Part shown: positions 1-64,000 of the stretch, piece after piece
How the letters are laid out: every line of letters begins with the position of its first letter
Numbering within the stretch: the first letter of the stretch is position 1
From: Blastopirellula sp. J2-11
GTDB lineage: Bacteria > Planctomycetota > Planctomycetia > Pirellulales > Pirellulaceae
Assembly: GCF_024584705.1 (NCBI RefSeq)
Contig: NZ_CP097384.1
Span: forward strand, 3,596,001 to 3,660,000
DNA: 64,000 nt
Direction of reading: 5' to 3'
Position numbers and translations under genes: made by a program
The notes under the pieces: model-generated
The model's database searches: none
What the model was told of the DNA's origin: nothing
Seen by the model: only the letters and a program-made list of their open reading frames with translations

Positions 1-432
1 CCAACGTAAATCCGCGTCGAGGGGATGTCTTCACTTTGCTTCTTTCTCCTTGTTCCCTATTTCGTCGCTGCAAGCATTTCATGTCGAAAGGTCGACAGAA
101 CCCCAAACGGTTGCAAAAACCGTCGAGTCAAAAGACCTGCGCTGCTTTCGGCGGGACGATGTTCCATGCGGTTGCGGAATGCATATCCCGTACCGAGCGA
201 CGCAAAATTAACGAACGTTAATGTTGCGCCCAGCGCATGCGATGCAGCAATCGCAGAAAAGCAGGATTAGCGGTGAAAGTGTTCCGATACGAACGGAAAC
301 ATAATGACGCGACTTCTATTCCGCGATGGAATCAACTTCCACAAGACGGCGCCGCGGCATGCGACAGAGTCATCGCATTCGACATGCATGTCGCTTCGTT
401 CAACACAGCAACAAGATAATCGCGGCGAATTC
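1..432. other. Intergenic stretch at the left edge, no gene seen
   Basis: The open frames here are short, overlap one another and resemble nothing I know. The only structured item is a dyad at 202-227. The stretch follows the stop of the leftward DUF1501 gene, so it may hold that operon's 3' end and the regulatory region of a gene beyond the window. Confidence 0.5.
202..227. promoter_or_regulatory. Operator-like dyad
   Basis: The arms GCAA-A-ATTAACG and CGTTAAT-G-TTGC mirror each other around a 2-base centre, with one unpaired base in each arm. The short spacing and AT-rich core look like a dimeric repressor site rather than a terminator, as there is no T-run. No gene starting beside it lies in this window, so its target is unknown. 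Confidence 0.25.
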
Positions 433-1836
433 TTACGCGATCAGGTCATGCACAATCCGAGCAGGTTCAACACCGGTTAGTTTCTGGTTCAGCCCTTGAA
501 ACTTGACCGAGAGCCGATTGTGGTCGAATCCCAAGAGATGCAAGATCGTCGCGTGCAGATCGCGAACATGCACCCCATCTTGGATCGTATTGAAACCAAA
601 GTCATCGGTTTCGCCATACGAAACGCCCCCCTTCGCTCCTCCGCCGGCCATCCACATGGTGAACGCGTTGGGATGATGATCCCGTCCATCGTCGCCGCCT
701 CCTTGAACCATCGGCGTGCGGCCAAACTCGCCGCCCCAGATGACGAGCGTATCTTCCAACAGTCCCCGCTGTTTTAGATCTTGCACCAGCGCCGCGCAGG
801 CCTGATCAGTCGCCAGGCAGTTTCCCTGCAGATCCTTCTTTAGATTGCCATGCTGGTCCCACGCCTCGTGAAAGAGTTGCACAAAGCGAGTTCCCCGTTC
901 CACCAAACGCCGCGCCAGCAGGCAGTTTTTCGCGAACGACGGTTGATCGGGATCGACTCCATACATGTCCAACACATGTTTGGGTTCGGAAGACAAATCC
1001 ATCAGTTCCGGTCCGCTCGCCTGCATCCGATACGCCATCTCGAACGAGTTGATCCGCGTCGCGATTTCGGGATCACCAGTCGCGGCCAGACGTTGCTGAT
1101 TCAATTGGTTGATCGTGTCGAGCGAATCACGCTGGACCGTCCGATCGATTCCCGTCGGGTTCGATAGATAGAGCACAGGATCACCAACGCTGCGCAGTTG
1201 CACTCCTTGATAGACCGTCGGCAGATATCCGCTTCCCCAGTTGCTGGAGCCGCCGCTCGGTCCCTTTTTCCCCGAGCTAAAGACGACGAAGCCCGGCAGA
1301 TTGCGAGACTCAGAACCCAAGCCGTACATCGTCCACGCCCCCAAGCTTGGCTTGCCAAACAAAGGAGATCCGGTGTTCATCATGATTTGCGCCGGCGCGT
1401 GATTAAACGCGTCGGTCTTCATGGACTTGATGATTGTCAGATCGTCGGCGATCTTCGCCGTGTGGGGAAGCAGCTCCGAAATCTCTGCGCCGCACTTCCC
1501 ATGTTTGGCGAACTTGAACTTCGGCCCCAGCAGTTTTGAATGGGGATTGATGAACGCGGCGCGATAGCCATCTAGCAACTCGGCGGGCGGCAATGACCCG
1601 TCGAACTTTTCGAGCTGCGGTTTGTAGTCGAACATTTCCAAGTGGCTAGGAGCGCCGGCCATGAACAAGAAAATGACGTTCTTCGCTTTCCCCGCAAAAT
1701 GAGGCTGCTTTGGCGCCATCGGATCTATCTGCTGCGCTGCAGACTCGCCGCGCAACATGTCGGCCAGTGCGATCGATCCCAGACCAACGCCGCAATCGCG
1801 GAGAAACCAGCGGCGTGAAATGTCGTTGGGTGTCAT
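433..1836 (-). CDS. DUF1501 family protein, Tat-exported
   Basis: Predicted exported protein of the planctomycete DUF1501 family, which is related to the sulfatase/alkaline phosphatase fold. The N-terminus carries a twin-arginine signal (RRWFLRDCG) followed by a hydrophobic stretch. The family motif GGEFGRTPM and the GRDHHPN metal-site-like motif lie near residues 370-386, followed by a GGGAKGG segment. A longer frame starts 25 codons upstream, but the ATG used here follows GGAAAGGA at good spacing and puts the Tat motif at the very start. It lies 28 bases after the PSCyt gene and is surely cotranscribed with it. Such pairs are typical of planctomycetes and are thought to act in polysaccharide or substrate oxidation in the periplasm. 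The exact substrate cannot be read from sequence. Confidence 0.9.
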   Translation of the reverse strand: MTPNDISRRWFLRDCGVGLGSIALADMLRGESAAQQIDPMAPKQPHFAGKAKNVIFLFMAGAPSHLEMFDYKPQLEKFDGSLPPAELLDGYRAAFINPHSKLLGPKFKFAKHGKCGAEISELLPHTAKIADDLTIIKSMKTDAFNHAPAQIMMNTGSPLFGKPSLGAWTMYGLGSESRNLPGFVVFSSGKKGPSGGSSNWGSGYLPTVYQGVQLRSVGDPVLYLSNPTGIDRTVQRDSLDTINQLNQQRLAATGDPEIATRINSFEMAYRMQASGPELMDLSSEPKHVLDMYGVDPDQPSFAKNCLLARRLVERGTRFVQLFHEAWDQHGNLKKDLQGNCLATDQACAALVQDLKQRGLLEDTLVIWGGEFGRTPMVQGGGDDGRDHHPNAFTMWMAGGGAKGGVSYGETDDFGFNTIQDGVHVRDLHATILHLLGFDHNRLSVKFQGLNQKLTGVEPARIVHDLIA

Positions 1837-1864
1837 CTTCGGGTCCTTTCCACTTCGCGTGGAA

Positions 1865-4800
1865 TTATTCTTTGGTGATCGTTTCGTCCAAGCAAAGGAT
1901 AACGCGGGCAACCAGCGTCAAAGCGGCCTGTTCGTGAATGTCGTCGCTCTCTACGGCAGAGGACTTCACAATCTCCTGCGCGTTCAGTTCGCCCGCTGCG
2001 AGCCGAGTACGCTGCTTGTCGAGCATCGTTTGCAACATCGCAATTTCATCCGCAGTCGGCACACGTGCGATGCAGCAGCGCAGCGCGTATTCAAGACGCG
2101 ATGCGTCGGTCTCGCCCCCTTCCTTTTGCGTTCGCAACGCCAGCGCGGCGGCGCACTCTTGCGCCAGCGGTTCATTGAGCAAGGTCAACGCTTGCAGCGG
2201 CGTGTTCGAACGATTGCGGCGAACGCACGAGACGTTCCCCGGTTCGGCGTCAAACGTCTCCAACATCGGGAAGGGAACGCTCCGAAAGCGGAATGCGTAC
2301 AGTCCGCGGCGATAACGATCGGCGTCGGTCTCCACGTTCCACGTCTTGTAACCATAACTGGCCGGCGGATCAAACAGAAAAGCAGGCGCCGGCGGGTAAA
2401 CCGGCGGTCCGCCGATCTCGTCGTTTAACAGTCCGCTCGCCGTCAAGCCAATGTCGCGCACGATCTCGGCATGAACGCGAAACCGCGGGCCCCGCGCCAA
2501 AAGGCGATTGTAGGGATCGCGCCGGTACTTCGCTTCCGTCACGACCGAGGACTGTCGATAAACCGCCGACGAGACGATCAAGCGGTGAATATGCTTCAAG
2601 CTCCAATCGTGCTCCATCAGGTCGACCGCGAGCCAATCGAGCAGTTGGCGATGCGACGGCGGCGTGCTTTGCGATCCCAGATCGTCACTCGTTTCGACCA
2701 GACCGATACCGAAGTACGATTGCCAGATCCGGTTGACGATCGCTCGAGCGGTCGTGGGCGAACGTCGATCCACCAGCCACTTGGCGAACGTCAGTCGTGA
2801 TCGAGGATCGCCGGCGGGCAAATCATGCAGAAACTCGGGCACGCTTGGCTCCACAACTTCGGTCGGACTCAGGAAATCTCCGCGATGCAGCAGCGATGTG
2901 GTGCGCGGCTTCTGCCGTTCTTCCAATACCAGTTGTGACGAACCCTCGGGAAAACTTTGCCAGAGCGCTTCGATCTGGGCATTTTCGTCGGCCCACTCCT
3001 CGACGGTCGTTCTCCAATAGGCGAACAATGCTTGTTCTTGCGCTGGCGTTCTTTGGTCGGCGGAAATCGCCAAGGTCTCACGCACCGCTTGAGGAAGCGG
3101 ATCGGCGATTGGATTGGCTTCCGTCGTCAACGAAAAACGATATCGGCCCATCAAGCAATTGTGCTTGTCGTTGTTGTTCCAACCGCCGTGATTCATGGTC
3201 GGCTGAACGGTGATCACCGTTCCCTCTTCGAATCCAACCGGCTTTTCCAAAACGAAGACCGCTTTGCGCGATTGATTTCGCCGACCTGGATCGCTGTCGG
3301 TCGTCCAAGCCGTACTCTTGTCCCCATCGAGCGCAAACGAAATCGGTCCTGTGACTCGCTTGTCTCCCCCTTTTGCTTTGATATTGACGATATAGTCCGG
3401 CTGCGGCGCTTTGGCCGGGTTGACGTCCGCAGTCGCCGAAACCAATTTCAACTTCGTCCGCTTGCCGGGATCGCTCGCAGGCGCCGCATAGACCGTAAAC
3501 TCGGTCAGCGCCGCCGTCCCACGCAATGATCGGCCTGGTCCACGGCGCGGCAGTTGGGGATGCGTCAACAGTTCTAAACGAATCCCGGTGATCTCCTGCG
3601 CGGCGGTTGTCTTCATGACGAACCGCGGACTTGAACTGTGCGGCGCATAACTTTCGCTCAGGATCGAGTAGTCCTCTAGCACGCGAAACTTTTGCCCTTC
3701 AAACGGCAAGTCGACTGGCTCCAATACTTCCCATTGGCCGGCGGACGCTTGAGCGGCGGTTTCCCACTCCGCCATTTGCTTGCGCCAGTTGGGCGTCGCT
3801 GACTGGAGAGCGGACTCAATCGCGACGATCTTTTGCCGAATCACACCGATCTTTTCCGCTTCGGTGTTGGTGTACGCTGGGATGATCGCGTCATGCGTAT
3901 TGTTCAAAAACGCAAACATCCCAAAATATTCGTGCTGCGACAGCGGATCGTATTTGTGGGTATGACACTGGGCGCACTGCACCGTCAATCCCAAGACCGC
4001 TTTGCCGACCGCATCCATCCGATCGAACATCGCCGCCATCCGAAACTGCTCTGGATCGGCGCCCCCTTCTTCGTTGACCATCGAGTTTCGCAAGAAACCG
4101 GTCGCGACCAAACTATCCTGGTCTGGATTGGGAACCAGATCGCCAGCGATCTGCTGAACGATAAATTGGTCATACGGCAAGTCGCGATTCAGCGCTCCAA
4201 TGACCCAGTCGCGATAGAACCAACTTGCTCGTGGAGTATCTTTTTCGTACCCGTCTGAATCAGCGTAGCGCGCCGCATCCAACCAATCGCGTCCCCAGCG
4301 TTCGCCAAAGTGACGTGACGCCAGCAAGCGTTCGATCTGCCGGTCGTAGGCGTCCGCACTCGCATCAGCGACAAACGCATCGACTTCTTCGATCGACGGC
4401 GGCAGGCCGATCAGGTCGAGACTCAGCCGTCGCAGCCAGATCGCTTTCTCCGCTTCGGGCGATGGAGTCAGCTCTGCTTCACGCTCCAACCGGTTCAAGA
4501 CAAACGCATCAATCGGATTGCGCACCCACGAGGAATTAGCGACCTGTGGAACTTCGGGACGTGTCGGCGGAGTAAACGCCCAATGCCCTTCGTACTTCGC
4601 GCCTTGCGATATCCAGTTCTTCAGCGACTCTATCTGCTCCGGCGTCAGCGACTTCCCCGCTTCGACCGGCGGCATCAACATCTCAGGATCGGCGGAGGTG
4701 ATCCGCGCGACAAATTCGCTCTCCATCAAATTGCCAGGGACGATCGCCGACGCATGAGCTCCAGCGGCGTTATCCAGACGCAAGTCGGCCTCGCGATGCT

Positions 4801-4942
4801 CTGGATCAGGACCATGACATTGAAAGCAATTTTCGGACAGGATCGGCCGAATATCACGTTGAAAATCGACTTCAACAGGCTCCGCCCCAGCGGCGCCGCT
4901 GAGAGACGCGAGTGTCAACAGGATGGCGGTAGGGCGAATCAT
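1865..4942 (-). CDS. PSCyt1-DUF1549-DUF1553 multidomain protein
   Basis: A 1025-residue exported planctomycete protein. A signal peptide occupies about residues 1-20. The PSCyt1 cytochrome-like domain follows, with a heme-binding CFQCH at 39-43. DUF1549 (PSCyt2) spans about 140-350 and contains a second heme-type motif, CAQCH, near 322. DUF1553 (PSD1) fills the last 300 residues. The insert between the two holds a discoidin/carbohydrate-binding-like region. Both CxxCH motifs are intact, so covalent heme attachment in the periplasm is likely. It heads the operon with the DUF1501 gene and is transcribed away from a PAS-AraC gene 139 bases upstream, which is the obvious candidate regulator. The electron partner and substrate are unknown. 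Confidence 0.93.
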   Translation of the reverse strand: MIRPTAILLTLASLSGAAGAEPVEVDFQRDIRPILSENCFQCHGPDPEHREADLRLDNAAGAHASAIVPGNLMESEFVARITSADPEMLMPPVEAGKSLTPEQIESLKNWISQGAKYEGHWAFTPPTRPEVPQVANSSWVRNPIDAFVLNRLEREAELTPSPEAEKAIWLRRLSLDLIGLPPSIEEVDAFVADASADAYDRQIERLLASRHFGERWGRDWLDAARYADSDGYEKDTPRASWFYRDWVIGALNRDLPYDQFIVQQIAGDLVPNPDQDSLVATGFLRNSMVNEEGGADPEQFRMAAMFDRMDAVGKAVLGLTVQCAQCHTHKYDPLSQHEYFGMFAFLNNTHDAIIPAYTNTEAEKIGVIRQKIVAIESALQSATPNWRKQMAEWETAAQASAGQWEVLEPVDLPFEGQKFRVLEDYSILSESYAPHSSSPRFVMKTTAAQEITGIRLELLTHPQLPRRGPGRSLRGTAALTEFTVYAAPASDPGKRTKLKLVSATADVNPAKAPQPDYIVNIKAKGGDKRVTGPISFALDGDKSTAWTTDSDPGRRNQSRKAVFVLEKPVGFEEGTVITVQPTMNHGGWNNNDKHNCLMGRYRFSLTTEANPIADPLPQAVRETLAISADQRTPAQEQALFAYWRTTVEEWADENAQIEALWQSFPEGSSQLVLEERQKPRTTSLLHRGDFLSPTEVVEPSVPEFLHDLPAGDPRSRLTFAKWLVDRRSPTTARAIVNRIWQSYFGIGLVETSDDLGSQSTPPSHRQLLDWLAVDLMEHDWSLKHIHRLIVSSAVYRQSSVVTEAKYRRDPYNRLLARGPRFRVHAEIVRDIGLTASGLLNDEIGGPPVYPPAPAFLFDPPASYGYKTWNVETDADRYRRGLYAFRFRSVPFPMLETFDAEPGNVSCVRRNRSNTPLQALTLLNEPLAQECAAALALRTQKEGGETDASRLEYALRCCIARVPTADEIAMLQTMLDKQRTRLAAGELNAQEIVKSSAVESDDIHEQAALTLVARVILCLDETITKE

Positions 4943-5081
4943 AGAAGGAATGGCCTAAACCGGGGCAAACGAAGGATGGGAGCAGAGGCAGGTTCGGAAG
5001 TTTTCCGACTTTTCCAATTTACAGGAATTCGAGCGTCAAGTCTTGAACTTTGCCTCGCATTCTTGGTACGTTTAGACCATC

Positions 5082-5831
5082 ATGAATCACGATTCGCAAG
5101 CATTTCAGACCGAGTTTTTCCGCCAATCTCTGCAAGCGGAATCGGTCATTGCGCTGTTTGATTCACTACCCCAGACCTATTTTTATCTCAAAGATCGTCA
5201 GGGGCGATTCGTCAAAGTGAATCAACTCTTTCTCGACAATCATGACTTGAAAGACGAATCGGAAGCGATTGGCAAAACCGATCGAGATTTTCATCCACCG
5301 CTATTAGCCAACGCCTATATCGAAGAAGATCGCCGCGTCATGGCCAGTCGTCGACCGCTTCCCGGGCAGATCTGGCTCGTTCCGCACCGACGTCGCACTC
5401 CTCGATGGTATGTTTGCACCAAGACGCCGCTCTTCGACATGCAGGCGGAAGTTGTCGGCATCGCCGGTGCGATGTACCGGATCGAGCAACAGGACGAATT
5501 GGCGAAATACCTGCAGGAGCTATTCGCGGTCGCTCGTTATATCGAGAAACATTACGCCGAGTCGATTTCGATGGCCGACATGGCCGAGTTGACTGGCCTC
5601 TCGCCGACCCACTTTAATCGCCGCTTTCGCGAATTGTTGCGCGTAACGCCGACGCACTATCTGAAAACGGTGCGCATTCAAGCGGCGCAGAAATTGTTGA
5701 CGACCACGTCGCGCAGCCTGATCGAAATCGCCGCCGCTGTCGGCTTCACCGATCAAAGCCACCTGACCAAACGATTCCGAGAAGTAACCGGGCTGACCCC
5801 GGCAGTCTACCGTCGGCAATATGTTCGCTAG
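5082..5831 (+). CDS. AraC family regulator with N-terminal PAS domain
   Basis: A 249-residue predicted transcription factor. Residues about 15-135 look like a PAS sensor (SLPQTYFYLKDRQGRFVKVN, then the family-typical IGKTDRDFHP). Residues about 145-249 form a double helix-turn-helix AraC domain, including SMADMAELTGLSPTHFNRRF and the second-helix pair IAAAVGFTDQSHLTKRF. The PAS module replaces the usual cupin sensor, so the signal may be a small ligand or redox cue. It is divergent from the DUF1501/PSCyt operon, and the 139-base shared region is a plausible site of action. No strong Shine-Dalgarno sequence precedes the ATG. Confidence 0.9.
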   Translation: MNHDSQAFQTEFFRQSLQAESVIALFDSLPQTYFYLKDRQGRFVKVNQLFLDNHDLKDESEAIGKTDRDFHPPLLANAYIEEDRRVMASRRPLPGQIWLVPHRRRTPRWYVCTKTPLFDMQAEVVGIAGAMYRIEQQDELAKYLQELFAVARYIEKHYAESISMADMAELTGLSPTHFNRRFRELLRVTPTHYLKTVRIQAAQKLLTTTSRSLIEIAAAVGFTDQSHLTKRFREVTGLTPAVYRRQYVR

Positions 5832-6250
5832 GTGGAGACGAACAGGGGTAAAACGGTCGGAACCAACATTGCGCCGCGACCTAGCGTCGAACAAGGCGCT
5901 GGCTCGATATCTCGAAGTAAATCCTTGCAAATGTCTTCGTATTTTTCTAGAATATAATCGTAGACCATGAAGCAACGCACCGCTATCTGGGGGTTACCAG
6001 GCTCGCAACCAAACACAGCAATCTGGTGGTCCAATTCCCAAAATAAGATGCAGTTCGCTCCCGCGAAAGTAGCGTCTTGCTTGCGCATCTTTCGCAGGAG
6101 TGAAAGGCGACAACGGGTCCAAGCAGGCCACCTTCGTTATTTGGAAGGGGAGCCGTAATCCCTCGGCTTGCGCAGTTTGAAGTTGCGCTATTTGGCAATT
6201 CAGAAAGTATTGAACACGGAAGCAGAACGGTAAAACAGGGTCTGAATCAA

Positions 6251-6546
6251 GCGGAAAACCGTCACACTAGTGTTCTGTCAAACCGCTATTTTCGGCTTCC
6301 ACGAAATCAGCCGCACGGCGTTAGCCGCGGTTTCTGTCACCAATTGTCTTTCGCAAATGAGTTCTCATCAGAAACCGGTGCTAACGCACTACGGCTAATA
6401 AAAACATGGCGCCTGAAAATTGTCGCGTGACAGAACACTAGCCCGCTGCGCCAGCGAGGGAATACGGCTCGCCACTTCAATCCGTGTTAGGGTCGCCAAC
6501 TCTATTCCCTCGCTGGCGCTGGCGGGCTAGTGTGACGGTTTTCCGC
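6251..6546. repeat. Nested inverted-repeat element (MITE- or REP-like)
   Basis: The outer arms, GCGGAAAACCGTCACACTAG and its exact complement, are 20 bp and end the element. A second pair, CTAGTGTTCTGTCA at 6267-6280 and its complement at 6428-6441, is nested inside. A third pair of about 26 bp (6438-6463 and 6504-6530, one small indel) forms a strong hairpin ending in GAGGGAAT. All three pairs share the tetranucleotide CTAG at their junctions. The nesting suggests one palindromic element inserted into or beside another. There is no transposase inside, so any movement would be in trans. Confidence 0.75.
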
Positions 6547-6689
6547 TAGCTGCCCCATTTTGATTTTCCAACGCTTGAAAGTGAAGACGGCGCTGCGCGG
6601 CACGTATCGACAGGGGACTCTTTGTTCAGCTTGCTGAAAACCGCTCTAGTGTTGGACTGTTTTGATTCGTTGGACAAAAAGCAGAGCGG

Positions 6690-6908
6690 TCCTGTCCTGT
6701 CCAACCTTTTGGAGCCAACAGATCTGTATCGACCTCTGAAACTACCCAGATTAACGCAGCGAGAAGGAAACGACGTTCGGCAAAAAATGGATCCTGTCCT
6801 GTCCAACCTTTTGGTCCCATAGATCTGCACCAACGTTTAAACACCCCAAATTAACGTAGCAAGAAGGAAACGGCGTTCGACAATAAATGAGTCCTGTCCG
6901 GTCCAACC
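6690..6908. repeat. Imperfect 100-bp tandem repeat, two units plus a third core
   Basis: The core TCCTGTCCTGTCCAACC starts at 6690 and 6792, and TCCTGTCCGGTCCAACC at 6892, giving periods of 102 and 100. The remainder of each unit is alignable, for example the AGATCTG, ATTAACG and AGAAGGAAACG segments recur in order. The core resembles the units of the large array at 42.7 kb. Confidence 0.75.
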
Positions 6909-7115
6909 AGCGCTGGGGCGTTCCGCTTTCCCACGATGGGAGAACCGATACGGCTCGTTCCGTGGCCGAGAGCAAAGTAGCCCAGCGGATTCCCTCGGAT
7001 GGCGCCGCTGATTACGATGGCAGGTGACCTCACGACGACTTCTTGATCGCTGTTACAGTCACTCCCTTCGCGCTGCGGTCGAACGGCGCAAAATCTTGTT
7101 CTTTGAGATTGCCCT

Positions 7116-8552
7116 ATGCCCCTGAACTATCGAGCTCGTCTCCTCGTCGCGTCAATTTCTGTTTGCGCTATCTTTTTTAGCGGGATCCTGGTCGAGACCA
7201 CTTTCGCTCAAGAAGCCAACGCCAAACCGAACATCGTTTGGATTATGGCCGAAGACATTGGTCCCGATTTGGCTTGCTATGGAACGCCAGCGCTGCAGAC
7301 GCCAAATTTGGACAAACTGGCGGCGAGTGGGCTGCAACTGGAGCGCGCTTACTGCACTTCGCCGATTTGTTCGACCAATCGCTCGGCCATGATGACCGGA
7401 ATGTATCAAACAACGATCGGCGCCCATCACCATCGCAGCAGCATCGGCAAATTACCGGCGCCGGTCCGACCGATCACCGCCTACCTAAAAGAACAAGGCT
7501 ATTACTGCGCTATCGGCTGCGGTTATGGCAAGAAGACCGATTTTAATTTTACGATCGAGAAAGAAGATGCCTTCGACGGCAACGATTGGCGCAATCGCCA
7601 AGCGGGGCAACCCTTCTTCGCCCACATCCAATTGGGCGTAACGCATCGCGGCAATTGGTGGGAGAAGACGCGTCAGGCGTCGACCGATCCGGTAGATCCC
7701 GCCGCGGTTCAATTGCCTCCGTATCTGCCGGATCATCCGGCGATTCGCCTAGACTGGGCGACCTATCTAGATCAAATCGAAAAAGCGGATCAGCAAGTCG
7801 GAGAGATCGTCGCGCGATTGGAAAAAGAAGGGATTGCCGACAACACGCTGATCCTCTTTATCGGCGACAACGGACGGTGCGTCTTTCGGGGCAAGGGTTT
7901 TGTGTTTGAAGACGGTATTCGGATCCCTGCGATCTGCGTCTGGCCCGGCAAGATCAAGCCCGGCACGAAAAGCGATGCGTTGGTTAGCGTGATCGACATG
8001 AGCGCCGAAGTCTTAGCCGCCGCCGGCGCCAAGGTCCCCAGCTATATGGAAGGACGACCGTTTTTGGAAACCGAGAGCCAGCCGCGCGATTATGTCTTCG
8101 CCGCCCGGGATCGCTGGGATGAGGTTTACGATAAATCTCGCGCGGTCGTCGGCAAACGTTACAAGTACATTCGTAACGACATGCCGGAAGTTCCTTACTT
8201 TACAGTGCACGACTACGAAGAAAAGGTGCGTCCGATCCGTCCCGTGCTGTGGCAGTTGTTCCAAGAGGGAAAAATGAACGACGTGCAAGCCTATCTGATG
8301 CAGCCGTGCAAACCCCAAGAAGAACTCTACGACCTGCAAACCGATCCGTGGGAAACCAAGAACCGAATCGACGATCCGCAATTGCAAGCCGAAGCGAACC
8401 AACTTCGCCAGGTTTTGACCACCTGGGAAGAAGAGACCGACGACCAAGGTCGATATCCCGAGCCGGACAATCAAATCGTGAAAAAGTACCAGGCCGCAAT
8501 CGCCGAGCGGCTGCAAAAACTAAAAGATGGGACCGCGAAATATCCACAGTAG
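7116..8552 (+). CDS. Exported sulfatase (arylsulfatase superfamily)
   Basis: Predicted hydrolase of sulfate esters, 478 residues, with a signal peptide up to about residue 31 (cut after FAQ). The sulfatase fold begins at KPNIVWIMAED, with the metal-site acidic residues E46/D47. The active-site segment is CSTNR at 85-89, where C85 is the position converted to formylglycine. The usual third residue proline is threonine here, which occurs in some planctomycete sulfatases. GDNGR and FEDGIRIPAI mark the C-terminal half of the active site, and DPWETKN the conserved C-terminal region. The substrate is presumably a sulfated algal or animal polysaccharide, but that is inference. It is followed by an ArsR gene 118 bases downstream, possibly separately transcribed. 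Confidence 0.92.
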   Translation: MPLNYRARLLVASISVCAIFFSGILVETTFAQEANAKPNIVWIMAEDIGPDLACYGTPALQTPNLDKLAASGLQLERAYCTSPICSTNRSAMMTGMYQTTIGAHHHRSSIGKLPAPVRPITAYLKEQGYYCAIGCGYGKKTDFNFTIEKEDAFDGNDWRNRQAGQPFFAHIQLGVTHRGNWWEKTRQASTDPVDPAAVQLPPYLPDHPAIRLDWATYLDQIEKADQQVGEIVARLEKEGIADNTLILFIGDNGRCVFRGKGFVFEDGIRIPAICVWPGKIKPGTKSDALVSVIDMSAEVLAAAGAKVPSYMEGRPFLETESQPRDYVFAARDRWDEVYDKSRAVVGKRYKYIRNDMPEVPYFTVHDYEEKVRPIRPVLWQLFQEGKMNDVQAYLMQPCKPQEELYDLQTDPWETKNRIDDPQLQAEANQLRQVLTTWEEETDDQGRYPEPDNQIVKKYQAAIAERLQKLKDGTAKYPQ

Positions 8553-8670
8553 CCGCAGTTTCATTCAAATCACCTTGTGAATACCGATGGGGCGACCGAT
8601 AATCAATTTCTCGAAGTCGGCTTGGATCGCCGACTTCTCACTTTGATCGTCAGAAGCCGCCAGTCGAGCC

Positions 8671-8997
8671 ATGCCACAACATCAAGAACCGTCAGATTTT
8701 CCTGGCGTGGACGTCTGCGCCAGTTATCTGAAGGCATTGGCCGATCCGTATCGACTGCAGATCATTCGCGTCTTGCAACAAGGCCCGATGAGCGTGACCG
8801 ATATCGCATTGCTATTGGAATTGGAAATCGCCAACGCATCGCATCATCTGCGCGTGCTCTATCACGCCCAGATTGTCACGACCCACAAAGAAGGAAAGTT
8901 TGTCTACTACGATCTAAATCAAGCGTTTCTCAAAAGCAAAGCGGCCAACTCACTCGACTTCGGCTGCTGCAAATTTGATCTGCGGAAAGACGTCTAA
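8671..8997 (+). CDS. ArsR family transcriptional regulator
   Basis: A 108-residue winged-helix repressor. The core runs LKALADPYRLQIIRVL, then the recognition helix region NASHHLRVLYHA and the wing KEGKFVYYDL. Single cysteine C16 and the pair C99-C100 near the C-terminus (FGCC) could bind a metal or sense thiol oxidation, but the classical CxC of ArsR is absent. The target is unknown. The oxoprolinase gene on the other strand ends 57 bases away, so the two are convergent and not an operon. Confidence 0.88.
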   Translation: MPQHQEPSDFPGVDVCASYLKALADPYRLQIIRVLQQGPMSVTDIALLLELEIANASHHLRVLYHAQIVTTHKEGKFVYYDLNQAFLKSKAANSLDFGCCKFDLRKDV

Positions 8998-9054
8998 TCG
9001 GGCGTCATGTTACTGCATGTTCGCGAAAAGAATATTGGCGTCCTTCAGCGTATT

Positions 9055-12000
9055 CTACTTTTTGTTTCCCCAACCGCCGCCGCCTGGTGTTCGGATCACG
9101 AGCACGTCGCCCCGTTCCAATTCAAAACTAGCGATCGCCGGTAGGCGAATTTCGGATCCGTCGGCGCGGCGCAGCAGGTTTTCCCCTACTTTGCCGGGCT
9201 CACCGCCCGCCAATCCATATGGTGGATAGTCGCCGCGGCGCTGCGTTAGCAGCGAACCAGTCAACGGTCGTAGAAACTCAATCTCGCGTTCGACTCCATC
9301 TCCTCCGCGATGCTCCCCTGCTCCGCCGCTGTCATGACGAATCGAGAATCGCCGAATTCGGGCCGGAAACCGCAGCTCGAAAACTTCCACATCGGTCATC
9401 CGCGTATTGGTCATGTGCGTATGCACCGCCGAAGCGCCGGCAGCTTGCGGCGTCGCTCCGGCGCCTCCGCAGATCGTTTCGTAATAACCGAACGTCGCGT
9501 CACCAAAGGTAAAATTGTTCATCGTTCCTTGGCTAGCCGCTGCAAGCTGCAAAGCTCCTAGCAGCACGTCGACCACGCGCTGAGAAGTTTCGACATTTCC
9601 CCCCGCGACGGCCGCACATTTCTCGGGCGTGCCGAGAAACGGCGGATTCAACAAGCAGTGCGGCAAACGAATCTCCACCGGTTCGAGCACTCCTTGATTC
9701 AGCGGGATCTCTTCGTTCAAGAGCGATCGTAAGCAGTACATCACTGCAGCGGTCACAATGGCGCGGTTCGCGTTCAAGTTGCCCGGCAACACCGGCCCGG
9801 TTCCGGCAAAATCAACCACCGCCTGAGAGCCGGTAATCTCAATCTCCACTGCAATCGGCGAACCATCATCGAGATGATCTTCAAATCGATGCCGCCCATC
9901 CGGCAAACGTGACAATGCCGCGCGGGTCTTGGTTGCGGCGGCGTTCTGGATATGCCTGGCGTACCGCTCAACCAATGTCAGGCCATACGTTGCAACCATT
10001 GCTTCTAAGTCGATTCGCCCATGCTGATTCGCCGCCAATTGCGCCGCGACGTCGGACAAATTATCTGGCACATTTCGCGACGGATATGTTCCCTTACGTA
10101 AGATTGCCTCGAAACCTTCCCAATCGGCGACGCCAGCATGCATCAAGCGAAAATTATCGATCAAGACTCCTTCGTCGGCCAAGGTCTTCGAGCCAGACGG
10201 CATCGAGCCGGCGGCGATCCCGCCGATCTCCGCATGATGAGCGCGACTTGCCGCGAAGAAACTTGGCCGCTCACTCGCTTCGCCCATATAGACCGGCGTA
10301 ATGACCGTTACGTCGGGCAAGTGTGAACCGCCGCGATACGGGTTATTGGTCACAAACGCATCCCCCGGCGCCATCTGCGGGTTGAAGGCGATCGTCGCTT
10401 TGACCGTTTCCCCCATCGCCCCCAAGTGAACGGGAATGTGAGGCGCGTTGGCGATCAGATCTCCGTCACCGGTAAAAATCGCGCAGCTGAAATCGAGCCG
10501 CTCTTTCACATTGACGCTGACCGACGTGTTTTGCAGCGCTACGCCCATCTGTTCAGCGATCGCAGCAAACTGGTTGTTGATGATCTCGAGCAATACCGGA
10601 TCGGCGACATCATCATCCGTCGGACGGGCGATCACATCGTCTTTCGCCACAGCATCCTCACTGCAGCGAATCAACAGCTCGCCGCGGCTCAACATTTCGG
10701 CCATCCACCCTGGATCAATTACCGTGGTGGCCAGCGACTCCGACACCAGCGCTGGCCCAGCGATCACGGCGCCGCAACGTAACTGATCTCGCTGAAAAAT
10801 CGGAGTCTTCGTATCGCGTCCCGCAAAGCGAACGTTCGCCCAGCTTGCTGGCTCCACTTGCTGGCGCTCGCCAGATTGGCTCGCTTGAAAGTCTCCACGA
10901 TCCTGGCCACTTGCTTCGACGCGTGCAGCGACCACTTCGATCGGTTGCTTCCGACGACAATAGCCGTATCGCTGCTGATGCGTCTGATGATAGCGTTCGT
11001 CCAAATCGGCCAACGGTCGTGCTGCGATAGATAAAGACGCTTCCAGCCCCTGATAGCGCAGTTCTACTTCCTCGCGACAGGTGATCCGCGATTCTGGATC
11101 CCCTTCGGCAGCGACTTGCTCAACGGCGTTCGCTTTCAACTCGGCAAAGGTGGCCTCGAGCAATGCTTCGCTCCGCTCGAGGAAGCGATAAATTCCGCGT
11201 GTGGCGTAGCGCGTGGTCACGGCAGCGCCAATTCCGACGGCGCTCAGAATCCCAGCATCGGGATGGGATAACAGGGTGGAAATTCCCAGCTGTTCGGCGA
11301 CGGCGCACGCATGCTGTCCCGCCGCACCGCCAAACGGAACGAGCACGTAGGCGCGAGGATCGTAACCTTTGGCGACCGAGATCGTCCGAATCGCTTTGGC
11401 GATGTTGGCGTTGGCGATCTGCAAGAATCCGGTCGCCAGTTCCTGCGTCGTTTTCTGTTGGCCAGTCGCCGCTTCAACTTTTTTCGCGATCTCCACCAGG
11501 CGCCGCTTCACCGCCGCTTCATCCAACCGAAACGGAAATTGCGCTCCTTGCAACTTGCCGAGCGCCAAGTTGACATCGGTCACGGTCAATGGACCACCGC
11601 ATCCATAACACGCAGGCCCCGGATCAGCGCCGGCGCTGGCCGGACCAACCACCAGCTTCACTCCATCGAAATCGCAGATTGATCCGCCGCCTGCGGCGAC
11701 CGTTTCGATCGCCATCATCGGTGCGACGATGCGAACTCCGGCTTTCTCGGTTTCAAACTGACGTTCAAACGCCCCGTCAAAGCGGGAAACGTCGGTGCTG
11801 GTCCCCCCCATGTCAAAGCCAATCGCACGGGCAAAGCCAGCTTGCTGCGCGACGGCCGCGTAACCGACTACGCCTCCAGCTGGCCCTGACAAGATGCTAT
11901 CTTTGCCCGAAAACTGCTCAGCAGCGATCAAGCCGCCGGCCGAAGTCAACAAGCTTAAACGGCTGCCGTCGCCCAACGCACGTTCAATGGCGGCGACATA

Positions 12001-12885
12001 GTCGCGTAGCACCGGATTCAAGTAGGCGTCAACCACCGTTGTATCGCCGCGCGCCACCAACTTGATCAGCGGCGCCGTTTGGTGCGACACGCTCACGTCC
12101 GCAAAGCCTATCCGCCGCGCGATTGTTTCGACTTGCCGCTCGTGGATCGGTTGGCGATAGCTATGCAAAAGACAAATCGCCAAAGAGCGAATTCCTTCGT
12201 CGAACAGCTCGCGCAGTTGTCGCTCCACTTCCGCTTCGTCCAGCGGAACAATGACGTTCCCTTCCGCATCAAGCCGCTCTTTGATTTCCACAACGCGGCG
12301 AACAAGTGATGTCGACTTTTGGATATCTAATTGAAACAGGTACGGTCGATTCTGATAGCCAATCTCTAGAATGTCGCCCAAACCGGCGGTCGTCACCAAA
12401 CCGACATCGACGCCTGACCGGGTCAATAGCGCATTGGTGCCGCGAGTTGTTCCTAACCGAACATCGATCGGCGGCAATGCTTGATCGCGGGCCAATCCCA
12501 ACAAGCGACGAATCGCGACCAACGGCGCTGCTTCGTCCCCCTCCAGCAAATAGAGCGTCCCCACACAAGGCGCTTGGTCCAATGGACGATCGAGCGTCAA
12601 ACTTCCTTGTGAGGGATCAAAACGTACGACGCGGCGCTGCGCGATCGTTTCTCCTTGCTCACTAAGCAAGCTCAAGCGATAGCCGCGCCATACGCTGGGC
12701 GGACCGTTTCGCCGCGCGTCATCGAGAATAACGCTGGCCTCGCTGCCGGCGCCGACTGTGCCTTGCAACTTGCCAGAGCTAAGAACTTTGATGCGGCGCG
12801 TTTCTCCGCCGCTGCTGCGCATCAGACAATCGGTAAACGTCCCACCAACATCAATCCAAAATTCAGTACGCTTTAAGTCAGTCAT
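9055..12885 (-). CDS. Fused hydantoinase A/B (5-oxoprolinase-like)
   Basis: A 1276-residue ATP-dependent amidohydrolase-family protein. The first about 700 residues match HyuA, with the actin-fold nucleotide motif DVGGTFTD at the start, [10 protein letters not shown], and [10 protein letters not shown]. The last about 540 match HyuB, from [11 protein letters not shown], through [10 protein letters not shown] and [18 protein letters not shown], to a glycine-rich end RTPGGGGWG. This full-length fusion is the architecture of 5-oxoprolinase (OplaH), which opens pyroglutamate to glutamate using ATP, but related N-methylhydantoinases share it. The substrate is therefore not certain. No amino-acid transporter or glutathione gene is adjacent. 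The start is the ATG before TDLKRTEFW, with a weak ribosome-binding site. Confidence 0.9.
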
Positions 12886-13164
12886 TTTCGCGGGAAGTAC
12901 TTCTCAAAGGCGGCTATCGGTTTGCTCGAGCGTCACCCCAGAGTATCAATCGATTTTACGCCGTTGAGTAGATGGGCCGCGCCGCCCAAGCAACGGCGAT
13001 TTTGACTTGCGAACACATGGAGCCAACAACGACGTACCGCATTCCAGGGCAACTATTTTCACACAACCGCCCCTTTTTTCGTCCTCACAACCCAAGATTC
13101 CCCACAATCTAGGAGATTTGCAACTCATTTTCGCGGCCGATCCCCGAACCACCCCGGTCCGGCC

Positions 13165-13193
13165 TTGTCAGAGTTTTTAAGCCGGTGTAAATT
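13165..13193 (+). promoter_or_regulatory. Sigma-70-type promoter of the ancestral tRNA-Pro gene
   Basis: TTGTCA and TAAATT are separated by exactly 17 bases, ending about 30 bases before the tRNA 5' sequence. The promoter now faces only the truncated tRNA copy, because the island separates it from the intact gene. Confidence 0.5.
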
Positions 13194-13215
13194 GCCGGTT
13201 TCGTCAATATCTTTA

Positions 13216-13263
13216 GACGACATCGGGGTATAGCGCAGCCTGGTTAGCGCGTTTGACTGGGGG
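13216..13263 (+). repeat. Left 48-bp direct repeat (att-like)
   Basis: Identical over 48 bases to 15583-15630. It holds 8 bases of tRNA leader plus the tRNA-Pro 5' half through the anticodon loop. It is the left boundary of the island. Confidence 0.85.
13224..13263 (+). pseudogene. Truncated tRNA-Pro 5' half
   Basis: The first 40 bases of the tRNA-Pro(GGG) gene are present exactly, and the sequence diverges right after the GGGGG of the anticodon loop. It lacks the 3' half, so it cannot make a tRNA. It is the footprint left by site-specific insertion into the gene. Confidence 0.85.
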
Positions 13264-13430
13264 CGCGATTACACGACGTAAGTCGTTATTTGACAAGCAT
13301 TTTTGGGACCCCGCGAGCCCCAATTTTGCCTCAAAGGTCCCAACTTCTTTGGGTATTTCGGTCGATTCCGACCACTGGCAAACGCTCAGATAACCAAAGT
13401 GCACTAGCCCAATTCGACCCTTATTTCTGA

Positions 13431-13781
13431 CTACTCAGAGGCTCTCGAACTCTGCCCCAAGTAATAGCCGACTGCGAGAGTCGCAATCGGCATTACACTA
13501 GTGATCATCAGCTTTGCAAACTCTATCAATTTGTCGAATGTCGCTCCTTCAACGAAAATTCCAGCGAAGCCAAGTACGAAACTCAGGACGTACACACCGC
13601 CAAAAATGACCATGACCCATCTAGCAATATGAAGAGTTGCGGATTGGTCAAATGTAACCTCGGGCTGTTCCTGCCAGTTGCTTGACCTACGTAGGTCAAT
13701 TGAGGGATGCCGAGCCAAATCACTCGCGACCGACTTTGGTTGCTTATCTTCAGTTTTGTTCGATTCTGGGACATCAGTCAT
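13431..13781 (-). CDS. Small two-helix membrane protein, unknown family
   Basis: 116 residues that I do not recognise. The N-terminal half is polar and probably cytoplasmic. Two hydrophobic helices follow: about residues 54-75 (VMVIFGGVYVLSFVLGFAGI) and about 88-110 (AKLMITSVMPIATLAVGYYL). The ATG chosen lies one base after the stop of the RHH gene, a translational-coupling arrangement. A longer frame would overlap that gene by about 180 bases in a different frame and is unlikely. Topology resembles small membrane effectors or holin-like proteins, but no family can be claimed. Confidence 0.65.
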   Translation of the reverse strand: MTDVPESNKTEDKQPKSVASDLARHPSIDLRRSSNWQEQPEVTFDQSATLHIARWVMVIFGGVYVLSFVLGFAGIFVEGATFDKLIEFAKLMITSVMPIATLAVGYYLGQSSRASE

Positions 13782-13782
13782 T

Positions 13783-13992
13783 TCAGTCGAGTCCAATGAT
13801 TTCTTTAACAACTTCATTGTCCTTTGTGACGCTAATTTGATTTCCGACTCTACGTTCCTTAATTGCCACTTCGAGCAGTGAAAGCGCTGTTCGTAAAACG
13901 CCCGCTTTTGTCGTGTCAAGTTCCTCCGCCATTTGCTCAAGCGACTTCTGTTGGCGATCATTGAACTTAATGTTTAGACGAGTGCTGCTCAT
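13783..13992 (-). CDS. Ribbon-helix-helix-like DNA-binding protein
   Basis: A 69-residue protein with a CopG/Arc-like pattern: a short beta strand (RLNIKFND), a helix (QQKSLEQMAEEL), a turn (DTTKAGVLRTAL) and a second helix. Such proteins usually autoregulate their operon or act as an antitoxin. AAGGGAAAAG precedes the ATG. It sits 20 bases after the 383-aa gene and directly before the membrane gene, so the three form one transcription unit. The RHH call is by pattern only. Confidence 0.65.
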   Translation of the reverse strand: MSSTRLNIKFNDRQQKSLEQMAEELDTTKAGVLRTALSLLEVAIKERRVGNQISVTKDNEVVKEIIGLD

Positions 13993-14012
13993 AACTTTTC
14001 CCTTAAAATCAA

Positions 14013-15164
14013 TTAGTTGTATAAAGCTCTAATTTTGGCGCAATGCTGAATACATTGCTCCAAAACCTCATCCGGATCACTAATGCCACATGTAGTGTAT
14101 TTTGCCAAGCAGTAGAGATACCGAGATAAACCAAACAGTGTGAGATAACGAATACTTTCGCGTGGCTTCATGAACCACTGCGAGATCAAGCGATCATCGA
14201 TATCGTGACGAATTTTGTCTCTCGAAACGTGGTAATCGAACGTTCGCCGATAAAGTTCGCCTACTTCACATTCTTTCCACTCAATGAGGTCTGAACTTTC
14301 GAGCTGACGCTGCGCAATTGCTGCCAAAGTTCCTAGCGTGCGTCCTCCCCGACATGGAGGAAGTCCCTCAAATAGCGGGTTATCCAATTTTTTTGACAAC
14401 TGCCAAAGCGCATCTCGGTTTTCATCAATCTGATGCTGGTAGCGATACGATGCGTCCACCACCAAGTCCTTTGTCAAAACAACCGAGTCAGCCATCCCTT
14501 TATTAATACGCGGTTGATACAACTCGAAATTCTCTGGGCGATCCTTGTGCGTCACGAGAACCCACGGCTTCACATCCAATTTCGGAAATGCCGATTTCAC
14601 AGACCAGTAACCGATATGCAATGCTCGTAGCGACGTTCCTTTGAGCACGGGATCATCAAAAATTCGCAAGCGGAACAGGTCTCTTGAAGGCGCCAAATTT
14701 GATGAAGATATTGCCTGCACAACAACCACTGACCGATCTTGAATTCCTAGAATCCCAAGTTTTGGCAAACGTTTTCCGCTCTTGTTGAGACTATGTAGCC
14801 GTGCCTGCAACTCATCCTCCGCCACCATTTCGCACTGCAGTTTGCTCGCCAGGAAACTCAACAGTGGAATGCTGACTTCCGAATGGACGGCTTGAACATC
14901 AACACTGGCAATATTTCGCAAAAGCCACGCTCCACGACCGGCGTTTTGGTCGTTTGCGGATTTCCCTTCACCCGTCAATTCCGTGACTTCGTTGTAGTTG
15001 GGCGGCACACCCATGGCTTGATTGAATAACCGCTTGTACTCAATCACAACCTGGGACATGTCTCCGTTGTTCTCTCCGAACTGAACCGACACGGTTGCCA
15101 GGATATTTGCGAGGTCGTCGAATGCGAGTGGATTGGGATTTACATCGGTGACTGACTTCAACAT
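14013..15164 (-). CDS. 383-aa island protein of unknown function
   Basis: I do not recognise this protein. It has no signal peptide and no convincing membrane segment. The N-terminal 120 residues include a VVIEYKRLF segment, the middle is mixed alpha/beta (LPKLGILGIQDRSVVVVQAI, KPWVLVTHKDRPENFELY), and the last 60 residues are predicted helical with the hydrophobic stretch YLTLFGLSRYLYCLAKY. GGAG stands 8 bases before the ATG. As the first and largest gene of a three-gene cassette on a tRNA island it is likely an accessory function such as phage defence or element maintenance. That is inference from position, not from sequence similarity. Confidence 0.75.
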   Translation of the reverse strand: MLKSVTDVNPNPLAFDDLANILATVSVQFGENNGDMSQVVIEYKRLFNQAMGVPPNYNEVTELTGEGKSANDQNAGRGAWLLRNIASVDVQAVHSEVSIPLLSFLASKLQCEMVAEDELQARLHSLNKSGKRLPKLGILGIQDRSVVVVQAISSSNLAPSRDLFRLRIFDDPVLKGTSLRALHIGYWSVKSAFPKLDVKPWVLVTHKDRPENFELYQPRINKGMADSVVLTKDLVVDASYRYQHQIDENRDALWQLSKKLDNPLFEGLPPCRGGRTLGTLAAIAQRQLESSDLIEWKECEVGELYRRTFDYHVSRDKIRHDIDDRLISQWFMKPRESIRYLTLFGLSRYLYCLAKYTTCGISDPDEVLEQCIQHCAKIRALYN

Positions 15165-15582
15165 GGCTTACTCCATTATTGTCGAAATAAATACACTTTG
15201 AATACACCAATTCTACACCCAAACGAAAAGACGGCAAGCTTTTTCCTGAGAATAGACTAAATATGAGGGCTAGATCGCTACTTCGGAGGTTTTGGACTTA
15301 CCCGAAACGGGTACACCACAAATACACACTTCGTTGACAACTCTTCGCAATAATCGAATCCATGAATTTGGAAATCGTGGATGGTGCCTGTTGCGACATG
15401 CATGGGAACGATTGGCGGTTATCACTCACCTCACCCCCTTTCGGAACGCTTCCCTATTGGTTACGATCTCACCAAGAAAAGAGGAGTAAACTTGGGACCC
15501 TGTAAGGGTCCCAACAAAAGAATTTGCCTCAAAAGGTCCCAACACCTAAATAGGCGTAAATGCCTACAAATAAATAGCTTAC
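15165..15582. other. Right part of the island, no gene seen
   Basis: 418 bases between the 383-aa gene and the right repeat. The left end must hold the promoter of the leftward cassette. A perfect 9-bp stem-loop (TTGGGACCC, loop TGTAA, GGGTCCCAA) lies at 15492-15514. The stretch before the tRNA is AT-rich and contains TAAATA at 15571-15576, but no good -35 box at normal spacing. Confidence 0.5.
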
Positions 15583-15630
15583 GACGACATCGGGGTATAG
15601 CGCAGCCTGGTTAGCGCGTTTGACTGGGGG
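15583..15630 (+). repeat. Right 48-bp direct repeat (att-like)
   Basis: Exact copy of 13216-13263. Here the tRNA continues past the repeat with its 3' half, so this copy marks the right end of the island and rebuilds the gene. Confidence 0.85.
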
Positions 15631-15665
15631 TCAAAAGGTCGCAGGTTCGAATCCTGTTACCCCGA
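15591..15665 (+). tRNA. tRNA-Pro, anticodon GGG
   Basis: A 75-base cloverleaf. The acceptor arm CGGGGTA pairs with TACCCCG, the anticodon stem TTTGA pairs with TCAAA around the loop CTGGGGG (anticodon GGG), and the T arm is GCAGG-TTCGAAT-CCTGT. The discriminator is A and CCA is not encoded. Its native promoter appears to be stranded to the left of the island, so expression must now come from island sequence. Confidence 0.95.
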
Positions 15666-15673
15666 CTGCAAAG

Positions 15674-15707
15674 CCTTTCGTAGCAACGAGTTACGGGAGG
15701 TTTTTTT
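15674..15707 (+). terminator. Rho-independent terminator of tRNA-Pro
   Basis: A 9-bp stem with two G-T pairs (CCTTTCGTA with TACGGGAGG) is followed at once by seven T. It starts 9 bases after the tRNA. Confidence 0.75.
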
Positions 15708-15941
15708 GTGCGCAGATTGAACTTGGCGCGTTGTGCTACCAATGTGCTACGCGCTGGAAGAATCGCAGTAAAGTTGCTCCTTTGTGGCCTTTCAGCAAGC
15801 CAATTTCGTCGCAGAGTTCCTCACTATCGTCGCGATAAACGAAGTACTCATTGCCGCCGATAAGACTGTTTATTGCTCGAGATTATTAAGTTCCAAATGC
15901 GCGGCGACTACCGATCATTTTCGCCCGTATCAAGCCGAGCC

Positions 15942-17369
15942 CTATTTCAGGCTTGGTAATCGCAAATTTTGGAGACGATTGAGCATTGCGATCGTCATCT
16001 GAGCCATTTCTCGCAACATAGGCCGCTTGGCCACTTCGGAGTAGATCCGCTGCCGTAAGTCGACCGACTTTAGTTTGCGGGAATTGAGGATTTGGCGACG
16101 GACTTCCGCAAGCGGTTTGTCTGGTTCGACGGAAAGCGCCGATCTTTGCAACTCCGAAAACCAGCGTTCCGCACCGCTGCGGCGTGTTTCTTCCGTATCC
16201 GTTTGCACCAAGTATTCGTCGGCAAGAAATCCTGAAAAGGCTAGAAAGCGATTTCTCCGAGCTTGGGCGTCTTCCCTTCGGAATGCTGCTCTGATTTGAG
16301 TCGAAAGATCATCAGACTCCAGCGCTTCATATGCTATGCCTTTCCCCAATAGTGAACTTCTGCCGGCTAAAACTACGGGGAGATCTCGCGCCAAAGCGAC
16401 ATATTCCAAAGTGGTGCCGTAGCTCACGACGACATCCGCCCATTCCCAATAGGGAGTAATATCCCCAGTCCCAATGACCAGGTTTCTTTCTCCTCTCGTA
16501 TCGTACGAGGCGTAGTACGAACGCATATGCGGATGGGGTTTGTAGACCGTCGTTCCGTGGTGCTTGCGAGAAACCATGCATGCTAGTTGGTAACCCGATT
16601 CGTAGCCTGGCAAAGCTTGTTCTCGCTCCGGGTCACTTGCCGAAATCCCACAAACCGTATCAAAACATCCCAAGACGAGCACTTTGGGTTCCGACGGAAT
16701 CGCTTTGTCCTGTAAATATTCGATCGTCTCGTCAGAAACGACCTGTGGCCATCGATTGAAGTCCTGAGAAACAAACGCCTGGCGGACGGACTCGCCCGTT
16801 TTCTGAAACGTTTCGATTTTCGAGGGGGGACAAAGATCCTCCCAGGTTCGATCCACAAGCGATGTATGAACACCAGCGACTTTCGGGTCGATGTTGAAAG
16901 TCCCAGGCAACAATCCTCGTTCGAACGCGGAAACGGGGATTCCGAGTCGAGACGCCATTTGATGCATAATTCCAGTCGTCGGATCGGCAGGATTCCAAGA
17001 GACAAACACGCTGGGTTGCAACGAATGCAATAATTGCCAAGAGACGCTGGCAAGATTGCGAAGCAAGGGAAGGCAATCGGATTGCCCATGCGGCGCTGCA
17101 TCCACGGTTTTCAGTCGCTGAAGCCACATCTCTTGGTCCAGATAGGGCAGCGCCTGATCTGCTTGATCTTCTTGAAACCGATAAACTCGCTCCCAGTTTC
17201 TGACTCCACTGGGCATTCGAAGGATCGAGTCCGCCAATTCTGGGTAAGGAAACAGCGAGAACAAAACAAACTCGTAGCCGTGATCCGTAAGCACGCTTCG
17301 TACTACTTGAAGAAAACGGACTTCCTGCGGCTTTAACGGCGCCAGACAACTGATGACAATTCTGGGCAT
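15942..17369 (-). CDS. Glycosyltransferase-like protein with HP motif, tandem paralogue B
   Basis: A 475-residue cytoplasmic protein that starts MPRIVISCLAPL. Two features of GT-B capsule enzymes stand out: the basic HP motif in VYKPHPHMRSYY, and WADVVVSYGTTLEYVALA, which matches the ST/SS motif and its neighbouring glutamate. The pattern fits the broad Kps/PF05159 and bacterial sialyltransferase-like group, which use nucleotide-activated acidic sugars. It is clearly homologous to the next gene upstream over its whole length (shared GIPVSA.ERG, FKPHP, YGT.LEY, GKGIAYEAL). A longer upstream frame overlaps that neighbour by 160 bases and is rejected. Assigning it to a CMP-sialate donor is inference from the NeuA/NeuB genes beside it. 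Confidence 0.8.
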   Translation of the reverse strand: MPRIVISCLAPLKPQEVRFLQVVRSVLTDHGYEFVLFSLFPYPELADSILRMPSGVRNWERVYRFQEDQADQALPYLDQEMWLQRLKTVDAAPHGQSDCLPLLRNLASVSWQLLHSLQPSVFVSWNPADPTTGIMHQMASRLGIPVSAFERGLLPGTFNIDPKVAGVHTSLVDRTWEDLCPPSKIETFQKTGESVRQAFVSQDFNRWPQVVSDETIEYLQDKAIPSEPKVLVLGCFDTVCGISASDPEREQALPGYESGYQLACMVSRKHHGTTVYKPHPHMRSYYASYDTRGERNLVIGTGDITPYWEWADVVVSYGTTLEYVALARDLPVVLAGRSSLLGKGIAYEALESDDLSTQIRAAFRREDAQARRNRFLAFSGFLADEYLVQTDTEETRRSGAERWFSELQRSALSVEPDKPLAEVRRQILNSRKLKSVDLRQRIYSEVAKRPMLREMAQMTIAMLNRLQNLRLPSLK

Positions 17370-17521
17370 TGGAGCCGATCTGCCGCTTTTAGAAATGGAG
17401 TTGAAAAGGTTAACTGGTAAGCCGTCGGACGAACTGTTGGTGTAGGCGATCCACCATGTTGGGAGCAAAACGATGAATGCCTCGGACGATCGGACGAGCC
17501 GCAGCGAGACAATCCCCTTAG

Positions 17522-18982
17522 CTACGCTTGTTGCGGATTTTGCGCTACGCCTGCTCTTGTAAATGGTCTGGCGGCGATTTTCGCAACTCGCGAGAAAACG
17601 CCATTTGCAGATCGAACCGACTCTAACAGAACTGGGTGACGACCTAGCCACTGATAGATTGAATTGGTTAACTCGATCCAAAACAGTCGCCTCTGATCGA
17701 CGAACTCACTACGAACCTGCGAAAATTCGCGTGTAGGCTTTCTGTCTGCGACGCGATCTGCGAGTTGTTGACACCAACGCGTCGCCGCCGCTTCACGCAG
17801 GTCCTCATCTTTCAAGGGTAATAGGTATTCTTGCATGAGATAACCGCAAAAGCCTTCGAGTCGCCGTTTTCGATTCTCGAAATCATTTCGATTGATTGCT
17901 GCATCGATCGCGCTCGGCAACTCTTCGGAATAGAGCGCTTCGTACGCGATTCCCTTTCCATAGAGTGCGGACTTGCCCGAGAGGACAAGTGGGCGGTCGA
18001 GCGCCAGAGCGGCATACTCCAGAGAGGTGCCATAGCAGACAACCACATCCGCCCATCGAATCAGATCCTTGGCTGCTCCTTCACCAACAACGTAGAGCCT
18101 GTCTTCCCCGCTGCTGTCGAATGCGTCCTTTCGATTCCACATCTTTACTGGATGAGGTTTGAAAACGGTGATTCCTTGGTGGCTGCGACTAACTTGTTTC
18201 GCTAATTCAAAGCCAGACTCAAATCCCGGAAGTAGCGCCAAACGCTCTGGGTCGTGTGGGCTAAATCCACAGGCGATGTCATGTGCGCCTAGAACGAGAA
18301 CGCGAGGCCCCTTGCAATCCACAAGAGCAGGCGGGACACCTGCGTTTTCCAGCTTTTTCCAACGTGTAAACTCCGCTTCTTCGTAAGTGCTTTTTAAGAA
18401 GCTTTGGCCATATTGAATATAACTGACGTCGTCGAGCGCCTGAATTACTTCTTCAGAGGAATTCTCCACCATCGAATTGCGGATACCCCGGATTTTTTCA
18501 TCGAAATTTAGCGTCTCAGGAAACATCCCCCGCTCCATTGCCGAAACGGGAATTCCCATTTGAGATGCGACAGCACACAATACCCCGGTTGAAGGTATGA
18601 TGGGACTCCATCCTACGACAAGTCCTGGCTCCAAGGCTTCCAGCATCGCCTTGGATACGCCGGCCAAGATAGATAGAGTCTCTTCGTGGTTACCACTGCC
18701 ATCCAAGCATCCTGATGAATGCTTAACCCGTCGATGCCAGAGGGGAACATCAATGTTTTCGATACCTTCCTGATACTGGGAGGCAGGCACACGATAAACT
18801 TGCTCCCAACTCTTGTAATCACCCACGATCCGAATGGATGACTCCAAGAGCTTTGGGATCTTGAGGCCGGTCAGGAAGACCAATTCATGCCCCATTGCCC
18901 GGAGCTTCGATTGTGATCGCACAAAAAAGTCGACTTCTAGGTCATTGAATGGAGAAAGCAGGGTGACGACCACTCTCGACAT
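17522..18982 (-). CDS. Glycosyltransferase-like protein with HP motif, tandem paralogue A
   Basis: 486 residues, beginning MSRVVVTLLSPF. It has the same architecture as the downstream paralogue: an N-terminal Rossmann-like half, then GIPVSAMERGMF, a linker, VFKPHPVKM (HP motif) and WADVVVCYGTSLEYAALA (ST motif), and GKGIAYEAL. AAGGAAG lies 10 bases before the ATG. It sits 77 bases after the CMP-sialate synthetase gene, in the same direction. The pair may add successive or alternating residues to the exported glycan. Donor and acceptor cannot be read from sequence. Confidence 0.8.
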   Translation of the reverse strand: MSRVVVTLLSPFNDLEVDFFVRSQSKLRAMGHELVFLTGLKIPKLLESSIRIVGDYKSWEQVYRVPASQYQEGIENIDVPLWHRRVKHSSGCLDGSGNHEETLSILAGVSKAMLEALEPGLVVGWSPIIPSTGVLCAVASQMGIPVSAMERGMFPETLNFDEKIRGIRNSMVENSSEEVIQALDDVSYIQYGQSFLKSTYEEAEFTRWKKLENAGVPPALVDCKGPRVLVLGAHDIACGFSPHDPERLALLPGFESGFELAKQVSRSHQGITVFKPHPVKMWNRKDAFDSSGEDRLYVVGEGAAKDLIRWADVVVCYGTSLEYAALALDRPLVLSGKSALYGKGIAYEALYSEELPSAIDAAINRNDFENRKRRLEGFCGYLMQEYLLPLKDEDLREAAATRWCQQLADRVADRKPTREFSQVRSEFVDQRRLFWIELTNSIYQWLGRHPVLLESVRSANGVFSRVAKIAARPFTRAGVAQNPQQA

Positions 18983-19059
18983 ATTGCAACTTCCTTATCT
19001 GAATCCCGAAATTGCTTAGCGACGCTTTCCGTGTCCAAAAACGATCGACAAATCGGCAG

Positions 19060-19752
19060 TCACTCCAACAAATCGCTCATCGATTGCTTTTCTATCACCG
19101 TTTTTTGAAACAGCCATTCGGCAATCAAAAAGTCGAGTGGAGTATCGATATCGAGAGACTCTAAATGGCTTAGCTTTAACAGGTACGGATGGAGCCCCAG
19201 GTTGCTTTTATTCTTCACCATCATTTCGCGCGGCAAGATAGAAGCGGCAAAGGTCAGACGCGTGATGTCGGGCAAGTCTTGCGAACGTGGAATGCTCTGA
19301 TTGTCGTAGTTAAGCGGAACTCCATCCCGAAGCAAAAACTCTTTGACGTCAGCGACGGTGGTCAAGGAGTCATATCCATCAGGAAGATCTCGGTACAGAC
19401 GAATAGCGTGCTCGTAAGATGTGGTGGTGACCAAGGGGGAAGTCACGGTGGTATGAAGAATGTCGTCGCATTCAATTTCTCGAGCCATGTGGGCGTACAC
19501 TTCGCTCATGGGAATCGTGTCGGTAGCGTAATAAGGATCACGAGCGTGGACCTTGGCGCCAAGCGTTTTGGCAATCTCAAGCATCTCTGGATCATTCGAG
19601 CTGACGCACACCCCATCCAATCCCTGGACATTCAGCATCTGCCGAACGCGAACTTCCAGGAGACTGCTCCCGCAAAAGGGGCGCGTATTCTTGTGTGGAA
19701 TGCGAATCGATCCACTTCGTACGGGAATGACTGCGAAGAGAGTCCTAGACAT
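19060..19752 (-). CDS. CMP-sialate-type cytidylyltransferase (NeuA family)
   Basis: A 230-residue nucleotidyltransferase predicted to activate a nonulosonic acid with CTP. The N-terminal CTP-binding loop is VIPVRSGSIRIPHKN, close to the IPARGGSKGIPxKN of the family. VCVSSNDPEMLEIAKTLGAKV, RDPYYATDT and SLDIDTPLDF are also diagnostic. The middle of the loop (SGSIR) deviates from the usual GGSKG. It overlaps the NeuB-fusion gene by 8 bases, so the two are translationally coupled. Substrates could be Neu5Ac or a bacterial analogue such as legionaminic or pseudaminic acid. Confidence 0.87.
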   Translation of the reverse strand: MSRTLFAVIPVRSGSIRIPHKNTRPFCGSSLLEVRVRQMLNVQGLDGVCVSSNDPEMLEIAKTLGAKVHARDPYYATDTIPMSEVYAHMAREIECDDILHTTVTSPLVTTTSYEHAIRLYRDLPDGYDSLTTVADVKEFLLRDGVPLNYDNQSIPRSQDLPDITRLTFAASILPREMMVKNKSNLGLHPYLLKLSHLESLDIDTPLDFLIAEWLFQKTVIEKQSMSDLLE

Positions 19753-21292
19753 GGGATTTCGTCTTCAATGCTGGATATTTGTGATGTTCGCAGCTAAGAA
19801 CCCGCTTCTGGGAATCACCGAGCACTTCTCGAGCAAGACGAATATCACGAACATAGTTCGTGAATTCATCGGTTCTCAGGTCGACCGCTACTTTGTCAAA
19901 GTGGACCCAGTCGACGTCTCCTAGTTTCACATGCTTTTCGATCATTCTCGCACCATTGGCGACAGCCATCATCGAGGCGAGAGAACCGAGGTCGTGGCTA
20001 GAATAGCCGGAAAATATGCGTGGATCCTGCTTACTGAGTTCGCTGTATTCGTGGACGATCGAGATGTTGCATGATTCTCGGGGAGCGGGGTAAGCCGAGA
20101 CGCAATGAAGCAGATAGATCTCACTGTTTCTCCGGAAGGTATCGAGCACATACTCGACATACTCAGCCTCTGTCGCGCCTGTCGATACGACGACTGGGCC
20201 GTCATAGCATTCGGCAATCTGTGCATGGAATTCTTCGTGTTCCGAAATCGTCGACGGGATCTTAATTAAGCTTGGATTGAAGCGTTGAATCGCTTCGAAC
20301 GAGGCGAAGTCCAGCACGGAGCAAAACCAGCCGATCTGACAGCGGCGACAAGTCTCTTCCAGCAAATCCAAGAGTTCGTCATTGAGTTCCACCCCTCTTC
20401 GATAATCGCCAAGCGTAGAACCAAAAGGAGACCAGTACCGGCTTTTCAACTGTTCTGGGCTGTAGAAATTATCAACATCTCGCTTTTGCACTTTGACATA
20501 ATCTGCGCCGGCAGCCTTCGAGCGTTCGACTAACTCGACGAGACGACTTGCGGATCCCAGGTGGTTATTTGTCAATTCCGCGACGACAAGCACATGATGG
20601 GGATCTGTCGCCGGCGCCGTGTATCGACCAGGATAAAGCCGGTTCAGAAAGGCTCCTGGAGTCAAACTGCTGATGTCACGATGTCCGACGTGGATGAGTC
20701 TTAATTCGCTGCGGTCTTCAAATACACGCTGAAATTGGCGGAAATGATGCTCCTGAGCATGGACATTCACCTCTCGTTCATCGAGCGATGCGCCGGCAAA
20801 ATCGCGTTCGACTTTTGCGCTTAGCCCGCCTGAGCGTGTCGAAAAGTCGAGCCCCAATAGATAGACGTTTTGGGGGCGTCCGCGCAGTTGCGCAAGTTGC
20901 TGGCAAACTTTCAATGCGGTAAGCAGGACGAGAGGCTCATCCCACAACACCGGAACACGGAGGCGATGGACCGTCAATTCTTCCTGGTCGAGTTCAGCAG
21001 GAAGCGTCGGCAAGACCATGTGCGGTACATGGTCCGGCAAGGAACGCCCAGAAAGATAGAACTGACAGCCGAATCCAACCTCGGTGAGACTCTCTTTGAC
21101 CCAAGAAGCACTCAGGATCCCGATCTGCCCCGGCAGTATTTGCTCGGAATCGTTCAGGTTGATTGTAATGCCTGCATTCAGCGGCGCATCCTGCAACTCA
21201 TCAATGCTCGGTCCTTTACCAATGATAAAGATATCATCGCTGTCGAATGAGGAAGCGATATTTTCTAGTTGGTGGGAGAAATTCGCCAGCAT
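19745..21292 (-). CDS. NeuB-type nonulosonate synthase fused to a sialyltransferase-like domain
   Basis: A 515-residue bifunctional protein. Residues 234-515 are a NeuB synthase, condensing phosphoenolpyruvate with an N-acyl hexosamine: AELTNNHLGS, KIPSTISEHEEF, VVSTGATEAE, HCVSAYPAP, GYSSHDLG and IEKHVKLGD. No SAF domain follows. Residues 1-220 form a separate domain with FIIGKGPSIDEL at 22-33, TINLND, VYLLGLDF at 143-150 and a His-rich NVHAQEHHF. That order resembles GT42 sialyltransferases and the DUF115/MptE-like fold. The ATG used follows AGGGGAG at good spacing. An ATG 11 codons upstream is weaker. It overlaps the upstream phosphatase gene by 59 bases and neuA by 8. Confidence 0.85.
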   Translation of the reverse strand: MLANFSHQLENIASSFDSDDIFIIGKGPSIDELQDAPLNAGITINLNDSEQILPGQIGILSASWVKESLTEVGFGCQFYLSGRSLPDHVPHMVLPTLPAELDQEELTVHRLRVPVLWDEPLVLLTALKVCQQLAQLRGRPQNVYLLGLDFSTRSGGLSAKVERDFAGASLDEREVNVHAQEHHFRQFQRVFEDRSELRLIHVGHRDISSLTPGAFLNRLYPGRYTAPATDPHHVLVVAELTNNHLGSASRLVELVERSKAAGADYVKVQKRDVDNFYSPEQLKSRYWSPFGSTLGDYRRGVELNDELLDLLEETCRRCQIGWFCSVLDFASFEAIQRFNPSLIKIPSTISEHEEFHAQIAECYDGPVVVSTGATEAEYVEYVLDTFRRNSEIYLLHCVSAYPAPRESCNISIVHEYSELSKQDPRIFSGYSSHDLGSLASMMAVANGARMIEKHVKLGDVDWVHFDKVAVDLRTDEFTNYVRDIRLAREVLGDSQKRVLSCEHHKYPALKTKSHV

Positions 21293-22010
21293 AGGGCTCC
21301 CCTTCGACAAAAACCGATAAACCATGTTCCAGGGCTAAATTCAAGCCGGCAAGGATATCCCAGCTGTTGGCCCCTTTGGGATTCTCAAATGAGAAAAATG
21401 ACCCACGTATCACATTCAACATGTTATAGACGCAGCAACCGAGAACACGGTATTCGGCGCCGGTGACGACCTCCGTCAGAAGCTGCAATGGTATCGACGA
21501 AGAGTAACCTCGAATCCGAGATTCGAACTTAGGAATATCGTCGCCGGTACGAATCCATGAATTCATTTCTGGACAAGCCAGCATCGACGCTACATGCTTC
21601 CCGCGGGAGAAACATGCAATGGAAACTCCCCACTCCGGCAATCCGGCGGTAAAGTTTTCGGTTCCATCGATCGGATCCAAAACGATTGTCGCCATTTCAG
21701 CGGTCAACGGCTGCGAGTGCGCAAGCTCTTCAGATATCAGCCTGGTTTGGTCAGGAAGCGTCAAACGCATTTGATCCTGAACCAGATCCTGGACAAAGAG
21801 ATCACCGTCAGTGACGAAGCTGTCATCACTTTTTTTTTGTCGCCGATGTCGCAGAGCCAAGATCTCGGCGAGATTGCTCATAACCACATTCTGAACGCCA
21901 TCGAGAAAACGATTGGTGGATTCGACTACGCTCATGTCATTAACGGCGAATTCTCGCCTTCGCCCCTTAAATATTTCAGCATCGGCCCTCACATCGTAGA
22001 ACGATGACAT
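21234..22010 (-). CDS. Inositol-monophosphatase-family phosphatase
   Basis: A 258-residue protein of the IMPase/SuhB superfamily. The metal-site motifs are all visible: ISEELAHS (the E of the first site), DPIDGTENF and GANSWDILAGLNLALEHG near the C-terminus. These enzymes remove phosphate from a sugar or nucleotide phosphate with Mg2+. Inside a nonulosonate locus a dephosphorylation of a sugar phosphate intermediate is a natural guess, but the substrate is unknown. The frame extends 18 codons upstream to a TTG. The first ATG is used. Its end overlaps the NeuB-fusion gene. Confidence 0.85.
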   Translation of the reverse strand: MSSFYDVRADAEIFKGRRREFAVNDMSVVESTNRFLDGVQNVVMSNLAEILALRHRRQKKSDDSFVTDGDLFVQDLVQDQMRLTLPDQTRLISEELAHSQPLTAEMATIVLDPIDGTENFTAGLPEWGVSIACFSRGKHVASMLACPEMNSWIRTGDDIPKFESRIRGYSSSIPLQLLTEVVTGAEYRVLGCCVYNMLNVIRGSFFSFENPKGANSWDILAGLNLALEHGLSVFVEGEPYAGEFLPPTRKYRFLIRQR

Positions 22011-22227
22011 GGCGATCGTTGGGTGATGGTAACTTGCCGAATCAAGGGACGAAAGTCCTTCCAAGAAATCGCTACAAATCTTCGTGCAATATTTACCGAT
22101 TGCTAATACAAAGGAGTAAACGAGGCTTTGAGCAATCAGAGACCTGGCGATTCACCAAAGGAAGAACGCGCCTCCAATCCATCTCCTTCTCGAGAGTCCG
22201 CGTCGACCGATTCCACCCCGAATCGGT

Positions 22228-23058
22228 CTAGTTCCTCGATATCTCTCGATACTTCTCCAAAACTTCTCCGGGAGCGCCATCGTGGATAATTCGTCCATGA
22301 TCCAACAGGACTGCTCGCGTGCAATGTTCTTGGATCAGGTTTTCGCTGTGGCTGACAAAGAAGATCGTCTGCCCTTTGGCGACCGAGGCGTTCATGCGAG
22401 CAAAGCACTTCTCGCGAAATCGGGCGTCGCCAACCGCAAGGACTTCGTCGGCGACGAGCAGGTCGGGATCTAAGTGCGTCGCGACGGAGAAGGCCAACCT
22501 GGCTCTCATACCTGAGGAATATCGTCGGACTGGCATCTCGATGAATTTGCCGACATCCGAGAACTCGACAATCTGGTCATACTTCTGAATGACCTGGGCG
22601 TGCGTCATTCCCAATATCACGCCGTTCAGGAAGATATTTTCCTTTCCAGTCAGCATCGGGTTGAAGCCAGTCCCAACCTCCAGCAGGCAGGCCAGGTTGC
22701 CCCAAACAGAGATCTGGCCCTCTGTCGGAGTCGTAACTTGGGACAAGATCTTAAGGAACGTACTCTTGCCCGCTCCGTTGTGTCCGACGATTCCCAACAA
22801 TTCGCCGCGACGCACCTCAAGGTTGATGTCTTTCAGGGCCCATAACCAATTCTTCTCGTCCGCTTCTTGCTTCCTGCGCAGACGGTCAAGCGGCTGCCGG
22901 AGAGACTTCAGCATTCCCTTCGTAAAATCGGCCATGTTTTCATAAGGGCCAGACTGATCGAAGCGGAATCGCTTGCCGAGGCCCTCGACCTTGACGACGA
23001 GTTCGCGGTTGGCTGCCAGCGTTGACTGCGGTTTCGGATCAAAGGATATCGACGACAT
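22228..23058 (-). CDS. Polysaccharide ABC exporter ATPase (Wzt/KpsT/TagH type)
   Basis: A 276-residue ATPase that would drive export of a finished glycan across the inner membrane. Walker A is GHNGAGKST at 92-100, the signature is RRYSSGMRARLAF, and Walker B is LLVADEVLAVGD, all with the sequence style of polysaccharide exporters (NGVILGMTHAQ, WGNLACLLEVGTGF). It ends soon after the H-loop, so it lacks the C-terminal carbohydrate-binding domain of Wzt from O9a-type systems. The ATG overlaps the permease stop by 20 bases. Longer upstream starts lie inside the permease gene. Confidence 0.92.
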   Translation of the reverse strand: MSSISFDPKPQSTLAANRELVVKVEGLGKRFRFDQSGPYENMADFTKGMLKSLRQPLDRLRRKQEADEKNWLWALKDINLEVRRGELLGIVGHNGAGKSTFLKILSQVTTPTEGQISVWGNLACLLEVGTGFNPMLTGKENIFLNGVILGMTHAQVIQKYDQIVEFSDVGKFIEMPVRRYSSGMRARLAFSVATHLDPDLLVADEVLAVGDARFREKCFARMNASVAKGQTIFFVSHSENLIQEHCTRAVLLDHGRIIHDGAPGEVLEKYREISRN

Positions 23059-23935
23059 TGCGTTCCACTCTTCGGAAAACATAAGTTCCGGAGAAAAAAA
23101 GTAGAGTTGACGAAATGGTTGTGATCGCAAGCGCCGTCCAAGGAGCGGAGCCGTCACCAAATACCACCCACCGAAAGCCGCTGATCAGACCCGCGATCGG
23201 GTTCAGGTAATACAACCAAAGCCAATCTTTAGGAATGACATCGACGGGGTCATAAAACACCGGCGACAGGAAAAACCAGGCTTGAACAATAAATGGGACA
23301 ACCTGCTGAACATCGCGGTAGACCGCGGTCAGTGCGGATAACCAAAAGGTGATCGAAGTCGTCACCAGAATCATGATGACAACCAGAAGCGGTGCGAGTA
23401 ATACGTTGATCGAAGGTACGACTCCAAAGATCAGCATCAAAATCGCCAACAAGCCGATCCGGATCGTAAAATCGACCAGGTTCACCACAATGGGAGTCAG
23501 CGGCAATACCAATCGACAGAAGTAAATCTTCGAGATGATACTGGCGTTTGAGATAATCGAATCGGCGCCGCGCGAGATGGAGACGCTGACAAACTGCCAG
23601 ATGCTGAGCGCCAGGAATACGCTGACCGGGTACGGAATATCGCCTGAATGAAGCTCTTGGCCACGTCTGCCAAAAACCAGCGTGAAAATCACCATCATTC
23701 CCAGCGGCTGAAGAATAGCCCAAAGAACTCCAACCACGGTTTCCTTATAGCGAACCGACAGATCCCGCAATACCATGTGCCGCAGCACATGCCGATAGCG
23801 CCAAAGTTCCCACAGATTTAGCCTGTTGCCCGATCCATCCGACGTAATCACGAGAGTCGGTTCGGCGAAAGCAACGGTTCCTCTCGCTTCTGGTGAATCC
23901 GCAATGCTACTGACTTCTGGAATAGTGCTTGTCAT
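23039..23935 (-). CDS. Polysaccharide ABC exporter permease (Wzm/KpsM/TagG type)
   Basis: A 298-residue ABC-2 permease with about six transmembrane helices. A cytoplasmic N-terminus ends in LRDLSVRYKETVVGVLWAILQP, the coupling-helix motif of the family, and FLSPVFYDP and YYLNPIAGLISGFR mark the second half. It partners the overlapping ATPase. The frame extends to a TTG four codons upstream, and the first ATG is used. It is the first gene of the core glycan operon. The 460 bases upstream are non-coding. Confidence 0.92.
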   Translation of the reverse strand: MTSTIPEVSSIADSPEARGTVAFAEPTLVITSDGSGNRLNLWELWRYRHVLRHMVLRDLSVRYKETVVGVLWAILQPLGMMVIFTLVFGRRGQELHSGDIPYPVSVFLALSIWQFVSVSISRGADSIISNASIISKIYFCRLVLPLTPIVVNLVDFTIRIGLLAILMLIFGVVPSINVLLAPLLVVIMILVTTSITFWLSALTAVYRDVQQVVPFIVQAWFFLSPVFYDPVDVIPKDWLWLYYLNPIAGLISGFRWVVFGDGSAPWTALAITTISSTLLFFSGTYVFRRVERNVVDIL

Positions 23936-24399
23936 TCGTTGATGCAAAGGCGTTTATTTCAGGACAACAGGGAAGAAGCAAAAGACGTTCGCTTCTGTCG
24001 ATCACGAACAAAAAACAACCGGGTGAAGATCTGCAAACATTCCCCGAAAAAAGCGGCGTGAAGTCTTAACAAAAAACTCACACTTGCGATTTCTGGTGAG
24101 TCCTACTGAGACTGTTTCGGGATGCGGCATGGGCAGTACGGTAACAAAAATTCTATGGCTCGCTTGTCGCGCGGTCAACGGACAGGAACACCGTCTCATC
24201 CTCATCTCATGAAAATCTGTTACGTATCTGCGTACCGGAAAATTATCACATTCTCTTCTTTCAAAATTCATCATTGGGAAGTACGCGAAGCGAGTTCTCG
24301 AATCAGCGATTCAACATCGCGCCCCCGACTGCATGAAGCCGCTCCCTAGAACTTGCGTCGTAAAAATGAGGGCATTTCCAATGCAAACCTAACCAGCTT
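23936..24399. other. Upstream region of the glycan operon, no gene seen
   Basis: This 464-base gap separates the permease gene from the stop of the COG5610-type gene. Open frames on both strands are short and lack any recognisable content. It presumably holds the operon promoter. No clear box pair stood out. Confidence 0.5.
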
Positions 24400-26496
24400 T
24401 CACCCAGAGACGACCTTTCCCAGAAGCAGTCGCTCGATGAATCGAATTACCGGCAACGGCAATTTTTGCATCAGATATCGCTTGATCGGAAGGGGTACAA
24501 GCAAGTCGATCCGCCCTCTCGCAATAAGGAACAACGAATGGAGACCACCGGCCGTATTTCCCGACAGCACCAACCTTGCGGCGCGACCGCTGCGGATTCC
24601 GGCGCCGTTCGGCCAAATCGTAATCTCATTGCGCGTTCTTTGATTGCCGAACAAAAAGGCCACCGCATTTCTTAACGAAATTATTGGTCCAATCTCGCCG
24701 ACGGTTCGGCTTCCAGAGTCCGGTGAGAACGGAAACCGCCCGATGCATTCCGCGAACTCTTTGTCCAACCAAGGTGACTCAAGCAGATTGGTAAATTGAC
24801 GAAGGCTTTCTATCGAGTCCGTGCGAAAACTCTCCTGTTGGAACAATTCCCCATTTTCGCGAACGGAGTCGAGACAACCTTGCACGAGGTCATCATAGCC
24901 CCAAGCAGTGATCGCGAGTCCCTGCTCGTCTAAGACGGGAATCACGTTCCCCTGCTCGTCCTCAGAGTATTCGTTCAAACTTCCGTGAGGCGCCGTCGCG
25001 AGAATTTCTACCATCGGCGCCCATTTGCCGATCCAAGCGTCATTGAAGTGCGCTTGATCCGGAGGTCCGCAAAAGGCCTGCATGGGAGACGCTGAAACCC
25101 GCTTTCCCATGGAAGCCAGGCAAATATAAAAACCATTTATGGGGCGATCTTCGCCAAGTATCCTCGCCAGTGCGGCTTGGCTACTCCCTTTCCAACCCAC
25201 ATCGACAATGCCGGTTCGCTGCGTACTCAACATTCCTTTGTCCTGAAGGTAACGAAGCAGCAAATCCCGCTGCTTTGCCGCCGCCGCAAGCGACTTTTCC
25301 GCCATCTCTTGTCGTAGCAAGACCCGCTTCAGCGCCGCTTGTCGCTTGGAAGTAAGAGGGGCGAGACGCCAAGCGTCGGCTCTCGACATTTCGACCACGA
25401 AGGGATCAGCCGAAGGCAGATCGCTCGAGGTCAGACCGAGACGGGTCATCACTCCCTCGACGGTCGTTTCCTTCTCCGTTAATAGCGCCCAGTTCAGCGT
25501 CGACTCATAGGTCTCGCTGGTTGTCGCGGCAAGTCTCCAGACAGCACGTGAAGAATAGACGTATTCAATCGAGATACCCTGACCAAGTCCAGCTTCCTGT
25601 AGTTTTTCGGCGACTCGCGAGAGCAGATAACCATCGCGCGCCAAGAATCCGAGGGTACCAATACCGGCCGCTTCGCTTTCACGAAGCACCCAAGCTACAT
25701 ACCCGGCGAAGATCGGCGCCGCGATACTATATCCGATCTGTGCCTGAAGCGACTTACCCTGCAGTCGGTATTGACGCGCTCTTCCGGAAAGAATTTGGCA
25801 ACGAACCGAGCGTTCAACGGCGGGCTTCTCCCAACTACGTAACACGCCTTCGGAACGAACCGTTCCCCTGGCTCCGATTCGCCGAGGAACCATCACGTCG
25901 CTTTGAGGATGATCACCGCTATGAGACAGTCTGGAAAGAGGCGCCTTTTCAACTTCGCTGACATGATGAAAAAGTGCGCCGCTCCCCTTGGTCTTCAAGT
26001 GCTCGGATGAGACGTAAAGCTTGCAGCGACTTGCGATATCCGGACAACATTGATGCAGCAAGGATCGAATAAAGTCCGCGGAATGATACATGTCGGAAAT
26101 AAGAACCACGCGCATTCCTTGCTCAAGCAGCAACCGGATCTCGGCGATCGTCGACATGATTGGAATGGAAACATCTAACTCGGTTTTCAATTCCATCGCC
26201 TTCATGCGCTCGCAGCGATCCAAGGTCAGACCGAGCGAAATCGCGAGTTGCTCATAGATCGCGTCGAACGTCGTTTCGCCATGGGACGCATTCCGCCGAG
26301 ACATTCGCTCTGCGCGGATCCGTTGCTCAACAAACTGGTCTGCAAGATCGCTGTACTCTGGCTCCACCTTCAATCGTTCTGCAATCATGCAGAATACGCC
26401 CGCCGGCGTTCCCACGCTTCGCGTAATCAAAGTATCGAAAACGTCATACGAATGGAGTTGGTCAGAGCTATCCACGTTGCTATTGCAAAATCTCAT
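24400..26496 (-). CDS. HAD hydrolase-containing protein (COG5610 type)
   Basis: A 698-residue protein. Residues about 1-220 are a HAD hydrolase: motif I SYDVFDTL at 16-23 with both aspartates, motif II VVLISDMY, a lysine region SSEHLKTKG, and motif III GDHPQSDV. The rest (about 250-698) is the less well defined domain seen after such HADs in polysaccharide loci, with FLARDGYLLSRVAEKL and GIVDVGWKGSSQ. It is probably cytoplasmic and may dephosphorylate a glycan intermediate, but the role of this family is not settled. Upstream in-frame ATGs at 26526 and 26625 exist. The one chosen places the HAD motif at the usual distance from the N-terminus, though no start has a convincing ribosome-binding site. 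Confidence 0.8.
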   Translation of the reverse strand: MRFCNSNVDSSDQLHSYDVFDTLITRSVGTPAGVFCMIAERLKVEPEYSDLADQFVEQRIRAERMSRRNASHGETTFDAIYEQLAISLGLTLDRCERMKAMELKTELDVSIPIMSTIAEIRLLLEQGMRVVLISDMYHSADFIRSLLHQCCPDIASRCKLYVSSEHLKTKGSGALFHHVSEVEKAPLSRLSHSGDHPQSDVMVPRRIGARGTVRSEGVLRSWEKPAVERSVRCQILSGRARQYRLQGKSLQAQIGYSIAAPIFAGYVAWVLRESEAAGIGTLGFLARDGYLLSRVAEKLQEAGLGQGISIEYVYSSRAVWRLAATTSETYESTLNWALLTEKETTVEGVMTRLGLTSSDLPSADPFVVEMSRADAWRLAPLTSKRQAALKRVLLRQEMAEKSLAAAAKQRDLLLRYLQDKGMLSTQRTGIVDVGWKGSSQAALARILGEDRPINGFYICLASMGKRVSASPMQAFCGPPDQAHFNDAWIGKWAPMVEILATAPHGSLNEYSEDEQGNVIPVLDEQGLAITAWGYDDLVQGCLDSVRENGELFQQESFRTDSIESLRQFTNLLESPWLDKEFAECIGRFPFSPDSGSRTVGEIGPIISLRNAVAFLFGNQRTRNEITIWPNGAGIRSGRAARLVLSGNTAGGLHSLFLIARGRIDLLVPLPIKRYLMQKLPLPVIRFIERLLLGKVVSG

Positions 26497-26821
26497 GAAG
26501 CCAAGAGGAAGTATCCCGGCTCGCATCCGCCAAACAGACGCAGAGCCACGCCGCCAACAGTCTTCCAGATCACGCCATCTTTTCGAAGGGGATCCATGCG
26601 ACGCCAGGTTTCTTGGGAAGCGCATTGATCCGCAGCTTCCACCCTGCCAATCAAAAGTAATCTTGGGGTCATAAGATTACGGCGGCGAACTGTTAAGTTT
26701 TCTTGAAGAAACCAAGCAATTCCGGCCCAACGCCAAGTCCCCAGCCTGCTTAACTCACAATTGGCAAACGCAGAACAAAGTCATCCCGTACGGACAGACT
26801 CGCTTTGTGCCGCGTGCGTAT

Positions 26822-27907
26822 TCACTGGGCGTCAGTCGACCGAGCATCCGCACGCAACCCAAGACGCTCGCGTCGATATCCTTGGGCCGCAATTCGCTGG
26901 AGCCAAATTTCGTTGGCCAAATACCACTGAATGGTTTTCTCCAATCCAGTTTCGAACGTCTCTTGCGGGCTCCACTGAAGTTCAGAGCTTATCTTGGATG
27001 CGTCAATTGCGTATCGTCGATCATGCCCGGGTCGATCCTGGACAAACGTGATTAACTTTTCACAAGGCCGATGAGCAAGGTCAGGGCAAAGCTGGTCCAT
27101 CGCCGCACAGACCGCTTGGACGATTTCTAGATTGGTTCGCTCGCAGTTCCCGCCGATGTGATAGACCTCGCCGGGTCTCCCTAGCTGCAGCACGCGGCGC
27201 AGGGCGCGGCAGTGATCTTCAACAAACAGCCAATCCCGCACATTCTGTCCGTCGCCATAGATCGGCAACGGCTTTCCCTCCAACGCATTCAAGATCATCA
27301 CCGGAATCAACTTCTCGGGAAACTGACGCGGGCCATAATTGTTCGAGCAGTTGGTTGTTAAGGTCGGCATTGCATAGGTACGAAAATACGCGCGAACCAA
27401 ATGATCCGCCGAGGCTTTTGACGCCGAATAAGGAGAGTTGGGAGCATACGGACTTGTTTCTGTGAACAGCCCGGTTTTACCGAGCGAACCATACACCTCG
27501 TCGGTGGAAACCTGCAAGAAGCGAAATTCAGCGGCCCGCTCGGCGCCAAGTTCGCACCAATACCGACGAGCCGCTTCCAATAGGGTGAACGTGCCAAGGA
27601 CGTTGGTCGCGACAAACTCGTCCGGTCCATCGATCGAACGATCGACATGCGATTCGGCCGCCAGGTTCAATAGGGCGCTCGGCTGATATTCGGTTAGTAA
27701 CCGGGTCACCAAGTTGGCGTCGCCAATATCTCCTTCGATCAGAATGTGTCGCGCATCCTCTTCCAACTCAGCCAAAGAGTCGCGATTGCCTGCGTAGGTC
27801 AGCTTGTCAAGATTAATGACCGTCGCGTTATCCTGCCGCACCAATTGCCGCACCAGGCAACTACCGATAAATCCTGCTCCGCCGGTAACGAGAACGGTCT
27901 TACTCAT
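26822..27907 (-). CDS. rfbB: dTDP-glucose 4,6-dehydratase
   Basis: A 361-residue short-chain dehydrogenase-family enzyme that makes dTDP-4-keto-6-deoxyglucose, the first committed intermediate to dTDP-rhamnose. The NAD-binding TGGAGFIGS is at 8-16, followed by LAAESHVDRSI, STDEVYGSL, the catalytic SPYSASKAS (YxxxK), and NCSNNYGPRQFPEKLIP. GDGQNVRDWLFVEDH is the usual C-terminal substrate-site stretch. No rfbA, C or D gene is in the window. It is preceded by a GT4 gene 45 bases upstream in the same direction, so the two may form a unit separate from the NeuA/B operon. Confidence 0.95.
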   Translation of the reverse strand: MSKTVLVTGGAGFIGSCLVRQLVRQDNATVINLDKLTYAGNRDSLAELEEDARHILIEGDIGDANLVTRLLTEYQPSALLNLAAESHVDRSIDGPDEFVATNVLGTFTLLEAARRYWCELGAERAAEFRFLQVSTDEVYGSLGKTGLFTETSPYAPNSPYSASKASADHLVRAYFRTYAMPTLTTNCSNNYGPRQFPEKLIPVMILNALEGKPLPIYGDGQNVRDWLFVEDHCRALRRVLQLGRPGEVYHIGGNCERTNLEIVQAVCAAMDQLCPDLAHRPCEKLITFVQDRPGHDRRYAIDASKISSELQWSPQETFETGLEKTIQWYLANEIWLQRIAAQGYRRERLGLRADARSTDAQ

Positions 27908-27952
27908 TCGTTTCGCCTGACTGGCAATACGCGTTTGTCAAAGCATAATTCA

Positions 27953-29218
27953 TCAATCGCTCACACTGCACGATGCATTGACTTTTGTTCCTGCGTCAGT
28001 CGCACTCGATTTAATCGGCAAGTCGCCGCACATTGCAGCCTGTTCAATCACATGGCGATAGAGCAGTTCGAGCTGATCGACAACGGTGCGAATCTCAAAG
28101 CGTTCGGCCGCTAAGCGGCGCGCATTGCGGCTAAACTCACTTCGTTCTACGTCGTCGGTCGCCATTCTCCGGAGTGCGATCTCAATCTGGGACACATCCA
28201 AGGGAGTGATCAATCCTGCGTCAAAATCCGCGACTTCCGGCAGGTTGCAATCGGGTGACAGGACCATCGGCAGACCGTACCCCAATCCCTCGATAACGGC
28301 ATTGGGCAGACCTTCGCTATGCGAATTGAGTGCGAACACGTCGGCTGCGCGAAACGCTTGACGCTTTGCTTGGTCGTGCAAAGTGCCGGCAAATTGAACT
28401 TGATGCTCCAATTTCGCAGCTGCAACGTCGCGACGCAAATTGGCTTCCCAACCAAAATCGGGGCCAGCGATCAATAGCCGTGCGGAAGGATGATCGCCGG
28501 CAAGTCGCCGAAATGCGTCGAGCAGCAGATCCACTCCTTTCAGCCGATCCAATCGTCCCAAAAACAAAAAAACGCACTCGTCGTCGCCGTAGCCAAAATG
28601 GGCGCGAGCCGTTTGTCGCTCAGCCACCGCAGCCGGCTCAGGCAACACAATTCCATTGGGGATTACATGAATCTTCTCGGCCGGCACGTGCCAGGACCGC
28701 AGCGTCTCGGCTTCGTACTGCGACACCGCCTGACATGCGGCCGCTTGGAGGACGATCCCCTGTTCTACCCAATGCCGAAAAGCCAACTTTCGTAGGTACT
28801 TGATTTTCATTCGCTTCGAGCAAAGGGCGCCCTCGGCGTTGTAAACATAGGGGACCTGTTCTCGCTGTGCCCAAAAACGAGCCGAGTCGTTTAAAAGGGT
28901 TAGCCCCACGTTCAGTTGCAGGATGTCGGCGTCACGCAATGCTTCTGAGAGGGGGCGATTGGCGCCGCGCAACAGATAAGGGGGCTGGCGACTGAACCAA
29001 GTCGACTTCATGTGCCAAACCTGGTATCCCGACTGCTCGACCCAACATTCGCGCGGAACATCGTCCGCAATTCCCATATCCGAAGTCACCACTTTGACCT
29101 GGTGACCACGCCGCGCCAACTCGCAGCAGACGGCGTGCGACTGAAGAACCGGACCGCCGAATTGCACGGCCGGATAGGGATACGGAATGACGCGAACGAT
29201 CTTGAGAGCAGAGTTCAT
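27953..29218 (-). CDS. Glycosyltransferase family 4
   Basis: A 421-residue GT-B retaining glycosyltransferase. The acceptor domain starts with VRVIPYPYPAVQFGGP, and the donor domain contains FLFLGRLDRLKGVDLLLDAF and the conserved EGLPNAVIEGLGYGLP segment with both glutamates of the E-X7-E motif. It is cytoplasmic, with no membrane segment. It ends 45 bases before rfbB. The short tail after the family domain (about 30 residues) is polar and unlike known members. Donor and acceptor are unknown. Confidence 0.9.
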   Translation of the reverse strand: MNSALKIVRVIPYPYPAVQFGGPVLQSHAVCCELARRGHQVKVVTSDMGIADDVPRECWVEQSGYQVWHMKSTWFSRQPPYLLRGANRPLSEALRDADILQLNVGLTLLNDSARFWAQREQVPYVYNAEGALCSKRMKIKYLRKLAFRHWVEQGIVLQAAACQAVSQYEAETLRSWHVPAEKIHVIPNGIVLPEPAAVAERQTARAHFGYGDDECVFLFLGRLDRLKGVDLLLDAFRRLAGDHPSARLLIAGPDFGWEANLRRDVAAAKLEHQVQFAGTLHDQAKRQAFRAADVFALNSHSEGLPNAVIEGLGYGLPMVLSPDCNLPEVADFDAGLITPLDVSQIEIALRRMATDDVERSEFSRNARRLAAERFEIRTVVDQLELLYRHVIEQAAMCGDLPIKSSATDAGTKVNASCSVSD

Positions 29219-29295
29219 CTAAATAGGCTAGCCGCGCCTCGACAATACATTGTGAAGATTATTGGAAGATTGCATGAGCGACTTTTCAACCGCGT

Positions 29296-30792
29296 CTACC
29301 CCTTCTTCGACCAATCGCGGCGCTGCCGCGAACTGGGGATCCCCATCTTTTTGCGATACTTGGTAACGGTGCGGCGAGCCACGTTGAGCCCTTCGTTCTT
29401 GAGCAGCGTTACAAGCTCGTCGTCACTGTGCGGCTTCGCTTTGTCTTCGTTGTCAATGATCTCTTGCAGCTTCAGACGGATCGCATCCCAGGTCACTTCG
29501 TCCCCGGCTTCGTTGGTGGTGCCGCCGGCGAAGAACCGTTTGAGCGGAAAGATACCGCGGGGAGTTTGAATCCATTTGTCATCGACCGCGCGACTGACCG
29601 TCGTCACGTGGACGCCTACCTTGTCGGCGATCTGCTGCATCTTGAGCGGCTCGATAAACTCGGGCCCCTTTTCGATGAAGTCATGCTGGTGATCGACAAT
29701 CGCCTGGGCGACGCGAGCCAGCGTGTTCTTCCGTTGATTGATCGAGTCGATCAGCCACTGGGCGGCGTTGATCTTTCGCTTGATAAACTCTTTTTCTTCA
29801 ATGGTCGCCGTCGGATCCATCAAACGCTTGCGATAGTAGTTGCTGATCCGCAGTTGAGGTACTTCGCCATCCTCCGTCTTCACGCCGTACTCGCCGTCGT
29901 CCGAAATCTCCAGCGTCAAGTCAGGCATGACGTTCGGGATGAAATCTTCTTTGTAGGCGGAGCCCGGCTTCGGATTGAGCTTGCGTAATTCGGACCATGC
30001 GTCCTGGATCAACTCAATCGAATAGCCGGTCTTCTTCTGAATCAGCGGCAGACGATTTTCGCAGAGATCTTCCAGGTGATTGCTGATCAGCGTCCGCAGT
30101 TCATCGTAGTAGGGCTGCGAAGGTTCGAGCTGCAACAGCAGGCATTCACGCAAATCCCGAGCGCCGACGCCGGCGGGTTCCAGCGCCTGTACAATCGCCA
30201 GCGCTTCGCGAGCATGCGCGACCAGTTCTTCGCTCGAGTCAGGCGGAAGCAAGTCTTCGAGCGAAGTCGACAAGTAACCGTTGGAGTCCAGCGACGAGAT
30301 AATTCGCATCGCCAGTTCCAGCAATTCCGGCTCGATGTTCAATTCGCCTAGCTGCGTATCGAGATGATCTTGCAGCGTCTCCACGCGCGACGCGACGTTC
30401 GCCAATGCGTCATGCTTGCGATTCGCATCGTCCTCCATCTGATTCAACGAGCGTTGCGGGCGATCGTCAAACGTGTCGGGATATTCGTTGTTGAGCTCCA
30501 GCAACCTTTCGAAGTCGTCGGCGTTGTCTTTGTTCTCATCAACAACAAATTCTTTTTCGGTATCCGCGAGCGAATCAGGGTCTGATTTCTCGACCTGATC
30601 GTCCATTCCGTCCGAGACGCTGTCTGGCTCGGCTTCTTGGATTTCGAGCAACGGATTTTCGTTCATCTCCTGTTCGATCTTTTCTTGCAGCGCCATTACG
30701 GGGAGCTGCAGGATCTCCATCGACTGGATCATCCTGGGCGCCAGAACTTGCTTCTGGACCAGCTTCTGTTCGAGACCAAGCGAAAGTCGCAT
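29296..30792 (-). CDS. rpoN: RNA polymerase sigma-54 factor
   Basis: A 498-residue sigma-54. The N-terminal activator-binding region (LGLEQKLVQKQVLAPRMIQSMEILQLP) is complete. An acidic linker rich in D and E follows at about 55-110. The core-binding domain and the helix-turn-helix region (QQIADKVGVHVTTVSRAV) lead to the RpoN box ARRTVTKYRKKMGIPS near the C-terminus. It directs transcription from -24/-12 promoters with an ATP-dependent activator. No activator gene lies in this window. Confidence 0.97.
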   Translation of the reverse strand: MRLSLGLEQKLVQKQVLAPRMIQSMEILQLPVMALQEKIEQEMNENPLLEIQEAEPDSVSDGMDDQVEKSDPDSLADTEKEFVVDENKDNADDFERLLELNNEYPDTFDDRPQRSLNQMEDDANRKHDALANVASRVETLQDHLDTQLGELNIEPELLELAMRIISSLDSNGYLSTSLEDLLPPDSSEELVAHAREALAIVQALEPAGVGARDLRECLLLQLEPSQPYYDELRTLISNHLEDLCENRLPLIQKKTGYSIELIQDAWSELRKLNPKPGSAYKEDFIPNVMPDLTLEISDDGEYGVKTEDGEVPQLRISNYYRKRLMDPTATIEEKEFIKRKINAAQWLIDSINQRKNTLARVAQAIVDHQHDFIEKGPEFIEPLKMQQIADKVGVHVTTVSRAVDDKWIQTPRGIFPLKRFFAGGTTNEAGDEVTWDAIRLKLQEIIDNEDKAKPHSDDELVTLLKNEGLNVARRTVTKYRKKMGIPSSRQRRDWSKKG

Positions 30793-30833
30793 AGGAATTT
30801 CTAGGTTTCAAGTGGATGAATGAACAACGTGAA

Positions 30834-31433
30834 TTATAGCTTTTGGCGGCCCGAAAGTGCGTCCGCCAAAATCTCTTTATTCGTAAACTCCAAGACGCTG
30901 CCAGACGTGATCCCACGCGCCAGCCGCGTTAATGTTACGGGCAACTCGGCCAACAAGTTCGAGATATGCAACGCCGTCCCGTCACCTTCGGTGGTGGGAT
31001 TGGTCGCCATAATGATCTCGCGAAATTGGCCGGCTCGTACGCGATCAACTAACGCATCAATGGTCAATTGATCGGGGCCGATACCTTCGAGCGGTGCGAT
31101 ACGCCCCAGCAGTACGTGATACAAGCCAGGGAACATGCCGGACTGCTCCAGCGCCATCAAATCACGCGGCTGTTCGACAATACAAAGCAGCGTTTGATCG
31201 CGACGCGAATCTTGGCAGACCGTACAAAGCTCCGACTCCGCCAGGTTGAAACATTGCGAGCAATAGCGGACGTTCTGCTTCACTGTGCGAATCGAATCGG
31301 CCAGCGCCAGCGCTTCTGACTCGTGTACGCGGAGAATATGGTACGCGAGCCGTTCGGCGCTTTTGCGGCCGATGCCGGGAAGCTTGGCGAATTCATCCAC
31401 CAACCGCGTTACTGAATCTGTCGTTTGAACCAT
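30834..31433 (-). CDS. recR: Recombination mediator protein RecR
   Basis: A 199-residue RecR, which works with RecF/RecO to load RecA at gaps. It shows the helix-hairpin-helix region ([24 protein letters not shown]), a four-cysteine zinc finger ([18 protein letters not shown]) and a Toprim domain with [14 protein letters not shown]. The frame opens at TTG but the adjacent ATG is used. It follows ybaB by 31 bases and dnaX by a further 48, the widespread dnaX-ybaB-recR order. Confidence 0.96.
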
Positions 31434-31464
31434 CAAGGGCGTCCGTTCACCTAGGCGTAAATTA

Positions 31465-31827
31465 CTACTTGCCGCCCCCGGTCATCTGAGCCAGCGCGTC
31501 GTCCAACCCCGGCACATTTATACCGCTGGTCAGGGACTGCATCATTTCGGCGTGCAACTGCTTCGCCTTGGCGCTGGCTTGATTCACCGCGGCGGGAACC
31601 AAATCTTCAATGATCTCACGTTCGCCGCGGGCGACAAGATCGGGATCAATGCGTAGCGAAAGCATTTCGCCGGTTCCGGTCATTTCGACCTCGACCATGC
31701 CGCCGCCAGCGGATCCAGTGACACGTTTCGTTCGCAGCTCTTCCTGCAAACCTTGCATCTTGCCCCCCATCTCTTGGGCCTGACGCATCATATTGGCGAT
31801 GTTGCCGAGATTGCCGAGATTGAACAC
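31465..31827 (-). CDS. ybaB: YbaB/EbfC family nucleoid-associated protein
   Basis: A 120-residue DNA-binding protein. A helical [18 protein letters not shown] segment leads to [21 protein letters not shown] and the conserved [17 protein letters not shown]. The start is GTG, favoured by AAGGAG seven bases before it. An ATG five bases upstream is out of frame. It stands between dnaX and recR. Confidence 0.93.
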
Positions 31828-31875
31828 CGCATTTCTCCTTGGTTGGTGAGAGAATCGCAGAATTCAGACAGGCGG

Positions 31876-33729
31876 CTAAGATCCTCCCGACTCGGGCGCC
31901 CGGACGCTGGTGACTTCCGCGCCGAACATCTCAATCGCCTGCTGAACCAACTGGTTCTGCTGTACCTTTCGAATCATTTGGCCCGAGGAGGGCGCACTTC
32001 GTTTCGGCGGTTCTTGCGTCGCAGCCGCTGGAATGTCATTTAAGACTTTAAACTCCAGCGTCACCGGATTGCCGACCGCTTCGGTCAGCATTCCTTCCAA
32101 GCGGGTTTTCGCCGCTGGCCGTCGCAAGAACTCGACCTGCGAATTATACGCTGCGGAAAATGAAACGACCAGTCGGTTTGGTCCAGAAGTTGCTATCGTT
32201 TTGTAAGGGCGAGCATACTCCCCTACTAGATCCGACATATCTGTCAGAATTCCTTCCCAGATATTCTTCGCCGTCGAATCAGTCAACTTGATCCCACCGG
32301 TCCGCGGCGGATCGCTCGATCCGATTTCCTCGGCCGGCTCTTCGACACGAGTTGATACCTCAGAAGGGCTAGGCGATTTAACAGGGCCAGGCGATGTCGG
32401 TATCGAGCCGTTGACCGGCGATTCAGCCCGATCTGCCGCGACGCGGACCGGCGTCGCGGGCATCGCTTGTGGTGCGGCCTGCGGCGGAAGTTGCGGCGTT
32501 ACGGACTGCGGCGGCGCCGCGATTTGGATTGCCGGCCGAGCCGGCAACGGCTTTCCCGAGCGGATGGTCTCCACCAGGTCGGCGACGTTTTGTAAGTCCT
32601 CCAACTGGCAAACCCGCACCAGCGCCATCTCCCCCAAAATCCGCGCATGCGCCGAGCGCTGCATGCGGACAAGCGCATCATCCAAGATCTGTACGGACGC
32701 CATCACGTTGGCCAGTCCGTAGCTCTTGGCGACGGCTTCAATTTTCTCGGCGTCGGTGGGCAGGACAGTTTGCAAGAGCGTTGGACCGGCGCCCACTGCG
32801 AGCGTCATCATGTCGCGAAAGAAGCCGAGCAGTTGCTCAATCAACTGACCTGGATCAATCCCGCGGGTCAGCGCCTGATCAAAATATCCCAGCACCGCCG
32901 CCGCATCGCGTGCGGCCAGCGCGGTGATGATCACGGCGATCTGCTCGCTGCCGGCGGCGCCCAACATTTGATTGACGTCGGCGACGGTGATCTCGCGACC
33001 ACCAAAGGCCAACAGTTGTTCGAGCAGTGACTGGCTATCGCGCATCGAACCGTTCGCTTTGCGAGCCAACAGTCGCAGCGCTTCGGGCTCGGCCGTGACC
33101 CCTTCGTTCTCGACGATATAGGCCAACCGCGTGACGATCTCGTCCATCCGAATCCCGCCGAAGTCAAACCGCTGACAGCGCGACAGGACGGTGATCGGGA
33201 TTTTTTCGGGATCGGTCGTGCAAAAGATGAATTTCACATGCTCGGGCGGTTCTTCCAAGGTCTTCAACAGCGCGTTGAAGGCCTCTTTGGTGAACATGTG
33301 AACTTCGTCGATGATATAGATCTTGAACCGGGCGCGGCTCGGGCGAATATTGACGTTCGACCGTAATTGGCGAATCTCTTCGATGCCGCGATTGCTGGCG
33401 CCGTCGATCTCCAGCACGTCGACATCTTCCCCCACCGTTACGCTGCGGCAAATGTCGCACTCGTTGCAGGGAGTCGCCGACGGTCCACGCTGACAATTGA
33501 GCGCCTTGGCCAGAATGCGGGCCGACGAAGTTTTGCCAACGCCGCGGGCGCCGGTAAATAGATACGCATGGCCGACTCGTCCTCGCTCGATCGCGTTTTT
33601 CAGCGCTTGAGCGACCTGGCTTTGACCAACGAGCTCTTCAAAAGATTGGGGGCGATAACGGCGAGCGACGACCACGTATTGATCGTTCGCGCTGGATGGC
33701 TCGACGTGTTCGATTCCTTCTTCCGTCAT
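31876..33729 (-). CDS. dnaX: DNA polymerase III subunit gamma/tau
   Basis: A 617-residue clamp-loader ATPase. Walker A GARGVGKTS begins at 60, the zinc site uses C79, C88, C91 and C94, and IYIIDEVHMFTKEAFNALLKTLEEPPEHV carries Walker B and its neighbours. Domain III follows, then a proline-rich linker (about 400-470). The C-terminal about 130 residues match the tau-type region that contacts the polymerase and helicase. I saw no obvious slippery frameshift heptamer, so a short gamma form is not evident. It begins the dnaX-ybaB-recR group. Confidence 0.97.
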   Translation of the reverse strand: MTEEGIEHVEPSSANDQYVVVARRYRPQSFEELVGQSQVAQALKNAIERGRVGHAYLFTGARGVGKTSSARILAKALNCQRGPSATPCNECDICRSVTVGEDVDVLEIDGASNRGIEEIRQLRSNVNIRPSRARFKIYIIDEVHMFTKEAFNALLKTLEEPPEHVKFIFCTTDPEKIPITVLSRCQRFDFGGIRMDEIVTRLAYIVENEGVTAEPEALRLLARKANGSMRDSQSLLEQLLAFGGREITVADVNQMLGAAGSEQIAVIITALAARDAAAVLGYFDQALTRGIDPGQLIEQLLGFFRDMMTLAVGAGPTLLQTVLPTDAEKIEAVAKSYGLANVMASVQILDDALVRMQRSAHARILGEMALVRVCQLEDLQNVADLVETIRSGKPLPARPAIQIAAPPQSVTPQLPPQAAPQAMPATPVRVAADRAESPVNGSIPTSPGPVKSPSPSEVSTRVEEPAEEIGSSDPPRTGGIKLTDSTAKNIWEGILTDMSDLVGEYARPYKTIATSGPNRLVVSFSAAYNSQVEFLRRPAAKTRLEGMLTEAVGNPVTLEFKVLNDIPAAATQEPPKRSAPSSGQMIRKVQQNQLVQQAIEMFGAEVTSVRAPESGGS

Positions 33730-33846
33730 CGTTTAGCGGCCGGCTTGAGAGGGGAAATTTCGGTTTGCCGGCAAATCCACCAGGGCGCCAGAGGGGCAAG
33801 TTTTCAAGTTGCGGTCTTGGACGATTTGCCAGGGCATTTCCCATCG

Positions 33847-33940
33847 TAGCCCGAGGCGCGAGCCGAGGGAATGTGGTCAGCTACTCCGAATTCGCTTTCA
33901 AGCGCTGAAATCCGTTTCCCACGGCTCGCACTTCGTGCGA
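33847..33940. repeat. Extragenic palindrome, related to the 6.4-kb element
   Basis: The left arm TAGCCCGAGGCGCGAGCCGAG (33847-33867, continuing GGAA) and the right arm at 33916-33940 are imperfect complements of 25 bases. The left arm resembles the hairpin arm at 6438, including its GAGGGAAT end. It lies between dnaX and the SRP RNA gene. Confidence 0.55.
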
Positions 33941-33998
33941 CGGTGACAGCAAACCAGGCTGCATCAGATCACTGGCGCTGACTCGATGTTTCCGATCG

Positions 33999-34106
33999 AA
34001 CTGTCGAGGAGAGACCCCCGCACCAGAGTACCCCGGGTATGGCTGCTCCAGTTAAGGCCTGACCAGGTTGCCGGTTCCCCTCTGCGAGGGTCACTCTTCG
34101 ACAGTT
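33999..34106 (-). ncRNA. ffs: Signal recognition particle RNA (small bacterial type)
   Basis: Read on the minus strand the region is a long hairpin with outer arms AACTGTCGA and TCGACAGTT. The apical half carries the signature CCTGGTCAGG and GGAGCAGCC around a TTAA loop, which is the 4.5S SRP RNA core that binds Ffh. The ends are set from the outer stem and could be off by a few bases. It lies upstream of dnaX, as in many bacteria. Confidence 0.85.
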
Positions 34107-34397
34107 GAGTGGAACGTATCAGCTTAGAGACTCTTTCCCCCCGAGTCAAAGGGGTGACGACCAAATGCCCGCAATACGTCCCCGGCAAAAGGGGACCCAG
34201 TCGGTCTGACCATGACCCGGCCGGGCGGCATCAGCAACATGATGCCTGCACCATTCAGCGGCAAAATTCGGCAGCCGCAGGAACTAATTCAACGGCTGCC
34301 AAGCCGAGTCACGCCAACGCGAGTCCACAGGAGACGTGGGGTTTTTCCGTGGGCAGCAAGCAGGCTGGGGCTCTTTCCCTACGTTTCTTTCTCAATC

Positions 34398-34841
34398 TTA
34401 TCGAGATTTTCTTGCTTGCGAGCTGCGCTTATCGTCGAGAGGAATTTCAAAATCAAGCTGCGCGTTCGATTCGTGAATCTCCTCCTTCGTATGATAGGGC
34501 AGAAAAAGCGACGTCCCCATTTTAAAGTGGAGCCCTTCGGTGCTGTCTCCCACTTCAACCCCATCATACCCCGTAATGGTCAGCAACATCGGTCCGGAAG
34601 GGACGAACTCTTCTGTTGCATATCGACCGTTACTAATTTCCGCGTAATACGCGCGACCTCGACCTCCGCGCGACGCATCTGGCTCTAACTTCACGATGCC
34701 TGCCGGCACAGGGTCTCCCTGGAAGGAGACTTCTCCAGTAACGATTGTGCCATGGGAATCTTCGCGCTGGCTGCAACCGCTCCCCATCAACGCGATAACC
34801 GCGATTGGGATGGATACGAACGCAGGATATCTCCAATGCAT
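34398..34841 (-). CDS. Small lipoprotein, transthyretin-like
   Basis: 147 residues, with a signal peptide and lipobox ending MGSGC, so it should be lipid-anchored. The mature part begins with HGTIVTGEVSFQGDPVPAG, the repeated beta pattern of planctomycete carboxypeptidase-regulatory or TTR-like lipoproteins. The ATG is one base after the DUF1559 stop, indicating coupling. A similar lipoprotein follows the DUF1559 gene at 60.3 kb. Function is unknown, perhaps a surface-anchored partner of the pseudopilin. Confidence 0.8.
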   Translation of the reverse strand: MHWRYPAFVSIPIAVIALMGSGCSQREDSHGTIVTGEVSFQGDPVPAGIVKLEPDASRGGRGRAYYAEISNGRYATEEFVPSGPMLLTITGYDGVEVGDSTEGLHFKMGTSLFLPYHTKEEIHESNAQLDFEIPLDDKRSSQARKSR

Positions 34842-34842
34842 C

Positions 34843-35775
34843 TTAAAAATCTCCAACAGGAAGTCCATCGTTGCGAATCGCCAAAGCATGGCCGATATTC
34901 AGGTCAATGACCTCGGCTATAAAATGAACGGAACCGTCGGCGAACACCGCTTGAACGCCGCCGGGATGCCAAGATTGAAACGTGCTAGGCGGAGCTTCGC
35001 CGCTGCCTTGAGCATTCCAAGGAGTGTTTGGCTGATTGACGAATCCGGTAACGGCGAACGCCATCGCGCCCCCTTCATGCTTCGCGCTAGAAAGCCACCA
35101 GAGATTCCATGCTTCGGCATAAGCCGACTCGCCGATCATCATGACGTTCGAACTTCCGTCGGTAGCGTCGCGGAAGGCGTAGTGAGAATTGGCGTGAAAT
35201 AGCCCGTTGGTATAGAACCGACGCAATCGATCTCCGTTGCCTCCGCACGACTTCATTGCATCGGTTCCTCCGCCTTGCACGGCCGCATAACATTTTTTGT
35301 GCGGATACTGCGACAACGTCGGATCTGAAGGGCACTGCATGACGCCAAGCTGAGGCAAAGAATCACGACCGCTCGCGAGAATAGCGTCACTCGGCTGTGC
35401 GTCTGCTACGGAATAATCGGCGCCCAGAACAAGATCATCATGCAAGTTCCCTTGCTCTAAAAAAGGCAAAACGAGAACCGACCAAGGCGCTTTGCCATAG
35501 GACGTCGTCGATGGTCGGCACCAATCGGAAGAAGAAAAATTAGGACTCGCGTTCCAAATGTAGCCCGAGGGAAAGTTGCCGAAGGTGTCATGATAGTTAT
35601 GCATCGCCAACCCATGCTGTTTCAGGTTGTTGCTGCATTGACTTCGTCGCGCCGCTTCACGCGCCGCTTGAACAGCCGGCAGTAAAAGCGCAATCAGCAC
35701 GCCGATAATAGCGATCACCACCAATAGTTCCACCAGCGTAAATCCGCGGCGGAAAAAATTCGAATTCTTCAACAT
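34843..35775 (-). CDS. DUF1559 protein with prepilin-type N-terminus
   Basis: 310 residues. The N-terminus [22 protein letters not shown] is a classic prepilin cleavage and methylation signal, cut after G by a prepilin peptidase. The segment LLPAVQAAREAARRSQCSNNLKQ and the C-terminal HPGGVQAVFADGSVHFI are typical of planctomycete DUF1559. AAGGA lies 7 bases before the ATG. It belongs to the operon with the DUF1501 and PSCyt genes upstream. The role is unknown. Confidence 0.92.
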   Translation of the reverse strand: MLKNSNFFRRGFTLVELLVVIAIIGVLIALLLPAVQAAREAARRSQCSNNLKQHGLAMHNYHDTFGNFPSGYIWNASPNFSSSDWCRPSTTSYGKAPWSVLVLPFLEQGNLHDDLVLGADYSVADAQPSDAILASGRDSLPQLGVMQCPSDPTLSQYPHKKCYAAVQGGGTDAMKSCGGNGDRLRRFYTNGLFHANSHYAFRDATDGSSNVMMIGESAYAEAWNLWWLSSAKHEGGAMAFAVTGFVNQPNTPWNAQGSGEAPPSTFQSWHPGGVQAVFADGSVHFIAEVIDLNIGHALAIRNDGLPVGDF

Positions 35776-35859
35776 GCCGCATCCTTCATAAAGGAGAATA
35801 GAATTGTAAAAATCGAGAAGATAAATGCCCTTGCGTCTTCGTTCCGCGGTTTTCCGCCG

Positions 35860-37272
35860 TTAGGCGATCAGTTCTTTCCATACGTCGCCATGGACGTCGG
35901 TAAGTCGCATGTCTCGGCCGCTATAACGAAACGTAAGCCGTTCATGATCCATGCCAAGTTGGTGCAAGACGGTCGCCCACAAGTCGTAAATGGTCGCTTT
36001 ATTTTCGACGGCGTGATAGCCAAACTCGTCGGTCCCACCGTAGATACTGCCTCCCTTCATCCCGCCGCCGCACAACCAGGCGCTAAACCCGAACGGATTA
36101 TGATCGCGTCCATCCCCTTGGGCGAAAGGAGTGCGTCCGAATTCGCCGGCAAAGACGATCAAGGTGGTATCCAACAGGCCGCGCCGTTTTAAGTCGGCGA
36201 TGAGCGCGGCGATCGGCGCATCTACTTGCTGGGCCATCTCGCCATGACCGCGTTGGATCTCTCCATGTTGATCCCAGGGATTTCCGAGGCCGCCGGCTCC
36301 GATCCCCACGTTACTGCATAACACTTCAACGAAGCGCACATCACGCTCGACGAGACGACGCGCCATCAGACATTGCCGCCCATACTGCGATGTATGCGGA
36401 TTGGAACTGGAAACCCCATACAGATCGAGAGTCTCTTTCGTCTCTTGGGAGATATCGGTTAGCTCAGGCACCGCCTGTTGCATCTCGAAGGCGATTTCCG
36501 CATTCCGAACGCAATCCAGCACGGCCTTTTTAGCAGCCACCCTTTGCGCAAACTGAAGATCCAGATCTTTGATCAGCGCCAACGACTTTTGCTGCTCTTG
36601 CCGGGCGATGCTCGGAGTAATATTTGGCACGGCGCTGTCGCCTGCCAGATTGAAAACGGAGCCGCCTGCGAAGGCCGGCAAAAAACCATTGCCAAACAAA
36701 CTGACGCCGCCATGCGGTACGCCAACTTTTTCGCCCCGCAAAACGACATAAGGCGGAAGTCGCAGATTCGCCGCACCCAACCCATACGCAATCCAAGCGC
36801 CAGCACTTGGATGACCTAAAAAGGGAAAACCCGTATGAAAGAAGAAGTTGCCTTGGGCATGCTCAGAAAAGTCGGCCGTCAACGATCGAACAACCGCCAA
36901 GTCATCCGCTTTCTCCGCGATCTGGGGAAATAAATTGGTCATCTCCAGTCCTGAATCGCCATACCTTTTCGCTTTCCAGGGAGAACCCAGGATATTGCCG
37001 ACCGCATCAAACTGCGTCCGCTCGATCTGCCCCGGCATCGGCTTGCCATGCAATTTGTGCAAAAGCGGTTTGGGATCGAACGAATCAAGATGAGAGACGC
37101 CGCCTGACATATAAAGCAAGATCACCGATTTCGCTTTCGCAGGGTGATGCGATACCGGCGCTTGCGGCATGGCCGCTGCTGTCGAATTGATCAGGCTGGA
37201 AAGGGCGAAAGAGCTGACGCCGACAGAGGACCACTTCAGAAACTCTCGGCGGCTTTGTTCATTAATAGACAT
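35860..37272 (-). CDS. DUF1501 family protein, Tat-exported
   Basis: 470 residues. The N-terminus SRREFLKWSSVGVSSFALS is a Tat signal. GEFGRTPF and GRDHNPFGF lie near residues 378-391, then GGGMKGG. It starts at the ATG that follows GAAGGAG and overlaps the PSCyt stop by 11 bases. A longer frame runs 43 codons upstream inside that gene and is rejected. It is a paralogue of the DUF1501 protein at the left end of the window. Confidence 0.92.
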   Translation of the reverse strand: MSINEQSRREFLKWSSVGVSSFALSSLINSTAAAMPQAPVSHHPAKAKSVILLYMSGGVSHLDSFDPKPLLHKLHGKPMPGQIERTQFDAVGNILGSPWKAKRYGDSGLEMTNLFPQIAEKADDLAVVRSLTADFSEHAQGNFFFHTGFPFLGHPSAGAWIAYGLGAANLRLPPYVVLRGEKVGVPHGGVSLFGNGFLPAFAGGSVFNLAGDSAVPNITPSIARQEQQKSLALIKDLDLQFAQRVAAKKAVLDCVRNAEIAFEMQQAVPELTDISQETKETLDLYGVSSSNPHTSQYGRQCLMARRLVERDVRFVEVLCSNVGIGAGGLGNPWDQHGEIQRGHGEMAQQVDAPIAALIADLKRRGLLDTTLIVFAGEFGRTPFAQGDGRDHNPFGFSAWLCGGGMKGGSIYGGTDEFGYHAVENKATIYDLWATVLHQLGMDHERLTFRYSGRDMRLTDVHGDVWKELIA

Positions 37273-40200
37273 AGAGAAACTCCTTCGAGTTAAGCATGGC
37301 ATGGGCAATTCCATACGTTCCGTGCGAGCGAAGTTTCTCGTTCCACTTCTGTAGCTCGATATGGACTCGCGCTTTGGCAAGCGCGAGCGTTTGAAGTTCA
37401 TCCTGGAGAACTGCGAATCGCTCTTTTTGCTCGGGGGCGCCGATTGGAATTTCCGCCAACGTGCTCCAAGCTAATTTCGATTCCGCAATCTCTTGGGCCG
37501 AAAGTGCGCGATCATACAAGCGCGCTTCATGGATTCGCCCCCGAAACATTCTGCCTGGACTTGGCGCGACGCCGTGCCGCATCCCCAAGAGGACCTCAGA
37601 TCCACCTGACTCAAAAGTGAACGCTGGTCCCTTTCGATACGATTTGCCATAGAGTTCCGTGTTGCGGTAAACGGTGATCGTGCCGTCCTCGTCATAAACG
37701 ATCGTCAACAAGAGAGGACGACCAAGCGTCTCTTCCGGAGCCCCCGCAAGCGGAATCGTTCGCTGGTGATGGTCGCTTCCAGCGATCCAACAGCGAGGTT
37801 GTATCTCACCAAACACGATGGAATCGAAATAATTTCCATCCAGGGTTTGCACGGAGATCACCCCACCGCCCGATTGCGAAGGCTCGCCAAGACTAACTAA
37901 CGCTTCCAGCGTTTTCGCTTTTAACGGCTTCTTAAGCGGCGGCGTCTCCATATATCCGCCGTTTAAAATCAACGCTCCTCCTTCAATCTTCGCATCACCT
38001 TTCAGGACGCCGTCTAAATCGCCTCGCTGATCGGTCGCATCTCCGTCAAACCTCCATTCCGCGAGAGGGAGCTGTGCTAAATTCTCACCTCGATTCGCTG
38101 CGGTCGCTTGGGCGCGATCACTTTCCTCCTCTTTTCGCACTTTCATTATCAACTGGTCGATTTCCGCTTGCGTCTTACGGACACTCTGCTGAATGACTTG
38201 CATCTCTGCGGCAAGGTTGCGAATCTGCGAGTCTGCTGCCTGCGCTTCGCGGTAGTGAGTCGTCAGGATCTCGATTTCCGCTGAACTTGGCGGACGAACG
38301 TACGCTTCGAGGAACATCTTTTGGATCTTCTCTTCGTCATTGAGGGCAGGATGCTGACGGTCAATACGATCCGCCCATTGTTGCGCCGCCTCTTTCACGA
38401 CTTGCCCGTTCATCATCGCCAGCGCCTGGGCAGGCACATTCGTATTGGTGCGAGCGCTATTCGTGGTGGTCGGTATCGGCATATTAAAGACGGCAAGAAA
38501 CGGATCTTGTTCATTCCGTATCACCGGCAAATAAATCGCTCGTTCGGTTTGATTCGCGAACTGTCCAACCGAATCGTAGATCGCCTCGGCATCGAGCCGG
38601 CGCGGGAGAAAGTAAGAAAGGTAGATATTTTGGGGATCTTGCTGAATGGTTGGTTCGTCAGCTTGGCCCGCTGATCGAAACGCTCGACTGGTCACCAGCT
38701 CTCGAATCGTATGCTTGAGCGACCAAGCATTTTGTTCAAAGTCGATCGCCAGGTGATCGAGCAACGCGGGGTGCGTAGGCTCGCTGCCAAGCCGTCCAAA
38801 ATTGTCGGTCGATGCGACCAGTCCTCTCCCAAAGACATATGCCCAAAGTCGGTTTACCAGCACTCTCGATTTCAGCGTGTTGTTGTCGCTCACTACATCT
38901 TTCGCTAGTTCTAAGCGTCCAGACGTCGAGCCGTCGTATGTGCGGCCGTCAAATACTTCTAAGAAGCCTTGCGGCACAGGCGCCGTCTCGTTGCGATGAT
39001 CGCCCCGCACCAACAAGGGCTGATCGACAGGCTTGACTTCAATCACCCCGGGGGCGCGGGTCGGCGCCGGAATCGCTTGTTCCAGCTTTCGATAAAGCGA
39101 CACTTGCTTTTGAATTTTTGCCGGAAGCTGATCAAGCTGGTTGTCAAAAAATCCCAACTGTAAAAATTCATTCAAAAATTCGGCTTGAACATCGGTGCAG
39201 TCGCCGCGACGCCAAGCGTTTACGGCGTCTCTCAATGTCGCTTCGTAGGCGGCTGAGATGGCTTCGGTCGATTTCAATACCTCCAGATCTTTCACCAATG
39301 CAAGCAAAGAAGCGCCTACCAAAAGGGGAGGAGAATCCCCCGCATAAATCTCGGTCACACCGAACCAAGATCGATCGGCGTCGCTAGGGTACGGCAACAT
39401 GTCTTTGCCGGTACTCAATTCAAAATGACATTGTTCGCCATGCCAATATTCCCACTTGGCGCTTAGTTTCATCCAATCAAGCGATCGGCGGTCCAATCGA
39501 TTGGATCGATGCAGACCTCCTCCTCGCGTTAGCGGATAAGCGCGGATCGGAGTGCGGGCTTGCGCTCCGTCTCCTACAGCTCTTACATAAGCATGCTTGC
39601 CGTCGATTTGAATATTTTCCGTATTGAATACGGCCGCATGCTTATTGGAAACAAGATGCGAATAGACCCCTCCTGGATAGATTGCAAGTAACGCCGCGTT
39701 TCCCTCCGGTTGCATCGCAAACGATCCGGCCGGGCTAATTGCAGTCGCCGAACTGTTGCCTGTCACCTTCCAACGGCTTTGGTTCGCAGGATCTTTGAGA
39801 TCTAGATAAAGGGAAGCGTTGGCGATCGACTCGGCGCGGGCTTTTTTCATTTTCGCTAGATCCGCCGCGTATTCATTTACCTTCCGAGATATATTCTTTG
39901 GCGATTCGTCTTTTAACAGCATCCAGACGCCAATCGGGTCGGAGTAGTGCGGCGGCTCTTTTCGCTCGCTACTAAATTTCTGGAGCCAAGCGGCCAAGCC
40001 AGAAAGTTGAGTCAACCAATGGTCGGCGATCCGCTTACGAAGTTCCGCTTTGACCTCCAGAATTTCTTCCCTGTTCATGCTCAACCGAGCCGGGGAATCG
40101 ATCACGATATTGGAAGGACGGCCGCTCGCAAAGATTCCGTAAAAGCGGTAGAAGTCCTTCTGGCTGATCGGATCAAATTTGTGATTGTGACAGCGAGCGC

Positions 40201-41326
40201 AAGAGACCGTCAGACCCAGCATTGCTTTCGAAACCACGTCAATCTGATTGTCCGTAAACGTGATTTGCTCTCCGTAGGCGTCCGTGACTCCATAGCCGTG
40301 CGGAACCATTCTTAAATGTGCGGCGCCGATCGCCGACTCGTTCAACGAAAGCGCTTCGTTAATTCGCGGCGTTTTCATCAGATCGCCAGCCAAATGCTCC
40401 ATGAGCAACTGGTCATAGCCGACATCTGCATTGATCGCTCGAACCAGGTAATCGCGATATTGACGCACGTAGGGGATCTTGGGATCTTCTTCGCTGCCGT
40501 GCGACTCGGCGTAGCGATACCAGTCTTGCCAGTGCCTTGCCCAACACTCACCAAATGCTTTCGACATCAAAAGCTGATCGACCAACGCTTCATAGGCGGC
40601 GTCGCTCGGCTCTTCGACAAACCGGCGTGCAACTTCAGGATCTGGCAACTGGCCCGTTAAAATCAAATGAACGCGACGCACCAACGTCTCTGGCGAAGCG
40701 ACGGCTTGCGGCTTGAGACCTGCTTGACGCATTCTGGCGTAAACGAAACGATCAAGGGGGCTTTTGTCCCATGCGGGATCATCCACATCAGGAATCGTCG
40801 CTTGTTGTAGCGGCTGAAAAGCCCACCACTGCTTGCGGCTATCTCGAACCTCATCCCAAGCAGGCGCTCCCTCTAGATTGGGAGACTTCGGCTTCTCAAC
40901 ACGCGGATCCGGTAACCCGATCTTGATCCAATGTTCAAAATCTTGGATCACTGCTTTTGATAGCGGAGGAGCCTGGGCAGGCATTTCATAGCCGTTCTCA
41001 TGTCGCAGCGCTTGCAGCAAAATGCTCTCTTCAGGATCTCCGGCAATGACCACATCTCCCGAATCGCCGCCCGCTAACAGCGCATCTTTGTAGTCGAGTG
41101 CGAGCCCTCCTTTCGCCTTGCCGAAGCTGTTGTGGCACGCGTAGCAATGCTGAACCAATACGGGGCGAATTTTTGCCTCGAAAAAATCGTTCCCTGCATT
41201 CGGCGAACCGAAAACGGTCGTCGCCAGAAATAGGACGTAACCCAAGGATTGGAAGACCGTGAGAAATCTCGAAGAGGCGCACATAGTTTTCATGACTATC
41301 GATACAACAAACGTTCTATTTTTCAT
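37262..41326 (-). CDS. PSCyt1-DUF1549-DUF1553 protein with embedded LamG domain
   Basis: An exported 1354-residue protein. It has heme-type CYACH at 61-65 in the PSCyt1 domain and a second motif CARCH near 376 in DUF1549. DUF1553 begins about residue 820 and its closing motif, AHAMLNSKEFLYVY, is at the very end. Between the two a long helical linker (QQSVRKTQAEIDQLIMKV) and a LamG/concanavalin-like domain at about 1090-1260 (PLAEWRFDGDATDQRGDLDG, GRIHEARLYDRALSAQEIA) are inserted. The start is uncertain: ATGs at 41326, 41293 and 41284 all fit. It heads the operon DUF1501-DUF1559-lipoprotein. Confidence 0.92.
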   Translation of the reverse strand: MKNRTFVVSIVMKTMCASSRFLTVFQSLGYVLFLATTVFGSPNAGNDFFEAKIRPVLVQHCYACHNSFGKAKGGLALDYKDALLAGGDSGDVVIAGDPEESILLQALRHENGYEMPAQAPPLSKAVIQDFEHWIKIGLPDPRVEKPKSPNLEGAPAWDEVRDSRKQWWAFQPLQQATIPDVDDPAWDKSPLDRFVYARMRQAGLKPQAVASPETLVRRVHLILTGQLPDPEVARRFVEEPSDAAYEALVDQLLMSKAFGECWARHWQDWYRYAESHGSEEDPKIPYVRQYRDYLVRAINADVGYDQLLMEHLAGDLMKTPRINEALSLNESAIGAAHLRMVPHGYGVTDAYGEQITFTDNQIDVVSKAMLGLTVSCARCHNHKFDPISQKDFYRFYGIFASGRPSNIVIDSPARLSMNREEILEVKAELRKRIADHWLTQLSGLAAWLQKFSSERKEPPHYSDPIGVWMLLKDESPKNISRKVNEYAADLAKMKKARAESIANASLYLDLKDPANQSRWKVTGNSSATAISPAGSFAMQPEGNAALLAIYPGGVYSHLVSNKHAAVFNTENIQIDGKHAYVRAVGDGAQARTPIRAYPLTRGGGLHRSNRLDRRSLDWMKLSAKWEYWHGEQCHFELSTGKDMLPYPSDADRSWFGVTEIYAGDSPPLLVGASLLALVKDLEVLKSTEAISAAYEATLRDAVNAWRRGDCTDVQAEFLNEFLQLGFFDNQLDQLPAKIQKQVSLYRKLEQAIPAPTRAPGVIEVKPVDQPLLVRGDHRNETAPVPQGFLEVFDGRTYDGSTSGRLELAKDVVSDNNTLKSRVLVNRLWAYVFGRGLVASTDNFGRLGSEPTHPALLDHLAIDFEQNAWSLKHTIRELVTSRAFRSAGQADEPTIQQDPQNIYLSYFLPRRLDAEAIYDSVGQFANQTERAIYLPVIRNEQDPFLAVFNMPIPTTTNSARTNTNVPAQALAMMNGQVVKEAAQQWADRIDRQHPALNDEEKIQKMFLEAYVRPPSSAEIEILTTHYREAQAADSQIRNLAAEMQVIQQSVRKTQAEIDQLIMKVRKEEESDRAQATAANRGENLAQLPLAEWRFDGDATDQRGDLDGVLKGDAKIEGGALILNGGYMETPPLKKPLKAKTLEALVSLGEPSQSGGGVISVQTLDGNYFDSIVFGEIQPRCWIAGSDHHQRTIPLAGAPEETLGRPLLLTIVYDEDGTITVYRNTELYGKSYRKGPAFTFESGGSEVLLGMRHGVAPSPGRMFRGRIHEARLYDRALSAQEIAESKLAWSTLAEIPIGAPEQKERFAVLQDELQTLALAKARVHIELQKWNEKLRSHGTYGIAHAMLNSKEFLYVY

Positions 41327-41474
41327 CCGCTTCGCCAGTCAGCGTGCATCTTGGTCGTCGCCCTGCTGCGGCTTGGCTGCAGCGGCCGACATCCTTCGCA
41401 TCGATTGATACCGGTCTCTCTGTCGCCCAATTCTCCAGGCCGCTCGTGACGCAGTCTCCACTCTCTATTCAGAG

Positions 41475-42242
41475 TTACTTGCAATAGCTGGCCGTCGCTT
41501 GCCGCGTCGCATCCATGACGACCTTGCCAATTTCAGCAAACTGCTGCTCAGGCAGCCGATACGAGGGGCCGGCGATCGTAATCGATCCGATCGGGTAATT
41601 TTTTGAATCGCGCACGACCGCCGCGACGCAATGAATCCCTTCCATCCCTTCGGCATGATCGACGGCAAAGCCGCTGGCGACGATTTTTTCCAGCTCTTTG
41701 ACGAACGCTTGCTTCGTGGTGATGGTGGTGGGAGTGAATCGTTTCAAGCGGAGACGGTCGACCAGTTCTTTTCGCTCTTCTTCCGGTAGATTCGCGATGA
41801 TCGCTTTGCCGGGCGCACAGCTATACGCCGGGCATCGAGCGCCTAGTTCGGCGGAATATTTAAACGGGTGATTCGAGATAAGCTGCTCTAGAATGACGTT
41901 CTTGTCTTCTACCAAACAACAGATTTGAGTCGTCTCTCCCGTTGCTTTTCGCAACGCGCGCATGGCTGGAATCACCGCTTCCACCAAGCCCTTTTGACGA
42001 CCTTGCGGTTGCCCTAACAGCAGAAATTTGTTGGTGATCGTATAGCGCTTGCTGACTGGATCTCGCGACAAGTAATCGAGGTTTTCCAACTCTTGCGTAA
42101 TCCGAAACACCGAAGCGGACGGATACCCAAGCCGCTCGGACAACTCAGCGATGGTTGCGCTAAGTTGACTGGTCGCTAGAAGTTCAAGAATGGCCATGCC
42201 GCGATGCAAGTTGGGTACCGTAACTTCTTTGATTTCTGCCAT
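41475..42242 (-). CDS. IclR family transcriptional regulator
   Basis: 255 residues. A winged helix-turn-helix domain at about 8-70 (MAILELLATSQLSATIAELSERLGYPSASVFRITQEL) is followed by the IclR effector domain with SNHPFKYSAELGARCPAYSC and HAEGMEGIHCVAA. It is transcribed in the same direction as the second PSCyt operon, 148 bases ahead of it, and is its likely regulator. The frame opens three codons upstream at TTG, and the ATG is used. Confidence 0.9.
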   Translation of the reverse strand: MAEIKEVTVPNLHRGMAILELLATSQLSATIAELSERLGYPSASVFRITQELENLDYLSRDPVSKRYTITNKFLLLGQPQGRQKGLVEAVIPAMRALRKATGETTQICCLVEDKNVILEQLISNHPFKYSAELGARCPAYSCAPGKAIIANLPEEERKELVDRLRLKRFTPTTITTKQAFVKELEKIVASGFAVDHAEGMEGIHCVAAVVRDSKNYPIGSITIAGPSYRLPEQQFAEIGKVVMDATRQATASYCK

Positions 42243-42673
42243 CGAATGCAAAGTTCTCGTCGACTATTTTTGCTGAAAACCGTATGTGAAATCGAATCCA
42301 CAGGTGAAATCCTACTGACAGCGATGAAGGCTGTCAAGAAAAACCGCAGGAATCACCAAATTTCACGGCGGTAAGGCAGTGCCCAAATCCTGCTTTTCGG
42401 CCGCAACAATAGAGGACGCGGCGAACCGGGGCACGGCGATCGGACGAGGGCGCCAGCGGCAAAGAATTGTCGCTTGACAAAGCGCACGAATCCGGGGTCC
42501 ATTACCGAAGAAATCCTGAACGAACCCACCCCTTTGCTTGGCGGTCGAAAGGCCGATTTGAGACAAGGATGCTGCGCGATGACAATTTTGCAGACCGATC
42601 CGTTGTTGGCGGGCAAATGTCGAATGTCGAAACCAGAATGTCGAATGACGCGATCAGCAAGCTCAAAAAGAGC

Positions 42674-43068
42674 GATCCTGTCCGGTCCCACCTTTCCCGA
42701 TCCGGTCCCACCTTTCCGATCCAGTCCAACCTTTCCGATCCAGTCCAACCTTTCCGATCCAGTCCAACCTTTCCGATCCAGTCCAACCTTTCCGATCCGA
42801 TCCAAGCTTGTCCGATCCGATCCAAGCTTGTCCGATCCGATCCAAGCTTGTCCGATCCGATCCAACCTTGTCCGATCCGATCCAACCTTGTCCGATCCGA
42901 TCCAACCTTTCCCGATCCGATCCAACCTTGTCCGATCCGATCCAACCTTGTCCGATCCGATCCAACCTTTCCCGATCCGGTCCAACCTTTTCCGATCCGG
43001 TCCAACCTTTCCGGTCCGGTCCAACCTTTCCGGTCCGGTCCAACCTTTCCGGTCCGGTCCAAGCCTGG
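42674..43068. repeat. Tandem array of about 20 units of 19-20 bp
   Basis: Units follow the consensus GATCCGRTCCAACCTTKTCC. Four units of 19 bases with GATCCAGTCC come first, then eight or so of 20 bases with GATCCGATCC, then 19-base GGTCCGGTCC units at the right end, with degenerate units at both ends. Units 10-12 and 13-15 repeat as a 60-bp block. The unit has no stop codon in any frame, so all six frames stay open, which creates false coding frames up to about 270 codons. No gene is believed here. There are no CRISPR spacers. Confidence 0.9.
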
Positions 43069-43188
43069 CCAATGACAAATTTCAACGGAAGCCCCCACTG
43101 GGAAGCGGCTTCGTCATTCAAAATAGAGGCCGCATTTCCCTTGCTGGCGCGGCGGACGACGAAGAGTTGGGGAGGACCCTGAACAAGA

Positions 43189-44217
43189 CTATTGGACGAG
43201 TTGCTCTTCCTCGTCTCCGGCGGAGAGCGCGATTTCGCCGGCGTCTTCCAGGCGGCGGACGATGTCGACGATTTGCTGTTGGACTCCTTCGACTTCCGAA
43301 ACCTTGACGGCGCCCAGGAAGTCCATTTCCTCCAGCAGCATATCGGCGGCCCGTTTGGACATGTTGCCGACCACTTTGTCGCGCAGCTCTTGGCTGGCCC
43401 CTTTGAGGGCCATCGCCCATTGGGCGCTTTCGACGTTTTTGAGGACCGCTTGCATGTCTTTGTCGGCCAGCTTTTGGATGTCGTCAAAGACGAACATCAA
43501 GCGGCGAATCTCTTCGACCAGATCAGGATCTTCCTGGGCGAGATGCTCGAGCAGCGCTCGTTCGGTGGCGCGATCGGTGACGTTTAAGATCTCGGCGACG
43601 GTCGGGACGCCGCCGGCGTTTTCAAACGATTGGCTCATCACGCTGGCCATCCGCGTCTCGAGCCCTTTTTCGACCTCCTCAATCACTTCAGGATTGGTTT
43701 GTCCCATGTTGGCGATGCGGCGAATGACCGACAGTTGCCGATCGGCCGGCAAACCCGAGATGATTTCGGCGCCGTACGACGCGGGCAAGTGCGACAAGAT
43801 CAACGCGATGGTTTGCGGGTGTTCGTCGACGATAAAGGTGAGCAGGTTTTGGCTGTCGACTTTACGCAAGAAGCCAAATGGGATCGATTCGACCGATTGG
43901 CGAACGTTGTCGAGAGTTTCGTTGGCCCCTTTGCCCAGGGCCCGCGTGACCAGGTTTTTGGCCAGGCCGATGCCGCCGCCGGCGCCAGCAAGTTGATTGG
44001 GGTTCTGCTCAGCGAAAGACAGGATCGCCGTTTCTTGCTCTTGGCCGGTCAGTCGATCGAGATGCGCGATCTCGATACAGACCGCTTCAACTTCCTTGGG
44101 GTTCATCCGGCCCATCAGTTGGGCCGCATCGTCCTCGGGCAGGCTCATCAAGACGATGGCCGCTTTACGCAGATTGGGATTGGTCTGGTGAGACCCGTTG
44201 TCGCGAACTTTTGGCAT
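43189..44217 (-). CDS. fliG: Flagellar motor switch protein FliG
   Basis: A 342-residue FliG that forms the switch complex under the MS ring. The middle domain has the EHPQ motif at 132-135 and IGGL-like turns, and the C-terminal domain has the torque helix with charged residues (VQQQIVDIVRRLEDAGEIAL end). The N-terminus is polar (RDNGSHQTNPN), then the LRKAAIVLMSLPEDDAAQLM domain. It is followed downstream by the 19/20-bp array and preceded by cheX. No other flagellar genes are nearby, though planctomycetes can scatter them. Confidence 0.95.
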   Translation of the reverse strand: MPKVRDNGSHQTNPNLRKAAIVLMSLPEDDAAQLMGRMNPKEVEAVCIEIAHLDRLTGQEQETAILSFAEQNPNQLAGAGGGIGLAKNLVTRALGKGANETLDNVRQSVESIPFGFLRKVDSQNLLTFIVDEHPQTIALILSHLPASYGAEIISGLPADRQLSVIRRIANMGQTNPEVIEEVEKGLETRMASVMSQSFENAGGVPTVAEILNVTDRATERALLEHLAQEDPDLVEEIRRLMFVFDDIQKLADKDMQAVLKNVESAQWAMALKGASQELRDKVVGNMSKRAADMLLEEMDFLGAVKVSEVEGVQQQIVDIVRRLEDAGEIALSAGDEEEQLVQ

Positions 44218-44324
44218 GCCCTTCCCTACGACTACCGACGATGAAAGCGCCGTCTCTCTTTTATCGTCGCGGAGGTTCGTATCGATGAGGAAAACTTTGC
44301 CGCCTCATCAGGGGCGATCGCTAG

Positions 44325-44804
44325 CTACGCCAGCACGCCAACCGGTGCGAAGCCGACTTTCAGCGACATGGGGCCCCAAGGGCACTCGAACGGAATCGCA
44401 ATCGCATGCACTTCGGACGGAAAGCGAATGTCCGGAGGCGATCCGACCACTACGTTCGGCAGACTGATCGAAAGCTCGAATTCTTCGAGTTCCGCTTTGG
44501 CGGCGCCGGCGACCATGTTGGCGATTTCGCCCACGGCGTCGACGACATCATCGTTTAGCCCGTCAAATTCGGAGGGTTCCATCATCAACATCGCTGCGGC
44601 GGCTTGAATTGCGACGCTTTGCGAAAGGTTAACAACCACGACTCCTTGGGCTCGACCGGAAAGTCCGATCACGCCGCAGACGTCGTAAGAGCCTTTGAAG
44701 TCTTGGACGAGAACAAGCGATCCTCGCTTGATCTGGCACCCGAGCATCGTATCGAAGGTATTGGTCATCGAACGAATGAACGGGTTGATATATTCGACCT
44801 GCAT
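44325..44804 (-). CDS. cheX: Chemotaxis phosphatase CheX
   Basis: 159 residues of the CheX/CheC family, which removes phosphate from CheY-P. The active-site segment is EIANMVAGAAK beginning at 93, with the catalytic Glu and Asn. The N-terminal half has INPFIRSMTNTFDTML. Sits 107 bases from fliG in the same direction, consistent with a motility unit. Confidence 0.88.
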   Translation of the reverse strand: MQVEYINPFIRSMTNTFDTMLGCQIKRGSLVLVQDFKGSYDVCGVIGLSGRAQGVVVVNLSQSVAIQAAAAMLMMEPSEFDGLNDDVVDAVGEIANMVAGAAKAELEEFELSISLPNVVVGSPPDIRFPSEVHAIAIPFECPWGPMSLKVGFAPVGVLA

Positions 44805-45025
44805 TTCTCGGGTATCCTGCCGAACTGCGTGGATGTCTCGGTAGTACGAGAAGGGAATTTGTGCGTGTGGCGCTCCATTGCGTCAAGCAAACCTAGGTCC
44901 GACTTCACTTTCGTCAAGAAAGTTTCGGACGTATTTAGCGCACTACGGCAAAAACCGCAGACAGGCTCCCCGAAGCAGTGCAGTCGCCGACTTCATTGCG
45001 ATAGATACGGCGAGCGCCGCAATCC

Positions 45026-45517
45026 TTATTCGCCGCGCAATTCGCAGACGCCCCATTGACCGTAGTTCTCGTCAATCGCGATGCGTAGATGTTGGGGGCG
45101 AACGCCGGTCCGCTCTTGGAGCAGGTCCAACAACCGGCGCCCAACGTAGCGCGCAAGCAGTTCTGTCGTCGTATTCGGCACAGGCAACAAAACGCATTCG
45201 GCCTGCGGAAAAACCCAGCGACGATCTTCGAATTTGGCCGTCACCTCTTTGCCATCGGCGACAACGTGGATCTGGGGATGCGCGGTCGGCAGCAGCATCC
45301 GATGATCAAGCTCTCCCACGATCTGCGCCAACGCATCGCGAGCGGCGATAAAGTCGACGACATAATGGTTCTCGTCAAGAGGGCCGAAAATTTCGGCTTC
45401 GACGCGATAGTTATGACCATGCACGCGTTCGCAGGTTCCGCCGGCGAACGTAATAAAGTGGCCGGCGCTAAAGACAAGATTGTCTTTCGCAATGCGTACC
45501 CAGTAGGTTTCGGTCAT
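45026..45517 (-). CDS. 6-pyruvoyl-tetrahydropterin synthase / QueD family protein
   Basis: 163 residues of the PTPS/QueD fold. The zinc ligands are H20, H33 and H35, and C29 is the catalytic-site cysteine (GGTCERVHGHNY). It makes a pterin or 7-deazaguanine precursor, depending on subfamily. It overlaps the CitG-like gene by 4 bases. In planctomycetes with tetrahydromethanopterin-linked C1 metabolism such enzymes can serve pterin synthesis, which the neighbour supports, but queuosine synthesis cannot be excluded. Confidence 0.85.
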   Translation of the reverse strand: MTETYWVRIAKDNLVFSAGHFITFAGGTCERVHGHNYRVEAEIFGPLDENHYVVDFIAARDALAQIVGELDHRMLLPTAHPQIHVVADGKEVTAKFEDRRWVFPQAECVLLPVPNTTTELLARYVGRRLLDLLQERTGVRPQHLRIAIDENYGQWGVCELRGE

Positions 45518-46422
45518 GACAATGATTCCGCTGATGAGGTCGGCGCCGATCGCAACGGCAGCGTCACTTTCCGCTGACGCAGCGCCACAAAGATCGCTCC
45601 ACCGATGATATCGGCTGACGTGCCGGGGTTGCGCCGATGATCGTCGGCCCGTAACCAGAAGTCGAGATTGCGGAGCTCGTAGAAGTATTCTTCGCTAATC
45701 GGCTCTCCAGCGTCCAACACGCGCTGGGCCATCAGCGCGCTTTTGGCGGCGATCTCGTCTCCACATTTTCGCTGAATCAAACTATCGGGATATTCAGCCA
45801 TTTGCCGGACATGCGCGTGGACAATTCGATCGGCGAGCGGAAGATGTGCAGCCCTGGCGTCGGTCAAATAGTCGACCGCGGCGAAGACCTGCTCGCAACC
45901 GTTGACATACTGCCGGGCGATCAGGTCTCGATCGGCGGCGGCCCGCATCGCAGCTAGCAAATCGGCCGGCGGGGGGCCAAAAGCGTCCATCTGGTCCACG
46001 TTTCCCATGCCGCCGGGTTTCGCCAACGCGATCGCCCGGTAAACGTCAGCGGCGTCATCTTCATTCAAATCGGCCAGCCCTTTGGCGACGCCGCGGGGAT
46101 TCAACTCCCTGACCGGCACAACCGCCAGCGGCGCCAGCAGCAGCACCAGCCCCAAGTTGGTATTGGTGTCGACCACGCGGCGCGTCGCTCGAACCGCCGC
46201 TAAAACGGTCCGGCCGATGCGACTTTGTCCGGCGACATCAAGCGCCGGCCCAATCGCAACGGCGCTGGCGGCAAAATCGTTGAGCCCTAGATTGCTGAAA
46301 TCGGCCCCACGATGGACATTGCCCGGCTTCGGCGCGTTGACTTCCAGCAGACAAGCGAGTGTCGCCATCTGGCCAATCGTCAGTTCGGACCAACGCCCGT
46401 CACTCTGGCTATTGTCACTCAT
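45514..46422 (-). CDS. CitG-like triphosphoribosyl-dephospho-CoA synthase family protein
   Basis: 302 residues with the diagnostic NAPKPGNVHRGADF near 29 and NTNLGLVLLLAPLA near 96. The classical family joins dephospho-CoA and ATP for citrate or malonate lyase, but no lyase genes are nearby. Homologues occur in methanopterin biosynthesis clusters of methylotrophs and planctomycetes, and the coupled PTPS gene supports that here. Overlaps of 4 bases on both sides give a tight three-gene unit. Confidence 0.85.
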   Translation of the reverse strand: MSDNSQSDGRWSELTIGQMATLACLLEVNAPKPGNVHRGADFSNLGLNDFAASAVAIGPALDVAGQSRIGRTVLAAVRATRRVVDTNTNLGLVLLLAPLAVVPVRELNPRGVAKGLADLNEDDAADVYRAIALAKPGGMGNVDQMDAFGPPPADLLAAMRAAADRDLIARQYVNGCEQVFAAVDYLTDARAAHLPLADRIVHAHVRQMAEYPDSLIQRKCGDEIAAKSALMAQRVLDAGEPISEEYFYELRNLDFWLRADDHRRNPGTSADIIGGAIFVALRQRKVTLPLRSAPTSSAESLS

Positions 46423-47300
46423 GTGGCGGTTCGCTGCAGAAAGGATTCGACCAACGGAACAATGCGCTCGTGCGCGTCTTCAATCACATAGTGACCAGCG
46501 TCTTCTAATACATGCGACTCGGCCTGAGGCCAATACGTTTGAAATCGCTTCAGGCACTCCAGCGTAAAGCACCAGTCCTTCGCTCCCCAGATCATCTGAA
46601 TCGGCTTCTGCTGCAGGTCAGGCAAATGCTGTTCGATATGCTTGAGCGTCGCGTAGGTCGGATGTCGCGGCGAAAGCGGAATATCCCCGACAAACCGCGA
46701 AATCGCAACGCGATTCGCCCAGTTGTCGTACGGCGCAAGCAGACCCGCAGTTACCTCAGGCGTCATCCGCTCTGGCTTTTCGGTCGCCATCGTGATCGCC
46801 GCACGAGCGAATAGATTCAATCCGCGCATCGCGGCGTTGCCGATCACCGGCGCACGACACGCAAAGATTCTCCACGGCACGTACGGCGGCGGAAAGGCCC
46901 CGGTATTAAACAGGATCAGCCGCTCGAATCGCTCTGGCTGGCGAACGGCGGCGCCCAGTCCAATTGCGCCTCCCCAGTCATGCACGGCCAAAGTCACGTC
47001 ACGCAGATCTAACCGATCGAGAAAGCGGGTTAGATTGTCGATATGCTGCTCGAGCGTGTATTCGTAATTCTGCGGCTTATCGCTCAGCCCGCAGCCGATG
47101 TGATCGACCGCCAGCGTGCGATGGCTTCCCTGAAACGCCTGGATCAAGTTCCGCCAATAGAACGACCAAGTCGGGTTCCCGTGGACAAACAGAATCGGTT
47201 TTCCCGCTCCTTCATCCACGTAGTGATACCGTTGACCATCCAGGTCGAGCGTATGGGAGGCGAAAGGATAGAGCTTCCGCCAATCGGCCGGCGCGAGCAT
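46419..47300 (-). CDS. Alpha/beta hydrolase, OleB/haloalkane-dehalogenase-like
   Basis: 293 residues. HGNPTWSFYWRNLI is the oxyanion-hole region, VHDWGGAIG carries an aspartate nucleophile instead of serine, and GLNLFARAA with DNWANRVAISRFVGDIPLSP fits OleB, the beta-lactone decarboxylase of olefin synthesis, better than true dehalogenases. The final catalytic histidine is in GHYVIEDA. No OleA, OleC or OleD genes are adjacent, so its pathway is open. It is the first gene of the overlapping trio with CitG-like and PTPS genes. Confidence 0.85.
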   Translation of the reverse strand: MLAPADWRKLYPFASHTLDLDGQRYHYVDEGAGKPILFVHGNPTWSFYWRNLIQAFQGSHRTLAVDHIGCGLSDKPQNYEYTLEQHIDNLTRFLDRLDLRDVTLAVHDWGGAIGLGAAVRQPERFERLILFNTGAFPPPYVPWRIFACRAPVIGNAAMRGLNLFARAAITMATEKPERMTPEVTAGLLAPYDNWANRVAISRFVGDIPLSPRHPTYATLKHIEQHLPDLQQKPIQMIWGAKDWCFTLECLKRFQTYWPQAESHVLEDAGHYVIEDAHERIVPLVESFLQRTAT

Positions 47301-47366
47301 ACAGGCAATCAGCTAATCAGGGTGAAAACCCCGATTATACAAGAGAATCGCCGTCGGATGTCGCCC

Positions 47367-48998
47367 CTAAGGCGCATTGGCTCGTTCGAAGATATCCCGC
47401 CAGAAATTCCGCGATTCGCGGTGCATTTCCAGGATCTCGTTCCGTTGGTCCCCATCTTCCAGCTGAATCGCTGCGGCCCGCTCAAACACCCAATCGTAGA
47501 AGAACTTGGCCGACGTCTTGCTGATCCGCGGCAGATCCCCAATCTGAACATAGTACGGGCCGGTCAGCGCAAATCGGTAGGTCTCCGGCACTTCGGCGAC
47601 TGCGCGGACCAAAAACCAACCACTCTCGTCAAAAGGTATCTTCGGCAGTCGCCCTTGATTTTTGACAAGTTCGTCCAGCCGCACTTCCTGTTCGACCTGA
47701 CCATTTTTGATGACTTCAAGATAGGCGATCTTGTCGCGGGTTCCCAAATTTAACGCCACTTCAATTTCGAGGGATTCGCCAGCGGGCGCCGTAAACAGGT
47801 CCCCCGGAAATCGGTTCTCGATAATGGGGCGAATCATGGGACCATTGGTCACCATCACGCGGCCAGCCGCCAACTCGCGCCACCAGGCGTCATACGAGAA
47901 CTCGCCGTCCAAATGAACGTAGACCCGGTTGTAGCCCGGCGGATTATTCGTCGCGCCTGATCCGCTGGCCGCCGAAGGAGGAATCTGCAGCCCGCAGTTG
48001 AGCAGATGAAAATAAATCTGCTGCGCCCAGCGAGCTTTCCCTTGCGGCCCCGGAAACAACAATCGATCGGCGGGCCGAGAACCAGGCGCCGGTTTCGCCG
48101 AACTTCCCTTCATCTCTAACTCAGGTCCCGCGATCACTACTGAGTCGACCGCATCCAGGGCGATCCAGAGCGGCAAATCCCACGCGGTTGCATCCGCCGC
48201 TTGATGAACACGCGGGTTGCTCTTCAACTCGTTGGCGAAACGGAGCGTCGACGGAAATTCAGGCTTTGCCGATTGCAACGCCAACGGCGCGTCGACATTG
48301 GCGAAGATCATTCGCCCCCCTGCTCTTTCATCGCGTCCCCCCAACCGCCACCAGGCTCGGTTGCCGCCAAAGATCGCCAGCGGCTCGCCGATCGGTTTGC
48401 CGGCATAGACGTTTTGCTTGTTATCCCAAACATGATTAACCGCGACATGCAGATCTTCGGCCAGCATCAGCGTCTCGATGTCTATCTCGCCGCGTTGCAC
48501 ATACAGATCGCCCGACCACCAGCCAGCGGCCGCCATGTCGACAAAGCGTGTCATCTCCAAAGTCGAGTTATCTTCATCCCCGCTCTTCAACTCGAAATAG
48601 CCGGAGCGCGTGCGGTACTCAGGACCGGTCTCCATTTCAAACGTGTACCGCCCTGGCGCCAGCTCAAGATGCAACTCACCGGTAAACGAAAAGTGATCGT
48701 CCAGATTAGGAACGCCTGGAATCCGTTGTCGATTCCCACGCGGATTAACCAGATGCATCCGAGCACTGAGCGGAGCCTTCGTCTCGGAATCGACCACTTT
48801 CAGATGCAACACTCCCTTCGCCGCCAGTGCTGGGACAGCGGCGACAGATGCCGACGCGCAGATCAGGATCACCGTTAATCGCCCTAGAATCAGCAGTTTC
48901 TGCACGGCATCGCCAGCTAAAAGAGAATCGATTGGGATTGGATCGTTCAATCCTACCCCAAAAATAAGCGCTCGCGCAATTGCCTCGCGGTTATCCAT
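47367..48998 (-). CDS. CehA/McbA-like exported protein
   Basis: About 543 residues, exported, with the hydrophobic segment LLILGRLTVILICASASVAA within the first 55. The pattern GWWSGDLYVQRGEIDIETLMLAEDL fits the planctomycete CehA/McbA-like metallohydrolase family, where metal residues are often partly lost. An N-terminal beta-sandwich region (HLKVVDSETKAPLSARMHLVN) resembles a regulatory or adhesion-type domain. The start is unclear: ATG at 48998, a GTG at 48905 next to the signal, or further upstream, and none has a ribosome-binding site. The function is not known. Confidence 0.75.
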   Translation of the reverse strand: MDNREAIARALIFGVGLNDPIPIDSLLAGDAVQKLLILGRLTVILICASASVAAVPALAAKGVLHLKVVDSETKAPLSARMHLVNPRGNRQRIPGVPNLDDHFSFTGELHLELAPGRYTFEMETGPEYRTRSGYFELKSGDEDNSTLEMTRFVDMAAAGWWSGDLYVQRGEIDIETLMLAEDLHVAVNHVWDNKQNVYAGKPIGEPLAIFGGNRAWWRLGGRDERAGGRMIFANVDAPLALQSAKPEFPSTLRFANELKSNPRVHQAADATAWDLPLWIALDAVDSVVIAGPELEMKGSSAKPAPGSRPADRLLFPGPQGKARWAQQIYFHLLNCGLQIPPSAASGSGATNNPPGYNRVYVHLDGEFSYDAWWRELAAGRVMVTNGPMIRPIIENRFPGDLFTAPAGESLEIEVALNLGTRDKIAYLEVIKNGQVEQEVRLDELVKNQGRLPKIPFDESGWFLVRAVAEVPETYRFALTGPYYVQIGDLPRISKTSAKFFYDWVFERAAAIQLEDGDQRNEILEMHRESRNFWRDIFERANAP

Positions 48999-50306
48999 CA
49001 CGTACGACGAACTGGATATCCGCCGATACGATGTCAATGGAGCGGGAGAATCCTCCGCTACCGACCACCACCGGCAGACGTTGAATGGAATTGAGTTATC
49101 CATGCGCTGCAATCGGGTGGGAAGGAGCCCCTATAAATCGGCCCGCTTGGCAAATCATCAAGGGCCTCGCACTGATCGCAAGAGTCGGCATATTATTTGC
49201 TGATCCAGGGCGCGAGTTACATTAATAAGTGTTCATGTAGAACGCCCGCAAGCGGCGAAAATCAGCGCCTCCAACGCTCCTCACGGCGCCAAGAAATCAG
49301 GCTGCTATCAAAGCCTGAAAGCAGGCGAATTGAGAGCACTTTTTTCACTCCTGTCGACGGCGAAAAAGGAGCGTACTGAACGGGATCGCATGACGTGCAA
49401 TATTGACGCAAAACCATCCACAATGAACCACGCTGCTCAACAAAGTCGATCACGAACCCGGCGTTATCTTGCGTCCTGCAGAACGATATCAGACGCCGTC
49501 ACTGCATCGCCGATTTCTTCGTGAAACCCTATAAATACCGGCACTTCCACGTCACCGCCACTTGCGTGCAGCATCTTTCTATTGGGAATGAGAGCAATCG
49601 CTAGCGACTTGAAAAGCGACGCAAACTTCAAATTCAACATGCGTTTTTCTCCATCAAGTTTGCTGGACGACTTGGCGCATCTGTATCGATTTTTCGGCGA
49701 GCTATCTACGACACATTTCGCGTCCCATTCTCTTGAGTTGAAGCTCTTTAATTCGAGTCGCCGGCAACACCGTTCGGGGATCTAAAAGAGGCGGTGACAG
49801 CGACCAAAATTGGCCACGAATCGCAATTGGCGCCTACGGATAGTCGCAGTTGCCCACTTCCAGACCGCGCGATAAAAATCCCTTAGTGTAGGTAAGTGAT
49901 CCTCCACGACGAAGGTGCACGCTTGAGCGATTCACGATCGCCAGATTGGAGTGAGAGCGAGCTTCAGTTGGCCGTTTCCTTTCATTTCATCTGGATCCGA
50001 GACACGCCGCCCCCACCTGCCCCGATATAGCAACGCCGAACCTTCGATTTTCGTTTTAGCCAGGCATTAAGAAACGTACTTAGAGCCATCCTGACGGAGA
50101 TCGTACTGACGCTGCAGACACTCCATCGCGCCCTGCTTCGATAGGAACCTTACGGTCCCTTGCAGAATTTATGATTCCTTGAAAACAAGGGTCGATTCGA
50201 CCCGCTTGGGCATTCACTTTCGTCTCGTTTAGACGTATCGCGACATCCCCAAAGATTGTTCTCCGGGCCTTTCCAGGCTGGTAACTTAGAGGTACGCACG
50301 AGCAAT
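48999..50306. other. 1.3-kb intergenic stretch, no gene seen
   Basis: Open frames on both strands are under 70 codons and unlike any family I know. The sequence has no strong repeat. The last 60 bases lead into the RND adaptor gene and must include its promoter. Two short TATA-like CCTATAAAT stretches at 49130 and 49526 are likely chance. Confidence 0.5.
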
Positions 50307-51476
50307 ATGAAAATCTCAGCTATTGCAGCCGTCATCTTGGCGCTGGTTTCTCTTTCTCTGTCCGGCTGCGAGACGCAGACGGCCGAATCGCACGAAGCCG
50401 CGCATGCGGAAACGTCAGAAGCGGCGCATGGGGAAACCCATGGCGAAACGCACGAAGAGGGACATCATGAACATGTCATTCTGGTCACCAGCCCGCTTCG
50501 AAAAGATGTAATCAGTACGCAACAGTACGTCTGTCAGATCCACTCGTGTCAACACATTGAAGTTCGCGCCTTGGAAGGTGGATATCTAGAAGAGATCCGC
50601 GTCAACGAAGGTCAGGCGGTGAAGAAGGGGGATCTTATGTTCAAGATCCTGCCGACGCTATTTCAAGCCAAACTCAACGCCGAAGTCGCCGAGGCCAACC
50701 GAATCGGCATCGAACTGAAGAACGCACAAACGCTCAACCAAAAAGGGATTGTCTCGCCGCAGGAACTTGCAATCAAGCAGGCCGAACTCGCGAAGGCGCA
50801 AGCCAAAGTCGAACTGGCGCGGGCCGAATTGGACTTTACCAACGTGACGGCGCCTTTCGATGGCATTGTGGATCGTCAGCACTGCCAGCTGGGAAGCTTA
50901 ATTGAAGATGGAGACGTGCTCACCACATATTCCGACAATAGCGTGATGTGGGTCTACTTCAACGTCCCAGAGGCGCGCTATCTCGAATACAAGTCAGATC
51001 TCGACGACAATCCGAGCGCCGATCCGTTGCAAATTGAACTGAAGCTGGCCAACGGCAAGGTCTTCTCTCAGCCGGGCAAGATTGGTGCGATCGAAGCCGA
51101 TTTCAACAATACGACCGGCAACATTGCGTTTCGCGCAGACTTCGATAACCCGAAGGGGTTGCTGCGCAACGGCCAGACCGGCACCATCTTGATCCACCGC
51201 ACTCTGAAAGATGTGATCGTCATCCCGCAGCGAGCGACTTACGAGATTCTCGCCAAGCGGTACGCTTTCGTCGTCGACAAAGACAATGTCGTTCATCAGC
51301 GCGACCTCACGATTGAAAGCGAACAGGATGACATCTTTGTGATCAAAGATGGGCTCGAAGAGGGTGACAAAATCATCCTCGAAGGAATTCGACAGGTTCG
51401 TGATGGCGACAAAATTGAATTCAAATACACCGCTCCTGAAGAAGTTCTTGGCAACTTGAAGTATCACGCAGAATAG
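50307..51476 (+). CDS. RND efflux periplasmic adaptor lipoprotein
   Basis: 389 residues. The signal ends in a lipobox (LSLSGC), so the protein is lipid-anchored. A His-rich mature N-terminus (AAHGETHGETHEEGHHEH) is unusual. The membrane-fusion fold follows: EVRALEGGYLEEIRVNEGQAV lipoyl half, a coiled-coil hairpin (AEVAEANRIGIELKNAQTL) and the beta-barrel (VTAPFDGIVDRQHCQLG). It works with the permease 13 bases downstream to export compounds. No outer-membrane TolC gene is adjacent. Confidence 0.93.
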   Translation: MKISAIAAVILALVSLSLSGCETQTAESHEAAHAETSEAAHGETHGETHEEGHHEHVILVTSPLRKDVISTQQYVCQIHSCQHIEVRALEGGYLEEIRVNEGQAVKKGDLMFKILPTLFQAKLNAEVAEANRIGIELKNAQTLNQKGIVSPQELAIKQAELAKAQAKVELARAELDFTNVTAPFDGIVDRQHCQLGSLIEDGDVLTTYSDNSVMWVYFNVPEARYLEYKSDLDDNPSADPLQIELKLANGKVFSQPGKIGAIEADFNNTTGNIAFRADFDNPKGLLRNGQTGTILIHRTLKDVIVIPQRATYEILAKRYAFVVDKDNVVHQRDLTIESEQDDIFVIKDGLEEGDKIILEGIRQVRDGDKIEFKYTAPEEVLGNLKYHAE

Positions 51477-51489
51477 GTAGGCCCCGGTA

Positions 51490-54400
51490 ATGTTCTCGAA
51501 ATTTCTGCATCGACCGGCGCTGGCGATCGTCATCTCGCTGCTCATTTTGTTTATGGGCGGCCTGGCGATTACCTCTCTGCCGATCTCCCAATTTCCATCC
51601 GTCGCACCGCCAAGCGTGGTGGTCGCGGTCTCTTTCCCCGGGGCCAGCGCTAAGATTCTGGTCAACTCGACGCTCGTGATTATGGAACGAGCGATCAACG
51701 GCGTGCCGAACATGCGGTACATGACTTCCGCCGCAACGAGCGCCGGCGAAGCGTCGATCATGATCACCTTCGAGCCGGGCACTGACCCGAACGTCGCGGT
51801 CTTGAACGTCAATAACCGCATCCAGATGATTAAGAATCAGCTCCCTCCGATCGTGGAGCGAGAAGGCATCATCGTCATGCAGAACATGACGTCCATGCTG
51901 ATGTACGTGAACGTTTACAGCAAAGACCCCAACCACGACCAGAACTTTCTCTACAACTATGTCAGCGCCAACCTCTTGCCCGAGATCCAGCGCGTGCGGG
52001 GCGTCGGTCGCGCCAAGATCCTCGGCAACCGCGCTTATGCGATGCGCGTCGAGTTAGACCTGGACCGCATGCGGGCCTATAACGTCTCCTCTGCCGACAT
52101 CATGGAGATGATCAAAGAGCAAAGCATCATCGGTTCGCCGGGACGATTGGGTCAGGCGACCGGAACGACATCGCAAACCATCGAATACGTGCTGACCTGG
52201 GTGGGGCGCTACGACAAGCCGGAACAATACGCCGAGATTATCTTAAGAGAAAACGAAAAAGGGGAAATCCTGCGGCTCAAAGATGTGGCCAAAGTCTCGC
52301 TGGGCTCCTCGTTTTATGACCTCTATTCGGATATCGACGGCTTCCCATCCGCTTCGATCGTGCTCAAGCAAACTCCCGGCTCCAACGCCGCGGACGTGAT
52401 TGAGCAAGTCAAGGATAAGTTGAAAGAATTTAAAGACGAGTCGTTCCCGCCGGGGATGGACTACGCGGTCAGCTACGACGTTTCCAGCTTCTTGGACGCA
52501 TCGATCGAGAAGGTGCTGCACACGCTATTTGAAGCGTTCATCCTGGTTTCGCTGGTGGTCTATCTGTTCCTCGGCGACTTCCGCAGCACGCTCATTCCCA
52601 CGCTGGCGGTTCCGGTGTCGTTGATCGGAACTTTTTTCTTCATGAGCATGTTTGGGATGTCAATCAACCTGATTACGCTCTTTGCGTTGGTGCTTGCGAT
52701 CGGCGTGGTGGTCGACGACGCGATCGTCGTGGTCGAAGCCGTGCACGCCAAGATGCACGAGAAGCATCTCTCTCCGTATCTGGCCACCAAAGAAGTGGTC
52801 GGAGAGATCAGCGGCGCCATCATCGCGATTACCTTGGTGATGACCTCGGTGTTTATTCCGGTCTGCTTTATGCCGGGCGCCGTCGGCGTCTTCTATCGCC
52901 AGTTCGCGCTGACGATGGCGATGTCAATCGTGCTCTCCGGCATCGTCGCTCTGACGCTGACCCCGGTGCTGTGTGCGATGATTTTGAAGCCCCACGCGAA
53001 AGCCGGAGACAAACAAACCGGTCTGATCGGCTTCGTGAATCGCGCTATCAAAAAAGTCGCCGGCCCATCCGCCAACATCGTGCGTCTGGTGCTATCGATA
53101 ATTCTCGGCTTGGCTGTCGGATACGGCGTCTATGAGTTGCTGCATATTGAGTTCGTTCATGAATTGGTTTCGGAACAATTGCCGCTAACGCAACAACGGA
53201 TGATCATTATCGCCAGCGTCGTCGCGGTACTGGCCATCTTTACCTTCCGGTCGATGTTCTCGGGAAGTGAGCCGGGCGAAACGAAGAAACGCGGGCCGCT
53301 TGGCATCTTTTTGCATTACTTTGACCGCGGCGTCGAAATGGTGACCGGCGGTTATGTCGGCATTGTGAGCCTGATCGTCACGCGACGGTTGGTGACCATG
53401 ATTGTCATCGGCGCATTTAGCTATGGCATCTTGGTGGTGAATCAGATTCTCCCCTCCGGCTTTATTCCGCTGGAAGATCAGGGCGTTATCTACGGGATCA
53501 TCCAGACCCCTCCAGGATCGACGCTCGAGTACACCAACTCGAAGGCCCACGAACTGCAGAAGATCTGTCAAGGATTTGATGAAGTCACCTCCGTCACTTC
53601 GTTGGCCGGCTACGAAATTTTGACCGAAGGTCGCGGTTCGAACGCGGGTACCTGCCTGATCAACTTGAAGCCTTGGGCCGATCGCGAACTAACCTCGAAA
53701 GAGATCATTGAACAGCTTGAGGAAAAAGGGCAAGAAATCGCCGACGTGAAGCTGGAGTTCTTTGAACCGCCCGCCGTTCCGGGGTTTGGCGCCGCCGGCG
53801 GTTTCTCGCTCTGCTTGCTCGACAAGACGAACAGCGGCAACTACGAAGCGTTCGGCGAAGTGACCGAAAACTTCCTGGCCGAGCTCGGAAAACGGAAGGA
53901 GCTGAAAGGCATCTTCACCTTCTTTGCAAGCAACTATCCGCAGTATGAAATCATCATCGACAATGACGTGGCCATGCAGAAAGGGGTTACCATCGCCGAT
54001 GCGATGGACAACCTCTCGATCGTCGTGGGCAGCACCTGGGAACAAGGCTTTATCCGTTTCGGTCAGTTCTACAAAGTCTACGTTCAGGCCGCTCCCGAGT
54101 TCCGACGCTACCCCGAAGACTTGGAGAATATGTTCGTCAAGAACGACGAAGGGGAAATGGTTCCCTACTCGGCGTTCATGAAGCTCGAAAAGTTGCAGGG
54201 GATGAACGAAATCAACCGCTACAACCTTTATACGACCGCGATCATCCAAGGCGCTCCGGCGAGCGGTTACAGTAGCGGTCAAGCAATCGCGGCGATTCAG
54301 GAAGTCGCCGAACAGACGCTGCCTCACGGTTACGGCATCGGTTGGCAAGGTCTCTCGTATGACGAAGCTAGTAAGGGAAATACGGCGATCTATATTTTCA

Positions 54401-55005
54401 TCGTCGTCGTGATCTTCGTCTATCTGGTTCTGGTCGGGCAGTACGAAAGTTTCCTCTTGCCGCTGGCGGTGCTCGCTTCGTTGCCGGTCGGTTTGTTCGG
54501 CTCGTTTCTGATGCTCAAAGCGATGGGATTGGCCAACGACGTCTACTGTCAGATTGGCCTCGTCATGCTGGTCGGTCTGTTGGGTAAGAATGCGATTTTG
54601 ATCATCGAATTCGCCGTCCAAAGGCGCCACGAAGGGCTGAGCTTGCGAGACGCGGCGATCGAAGGCGGCAATCTCCGCTTCCGTCCGATCGTGATGACCT
54701 CGTTCGCGTTCATCGCTGGTCTGATTCCGTTGGTGCGTGCGACCGGTCCCGGAGCGATCGGAAACCGAACCATCGGCACCACGGCGGTCGGCGGCATGCT
54801 CATGGGTACGTTGATCGGCGTCGTGGTCATTCCCGGTCTCTATTACCTGTTCGCGAAGATTTCCGACGGTAAGAAGCTGATTCGGGATGAACATGACGAC
54901 CCGTTAAGCGAGATCCTAGAACGGCATGACGGGCACGGGCATAGCACCGATGTCGATGATTCCGATGAAAACGAACCACCGGAAGCGGAAACGCCTGCCC
55001 ATTGA
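51490..55005 (+). CDS. RND efflux permease (HAE1/AcrB family)
   Basis: A 1171-residue proton-driven pump. It carries the N-terminal TM1 (PALAIVISLLILFMGGLAI), the porter regions, and the proton-relay motif VLAIGVVVDDAIVVVEAVH in TM4. It is about 120 residues longer than AcrB. The excess is mainly an insertion of about 100 residues at roughly 500-600, containing two extra hydrophobic stretches (near 531-551 and 570-590) where TM6 meets TM7. The C-terminal tail is acidic and His-rich (DGHGHSTDVDD). Translation is coupled to the adaptor. Confidence 0.93.
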   Translation: MFSKFLHRPALAIVISLLILFMGGLAITSLPISQFPSVAPPSVVVAVSFPGASAKILVNSTLVIMERAINGVPNMRYMTSAATSAGEASIMITFEPGTDPNVAVLNVNNRIQMIKNQLPPIVEREGIIVMQNMTSMLMYVNVYSKDPNHDQNFLYNYVSANLLPEIQRVRGVGRAKILGNRAYAMRVELDLDRMRAYNVSSADIMEMIKEQSIIGSPGRLGQATGTTSQTIEYVLTWVGRYDKPEQYAEIILRENEKGEILRLKDVAKVSLGSSFYDLYSDIDGFPSASIVLKQTPGSNAADVIEQVKDKLKEFKDESFPPGMDYAVSYDVSSFLDASIEKVLHTLFEAFILVSLVVYLFLGDFRSTLIPTLAVPVSLIGTFFFMSMFGMSINLITLFALVLAIGVVVDDAIVVVEAVHAKMHEKHLSPYLATKEVVGEISGAIIAITLVMTSVFIPVCFMPGAVGVFYRQFALTMAMSIVLSGIVALTLTPVLCAMILKPHAKAGDKQTGLIGFVNRAIKKVAGPSANIVRLVLSIILGLAVGYGVYELLHIEFVHELVSEQLPLTQQRMIIIASVVAVLAIFTFRSMFSGSEPGETKKRGPLGIFLHYFDRGVEMVTGGYVGIVSLIVTRRLVTMIVIGAFSYGILVVNQILPSGFIPLEDQGVIYGIIQTPPGSTLEYTNSKAHELQKICQGFDEVTSVTSLAGYEILTEGRGSNAGTCLINLKPWADRELTSKEIIEQLEEKGQEIADVKLEFFEPPAVPGFGAAGGFSLCLLDKTNSGNYEAFGEVTENFLAELGKRKELKGIFTFFASNYPQYEIIIDNDVAMQKGVTIADAMDNLSIVVGSTWEQGFIRFGQFYKVYVQAAPEFRRYPEDLENMFVKNDEGEMVPYSAFMKLEKLQGMNEINRYNLYTTAIIQGAPASGYSSGQAIAAIQEVAEQTLPHGYGIGWQGLSYDEASKGNTAIYIFIVVVIFVYLVLVGQYESFLLPLAVLASLPVGLFGSFLMLKAMGLANDVYCQIGLVMLVGLLGKNAILIIEFAVQRRHEGLSLRDAAIEGGNLRFRPIVMTSFAFIAGLIPLVRATGPGAIGNRTIGTTAVGGMLMGTLIGVVVIPGLYYLFAKISDGKKLIRDEHDDPLSEILERHDGHGHSTDVDDSDENEPPEAETPAH

Positions 55006-55019
55006 TGCCCCCCAATCTT

Positions 55020-55050
55020 TGTTGGCCCCGTCGATAAGACGGGGCCAACA
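55020..55050 (+). terminator. Hairpin after the RND operon
   Basis: A 13-bp perfect stem, TGTTGGCCCCGTC and its complement, with loop GATAA, 15 bases after the permease stop. There is no T-run, so it may be a transcript-stabilising or intrinsic hairpin that works without a strong U tract. Confidence 0.55.
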
Positions 55051-55090
55051 GACTTGAAGTTACAGCCGCCGCTTCTCTTCGTAGCCTGAC

Positions 55091-55335
55091 GCGCCCGTTT
55101 TGAGGTGGCGCTATTTCCCTGGGTTGGCCGCGATAGCTCCGCTATCAGGGCCGACGAAGTCGGTAAGAGGCATCGAGCCGCGGTCGGACTTACTTCGGTG
55201 GTCGCTATACCGCTGGAAATGGCGAAAAGCCCCTGAACTGCTTACGGGGAACCAATGCCTCCTACGGCTGCGCCGCCGCGGATAGCGGAGCTATCGCGGT
55301 CAACCGGGAAATAGCGCCACCTCAAAACGGGCGCA
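55091..55335. repeat. 245-bp inverted-repeat element
   Basis: The arms (55091-55145 and 55283-55335) are near-complete complements over about 54 bases, beginning GCGCCCGTTTTGAGGTGGCG. The inner part carries a shorter palindrome around CGATAGCTCCGCTAT and no open reading frame of note. The structure fits a MITE or a trimmed insertion sequence, found between the RND operon and the sialidase operon. Confidence 0.7.
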
Positions 55336-55588
55336 CTGGGCCCACTCTCGCTGCATTTCTAATCGCTGAAGAACGGTCGCATTCTCGATACCGGGAACCT
55401 TGCGAGCGATCTCTACGACGTTGGCGACCGACAACCTTGGATCGGTTCCCACCTACCAGACCGCAAGCTTGCAGTATGGAAAATATTTTTGTTTTTAAGT
55501 ATTGTCCCCGGCCCAGGTCGCATCTAACATGTTACCTAACATGACAGACGCGATCATGATTTACCGCTAAAGCAGGAAACCGAGGTTC

Positions 55589-56218
55589 ATGAGTCAAGAG
55601 ACCTACGCCGAGCAGGCCTATCAACAAATTATGAATCGCCTGCTCAAGCACGAAGTGGCCCCCGGCGAACCGATCGATCGACGGGAGCTCGCCAATCAGC
55701 TGAACGTGAGCCTTCTGCCGATCTCCGACGCGATTCAACGGCTGACTTATGAAGGCTTTCTGACCACTCGACGACGACAAGGAACCTTCGTCACCGTTCC
55801 CAATCGGAACGATATCCAAGATCAGCTCCTTCTTCGTGAAGCGCTGGAGTGCCAAGCGAGTCGCATCTATTTCGGCACATCCATTCAGTCCGCCAAACGC
55901 CAACTCGTCAAACTAGCGAAGGCCGCGGATAAGGCGGCGATGGAAGGGCGGCAAATCAGTTCGGAAGACTACGCTTTTCATACGGTCCTCATCAAATTGA
56001 CTCAGAATAAGGCCATCATCCATTGCTTCCAGCGCGTCAGCAATCTGACTCTATTTCAACATATTTCGCTGATTAGTCCCGTAAAATCCACCGCCTACGA
56101 TGGTCACCGGGAACTCTTAGAAGATCTGCTTGCAGCGACGACAGCCGATCAGGCGGAAGCGCGCATTCGCAAACACATGCACATCGGCAAGTCGCAGATC
56201 TTGGGAGATCCTCAATGA
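55589..56218 (+). CDS. GntR family transcriptional regulator (FCD type)
   Basis: 209 residues. The N-terminal winged helix (YQQIMNRLLKHEVAPGEPIDRRELANQLNVSLLPISDAIQRLTYEGF) is the GntR HTH. The helical C-terminal part (LLREALECQASRIYFG, EDYAFHTVLIKL, HRELLEDLLAA) fits the FCD effector domain. It overlaps the sialidase gene by the 4 bases ATGA, so it almost certainly controls that operon, probably in response to a sugar acid. Confidence 0.9.
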   Translation: MSQETYAEQAYQQIMNRLLKHEVAPGEPIDRRELANQLNVSLLPISDAIQRLTYEGFLTTRRRQGTFVTVPNRNDIQDQLLLREALECQASRIYFGTSIQSAKRQLVKLAKAADKAAMEGRQISSEDYAFHTVLIKLTQNKAIIHCFQRVSNLTLFQHISLISPVKSTAYDGHRELLEDLLAATTADQAEARIRKHMHIGKSQILGDPQ

Positions 56219-58260
56219 ACAGTCGAGTCTTTCTACCGTTTTGGGCGCAATGTGGTCTCACGGCGACAGCGATATTTCTGCTGGGATTCGCAGTCCCCGC
56301 AGGTACGCAGACGCTTGCCGCACAGGAGATGACGCGTACCGATATCTTCACGGCCGGCGAAGGAGGATACGAGCTTTATCGAATCCCGGGGATCGTCGTC
56401 TCGCGCAGCGGCGCCATCTTGGCCTATTGCGAAGCCCGCAAAAGTGAGTCAGGGGACTGGGGACAAATTGACATCGTTATGCGAAGAAGCGTCGATCAAG
56501 CTAAGACGTGGTCGCCGCCTCAAAAAATTGTGGATGTAACCGGTCAACTGGCCGTGAATCCGGCGGCAAAATCGCAAAACCTGGATCAGCTCGACGAGAA
56601 TACCGTCCATAACCCGGTTGCTATCGTCGATCAACAGACCGGCGCGATTCACTTTCTTTACTGCATTGAATACATGCGTTGCTTCTATATGCGCAGCGAT
56701 GATGACGGCGTTACCTGGACGAAGCCGATCGACATCACAGCAACGTTTGACCAATTTCGTCCAGACTACAACTGGCAAGTCCTCGCCGTCGGTCCAGCGC
56801 ATGGAATTCAGCTGGAGCAAGGCCCCTATTCGGGTCGCCTGGTCGTTCCGGTTTGGCTTTCGCTGGGAACCGGCGGCTATGGTCATCGCCCTTCCGTGAC
56901 CGCGACGATATACAGCGACGATCATGGTAAGACGTGGAAATGCGGTGAAATCGCGGTTCCTCACACGCCGCAGTTCCTCAATCCGAATGAAACGGCGATC
57001 GTCGAATTGTCTGGCGGCAAAGTGATGTTGAACGTTCGTAGTGAATCAAAGCGGCATCGTCGTCTCTCAACGGTCAGCGCCAACGGCGCCACCGACTGGT
57101 CGTCGCCGCAATTCGACGAGGCGTTGCTCGAACCGATCTGCATGGCGGGGCTACTGCGCGTTCGAGACGCCAATGCAGGCAAATCGAATCTGATCGTCTT
57201 TTCCAATCCGCACAATCTATCGCGACGCGATGGGAAAGAACTGCCGGGGACACTGCGCGATCGTCTGAATCTGGCGATCAAATTAAGCGAAGATGACGGC
57301 CAGACCTGGATCGCTCATCGAACGCTAGAGCCGGGGTTCAGCGGCTACAGCGACCTGGCGCAGCTCACCAGCGGAGAACTGCTTTGCATCTACGAGCAAG
57401 GCAGCACCAACAATGACAACCTATTTCGACCGACACATTTGACCGTCGCCAAACTGGATCTGGACTGGGTGCGCGGTGCGGACTCGAGCGAAGCGGTCGA
57501 AACGAAGAACGAGACATCGGCGCAACGTCCGCTCCGGATTCTTCCCTTGGGAGACAGCATCACTCGCGGTTCTTACTTGACAGGCTATTCCGCCGGTCCG
57601 TTTCTGGAAACGCCGATTGGCTTGCCCAGTTGGGATGGAGGAGGCTATCGCAAACCGCTGCAAGATCTCCTGCGAGCGGCGCACGTTCCCTTCGACTTCG
57701 TCGGACCGTTGAACTACGGCGCGTTCGGCTCGGCAGGAAAGGTCGCCGCTGGCTTTGATCCCGATCATTGCGGCGCGGCGGGCTTCTCGAACCAACGTCT
57801 GCTTCACGGTGGAGACGTGCCGACGCCGCTGGACGTCCTGCATGAACAGGGAGTTGAAAAGCTCTCGATTCCCGGCGTCGCCGAGGTCCTGGATCACTAC
57901 CGGCCAGACGTAATCTTGTTGATGTCGGGCGCGAACGGCCTCAACGCCGATGCGCGGGATCAACTGATCGAAACGATTGTCCGACGCAGCGACGCGCATC
58001 TCTTTGTCGCCACAACTCCACCGCAGCGCGCACCGCGTGCAGGCTGGGAGCAGGTCGAGAAATACAACGCTTCGCTGCCGGCGACCGTTCAGCGCTGGCA
58101 AGACGAAGGGAAGCATGTCACGCTGGTCCCGATGCAAAAGGCGCTCGGATCTAACGACCTGCTTGCGGACGGAGTTCATCCCAACCGCGCAGGGCAAGTG
58201 AAGATCGGAGAGACTTGGTTTCGCGCGCTCCTTCAAGCAGGCATGCTGACGCCTCACTAG
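56215..58260 (+). CDS. Exported sialidase fused to an SGNH hydrolase
   Basis: 681 residues with a signal peptide of about 36. Residues about 40-420 are a six-bladed sialidase: the YRIP arginine motif at 55-58 and Asp boxes at 92-99, 161-168, 234-241 and 358-365. E306 and the tyrosine of SGYSDL at 378 fit the catalytic dyad. Residues about 440-681 are an SGNH hydrolase with LGDSIT at 445-450, MSGANGLN and the DGVHPNRAG catalytic pair. The fusion would cleave a terminal sialic acid and remove an O-acyl group. It is followed by an RraA-family gene. Confidence 0.9.
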   Translation: MNSRVFLPFWAQCGLTATAIFLLGFAVPAGTQTLAAQEMTRTDIFTAGEGGYELYRIPGIVVSRSGAILAYCEARKSESGDWGQIDIVMRRSVDQAKTWSPPQKIVDVTGQLAVNPAAKSQNLDQLDENTVHNPVAIVDQQTGAIHFLYCIEYMRCFYMRSDDDGVTWTKPIDITATFDQFRPDYNWQVLAVGPAHGIQLEQGPYSGRLVVPVWLSLGTGGYGHRPSVTATIYSDDHGKTWKCGEIAVPHTPQFLNPNETAIVELSGGKVMLNVRSESKRHRRLSTVSANGATDWSSPQFDEALLEPICMAGLLRVRDANAGKSNLIVFSNPHNLSRRDGKELPGTLRDRLNLAIKLSEDDGQTWIAHRTLEPGFSGYSDLAQLTSGELLCIYEQGSTNNDNLFRPTHLTVAKLDLDWVRGADSSEAVETKNETSAQRPLRILPLGDSITRGSYLTGYSAGPFLETPIGLPSWDGGGYRKPLQDLLRAAHVPFDFVGPLNYGAFGSAGKVAAGFDPDHCGAAGFSNQRLLHGGDVPTPLDVLHEQGVEKLSIPGVAEVLDHYRPDVILLMSGANGLNADARDQLIETIVRRSDAHLFVATTPPQRAPRAGWEQVEKYNASLPATVQRWQDEGKHVTLVPMQKALGSNDLLADGVHPNRAGQVKIGETWFRALLQAGMLTPH

Positions 58261-58355
58261 CCTCCTTTGTCGCCGCGGCAGTTTCCAAATGTTTGACAGT
58301 CTTCACTATCCCCAAGTCACCGAACACTCTACCTCTGACACTGAGCACCGCCTTC

Positions 58356-59084
58356 ATGCGTCCGATCGATCTAGAACAGCTTGCGAAGTTTGATACGCCC
58401 ACGGTCTGTAACGTGATCGAACTGTTTGACGTTCGTCCCCGCAATTCCGGCTACATGAACGCCGAGATACGCGCCTGTTTTCCGCAGCTTCCACCGATGG
58501 TCGGCTATGCGACGACGGCGACGTTTCGCAGCATGTCCCCTCCGCCGCAAGGCAAAGCGTACGGCGGATTGAACGAGCAGTTGAAAGCGTTGCCCGAATT
58601 GCCGGGACCGGCGGTCATGGTCTTTCAGGACATTGACCAACCGACGGTCGCAGCCACGTTCGGCGAAGTGATGTGCACAATGTACAAAGCCTATGGATCA
58701 GCCGGTTTAATCACGTCCGGTGCGGGGCGCGATCTCGATCAGGTGCAAGCGTTAAACTATCCCGTCTTTACAAGCGGCACGATCTGTTCGCACGGGTATT
58801 GTCACCTCCCGGATGTTAACGTTGCCGTGACCGTCGGAGGAATTTCGATCACGCCAGGCATGCTGCTTCACGGAGATTGCAACGGCGTGACGACAGTGCC
58901 GCTGGAGATCGCTGACGAGATACCGGACGCCTGCACCGAACTGATGCGGTGCGAACAATACATTTTGGATTACTGCCGACAAGGGAACGTCACTCCGGAT
59001 GGCCTCGCCGCGGCCCGCGCAGAGTGCGACGCGGGAATTCGGAAACTCGCCAGTCAAATCAGTCGCGGAGAGCGGCCTCATTAA
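58356..59084 (+). CDS. RraA family protein (HMG/CHA aldolase-like)
   Basis: 242 residues of the RraA/4-hydroxy-4-methyl-2-oxoglutarate aldolase fold. The conserved pattern FDTPTVCNVIELF, FGEVMCTMYKAYGSAGLITSGAGRDLDQV and PGMLLHGDCNGVTTVP carries the GxxxxD-type metal and pyruvate site residues. It may be an aldolase of a sugar acid released in this operon, or have another role. It is the third gene after GntR and sialidase. The frame upstream of the ATG is not supported by a ribosome-binding site. Confidence 0.85.
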   Translation: MRPIDLEQLAKFDTPTVCNVIELFDVRPRNSGYMNAEIRACFPQLPPMVGYATTATFRSMSPPPQGKAYGGLNEQLKALPELPGPAVMVFQDIDQPTVAATFGEVMCTMYKAYGSAGLITSGAGRDLDQVQALNYPVFTSGTICSHGYCHLPDVNVAVTVGGISITPGMLLHGDCNGVTTVPLEIADEIPDACTELMRCEQYILDYCRQGNVTPDGLAAARAECDAGIRKLASQISRGERPH

Positions 59085-59165
59085 ACAGGCAATGCATGTC
59101 GCCGCCAGACTGCACCGCAATGACATTTTTCATAATGTAATTTTTCCCTTTTCTGGAGTCTTGTC

Positions 59166-60182
59166 ATGAAAATCTCTTCTGCAAGGCAAGCATTTACGCT
59201 TGTCGAACTTCTGGTTGTGATTGCAATTATCGGCGTGTTAATCGCTTTACTGTTGCCGGCAGTACAGCAAGCGCGTGAAGCGGCTCGCCGGATGCAATGC
59301 GCGAACAATTTGAAGCAAATCGGCCTGGGACTTCAAAACTACCACGACACGTTTCTCACTTTTCCCTACGGCGGCTCAGTGGTCTCAGGCGTAAACTGGG
59401 GGGCGGGCGGAAGCACCGGCCAAGGTCTGTTCAACTGGCGCAGTTTCATTTTGCCGTTCGTCGAGCAAGGCTCCCTCGCAGATCAGATGAAGTCGGAAAT
59501 GGGAACGACGTCCGACTTCGTCGCCGGCTCTGGAACGGCCGCCTGGGCGACAAAAGTCGAAGGGCTTACGGCGGCCCAAACGACGGTAACCATGTATCAG
59601 TGCCCGAGCGATTCTGGCGCTTCACGAGATTCGGTGGCGATTTCCTGGAGTAACATGCCGCACTTTACGGGTCCGATCGCCAGCTACTACGGTTCTGCGG
59701 GGCCAACTGCAACCGGCTCCACGACAACACCGACGAGTCCTTGTGCGCTGACGACCGGATGCACGATCTACGGCCCCGACAATGACCATCTCGGTGCAGC
59801 CGGCACGACGTCACCAGGGATGTTCGTCGAGCGAGCGAGCAAGATCGGAATGCGTGACGTGACCGATGGTACTTCAAACACGTTGATGGTGGGAGAGGAA
59901 CGCAGCGTCAGCGACGACGGCTATCCGTGGCAGTTGAGCCATTGGATGGAAGCAGTCAGTTTGGGATCGACCATCAAAGGGATCAACAGCGACATTCGTA
60001 CCTCCACTTACGGCTCCACTGTGGCCAGCTACTACGATAAGAGCTTCAGTAGTCTCCACCCCGGCGGAGCGCAATTCCTGTTTGTCGACGCGTCGGTTCA
60101 CTTCCTCCCTGAGACGATCGACATCCGAACGTTCTGTAACCTGGGAACCAAAGCCGGCGGCGAAACGTTGAGCGACTATTAA
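59166..60182 (+). CDS. DUF1559 protein with prepilin-type N-terminus
   Basis: 338 residues. The N-terminus [20 protein letters not shown] is a prepilin-type signal, followed by [23 protein letters not shown] and the C-terminal [21 protein letters not shown] stands 9 bases before the ATG. It is a paralogue of the DUF1559 protein at 35 kb, and like that one it is followed by a small lipoprotein. Role unknown. Confidence 0.92.
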
Positions 60183-60322
60183 TCGCGGCATCCCCCTTCC
60201 GTTTGTCTCCAACAGCGTCATCGGTCTCCACGATCCGCATTCGTCGCGATCCTGGAGACCGAATCCCCAGGGATCTCATCCCGATTCGCAATGAACAATT
60301 CACTTAGGCGGTGAGGAAAACA

Positions 60323-60787
60323 ATGAATCGCAGCGATCAACAAGCGAAGCTGGGCGTCCTTTGGGCGCTCTCAATTTGCCTGCTGGCTGGATGCTTCGGA
60401 GAGAATGGCCCCTTCAAGGTTCCGATAACTGGAACGGTTGAATTTCAAGGAGAGCCGATACCGGCCGGGACGATCGCTTTCGCTCCAGTCGACCCGGATC
60501 AAGGCAAGCCGATGTCGATCGAAATCACGGCAGGACAATTCGCGACCCCACCTGGTCAAGGCCTGATCGCAGGCCGCTATAAAGTAGTCGTAATTTCGAC
60601 GGCGCTGTATTCGCCCGGCGCCGATCCGGCCACCGACGCTCCACTGAAAAAAGCGATCGCAATTCCGAGCGTCTACGGGCGTCCCGACACCAGCGACCTG
60701 GAAATTACGATCTCGACCGATGACCGCAAGATTGAGAAGCAATTCGTGCTCAATCATGGAACTTCGCGTAACGAAAACATACGCTGA
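60323..60787 (+). CDS. Small lipoprotein, transthyretin-like
   Basis: 154 residues. The signal ends in the lipobox LLAGC. The mature domain begins ITGTVEFQGEPIPAGTIAF, nearly the same pattern as the lipoprotein at 34.4 kb. GAGGAA precedes the ATG. A GTG four codons upstream exists. It sits 140 bases after the DUF1559 gene, repeating the pair seen in the second PSCyt operon. Confidence 0.8.
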   Translation: MNRSDQQAKLGVLWALSICLLAGCFGENGPFKVPITGTVEFQGEPIPAGTIAFAPVDPDQGKPMSIEITAGQFATPPGQGLIAGRYKVVVISTALYSPGADPATDAPLKKAIAIPSVYGRPDTSDLEITISTDDRKIEKQFVLNHGTSRNENIR

Positions 60788-60821
60788 GCTCGTGCAGACA
60801 TTCCGCCAGGCGGCGCCCTGA

Positions 60822-61514
60822 TTACTTCAGATGCGGCGCCAACGCAGGCGCGACAACCTTCAACTCTGCGACCACCAATTCAGCGATCGCGTCAGCGCCC
60901 TGTTTGGTGAAGTGCGTGATGTCCGTCGCCGTAGGATTGTACTTTGCGCTTTCGGCAGGCCCAATCTTGTTGTGATGCGCGACGCTGATCGTATAGAGAT
61001 CCAAAAACGGCACGTTTTGTTGCTTGGCGACGGCTTCCGCTTTTTTAGCGTAGACCGGCAATGGCGCTTTCACGATATCATTTCCGTCCCGCGGTAGAAT
61101 CTTGTCGTTGTCGTCGAAACCGCGTCGTGTCACCGAGCTTAAAACAATCGGCTTTCCGCCCGCGTTTTTCACACGCTCGACATACGAAGTGAGCTCGGCG
61201 CCGTAGACGCTCGTGTCGTATCGCTTTTGATCATTGTGGCCAAACTGAATCAGCACATAGTCGGGCTTCTGCAACAACAGCTCGTCCAATTTCTTGGAGA
61301 GGGACTGCAGCGTCGCGCCGTTTCTGGCGTAGTTCAGCACCTTCGTCCGCTCGGTCACCATTTCAGCGAAGGAAGGCCCCCAGCCATAAGTGCTGGCGAC
61401 CGTCGAATCGCCGATCAAACCGATCGTGAGCGGTTTTTCCTCGGCGGCCAACGCTGGCGCACTCAACAGGATCAGAAGTGAGAAGACCCATCCGTGTGAA
61501 ACTTTTCGAGACAT
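60822..61514 (-). CDS. SGNH/GDSL hydrolase (rhamnogalacturonan acetylesterase-like)
   Basis: 230 residues, exported, with a hydrophobic signal up to AEE near residue 26. The catalytic serine is in LIGDSTVAS, FGHNDQKR is block III, and TDITHFTKQG has the Asp-x-x-His pair. It probably removes acetyl groups from plant or algal glycans. AAGGAG lies 10 bases before the ATG. It is transcribed convergently with the lipoprotein gene and follows the next gene upstream by 38 bases. Confidence 0.9.
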   Translation of the reverse strand: MSRKVSHGWVFSLLILLSAPALAAEEKPLTIGLIGDSTVASTYGWGPSFAEMVTERTKVLNYARNGATLQSLSKKLDELLLQKPDYVLIQFGHNDQKRYDTSVYGAELTSYVERVKNAGGKPIVLSSVTRRGFDDNDKILPRDGNDIVKAPLPVYAKKAEAVAKQQNVPFLDLYTISVAHHNKIGPAESAKYNPTATDITHFTKQGADAIAELVVAELKVVAPALAPHLK

Positions 61515-61552
61515 ATTTTACTCCTTGGTGCAATTCGATGGTATGCCGATGA

Positions 61553-62230
61553 TTATTTTTTCGCTGCTGCTTTCCACACCGCGAGATTGCGGAATTGGGC
61601 GCCTTCGCCGCGGGCGACCATGCCGACGCGCCCTTTGCGATCGTGGAACCGTTCGTGCTGCGCTTCGATCGTCTGTTCGTCGATCCGGGCAACCCAGCGA
61701 TCGCCGCAGACTTCGATGACGATCGTATGCCAAGCGACTGGGTCGATGTCGACCTGGATGCGCGTCAGTTCTTCTTTACGAGTCTCTTTGGCGATGCCGC
61801 TCATTTTTTGAATCCAAATCGCCTTGGGAGTAATCACGACGCGGCCCAGGTGATGGTTGGGATTGTTGGTGTCACGACAGACGAAGCCAACTTGCGGCGA
61901 ATCGCCCAGGCGGAACTCACCGCTTAGCGCCAAATCGCCGAGATCGGTCACGTACTCGCAAACCGCTTCATGGCCGTTGGGGCGCTTTTCGCTCGGCCCT
62001 TCTTGGATCTCGTACGCAGCGCCGTCCACAATACTCCATTGGCCAATCCCGCCGCGCCAACCGTTGGCGCCAGGCTTTCCCTTGACGCCAAACGCGGCCG
62101 GCTGGTCGAACTTCTCGAAAGTAACGAGATCAATCGGCAGACAAAGTTGCGTCGCCGGAGGTGCTGGATTTTCGGCCTGTACCGGGGAAGCCAAGCACAT
62201 CAGAGCGACAATCGCGAGGGTGCGGTTCAT
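61553..62230 (-). CDS. Exported concanavalin-like (DUF1080-type) protein
   Basis: 225 residues with a signal peptide (LAIVALMCLASPVQA). The beta pattern, with LSGEFRLGDSPQVGFVCRD, AWHTIVIEVCGDRWVARIDEQTIEAQHERF and GRVGMVARGEGAQFRNLAVWK, is that of a jelly-roll glycan-binding or lyase-like fold seen in planctomycetes. The exact family assignment is weak. It is 38 bases ahead of the SGNH hydrolase gene and may be cotranscribed. The frame upstream of the ATG is longer but carries no ribosome-binding site. Confidence 0.75.
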   Translation of the reverse strand: MNRTLAIVALMCLASPVQAENPAPPATQLCLPIDLVTFEKFDQPAAFGVKGKPGANGWRGGIGQWSIVDGAAYEIQEGPSEKRPNGHEAVCEYVTDLGDLALSGEFRLGDSPQVGFVCRDTNNPNHHLGRVVITPKAIWIQKMSGIAKETRKEELTRIQVDIDPVAWHTIVIEVCGDRWVARIDEQTIEAQHERFHDRKGRVGMVARGEGAQFRNLAVWKAAAKK

Positions 62231-62387
62231 GAATGGAGCTTCGGAGGACGATGGAGACGACAAACCAATCTATTGGAAGATAGACCAGCGGCGAGTCCGA
62301 GTCAAAGCAGGATTGGAGCCGCCGCCTGACGGCTCCAATCCGTTGCTTTCGTCCGTACAGCAGACCGTACGCGCAGTGCGGTGCATC

Positions 62388-62579
62388 TCATGCGGCTGAA
62401 TGTTGAGCGCTGATCTCACCGTCGGTTCGATCGAGTACGATCTCGGTCGCCAGCGGCAGCGCCCGTTTTTCAAACTCGACGATAAAACCGCGTGCATCTT
62501 CCAGCGAATCGGCGCGATAGATAGCGACCGGCATTTCGGCAGCGAACCGCGTGTACGTGACGACGAGATACTTGTTCAT
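62388..62579 (-). CDS. Small protein of unknown function
   Basis: 63 residues: MNKYLVVTYTRFAAEM followed by YRADSLEDARGFIVEFEKRA. It looks like a compact alpha/beta fold and is probably a real gene, since GGGAGAACGGG lies just ahead of the start region. A second ATG three codons upstream is equally possible. No function can be proposed. Confidence 0.45.
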   Translation of the reverse strand: MNKYLVVTYTRFAAEMPVAIYRADSLEDARGFIVEFEKRALPLATEIVLDRTDGEISAQHSAA

Positions 62580-62602
62580 GATCTTCATTATTCCCGTTCT
62601 CC

Positions 62603-62827
62603 CTAAAGTTCGCTCAGTTCAAATTGGGTCGTCGCAGCAGCACATTGCACGTCAGATTCCGCATCCTCATCGGCTCCAGTCGTCCCATCTCCTACGCAGT
62701 CAATCTGAAACGTGCAGACAAGCTGACGCTTACAAGCGGCGCAGCGTCGTAACAGACAGCGCTGACGAACGAGTGAAGCGGTGGTCTCGTCGACAGGCGA
62801 TGTCGGGCTGGTTCGTCTCGGCAACAT
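62603..62827 (-). CDS. Small cysteine-rich ORF, doubtful
   Basis: 74 codons with several cysteines (CLLRRCAACKRQLVCTF) and an acidic end. It stops 24 bases before the ATG of the small protein downstream, which would fit an operon. There is no family match and no clear ribosome-binding site, so it may be a chance frame. Confidence 0.2.
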   Translation of the reverse strand: MLPRRTSPTSPVDETTASLVRQRCLLRRCAACKRQLVCTFQIDCVGDGTTGADEDAESDVQCAAATTQFELSEL

Positions 62828-63209
62828 AGGTACCTACCTGGGGCGCAAAGAAGTTGGGTCGATAGAGTTTCAGACAGTTCGGCGGCTCAAGAATTCGAGC
62901 AATAGAGGCGACGTCAACGGCTGTCGCGGCCGGCAGCAACCCAGCACTGTCTTGGTACGATCATTTCGATTACGAACTATAGAATAGTGAACATTCGTGC
63001 ACTGTGCAAGCACTATTTTGAGCCTTGTTTTTAGGGGGTTTTTGCGTGAATTGCCGGGACGCGCGAAACTCGAAAGAAGAAACAAGTCGGCTCGCCAAAA
63101 CGACGAGAAAACCGGCCCTCCGCGCGAGCCCTGAGAATGCGGATCGCCCTGCAAAAGAGAGTCGAGAATCGCTGCTCACTTCGTCATATTGCAACTCATC
63201 AACAGGCTT
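62828..63209. other. Intergenic stretch, no gene seen
   Basis: 382 bases between the small ORFs and the next leftward gene's stop. Open frames on both strands are short and overlapping. Nothing structured was noticed beyond a short palindromic GTGCACTGTGCAAGCAC stretch. Confidence 0.5.
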
Positions 63210-63719
63210 TTATTCCACCGGCGGCGGCAACTTTTTCTCCGAATGCCGCTTCATCAACTCCTCGATCGTTGGCGGCGCGTCGACACTGGAAATCACCGGC
63301 AAATCGGCGACTTCATAGCGGTAATAATCTCCCCACGCACCTACCAACAAAAACGTCTGACAATCGGACGGTATCGAAAAGCGATCAGCAAAGGTAAGTT
63401 CCTCTTCGGGTCGTCCTCGGTTTAACGTCACCCAACTGCGAGAAAGCGTCACCCACGGGCGTTGCTTCCCCCAAACCGAGACAGCGGAGCAATAATAGAG
63501 CGTGTTGGCCTCTTCTTCAAAATAGACAATCGATTCCGAATCGGTCTTTTGGATTCCGTAGATTCGAATCTGTCCCGGCGGATAGATCGACACCGCACGA
63601 TATCCCAGGACGCCGCCGCCGCTGGCCAGACCAAGTGTGACCAGAAGTGACAATGCGAGAATAATTCGCACGGCTTTTCGATTGCTGGTCGAAACCATTT
63701 TTTTCGGCAAGGCGTTCAT
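63210..63719 (-). CDS. Membrane-anchored protein of unknown function
   Basis: 169 residues. After a short basic start, a single transmembrane segment (IILALSLLVTLGLASGGGVL) anchors a periplasmic or extracellular domain with YPPGQIRIYGIQKTDSESIVYF and PSDCQTFLLVGAWGDYYRYEVADLPVI. It ends in a charged HSEKKLPPPVE tail. I do not recognise the family. A second ATG seven codons in is possible. Confidence 0.6.
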   Translation of the reverse strand: MNALPKKMVSTSNRKAVRIILALSLLVTLGLASGGGVLGYRAVSIYPPGQIRIYGIQKTDSESIVYFEEEANTLYYCSAVSVWGKQRPWVTLSRSWVTLNRGRPEEELTFADRFSIPSDCQTFLLVGAWGDYYRYEVADLPVISSVDAPPTIEELMKRHSEKKLPPPVE

Positions 63720-63897
63720 GGTTGCTGATCTTTTTACTCAGAGGAGTCGTTCATTCCTGGCATGCCGACGCAAAAAAAATGACTCCTGGGAAATATCATC
63801 GCCAAGGGTTTGCATGCCCCTACGAATAACGATACGGTAGTCACTTCGCGACACAGTTCGCAGCTCTCTTGGTCTTGATGAATAGTGGTGAAGCAAC

Positions 63898-64000
63898 ATG
63901 GCATTTATGCGATTCGCAAGCATAGGCTTTGTCAGTCTAGTCGCAATTGTCACAATTGCAGCAGGCAGCTATCACTATGGTTATACGACCTGCTATCGTG
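63898..64000 (+). CDS. N-terminus of a membrane or exported protein, cut by the window edge
   Basis: The frame begins MAFMRFASIGFVSLVAIVTI, a hydrophobic signal or anchor, and continues open to the edge at residue 34. GGTGAAG precedes the ATG. Product and length cannot be judged. Confidence 0.4.
   Translation, partial: MAFMRFASIGFVSLVAIVTIAAGSYHYGYTTCYR

Follow-up and report, generated by a model that had tools for sequence, protein, structure and literature searches.

A NeuB-family synthase fused to an N-terminal domain of predicted Maf/Cst-II/MptE fold in a putative CMP-nonulosonate cassette

Nonulosonates are normally made and used in separate steps by separate proteins. On the using side, the closest described counterparts of the protein reported here are the Maf flagellin nonulosonate transferases (PF01973, PDB 5mu5) and the GT42 sialyltransferases Cst-I and Cst-II; the central Maf_flag10 domain of Maf is reported to resemble Cst-II (PMC11339370), and older work termed the Maf domain a thiamine-pyrophosphokinase domain (PMC3426422). 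On the making side are the NeuB and PseI synthases, among which a Leptospira NeuB is described as carrying a fused phosphatase (PMC3438082). Among the matches listed in a literature search with subscription papers and preprints outside its scope, no fusion of NeuB to a domain of transferase fold is described, in agreement with the sequence-only reading of this DNA, which knew of no such enzyme.

That reading had proposed a NeuB synthase fused to an N-terminal domain at positions 19745-21292 of the window, the 64,000-nucleotide stretch of the Blastopirellula sp. J2-11 genome analysed here. We find the fusion there as one open reading frame of 515 residues on the minus strand; the plus strand of the same interval is interrupted by stops. 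An in-frame ATG is also present at 21325, and the starts of the relatives in the alignment described below fall near 21292. PF03102 (NeuB) spans residues 254-496 (E 2e-45, 155.6 bits against a cut-off of 22.1). The N-terminal domain, 230 residues long in the window protein, has no significant Pfam match, the best being MptE-like with an E value of 0.11, under the cut-off, and a PHROGs search returned nothing with an E value below 0.08. The fusion and its neighbours are listed in Table 1.

Table 1. Coordinates of the fusion gene, its domains and motifs, and neighbouring genes in the window
Feature	Positions	Strand	Remarks
Fusion CDS, 515 aa and stop	19745..21292	(-)	N-terminal domain of predicted Maf/GT42/MptE fold and NeuB synthase
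N-terminal domain core, residues 18-212	20657..21241	(-)	hhalign, model and structural matches, dN/dS
NeuB synthase domain, residues 234-506	19775..20593	(-)	Pfam and profile matches; no SAF/antifreeze domain behind it
GKGPS loop, residues 25-29	21206..21220	(-)	GKGP invariant in 9/9; aligned to GNGPS in Cst-II
N47-D48-S49-E50 motif	21143..21154	(-)	Invariant in 9/9; N47 at the place of Cst-II Asn31, by eye
G147-x-D149-F150	20843..20854	(-)	Invariant in 9/9; aligned to GIDF in Cst-II
HxxxHH cluster (H178, H182, H183)	20744..20761	(-)	E181 the sole invariant residue inside
H201-V202-G203	20684..20692	(-)	Invariant in the alignment of nine
Inositol-monophosphatase (IMPase)-family gene	21234..22064	(-)	PF00459, E 2.3e-21; true start uncertain
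NeuA/PseF-like CMP-sugar cytidylyltransferase	19060..19752	(-)	PF02348, E 4.5e-17; under NCBIfam cut-offs
Candidate glycosyltransferase, KPHP motif	17522..18982	(-)	36% identity to 15942-17681; nothing above Pfam/NCBIfam cut-off
Second KPHP glycosyltransferase-like ORF	15942..17681	(-)	Listed start probably too early; similarity from near residue 105
ABC transporter ATPase	22228..23160	(-)	PF00005; 33-35% identity to E. coli/Enterobacter capsule-locus ATPases
ABC-2 type transporter permease	23039..23947	(-)	PF01061
dTDP-glucose 4,6-dehydratase-like (RmlB)	26822..27907	(-)	55-59% identity to E. coli/Enterobacter-locus RfbB

Nine fusion proteins were aligned (from the window, a MAG labelled Akkermansia, Bacteroidota, and capsule loci of E. 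coli and Enterobacter), and each is a single open frame without stops. The fusion is therefore not an artefact of gene calling; it is a real, rare family. A scan of genome contigs returned two full-length relatives, with 55% (the Akkermansia-labelled MAG, L003) and 51% identity (Fulvivirga marina, L004). A tblastn search of plasmids matched 79 records, three of which span 80% or more of the fusion protein's length: one from Enterobacter and two from E. coli, one of the latter being 4.94 Mb long and thus evidently a chromosome. Among the 15 matches listed of these 79 records, three are fused (40-42% identity) and the remaining 12 match the NeuB part (27.6-31.8%). That the fusion is incidental, with an N-terminal domain of unrelated role tethered for co-expression only, is very improbable given that nine proteins share the architecture and that no comparably similar NeuB without the domain appears among these 15 matches. 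The fusions are labelled 'N-acetylneuraminate synthase family protein' in RefSeq, which bears out the earlier supposition that databases may hold similar ones.

Searches with the N-terminal domain matched the window's own genome alone both in its order (1/396) and in its phylum (1/343; the two samples overlap), and, in the phylum of the MAG L003, the MAG itself (1/194). In Fulvivirga's phylum, five of 395 genomes matched, three through fusions (Fulvivirga among them) and two through weak matches to stand-alone MptE-like proteins. The fusion gene occurs in 15 of 5,426 complete E. coli genomes, with 12 chromosomal and 3 plasmid-borne copies. Confinement to its own genome within the order and phylum, taken together with the scattered relatives, suggests that the gene is rare and has spread horizontally. 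In viral contigs, no match to the N-terminal domain was confirmed: where the full protein matches viral loci, eight in all, the match begins at residue 212 or later, and in two phage records it is confined to the NeuB part.

The window's fusion gene belongs to a cluster of polysaccharide genes that also encodes an ABC-2 transporter, glycosyltransferases and an RmlB-like protein. In 9/9 loci, the gene immediately upstream of the fusion is of the IMPase family; the two overlap in eight loci (by 59 bases at the fusion start in the window) and lie one base apart in L024, and the acidic IMPase motifs EE, DPIDGTENF and WD are invariant in all nine. A cytidylyltransferase gene, which in the window overlaps the end of the fusion gene by 8 bases, is likewise found nearby in 9/9 loci, either by Pfam (the window, L003, L039 and L040) or by blastp to the window's gene (L004, L005, L006, L008 and L009). 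An IMPase annotation overlaps 14 of the 15 E. coli matches and adjoins the remaining one. The E. coli and Enterobacter loci L005, L006, L008 and L009 lie in capsule clusters that carry rfbBDAC and genes for ABC export, and in the stretches examined no UDP-GlcNAc 2-epimerase is annotated. The locus is best read as a phosphatase-dependent CMP-nonulosonate cassette; the fused architecture and the cassette are both well supported. The Leptospira NeuB shares with the window protein the fusion to an accessory domain and an inferred phosphorylated route; there, however, a phosphatase is fused C-terminally, whereas here the phosphatase is separate and the fused domain is N-terminal, with a predicted transferase/pyrophosphokinase fold (PMC3438082).

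Other candidate transferases are encoded in all five non-Enterobacteriaceae loci: stand-alone MptE-like proteins in L003 and L040, a GNGPS-motif protein with no Pfam match in L039, a GT29 protein in the Fulvivirga locus L004 and, in the window, the KPHP pair, whose products are paralogues. The N-terminal domain is thus not needed as the sole transferase. TagB-domain proteins, one of them with HP motifs, have been proposed as nonulosonate transferases (PMC7439481). A hypothetical protein that adjoins the cassette in the E. coli locus L005 was considered as a counterpart of the window KPHP protein but does not resemble it; in an all-against-all blastp, it was matched by no ORF of the loci.

The synthase half shares PF03102 with NeuB and PseI in 9/9 fusion proteins. 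Its PDB match is PseI 8h2c (E 7.5e-24), and the family profile, compared with PDB synthases over positions 234-502, also has this pseudaminic acid synthase as its best match (E 1.3e-33). The window protein nevertheless falls under the NCBIfam equivalog cut-offs (130.1 against 399.65 bits for NeuB_NnaB, 120.1 against 340.25 bits for PseI), and in a tree the nine NeuB parts separate from the seven other NeuB rows included, with support of 100/100. The fusions also depart from the canonical C-terminal architecture of NeuB, a Pfam scan having found the SAF domain in 0/9 fusions. Control NeuB proteins either carry SAF (L043, L044) or lack it (L041, L042), and the two SAF-less ones adjoin HAD-type hydrolase genes, a hint, from two examples besides the fusions, that SAF-less synthases accompany phosphatases.

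The absence of SAF from the fusions, set against the two positive controls, gives weight to a different role for the N-terminal domain. The SAF domain of NeuB completes the active site of the partner subunit. In Neisseria meningitidis NeuB, the antifreeze-like domain is described as contributing active-site residues (PMC7591256), and the N-terminal domain could be a non-catalytic structural cap in place of the absent SAF or, alternatively, a sensor of product or nucleotide. We regard such a non-catalytic role as unlikely; as to the cap, SAF-less NeuB proteins without the N-terminal domain exist (L041, L042), so the replacement is not obligatory.

The window's own genome is a single contig (6.43 Mb, 99.6% complete). 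Searched at E <= 0.001, it contains one NeuB match, which is the fusion, and no match to Epimerase_2 (which we take to cover NeuC, WecB and LegG), NanE or PseG, AGE-type GlcNAc 2-epimerases being outside the search; the NeuB, Epimerase_2, NanE and PseG searches matched 9, 11, 8 and 5 of 14 control genomes, respectively. Within the families covered, the ManNAc, ManNAc-6-phosphate, legionaminic and pseudaminic routes are therefore without a visible supply, which makes an abundant sugar phosphate the simplest acceptor. As the neighbouring IMPase would strip a phosphate, the acceptor is probably such a sugar phosphate, for example mannose-6-phosphate, which would yield Kdn-9-phosphate, and the product of the cassette is perhaps a Kdn-type nonulosonate. 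Bacteroides and a haptophyte are described as having a Kdn-9-phosphate route from mannose-6-phosphate (PMC6200933).

The N-terminal domain had been likened to GT42 sialyltransferases or DUF115/MptE-like proteins, and profile-profile comparison supports the latter half of this likeness most directly. Against MptE-like (PF01973) proteins, hhalign gave 96.6% (E 6e-10) for a set of three rows, all above the Pfam cut-off, and 95.8% (E 7.6e-9) for eight rows, of which the five added come from viral contigs and were found by tblastn as relatives of the first three; as controls, two profiles of unrelated proteins encoded in the fusion loci gave 0.33% and 0.16%. This link, which establishes profile-profile homology with the MptE-like/DUF115 superfamily (Pfam Maf_flag10), spans about residues 6-191. 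The sequences themselves stay under the PF01973 gathering cut-off: the window's domain scores 12.8 against 34.6 bits, that of L024 12.7 and that of L025 has no match, the full proteins match in 1/9 cases at E <= 1, and a PF01973 search of the window's own genome found nothing.

The connection to GT42 is less direct. The N-terminal domain aligns to GT42 by hhalign at 44% (E 2.3e-4) over the first motif only, and the MptE-like profile does so at 92.5%, also over one motif, and recovers Cst-II from the PDB with an E value of 2.3e-06. The profile of the N-terminal domain has eight PDB matches at E values of up to 10; the top seven are Cst-II chains with two collinear motifs (E 0.17-0.37, non-significant). 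PF06002 (CST-I) gave no row at E <= 1 in Pfam scans of the fusion proteins, and a GT42 family search in Bacteroidota matched 0/118 genomes, a zero that carries no information since the control genomes were likewise without a match.

A model of the N-terminal domain (pLDDT 67.6, pTM 0.74) was built on an alignment in which 7/10 rows are an MptE-like protein and tblastn relatives of proteins of this type, so that its fold matches are partly circular with the claim of homology. A full-length model from three alignment rows without MptE-like proteins was poor (pLDDT 54) and was left out of fold matching, but retains the main elements in identical order up to the helix 181-191. By VIA-align, the five best matches of the domain model have Z scores of 9.7-10.6 over 119-195 residues: Maf (10.6), Cst-I (10.3), Cst-II (9.9), MptE (8sd5, 9.8) and a thiamine pyrophosphokinase (9.7). 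GT29 sialyltransferases reach 8.1-8.7 and further thiamine pyrophosphokinases 7.0-9.4, after which the scores drop to 5.3. Foldseek comparison of the model with the PDB returned 918 matches at E <= 10 and none at or below 0.001. From this model of medium confidence, we assign the domain the Maf/Cst-II/MptE fold; the prediction revealed no unrelated fold. Against a transferase, MptE and the thiamine pyrophosphokinases score as high, and the cell division regulator SteA, a match that would suit a sensor, scores 9.3 and 9.0. Owing to this tie, the fold fails to separate a transferase from a pyrophosphokinase or a regulator.

The motifs singled out earlier, GKGPSI, TINLND and VYLLGLDF, occur in that order at residues 25-30, 43-48 and 143-150. 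Invariant in 9/9 proteins are I21, GKGP 25-28, I44, N47-D48-S49-E50, W64, Y79 and P98 in the first half of the domain and A126, K128, V143-Y144, G147, D149-F150, E181, H201-V202-G203 and S208 in the second. The invariance of GKGP, N47-D48-S49-E50, G147 and D149-F150 takes the motif resemblance beyond chance. An HxxxHH cluster had also been noted and is present as H178..H182-H183; all three histidines are unconserved among the nine proteins, E181 alone being invariant there, and we discarded the cluster as a catalytic signature.

The comparison with Cst-II is similarly divided. The order of GxGPS and GxDF is shared, but the N-terminal domain has K for N in GNGPS, and in the by-eye sequence alignment of the nine no histidine is conserved at the catalytic position of Cst-II, which we take to be His188, and no tyrosine at the place of its Tyr156. 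The sialyltransferase-like reading thus holds for the predicted fold, while Pfam membership (PF01973 and PF06002 alike) and the catalytic histidine do not bear it out. The Maf proteins share the predicted fold as the best structural match, and the likeness extends to the profile similarity of the N-terminal domain with MptE-like proteins that stand alone in polysaccharide loci. The domain differs from Maf in that it falls under the Pfam cut-off, that it has invariant residues of its own, and that it is fused to a synthase in polysaccharide rather than flagellar loci.

Invariant columns amount to 25/195 in the N-terminal domain against 91/273 in the NeuB domain, i.e. the former changes faster, which, together with the loss of the GT42 catalytic residues, favours a cap or sensor. 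The invariant residues, on the other hand, cluster in loops that presumably bind nucleotide in this fold family, which speaks against such a role. In two E. coli/Enterobacter pairs, dN/dS of the N-terminal domain is 0.023 (dS 1.2, itself high) and 0.071 (dS 0.54), the other four pairs being saturated at silent sites; the corresponding values of the NeuB part are 0.038 and 0.009. The N-terminal domain is therefore under purifying selection.

The tie of MptE and thiamine pyrophosphokinase with the transferases, and the phosphatase gene that adjoins the fusion in 9/9 loci, would also fit a kinase or pyrophosphokinase that uses ATP to prime the acceptor sugar with phosphate before condensation. 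We consider this improbable: (i) the families that form ManNAc or ManNAc-6-phosphate, as far as searched, have no match in the window's own genome, (ii) common sugar phosphates require no additional kinase, (iii) the acidic Mg-binding motif that thiamine pyrophosphokinases presumably carry is not apparent, and (iv) the eight PDB profile matches include no solved kinase. Were it true, the kinase and the IMPase would complete an animal-like kinase-synthase-phosphatase-CMP route in one operon. The fuller version, in which a domain of sialyltransferase fold has turned into an acceptor-priming kinase or pyrophosphokinase within a complete animal-like phosphorylated route and the cassette has moved between distant bacteria and entered E. 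coli capsule loci, is a long shot. Precedents for fusions of this sort are the NeuB-phosphatase of Leptospira and the mammalian epimerase-kinase (PMC3438082).

Combining these results, we favour the reading that the N-terminal domain is a divergent transferase within a CMP-nonulosonate cassette, to which we give a probability of roughly 0.4. In favour of it are the single-frame fusion, the IMPase and cytidylyltransferase genes in 9/9 loci, the hhalign and fold matches and the purifying selection. In the proposed scheme, the NeuB domain would condense phosphoenolpyruvate (PEP) with a phosphosugar to a phosphorylated nonulosonate, the IMPase-type neighbour would remove the phosphate after condensation, and the cytidylyltransferase would convert the nonulosonate to its CMP-sugar. 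The N-terminal domain, which most likely binds or uses a CMP-sugar, would then bind the CMP-nonulosonate and transfer it by means of a rebuilt active site, and the polysaccharide bearing the nonulosonate would leave via the ABC transporter encoded beside the cassette.

The E. coli loci bring this scheme into contact with capsule chemistry. The product of NeuB is expected to be a 3-deoxy sugar. We considered whether the E. coli fusion loci specify the K3 antigen and set this aside, as the K3 antigen, going by the title of a paper, holds 4-deoxy-2-hexulosonic acid. A 2023 survey of group 3 capsules lists CMP-sialic acid, named as CMP-N-acetylneuraminic acid, and 'myco-inositol' among the predicted precursors, and its main text, figures and supplements aside, does not contain the words NeuB, neuraminate or cytidylyl (PMC10433991). 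If the TBA clusters of that survey include the fusion loci, its inositol prediction may in fact reflect the phosphatase of the cassette. The presence of the cassette in E. coli capsule loci thus bears on which acidic sugar those capsules carry, and, if the pairing of synthase and transferase is true, the fusion would exemplify in nature how making and using a nonulosonate can be coupled; or else the sialyltransferase fold would have taken on a new function.

Within the polysaccharide cluster that carries the NeuB fusion gene, two neighbouring paralogous ORFs with KPHP motifs gave nothing above any Pfam or NCBIfam cut-off in profile scans of the window, and they are likely to encode unassigned glycosyltransferases. 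The 741-residue protein of the same cluster returned no match in a Pfam scan at E ≤ 1; judged by eye, its N-terminus appears to start like a HAD-type protein.

Minus-strand genes of the window lacking profile matches above cut-off
Feature	Coordinates	Strand	Remark
KPHP ORF pair	15942-18982	minus	36% identity to each other
741-residue protein	24400-26625	minus	within polysaccharide cluster

The Fulvivirga marina locus (L004) contains a Pfam GT29 (sialyltransferase) domain at 10992-11717 (E 3.3e-17), and the gene carrying it in this bacterial locus lies two genes downstream of the cytidylyltransferase gene. One E. coli capsule cluster with the fusion (L005, 31.5 kb) is borne on a plasmid typed IncX1/IncY and is flanked by transposase genes, IS26 and IS66 among them.

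Two record labels call for comment. NZ_CP141089.1, a record of 4.94 Mb filed as a plasmid in PLSDB, is evidently an E. coli chromosome. The metagenome-assembled genome labelled Akkermansia muciniphila (L003) has a stated size of 3.8 Mb; this exceeds the usual genome size of that species, and the label may be wrong.

Among the control NeuB-family proteins, two (L041 and L042) are devoid of the C-terminal antifreeze-like SAF domain, and in both cases a HAD-type hydrolase gene directly follows the NeuB gene. SAF-less synthases may be accompanied by phosphatases as a general rule.
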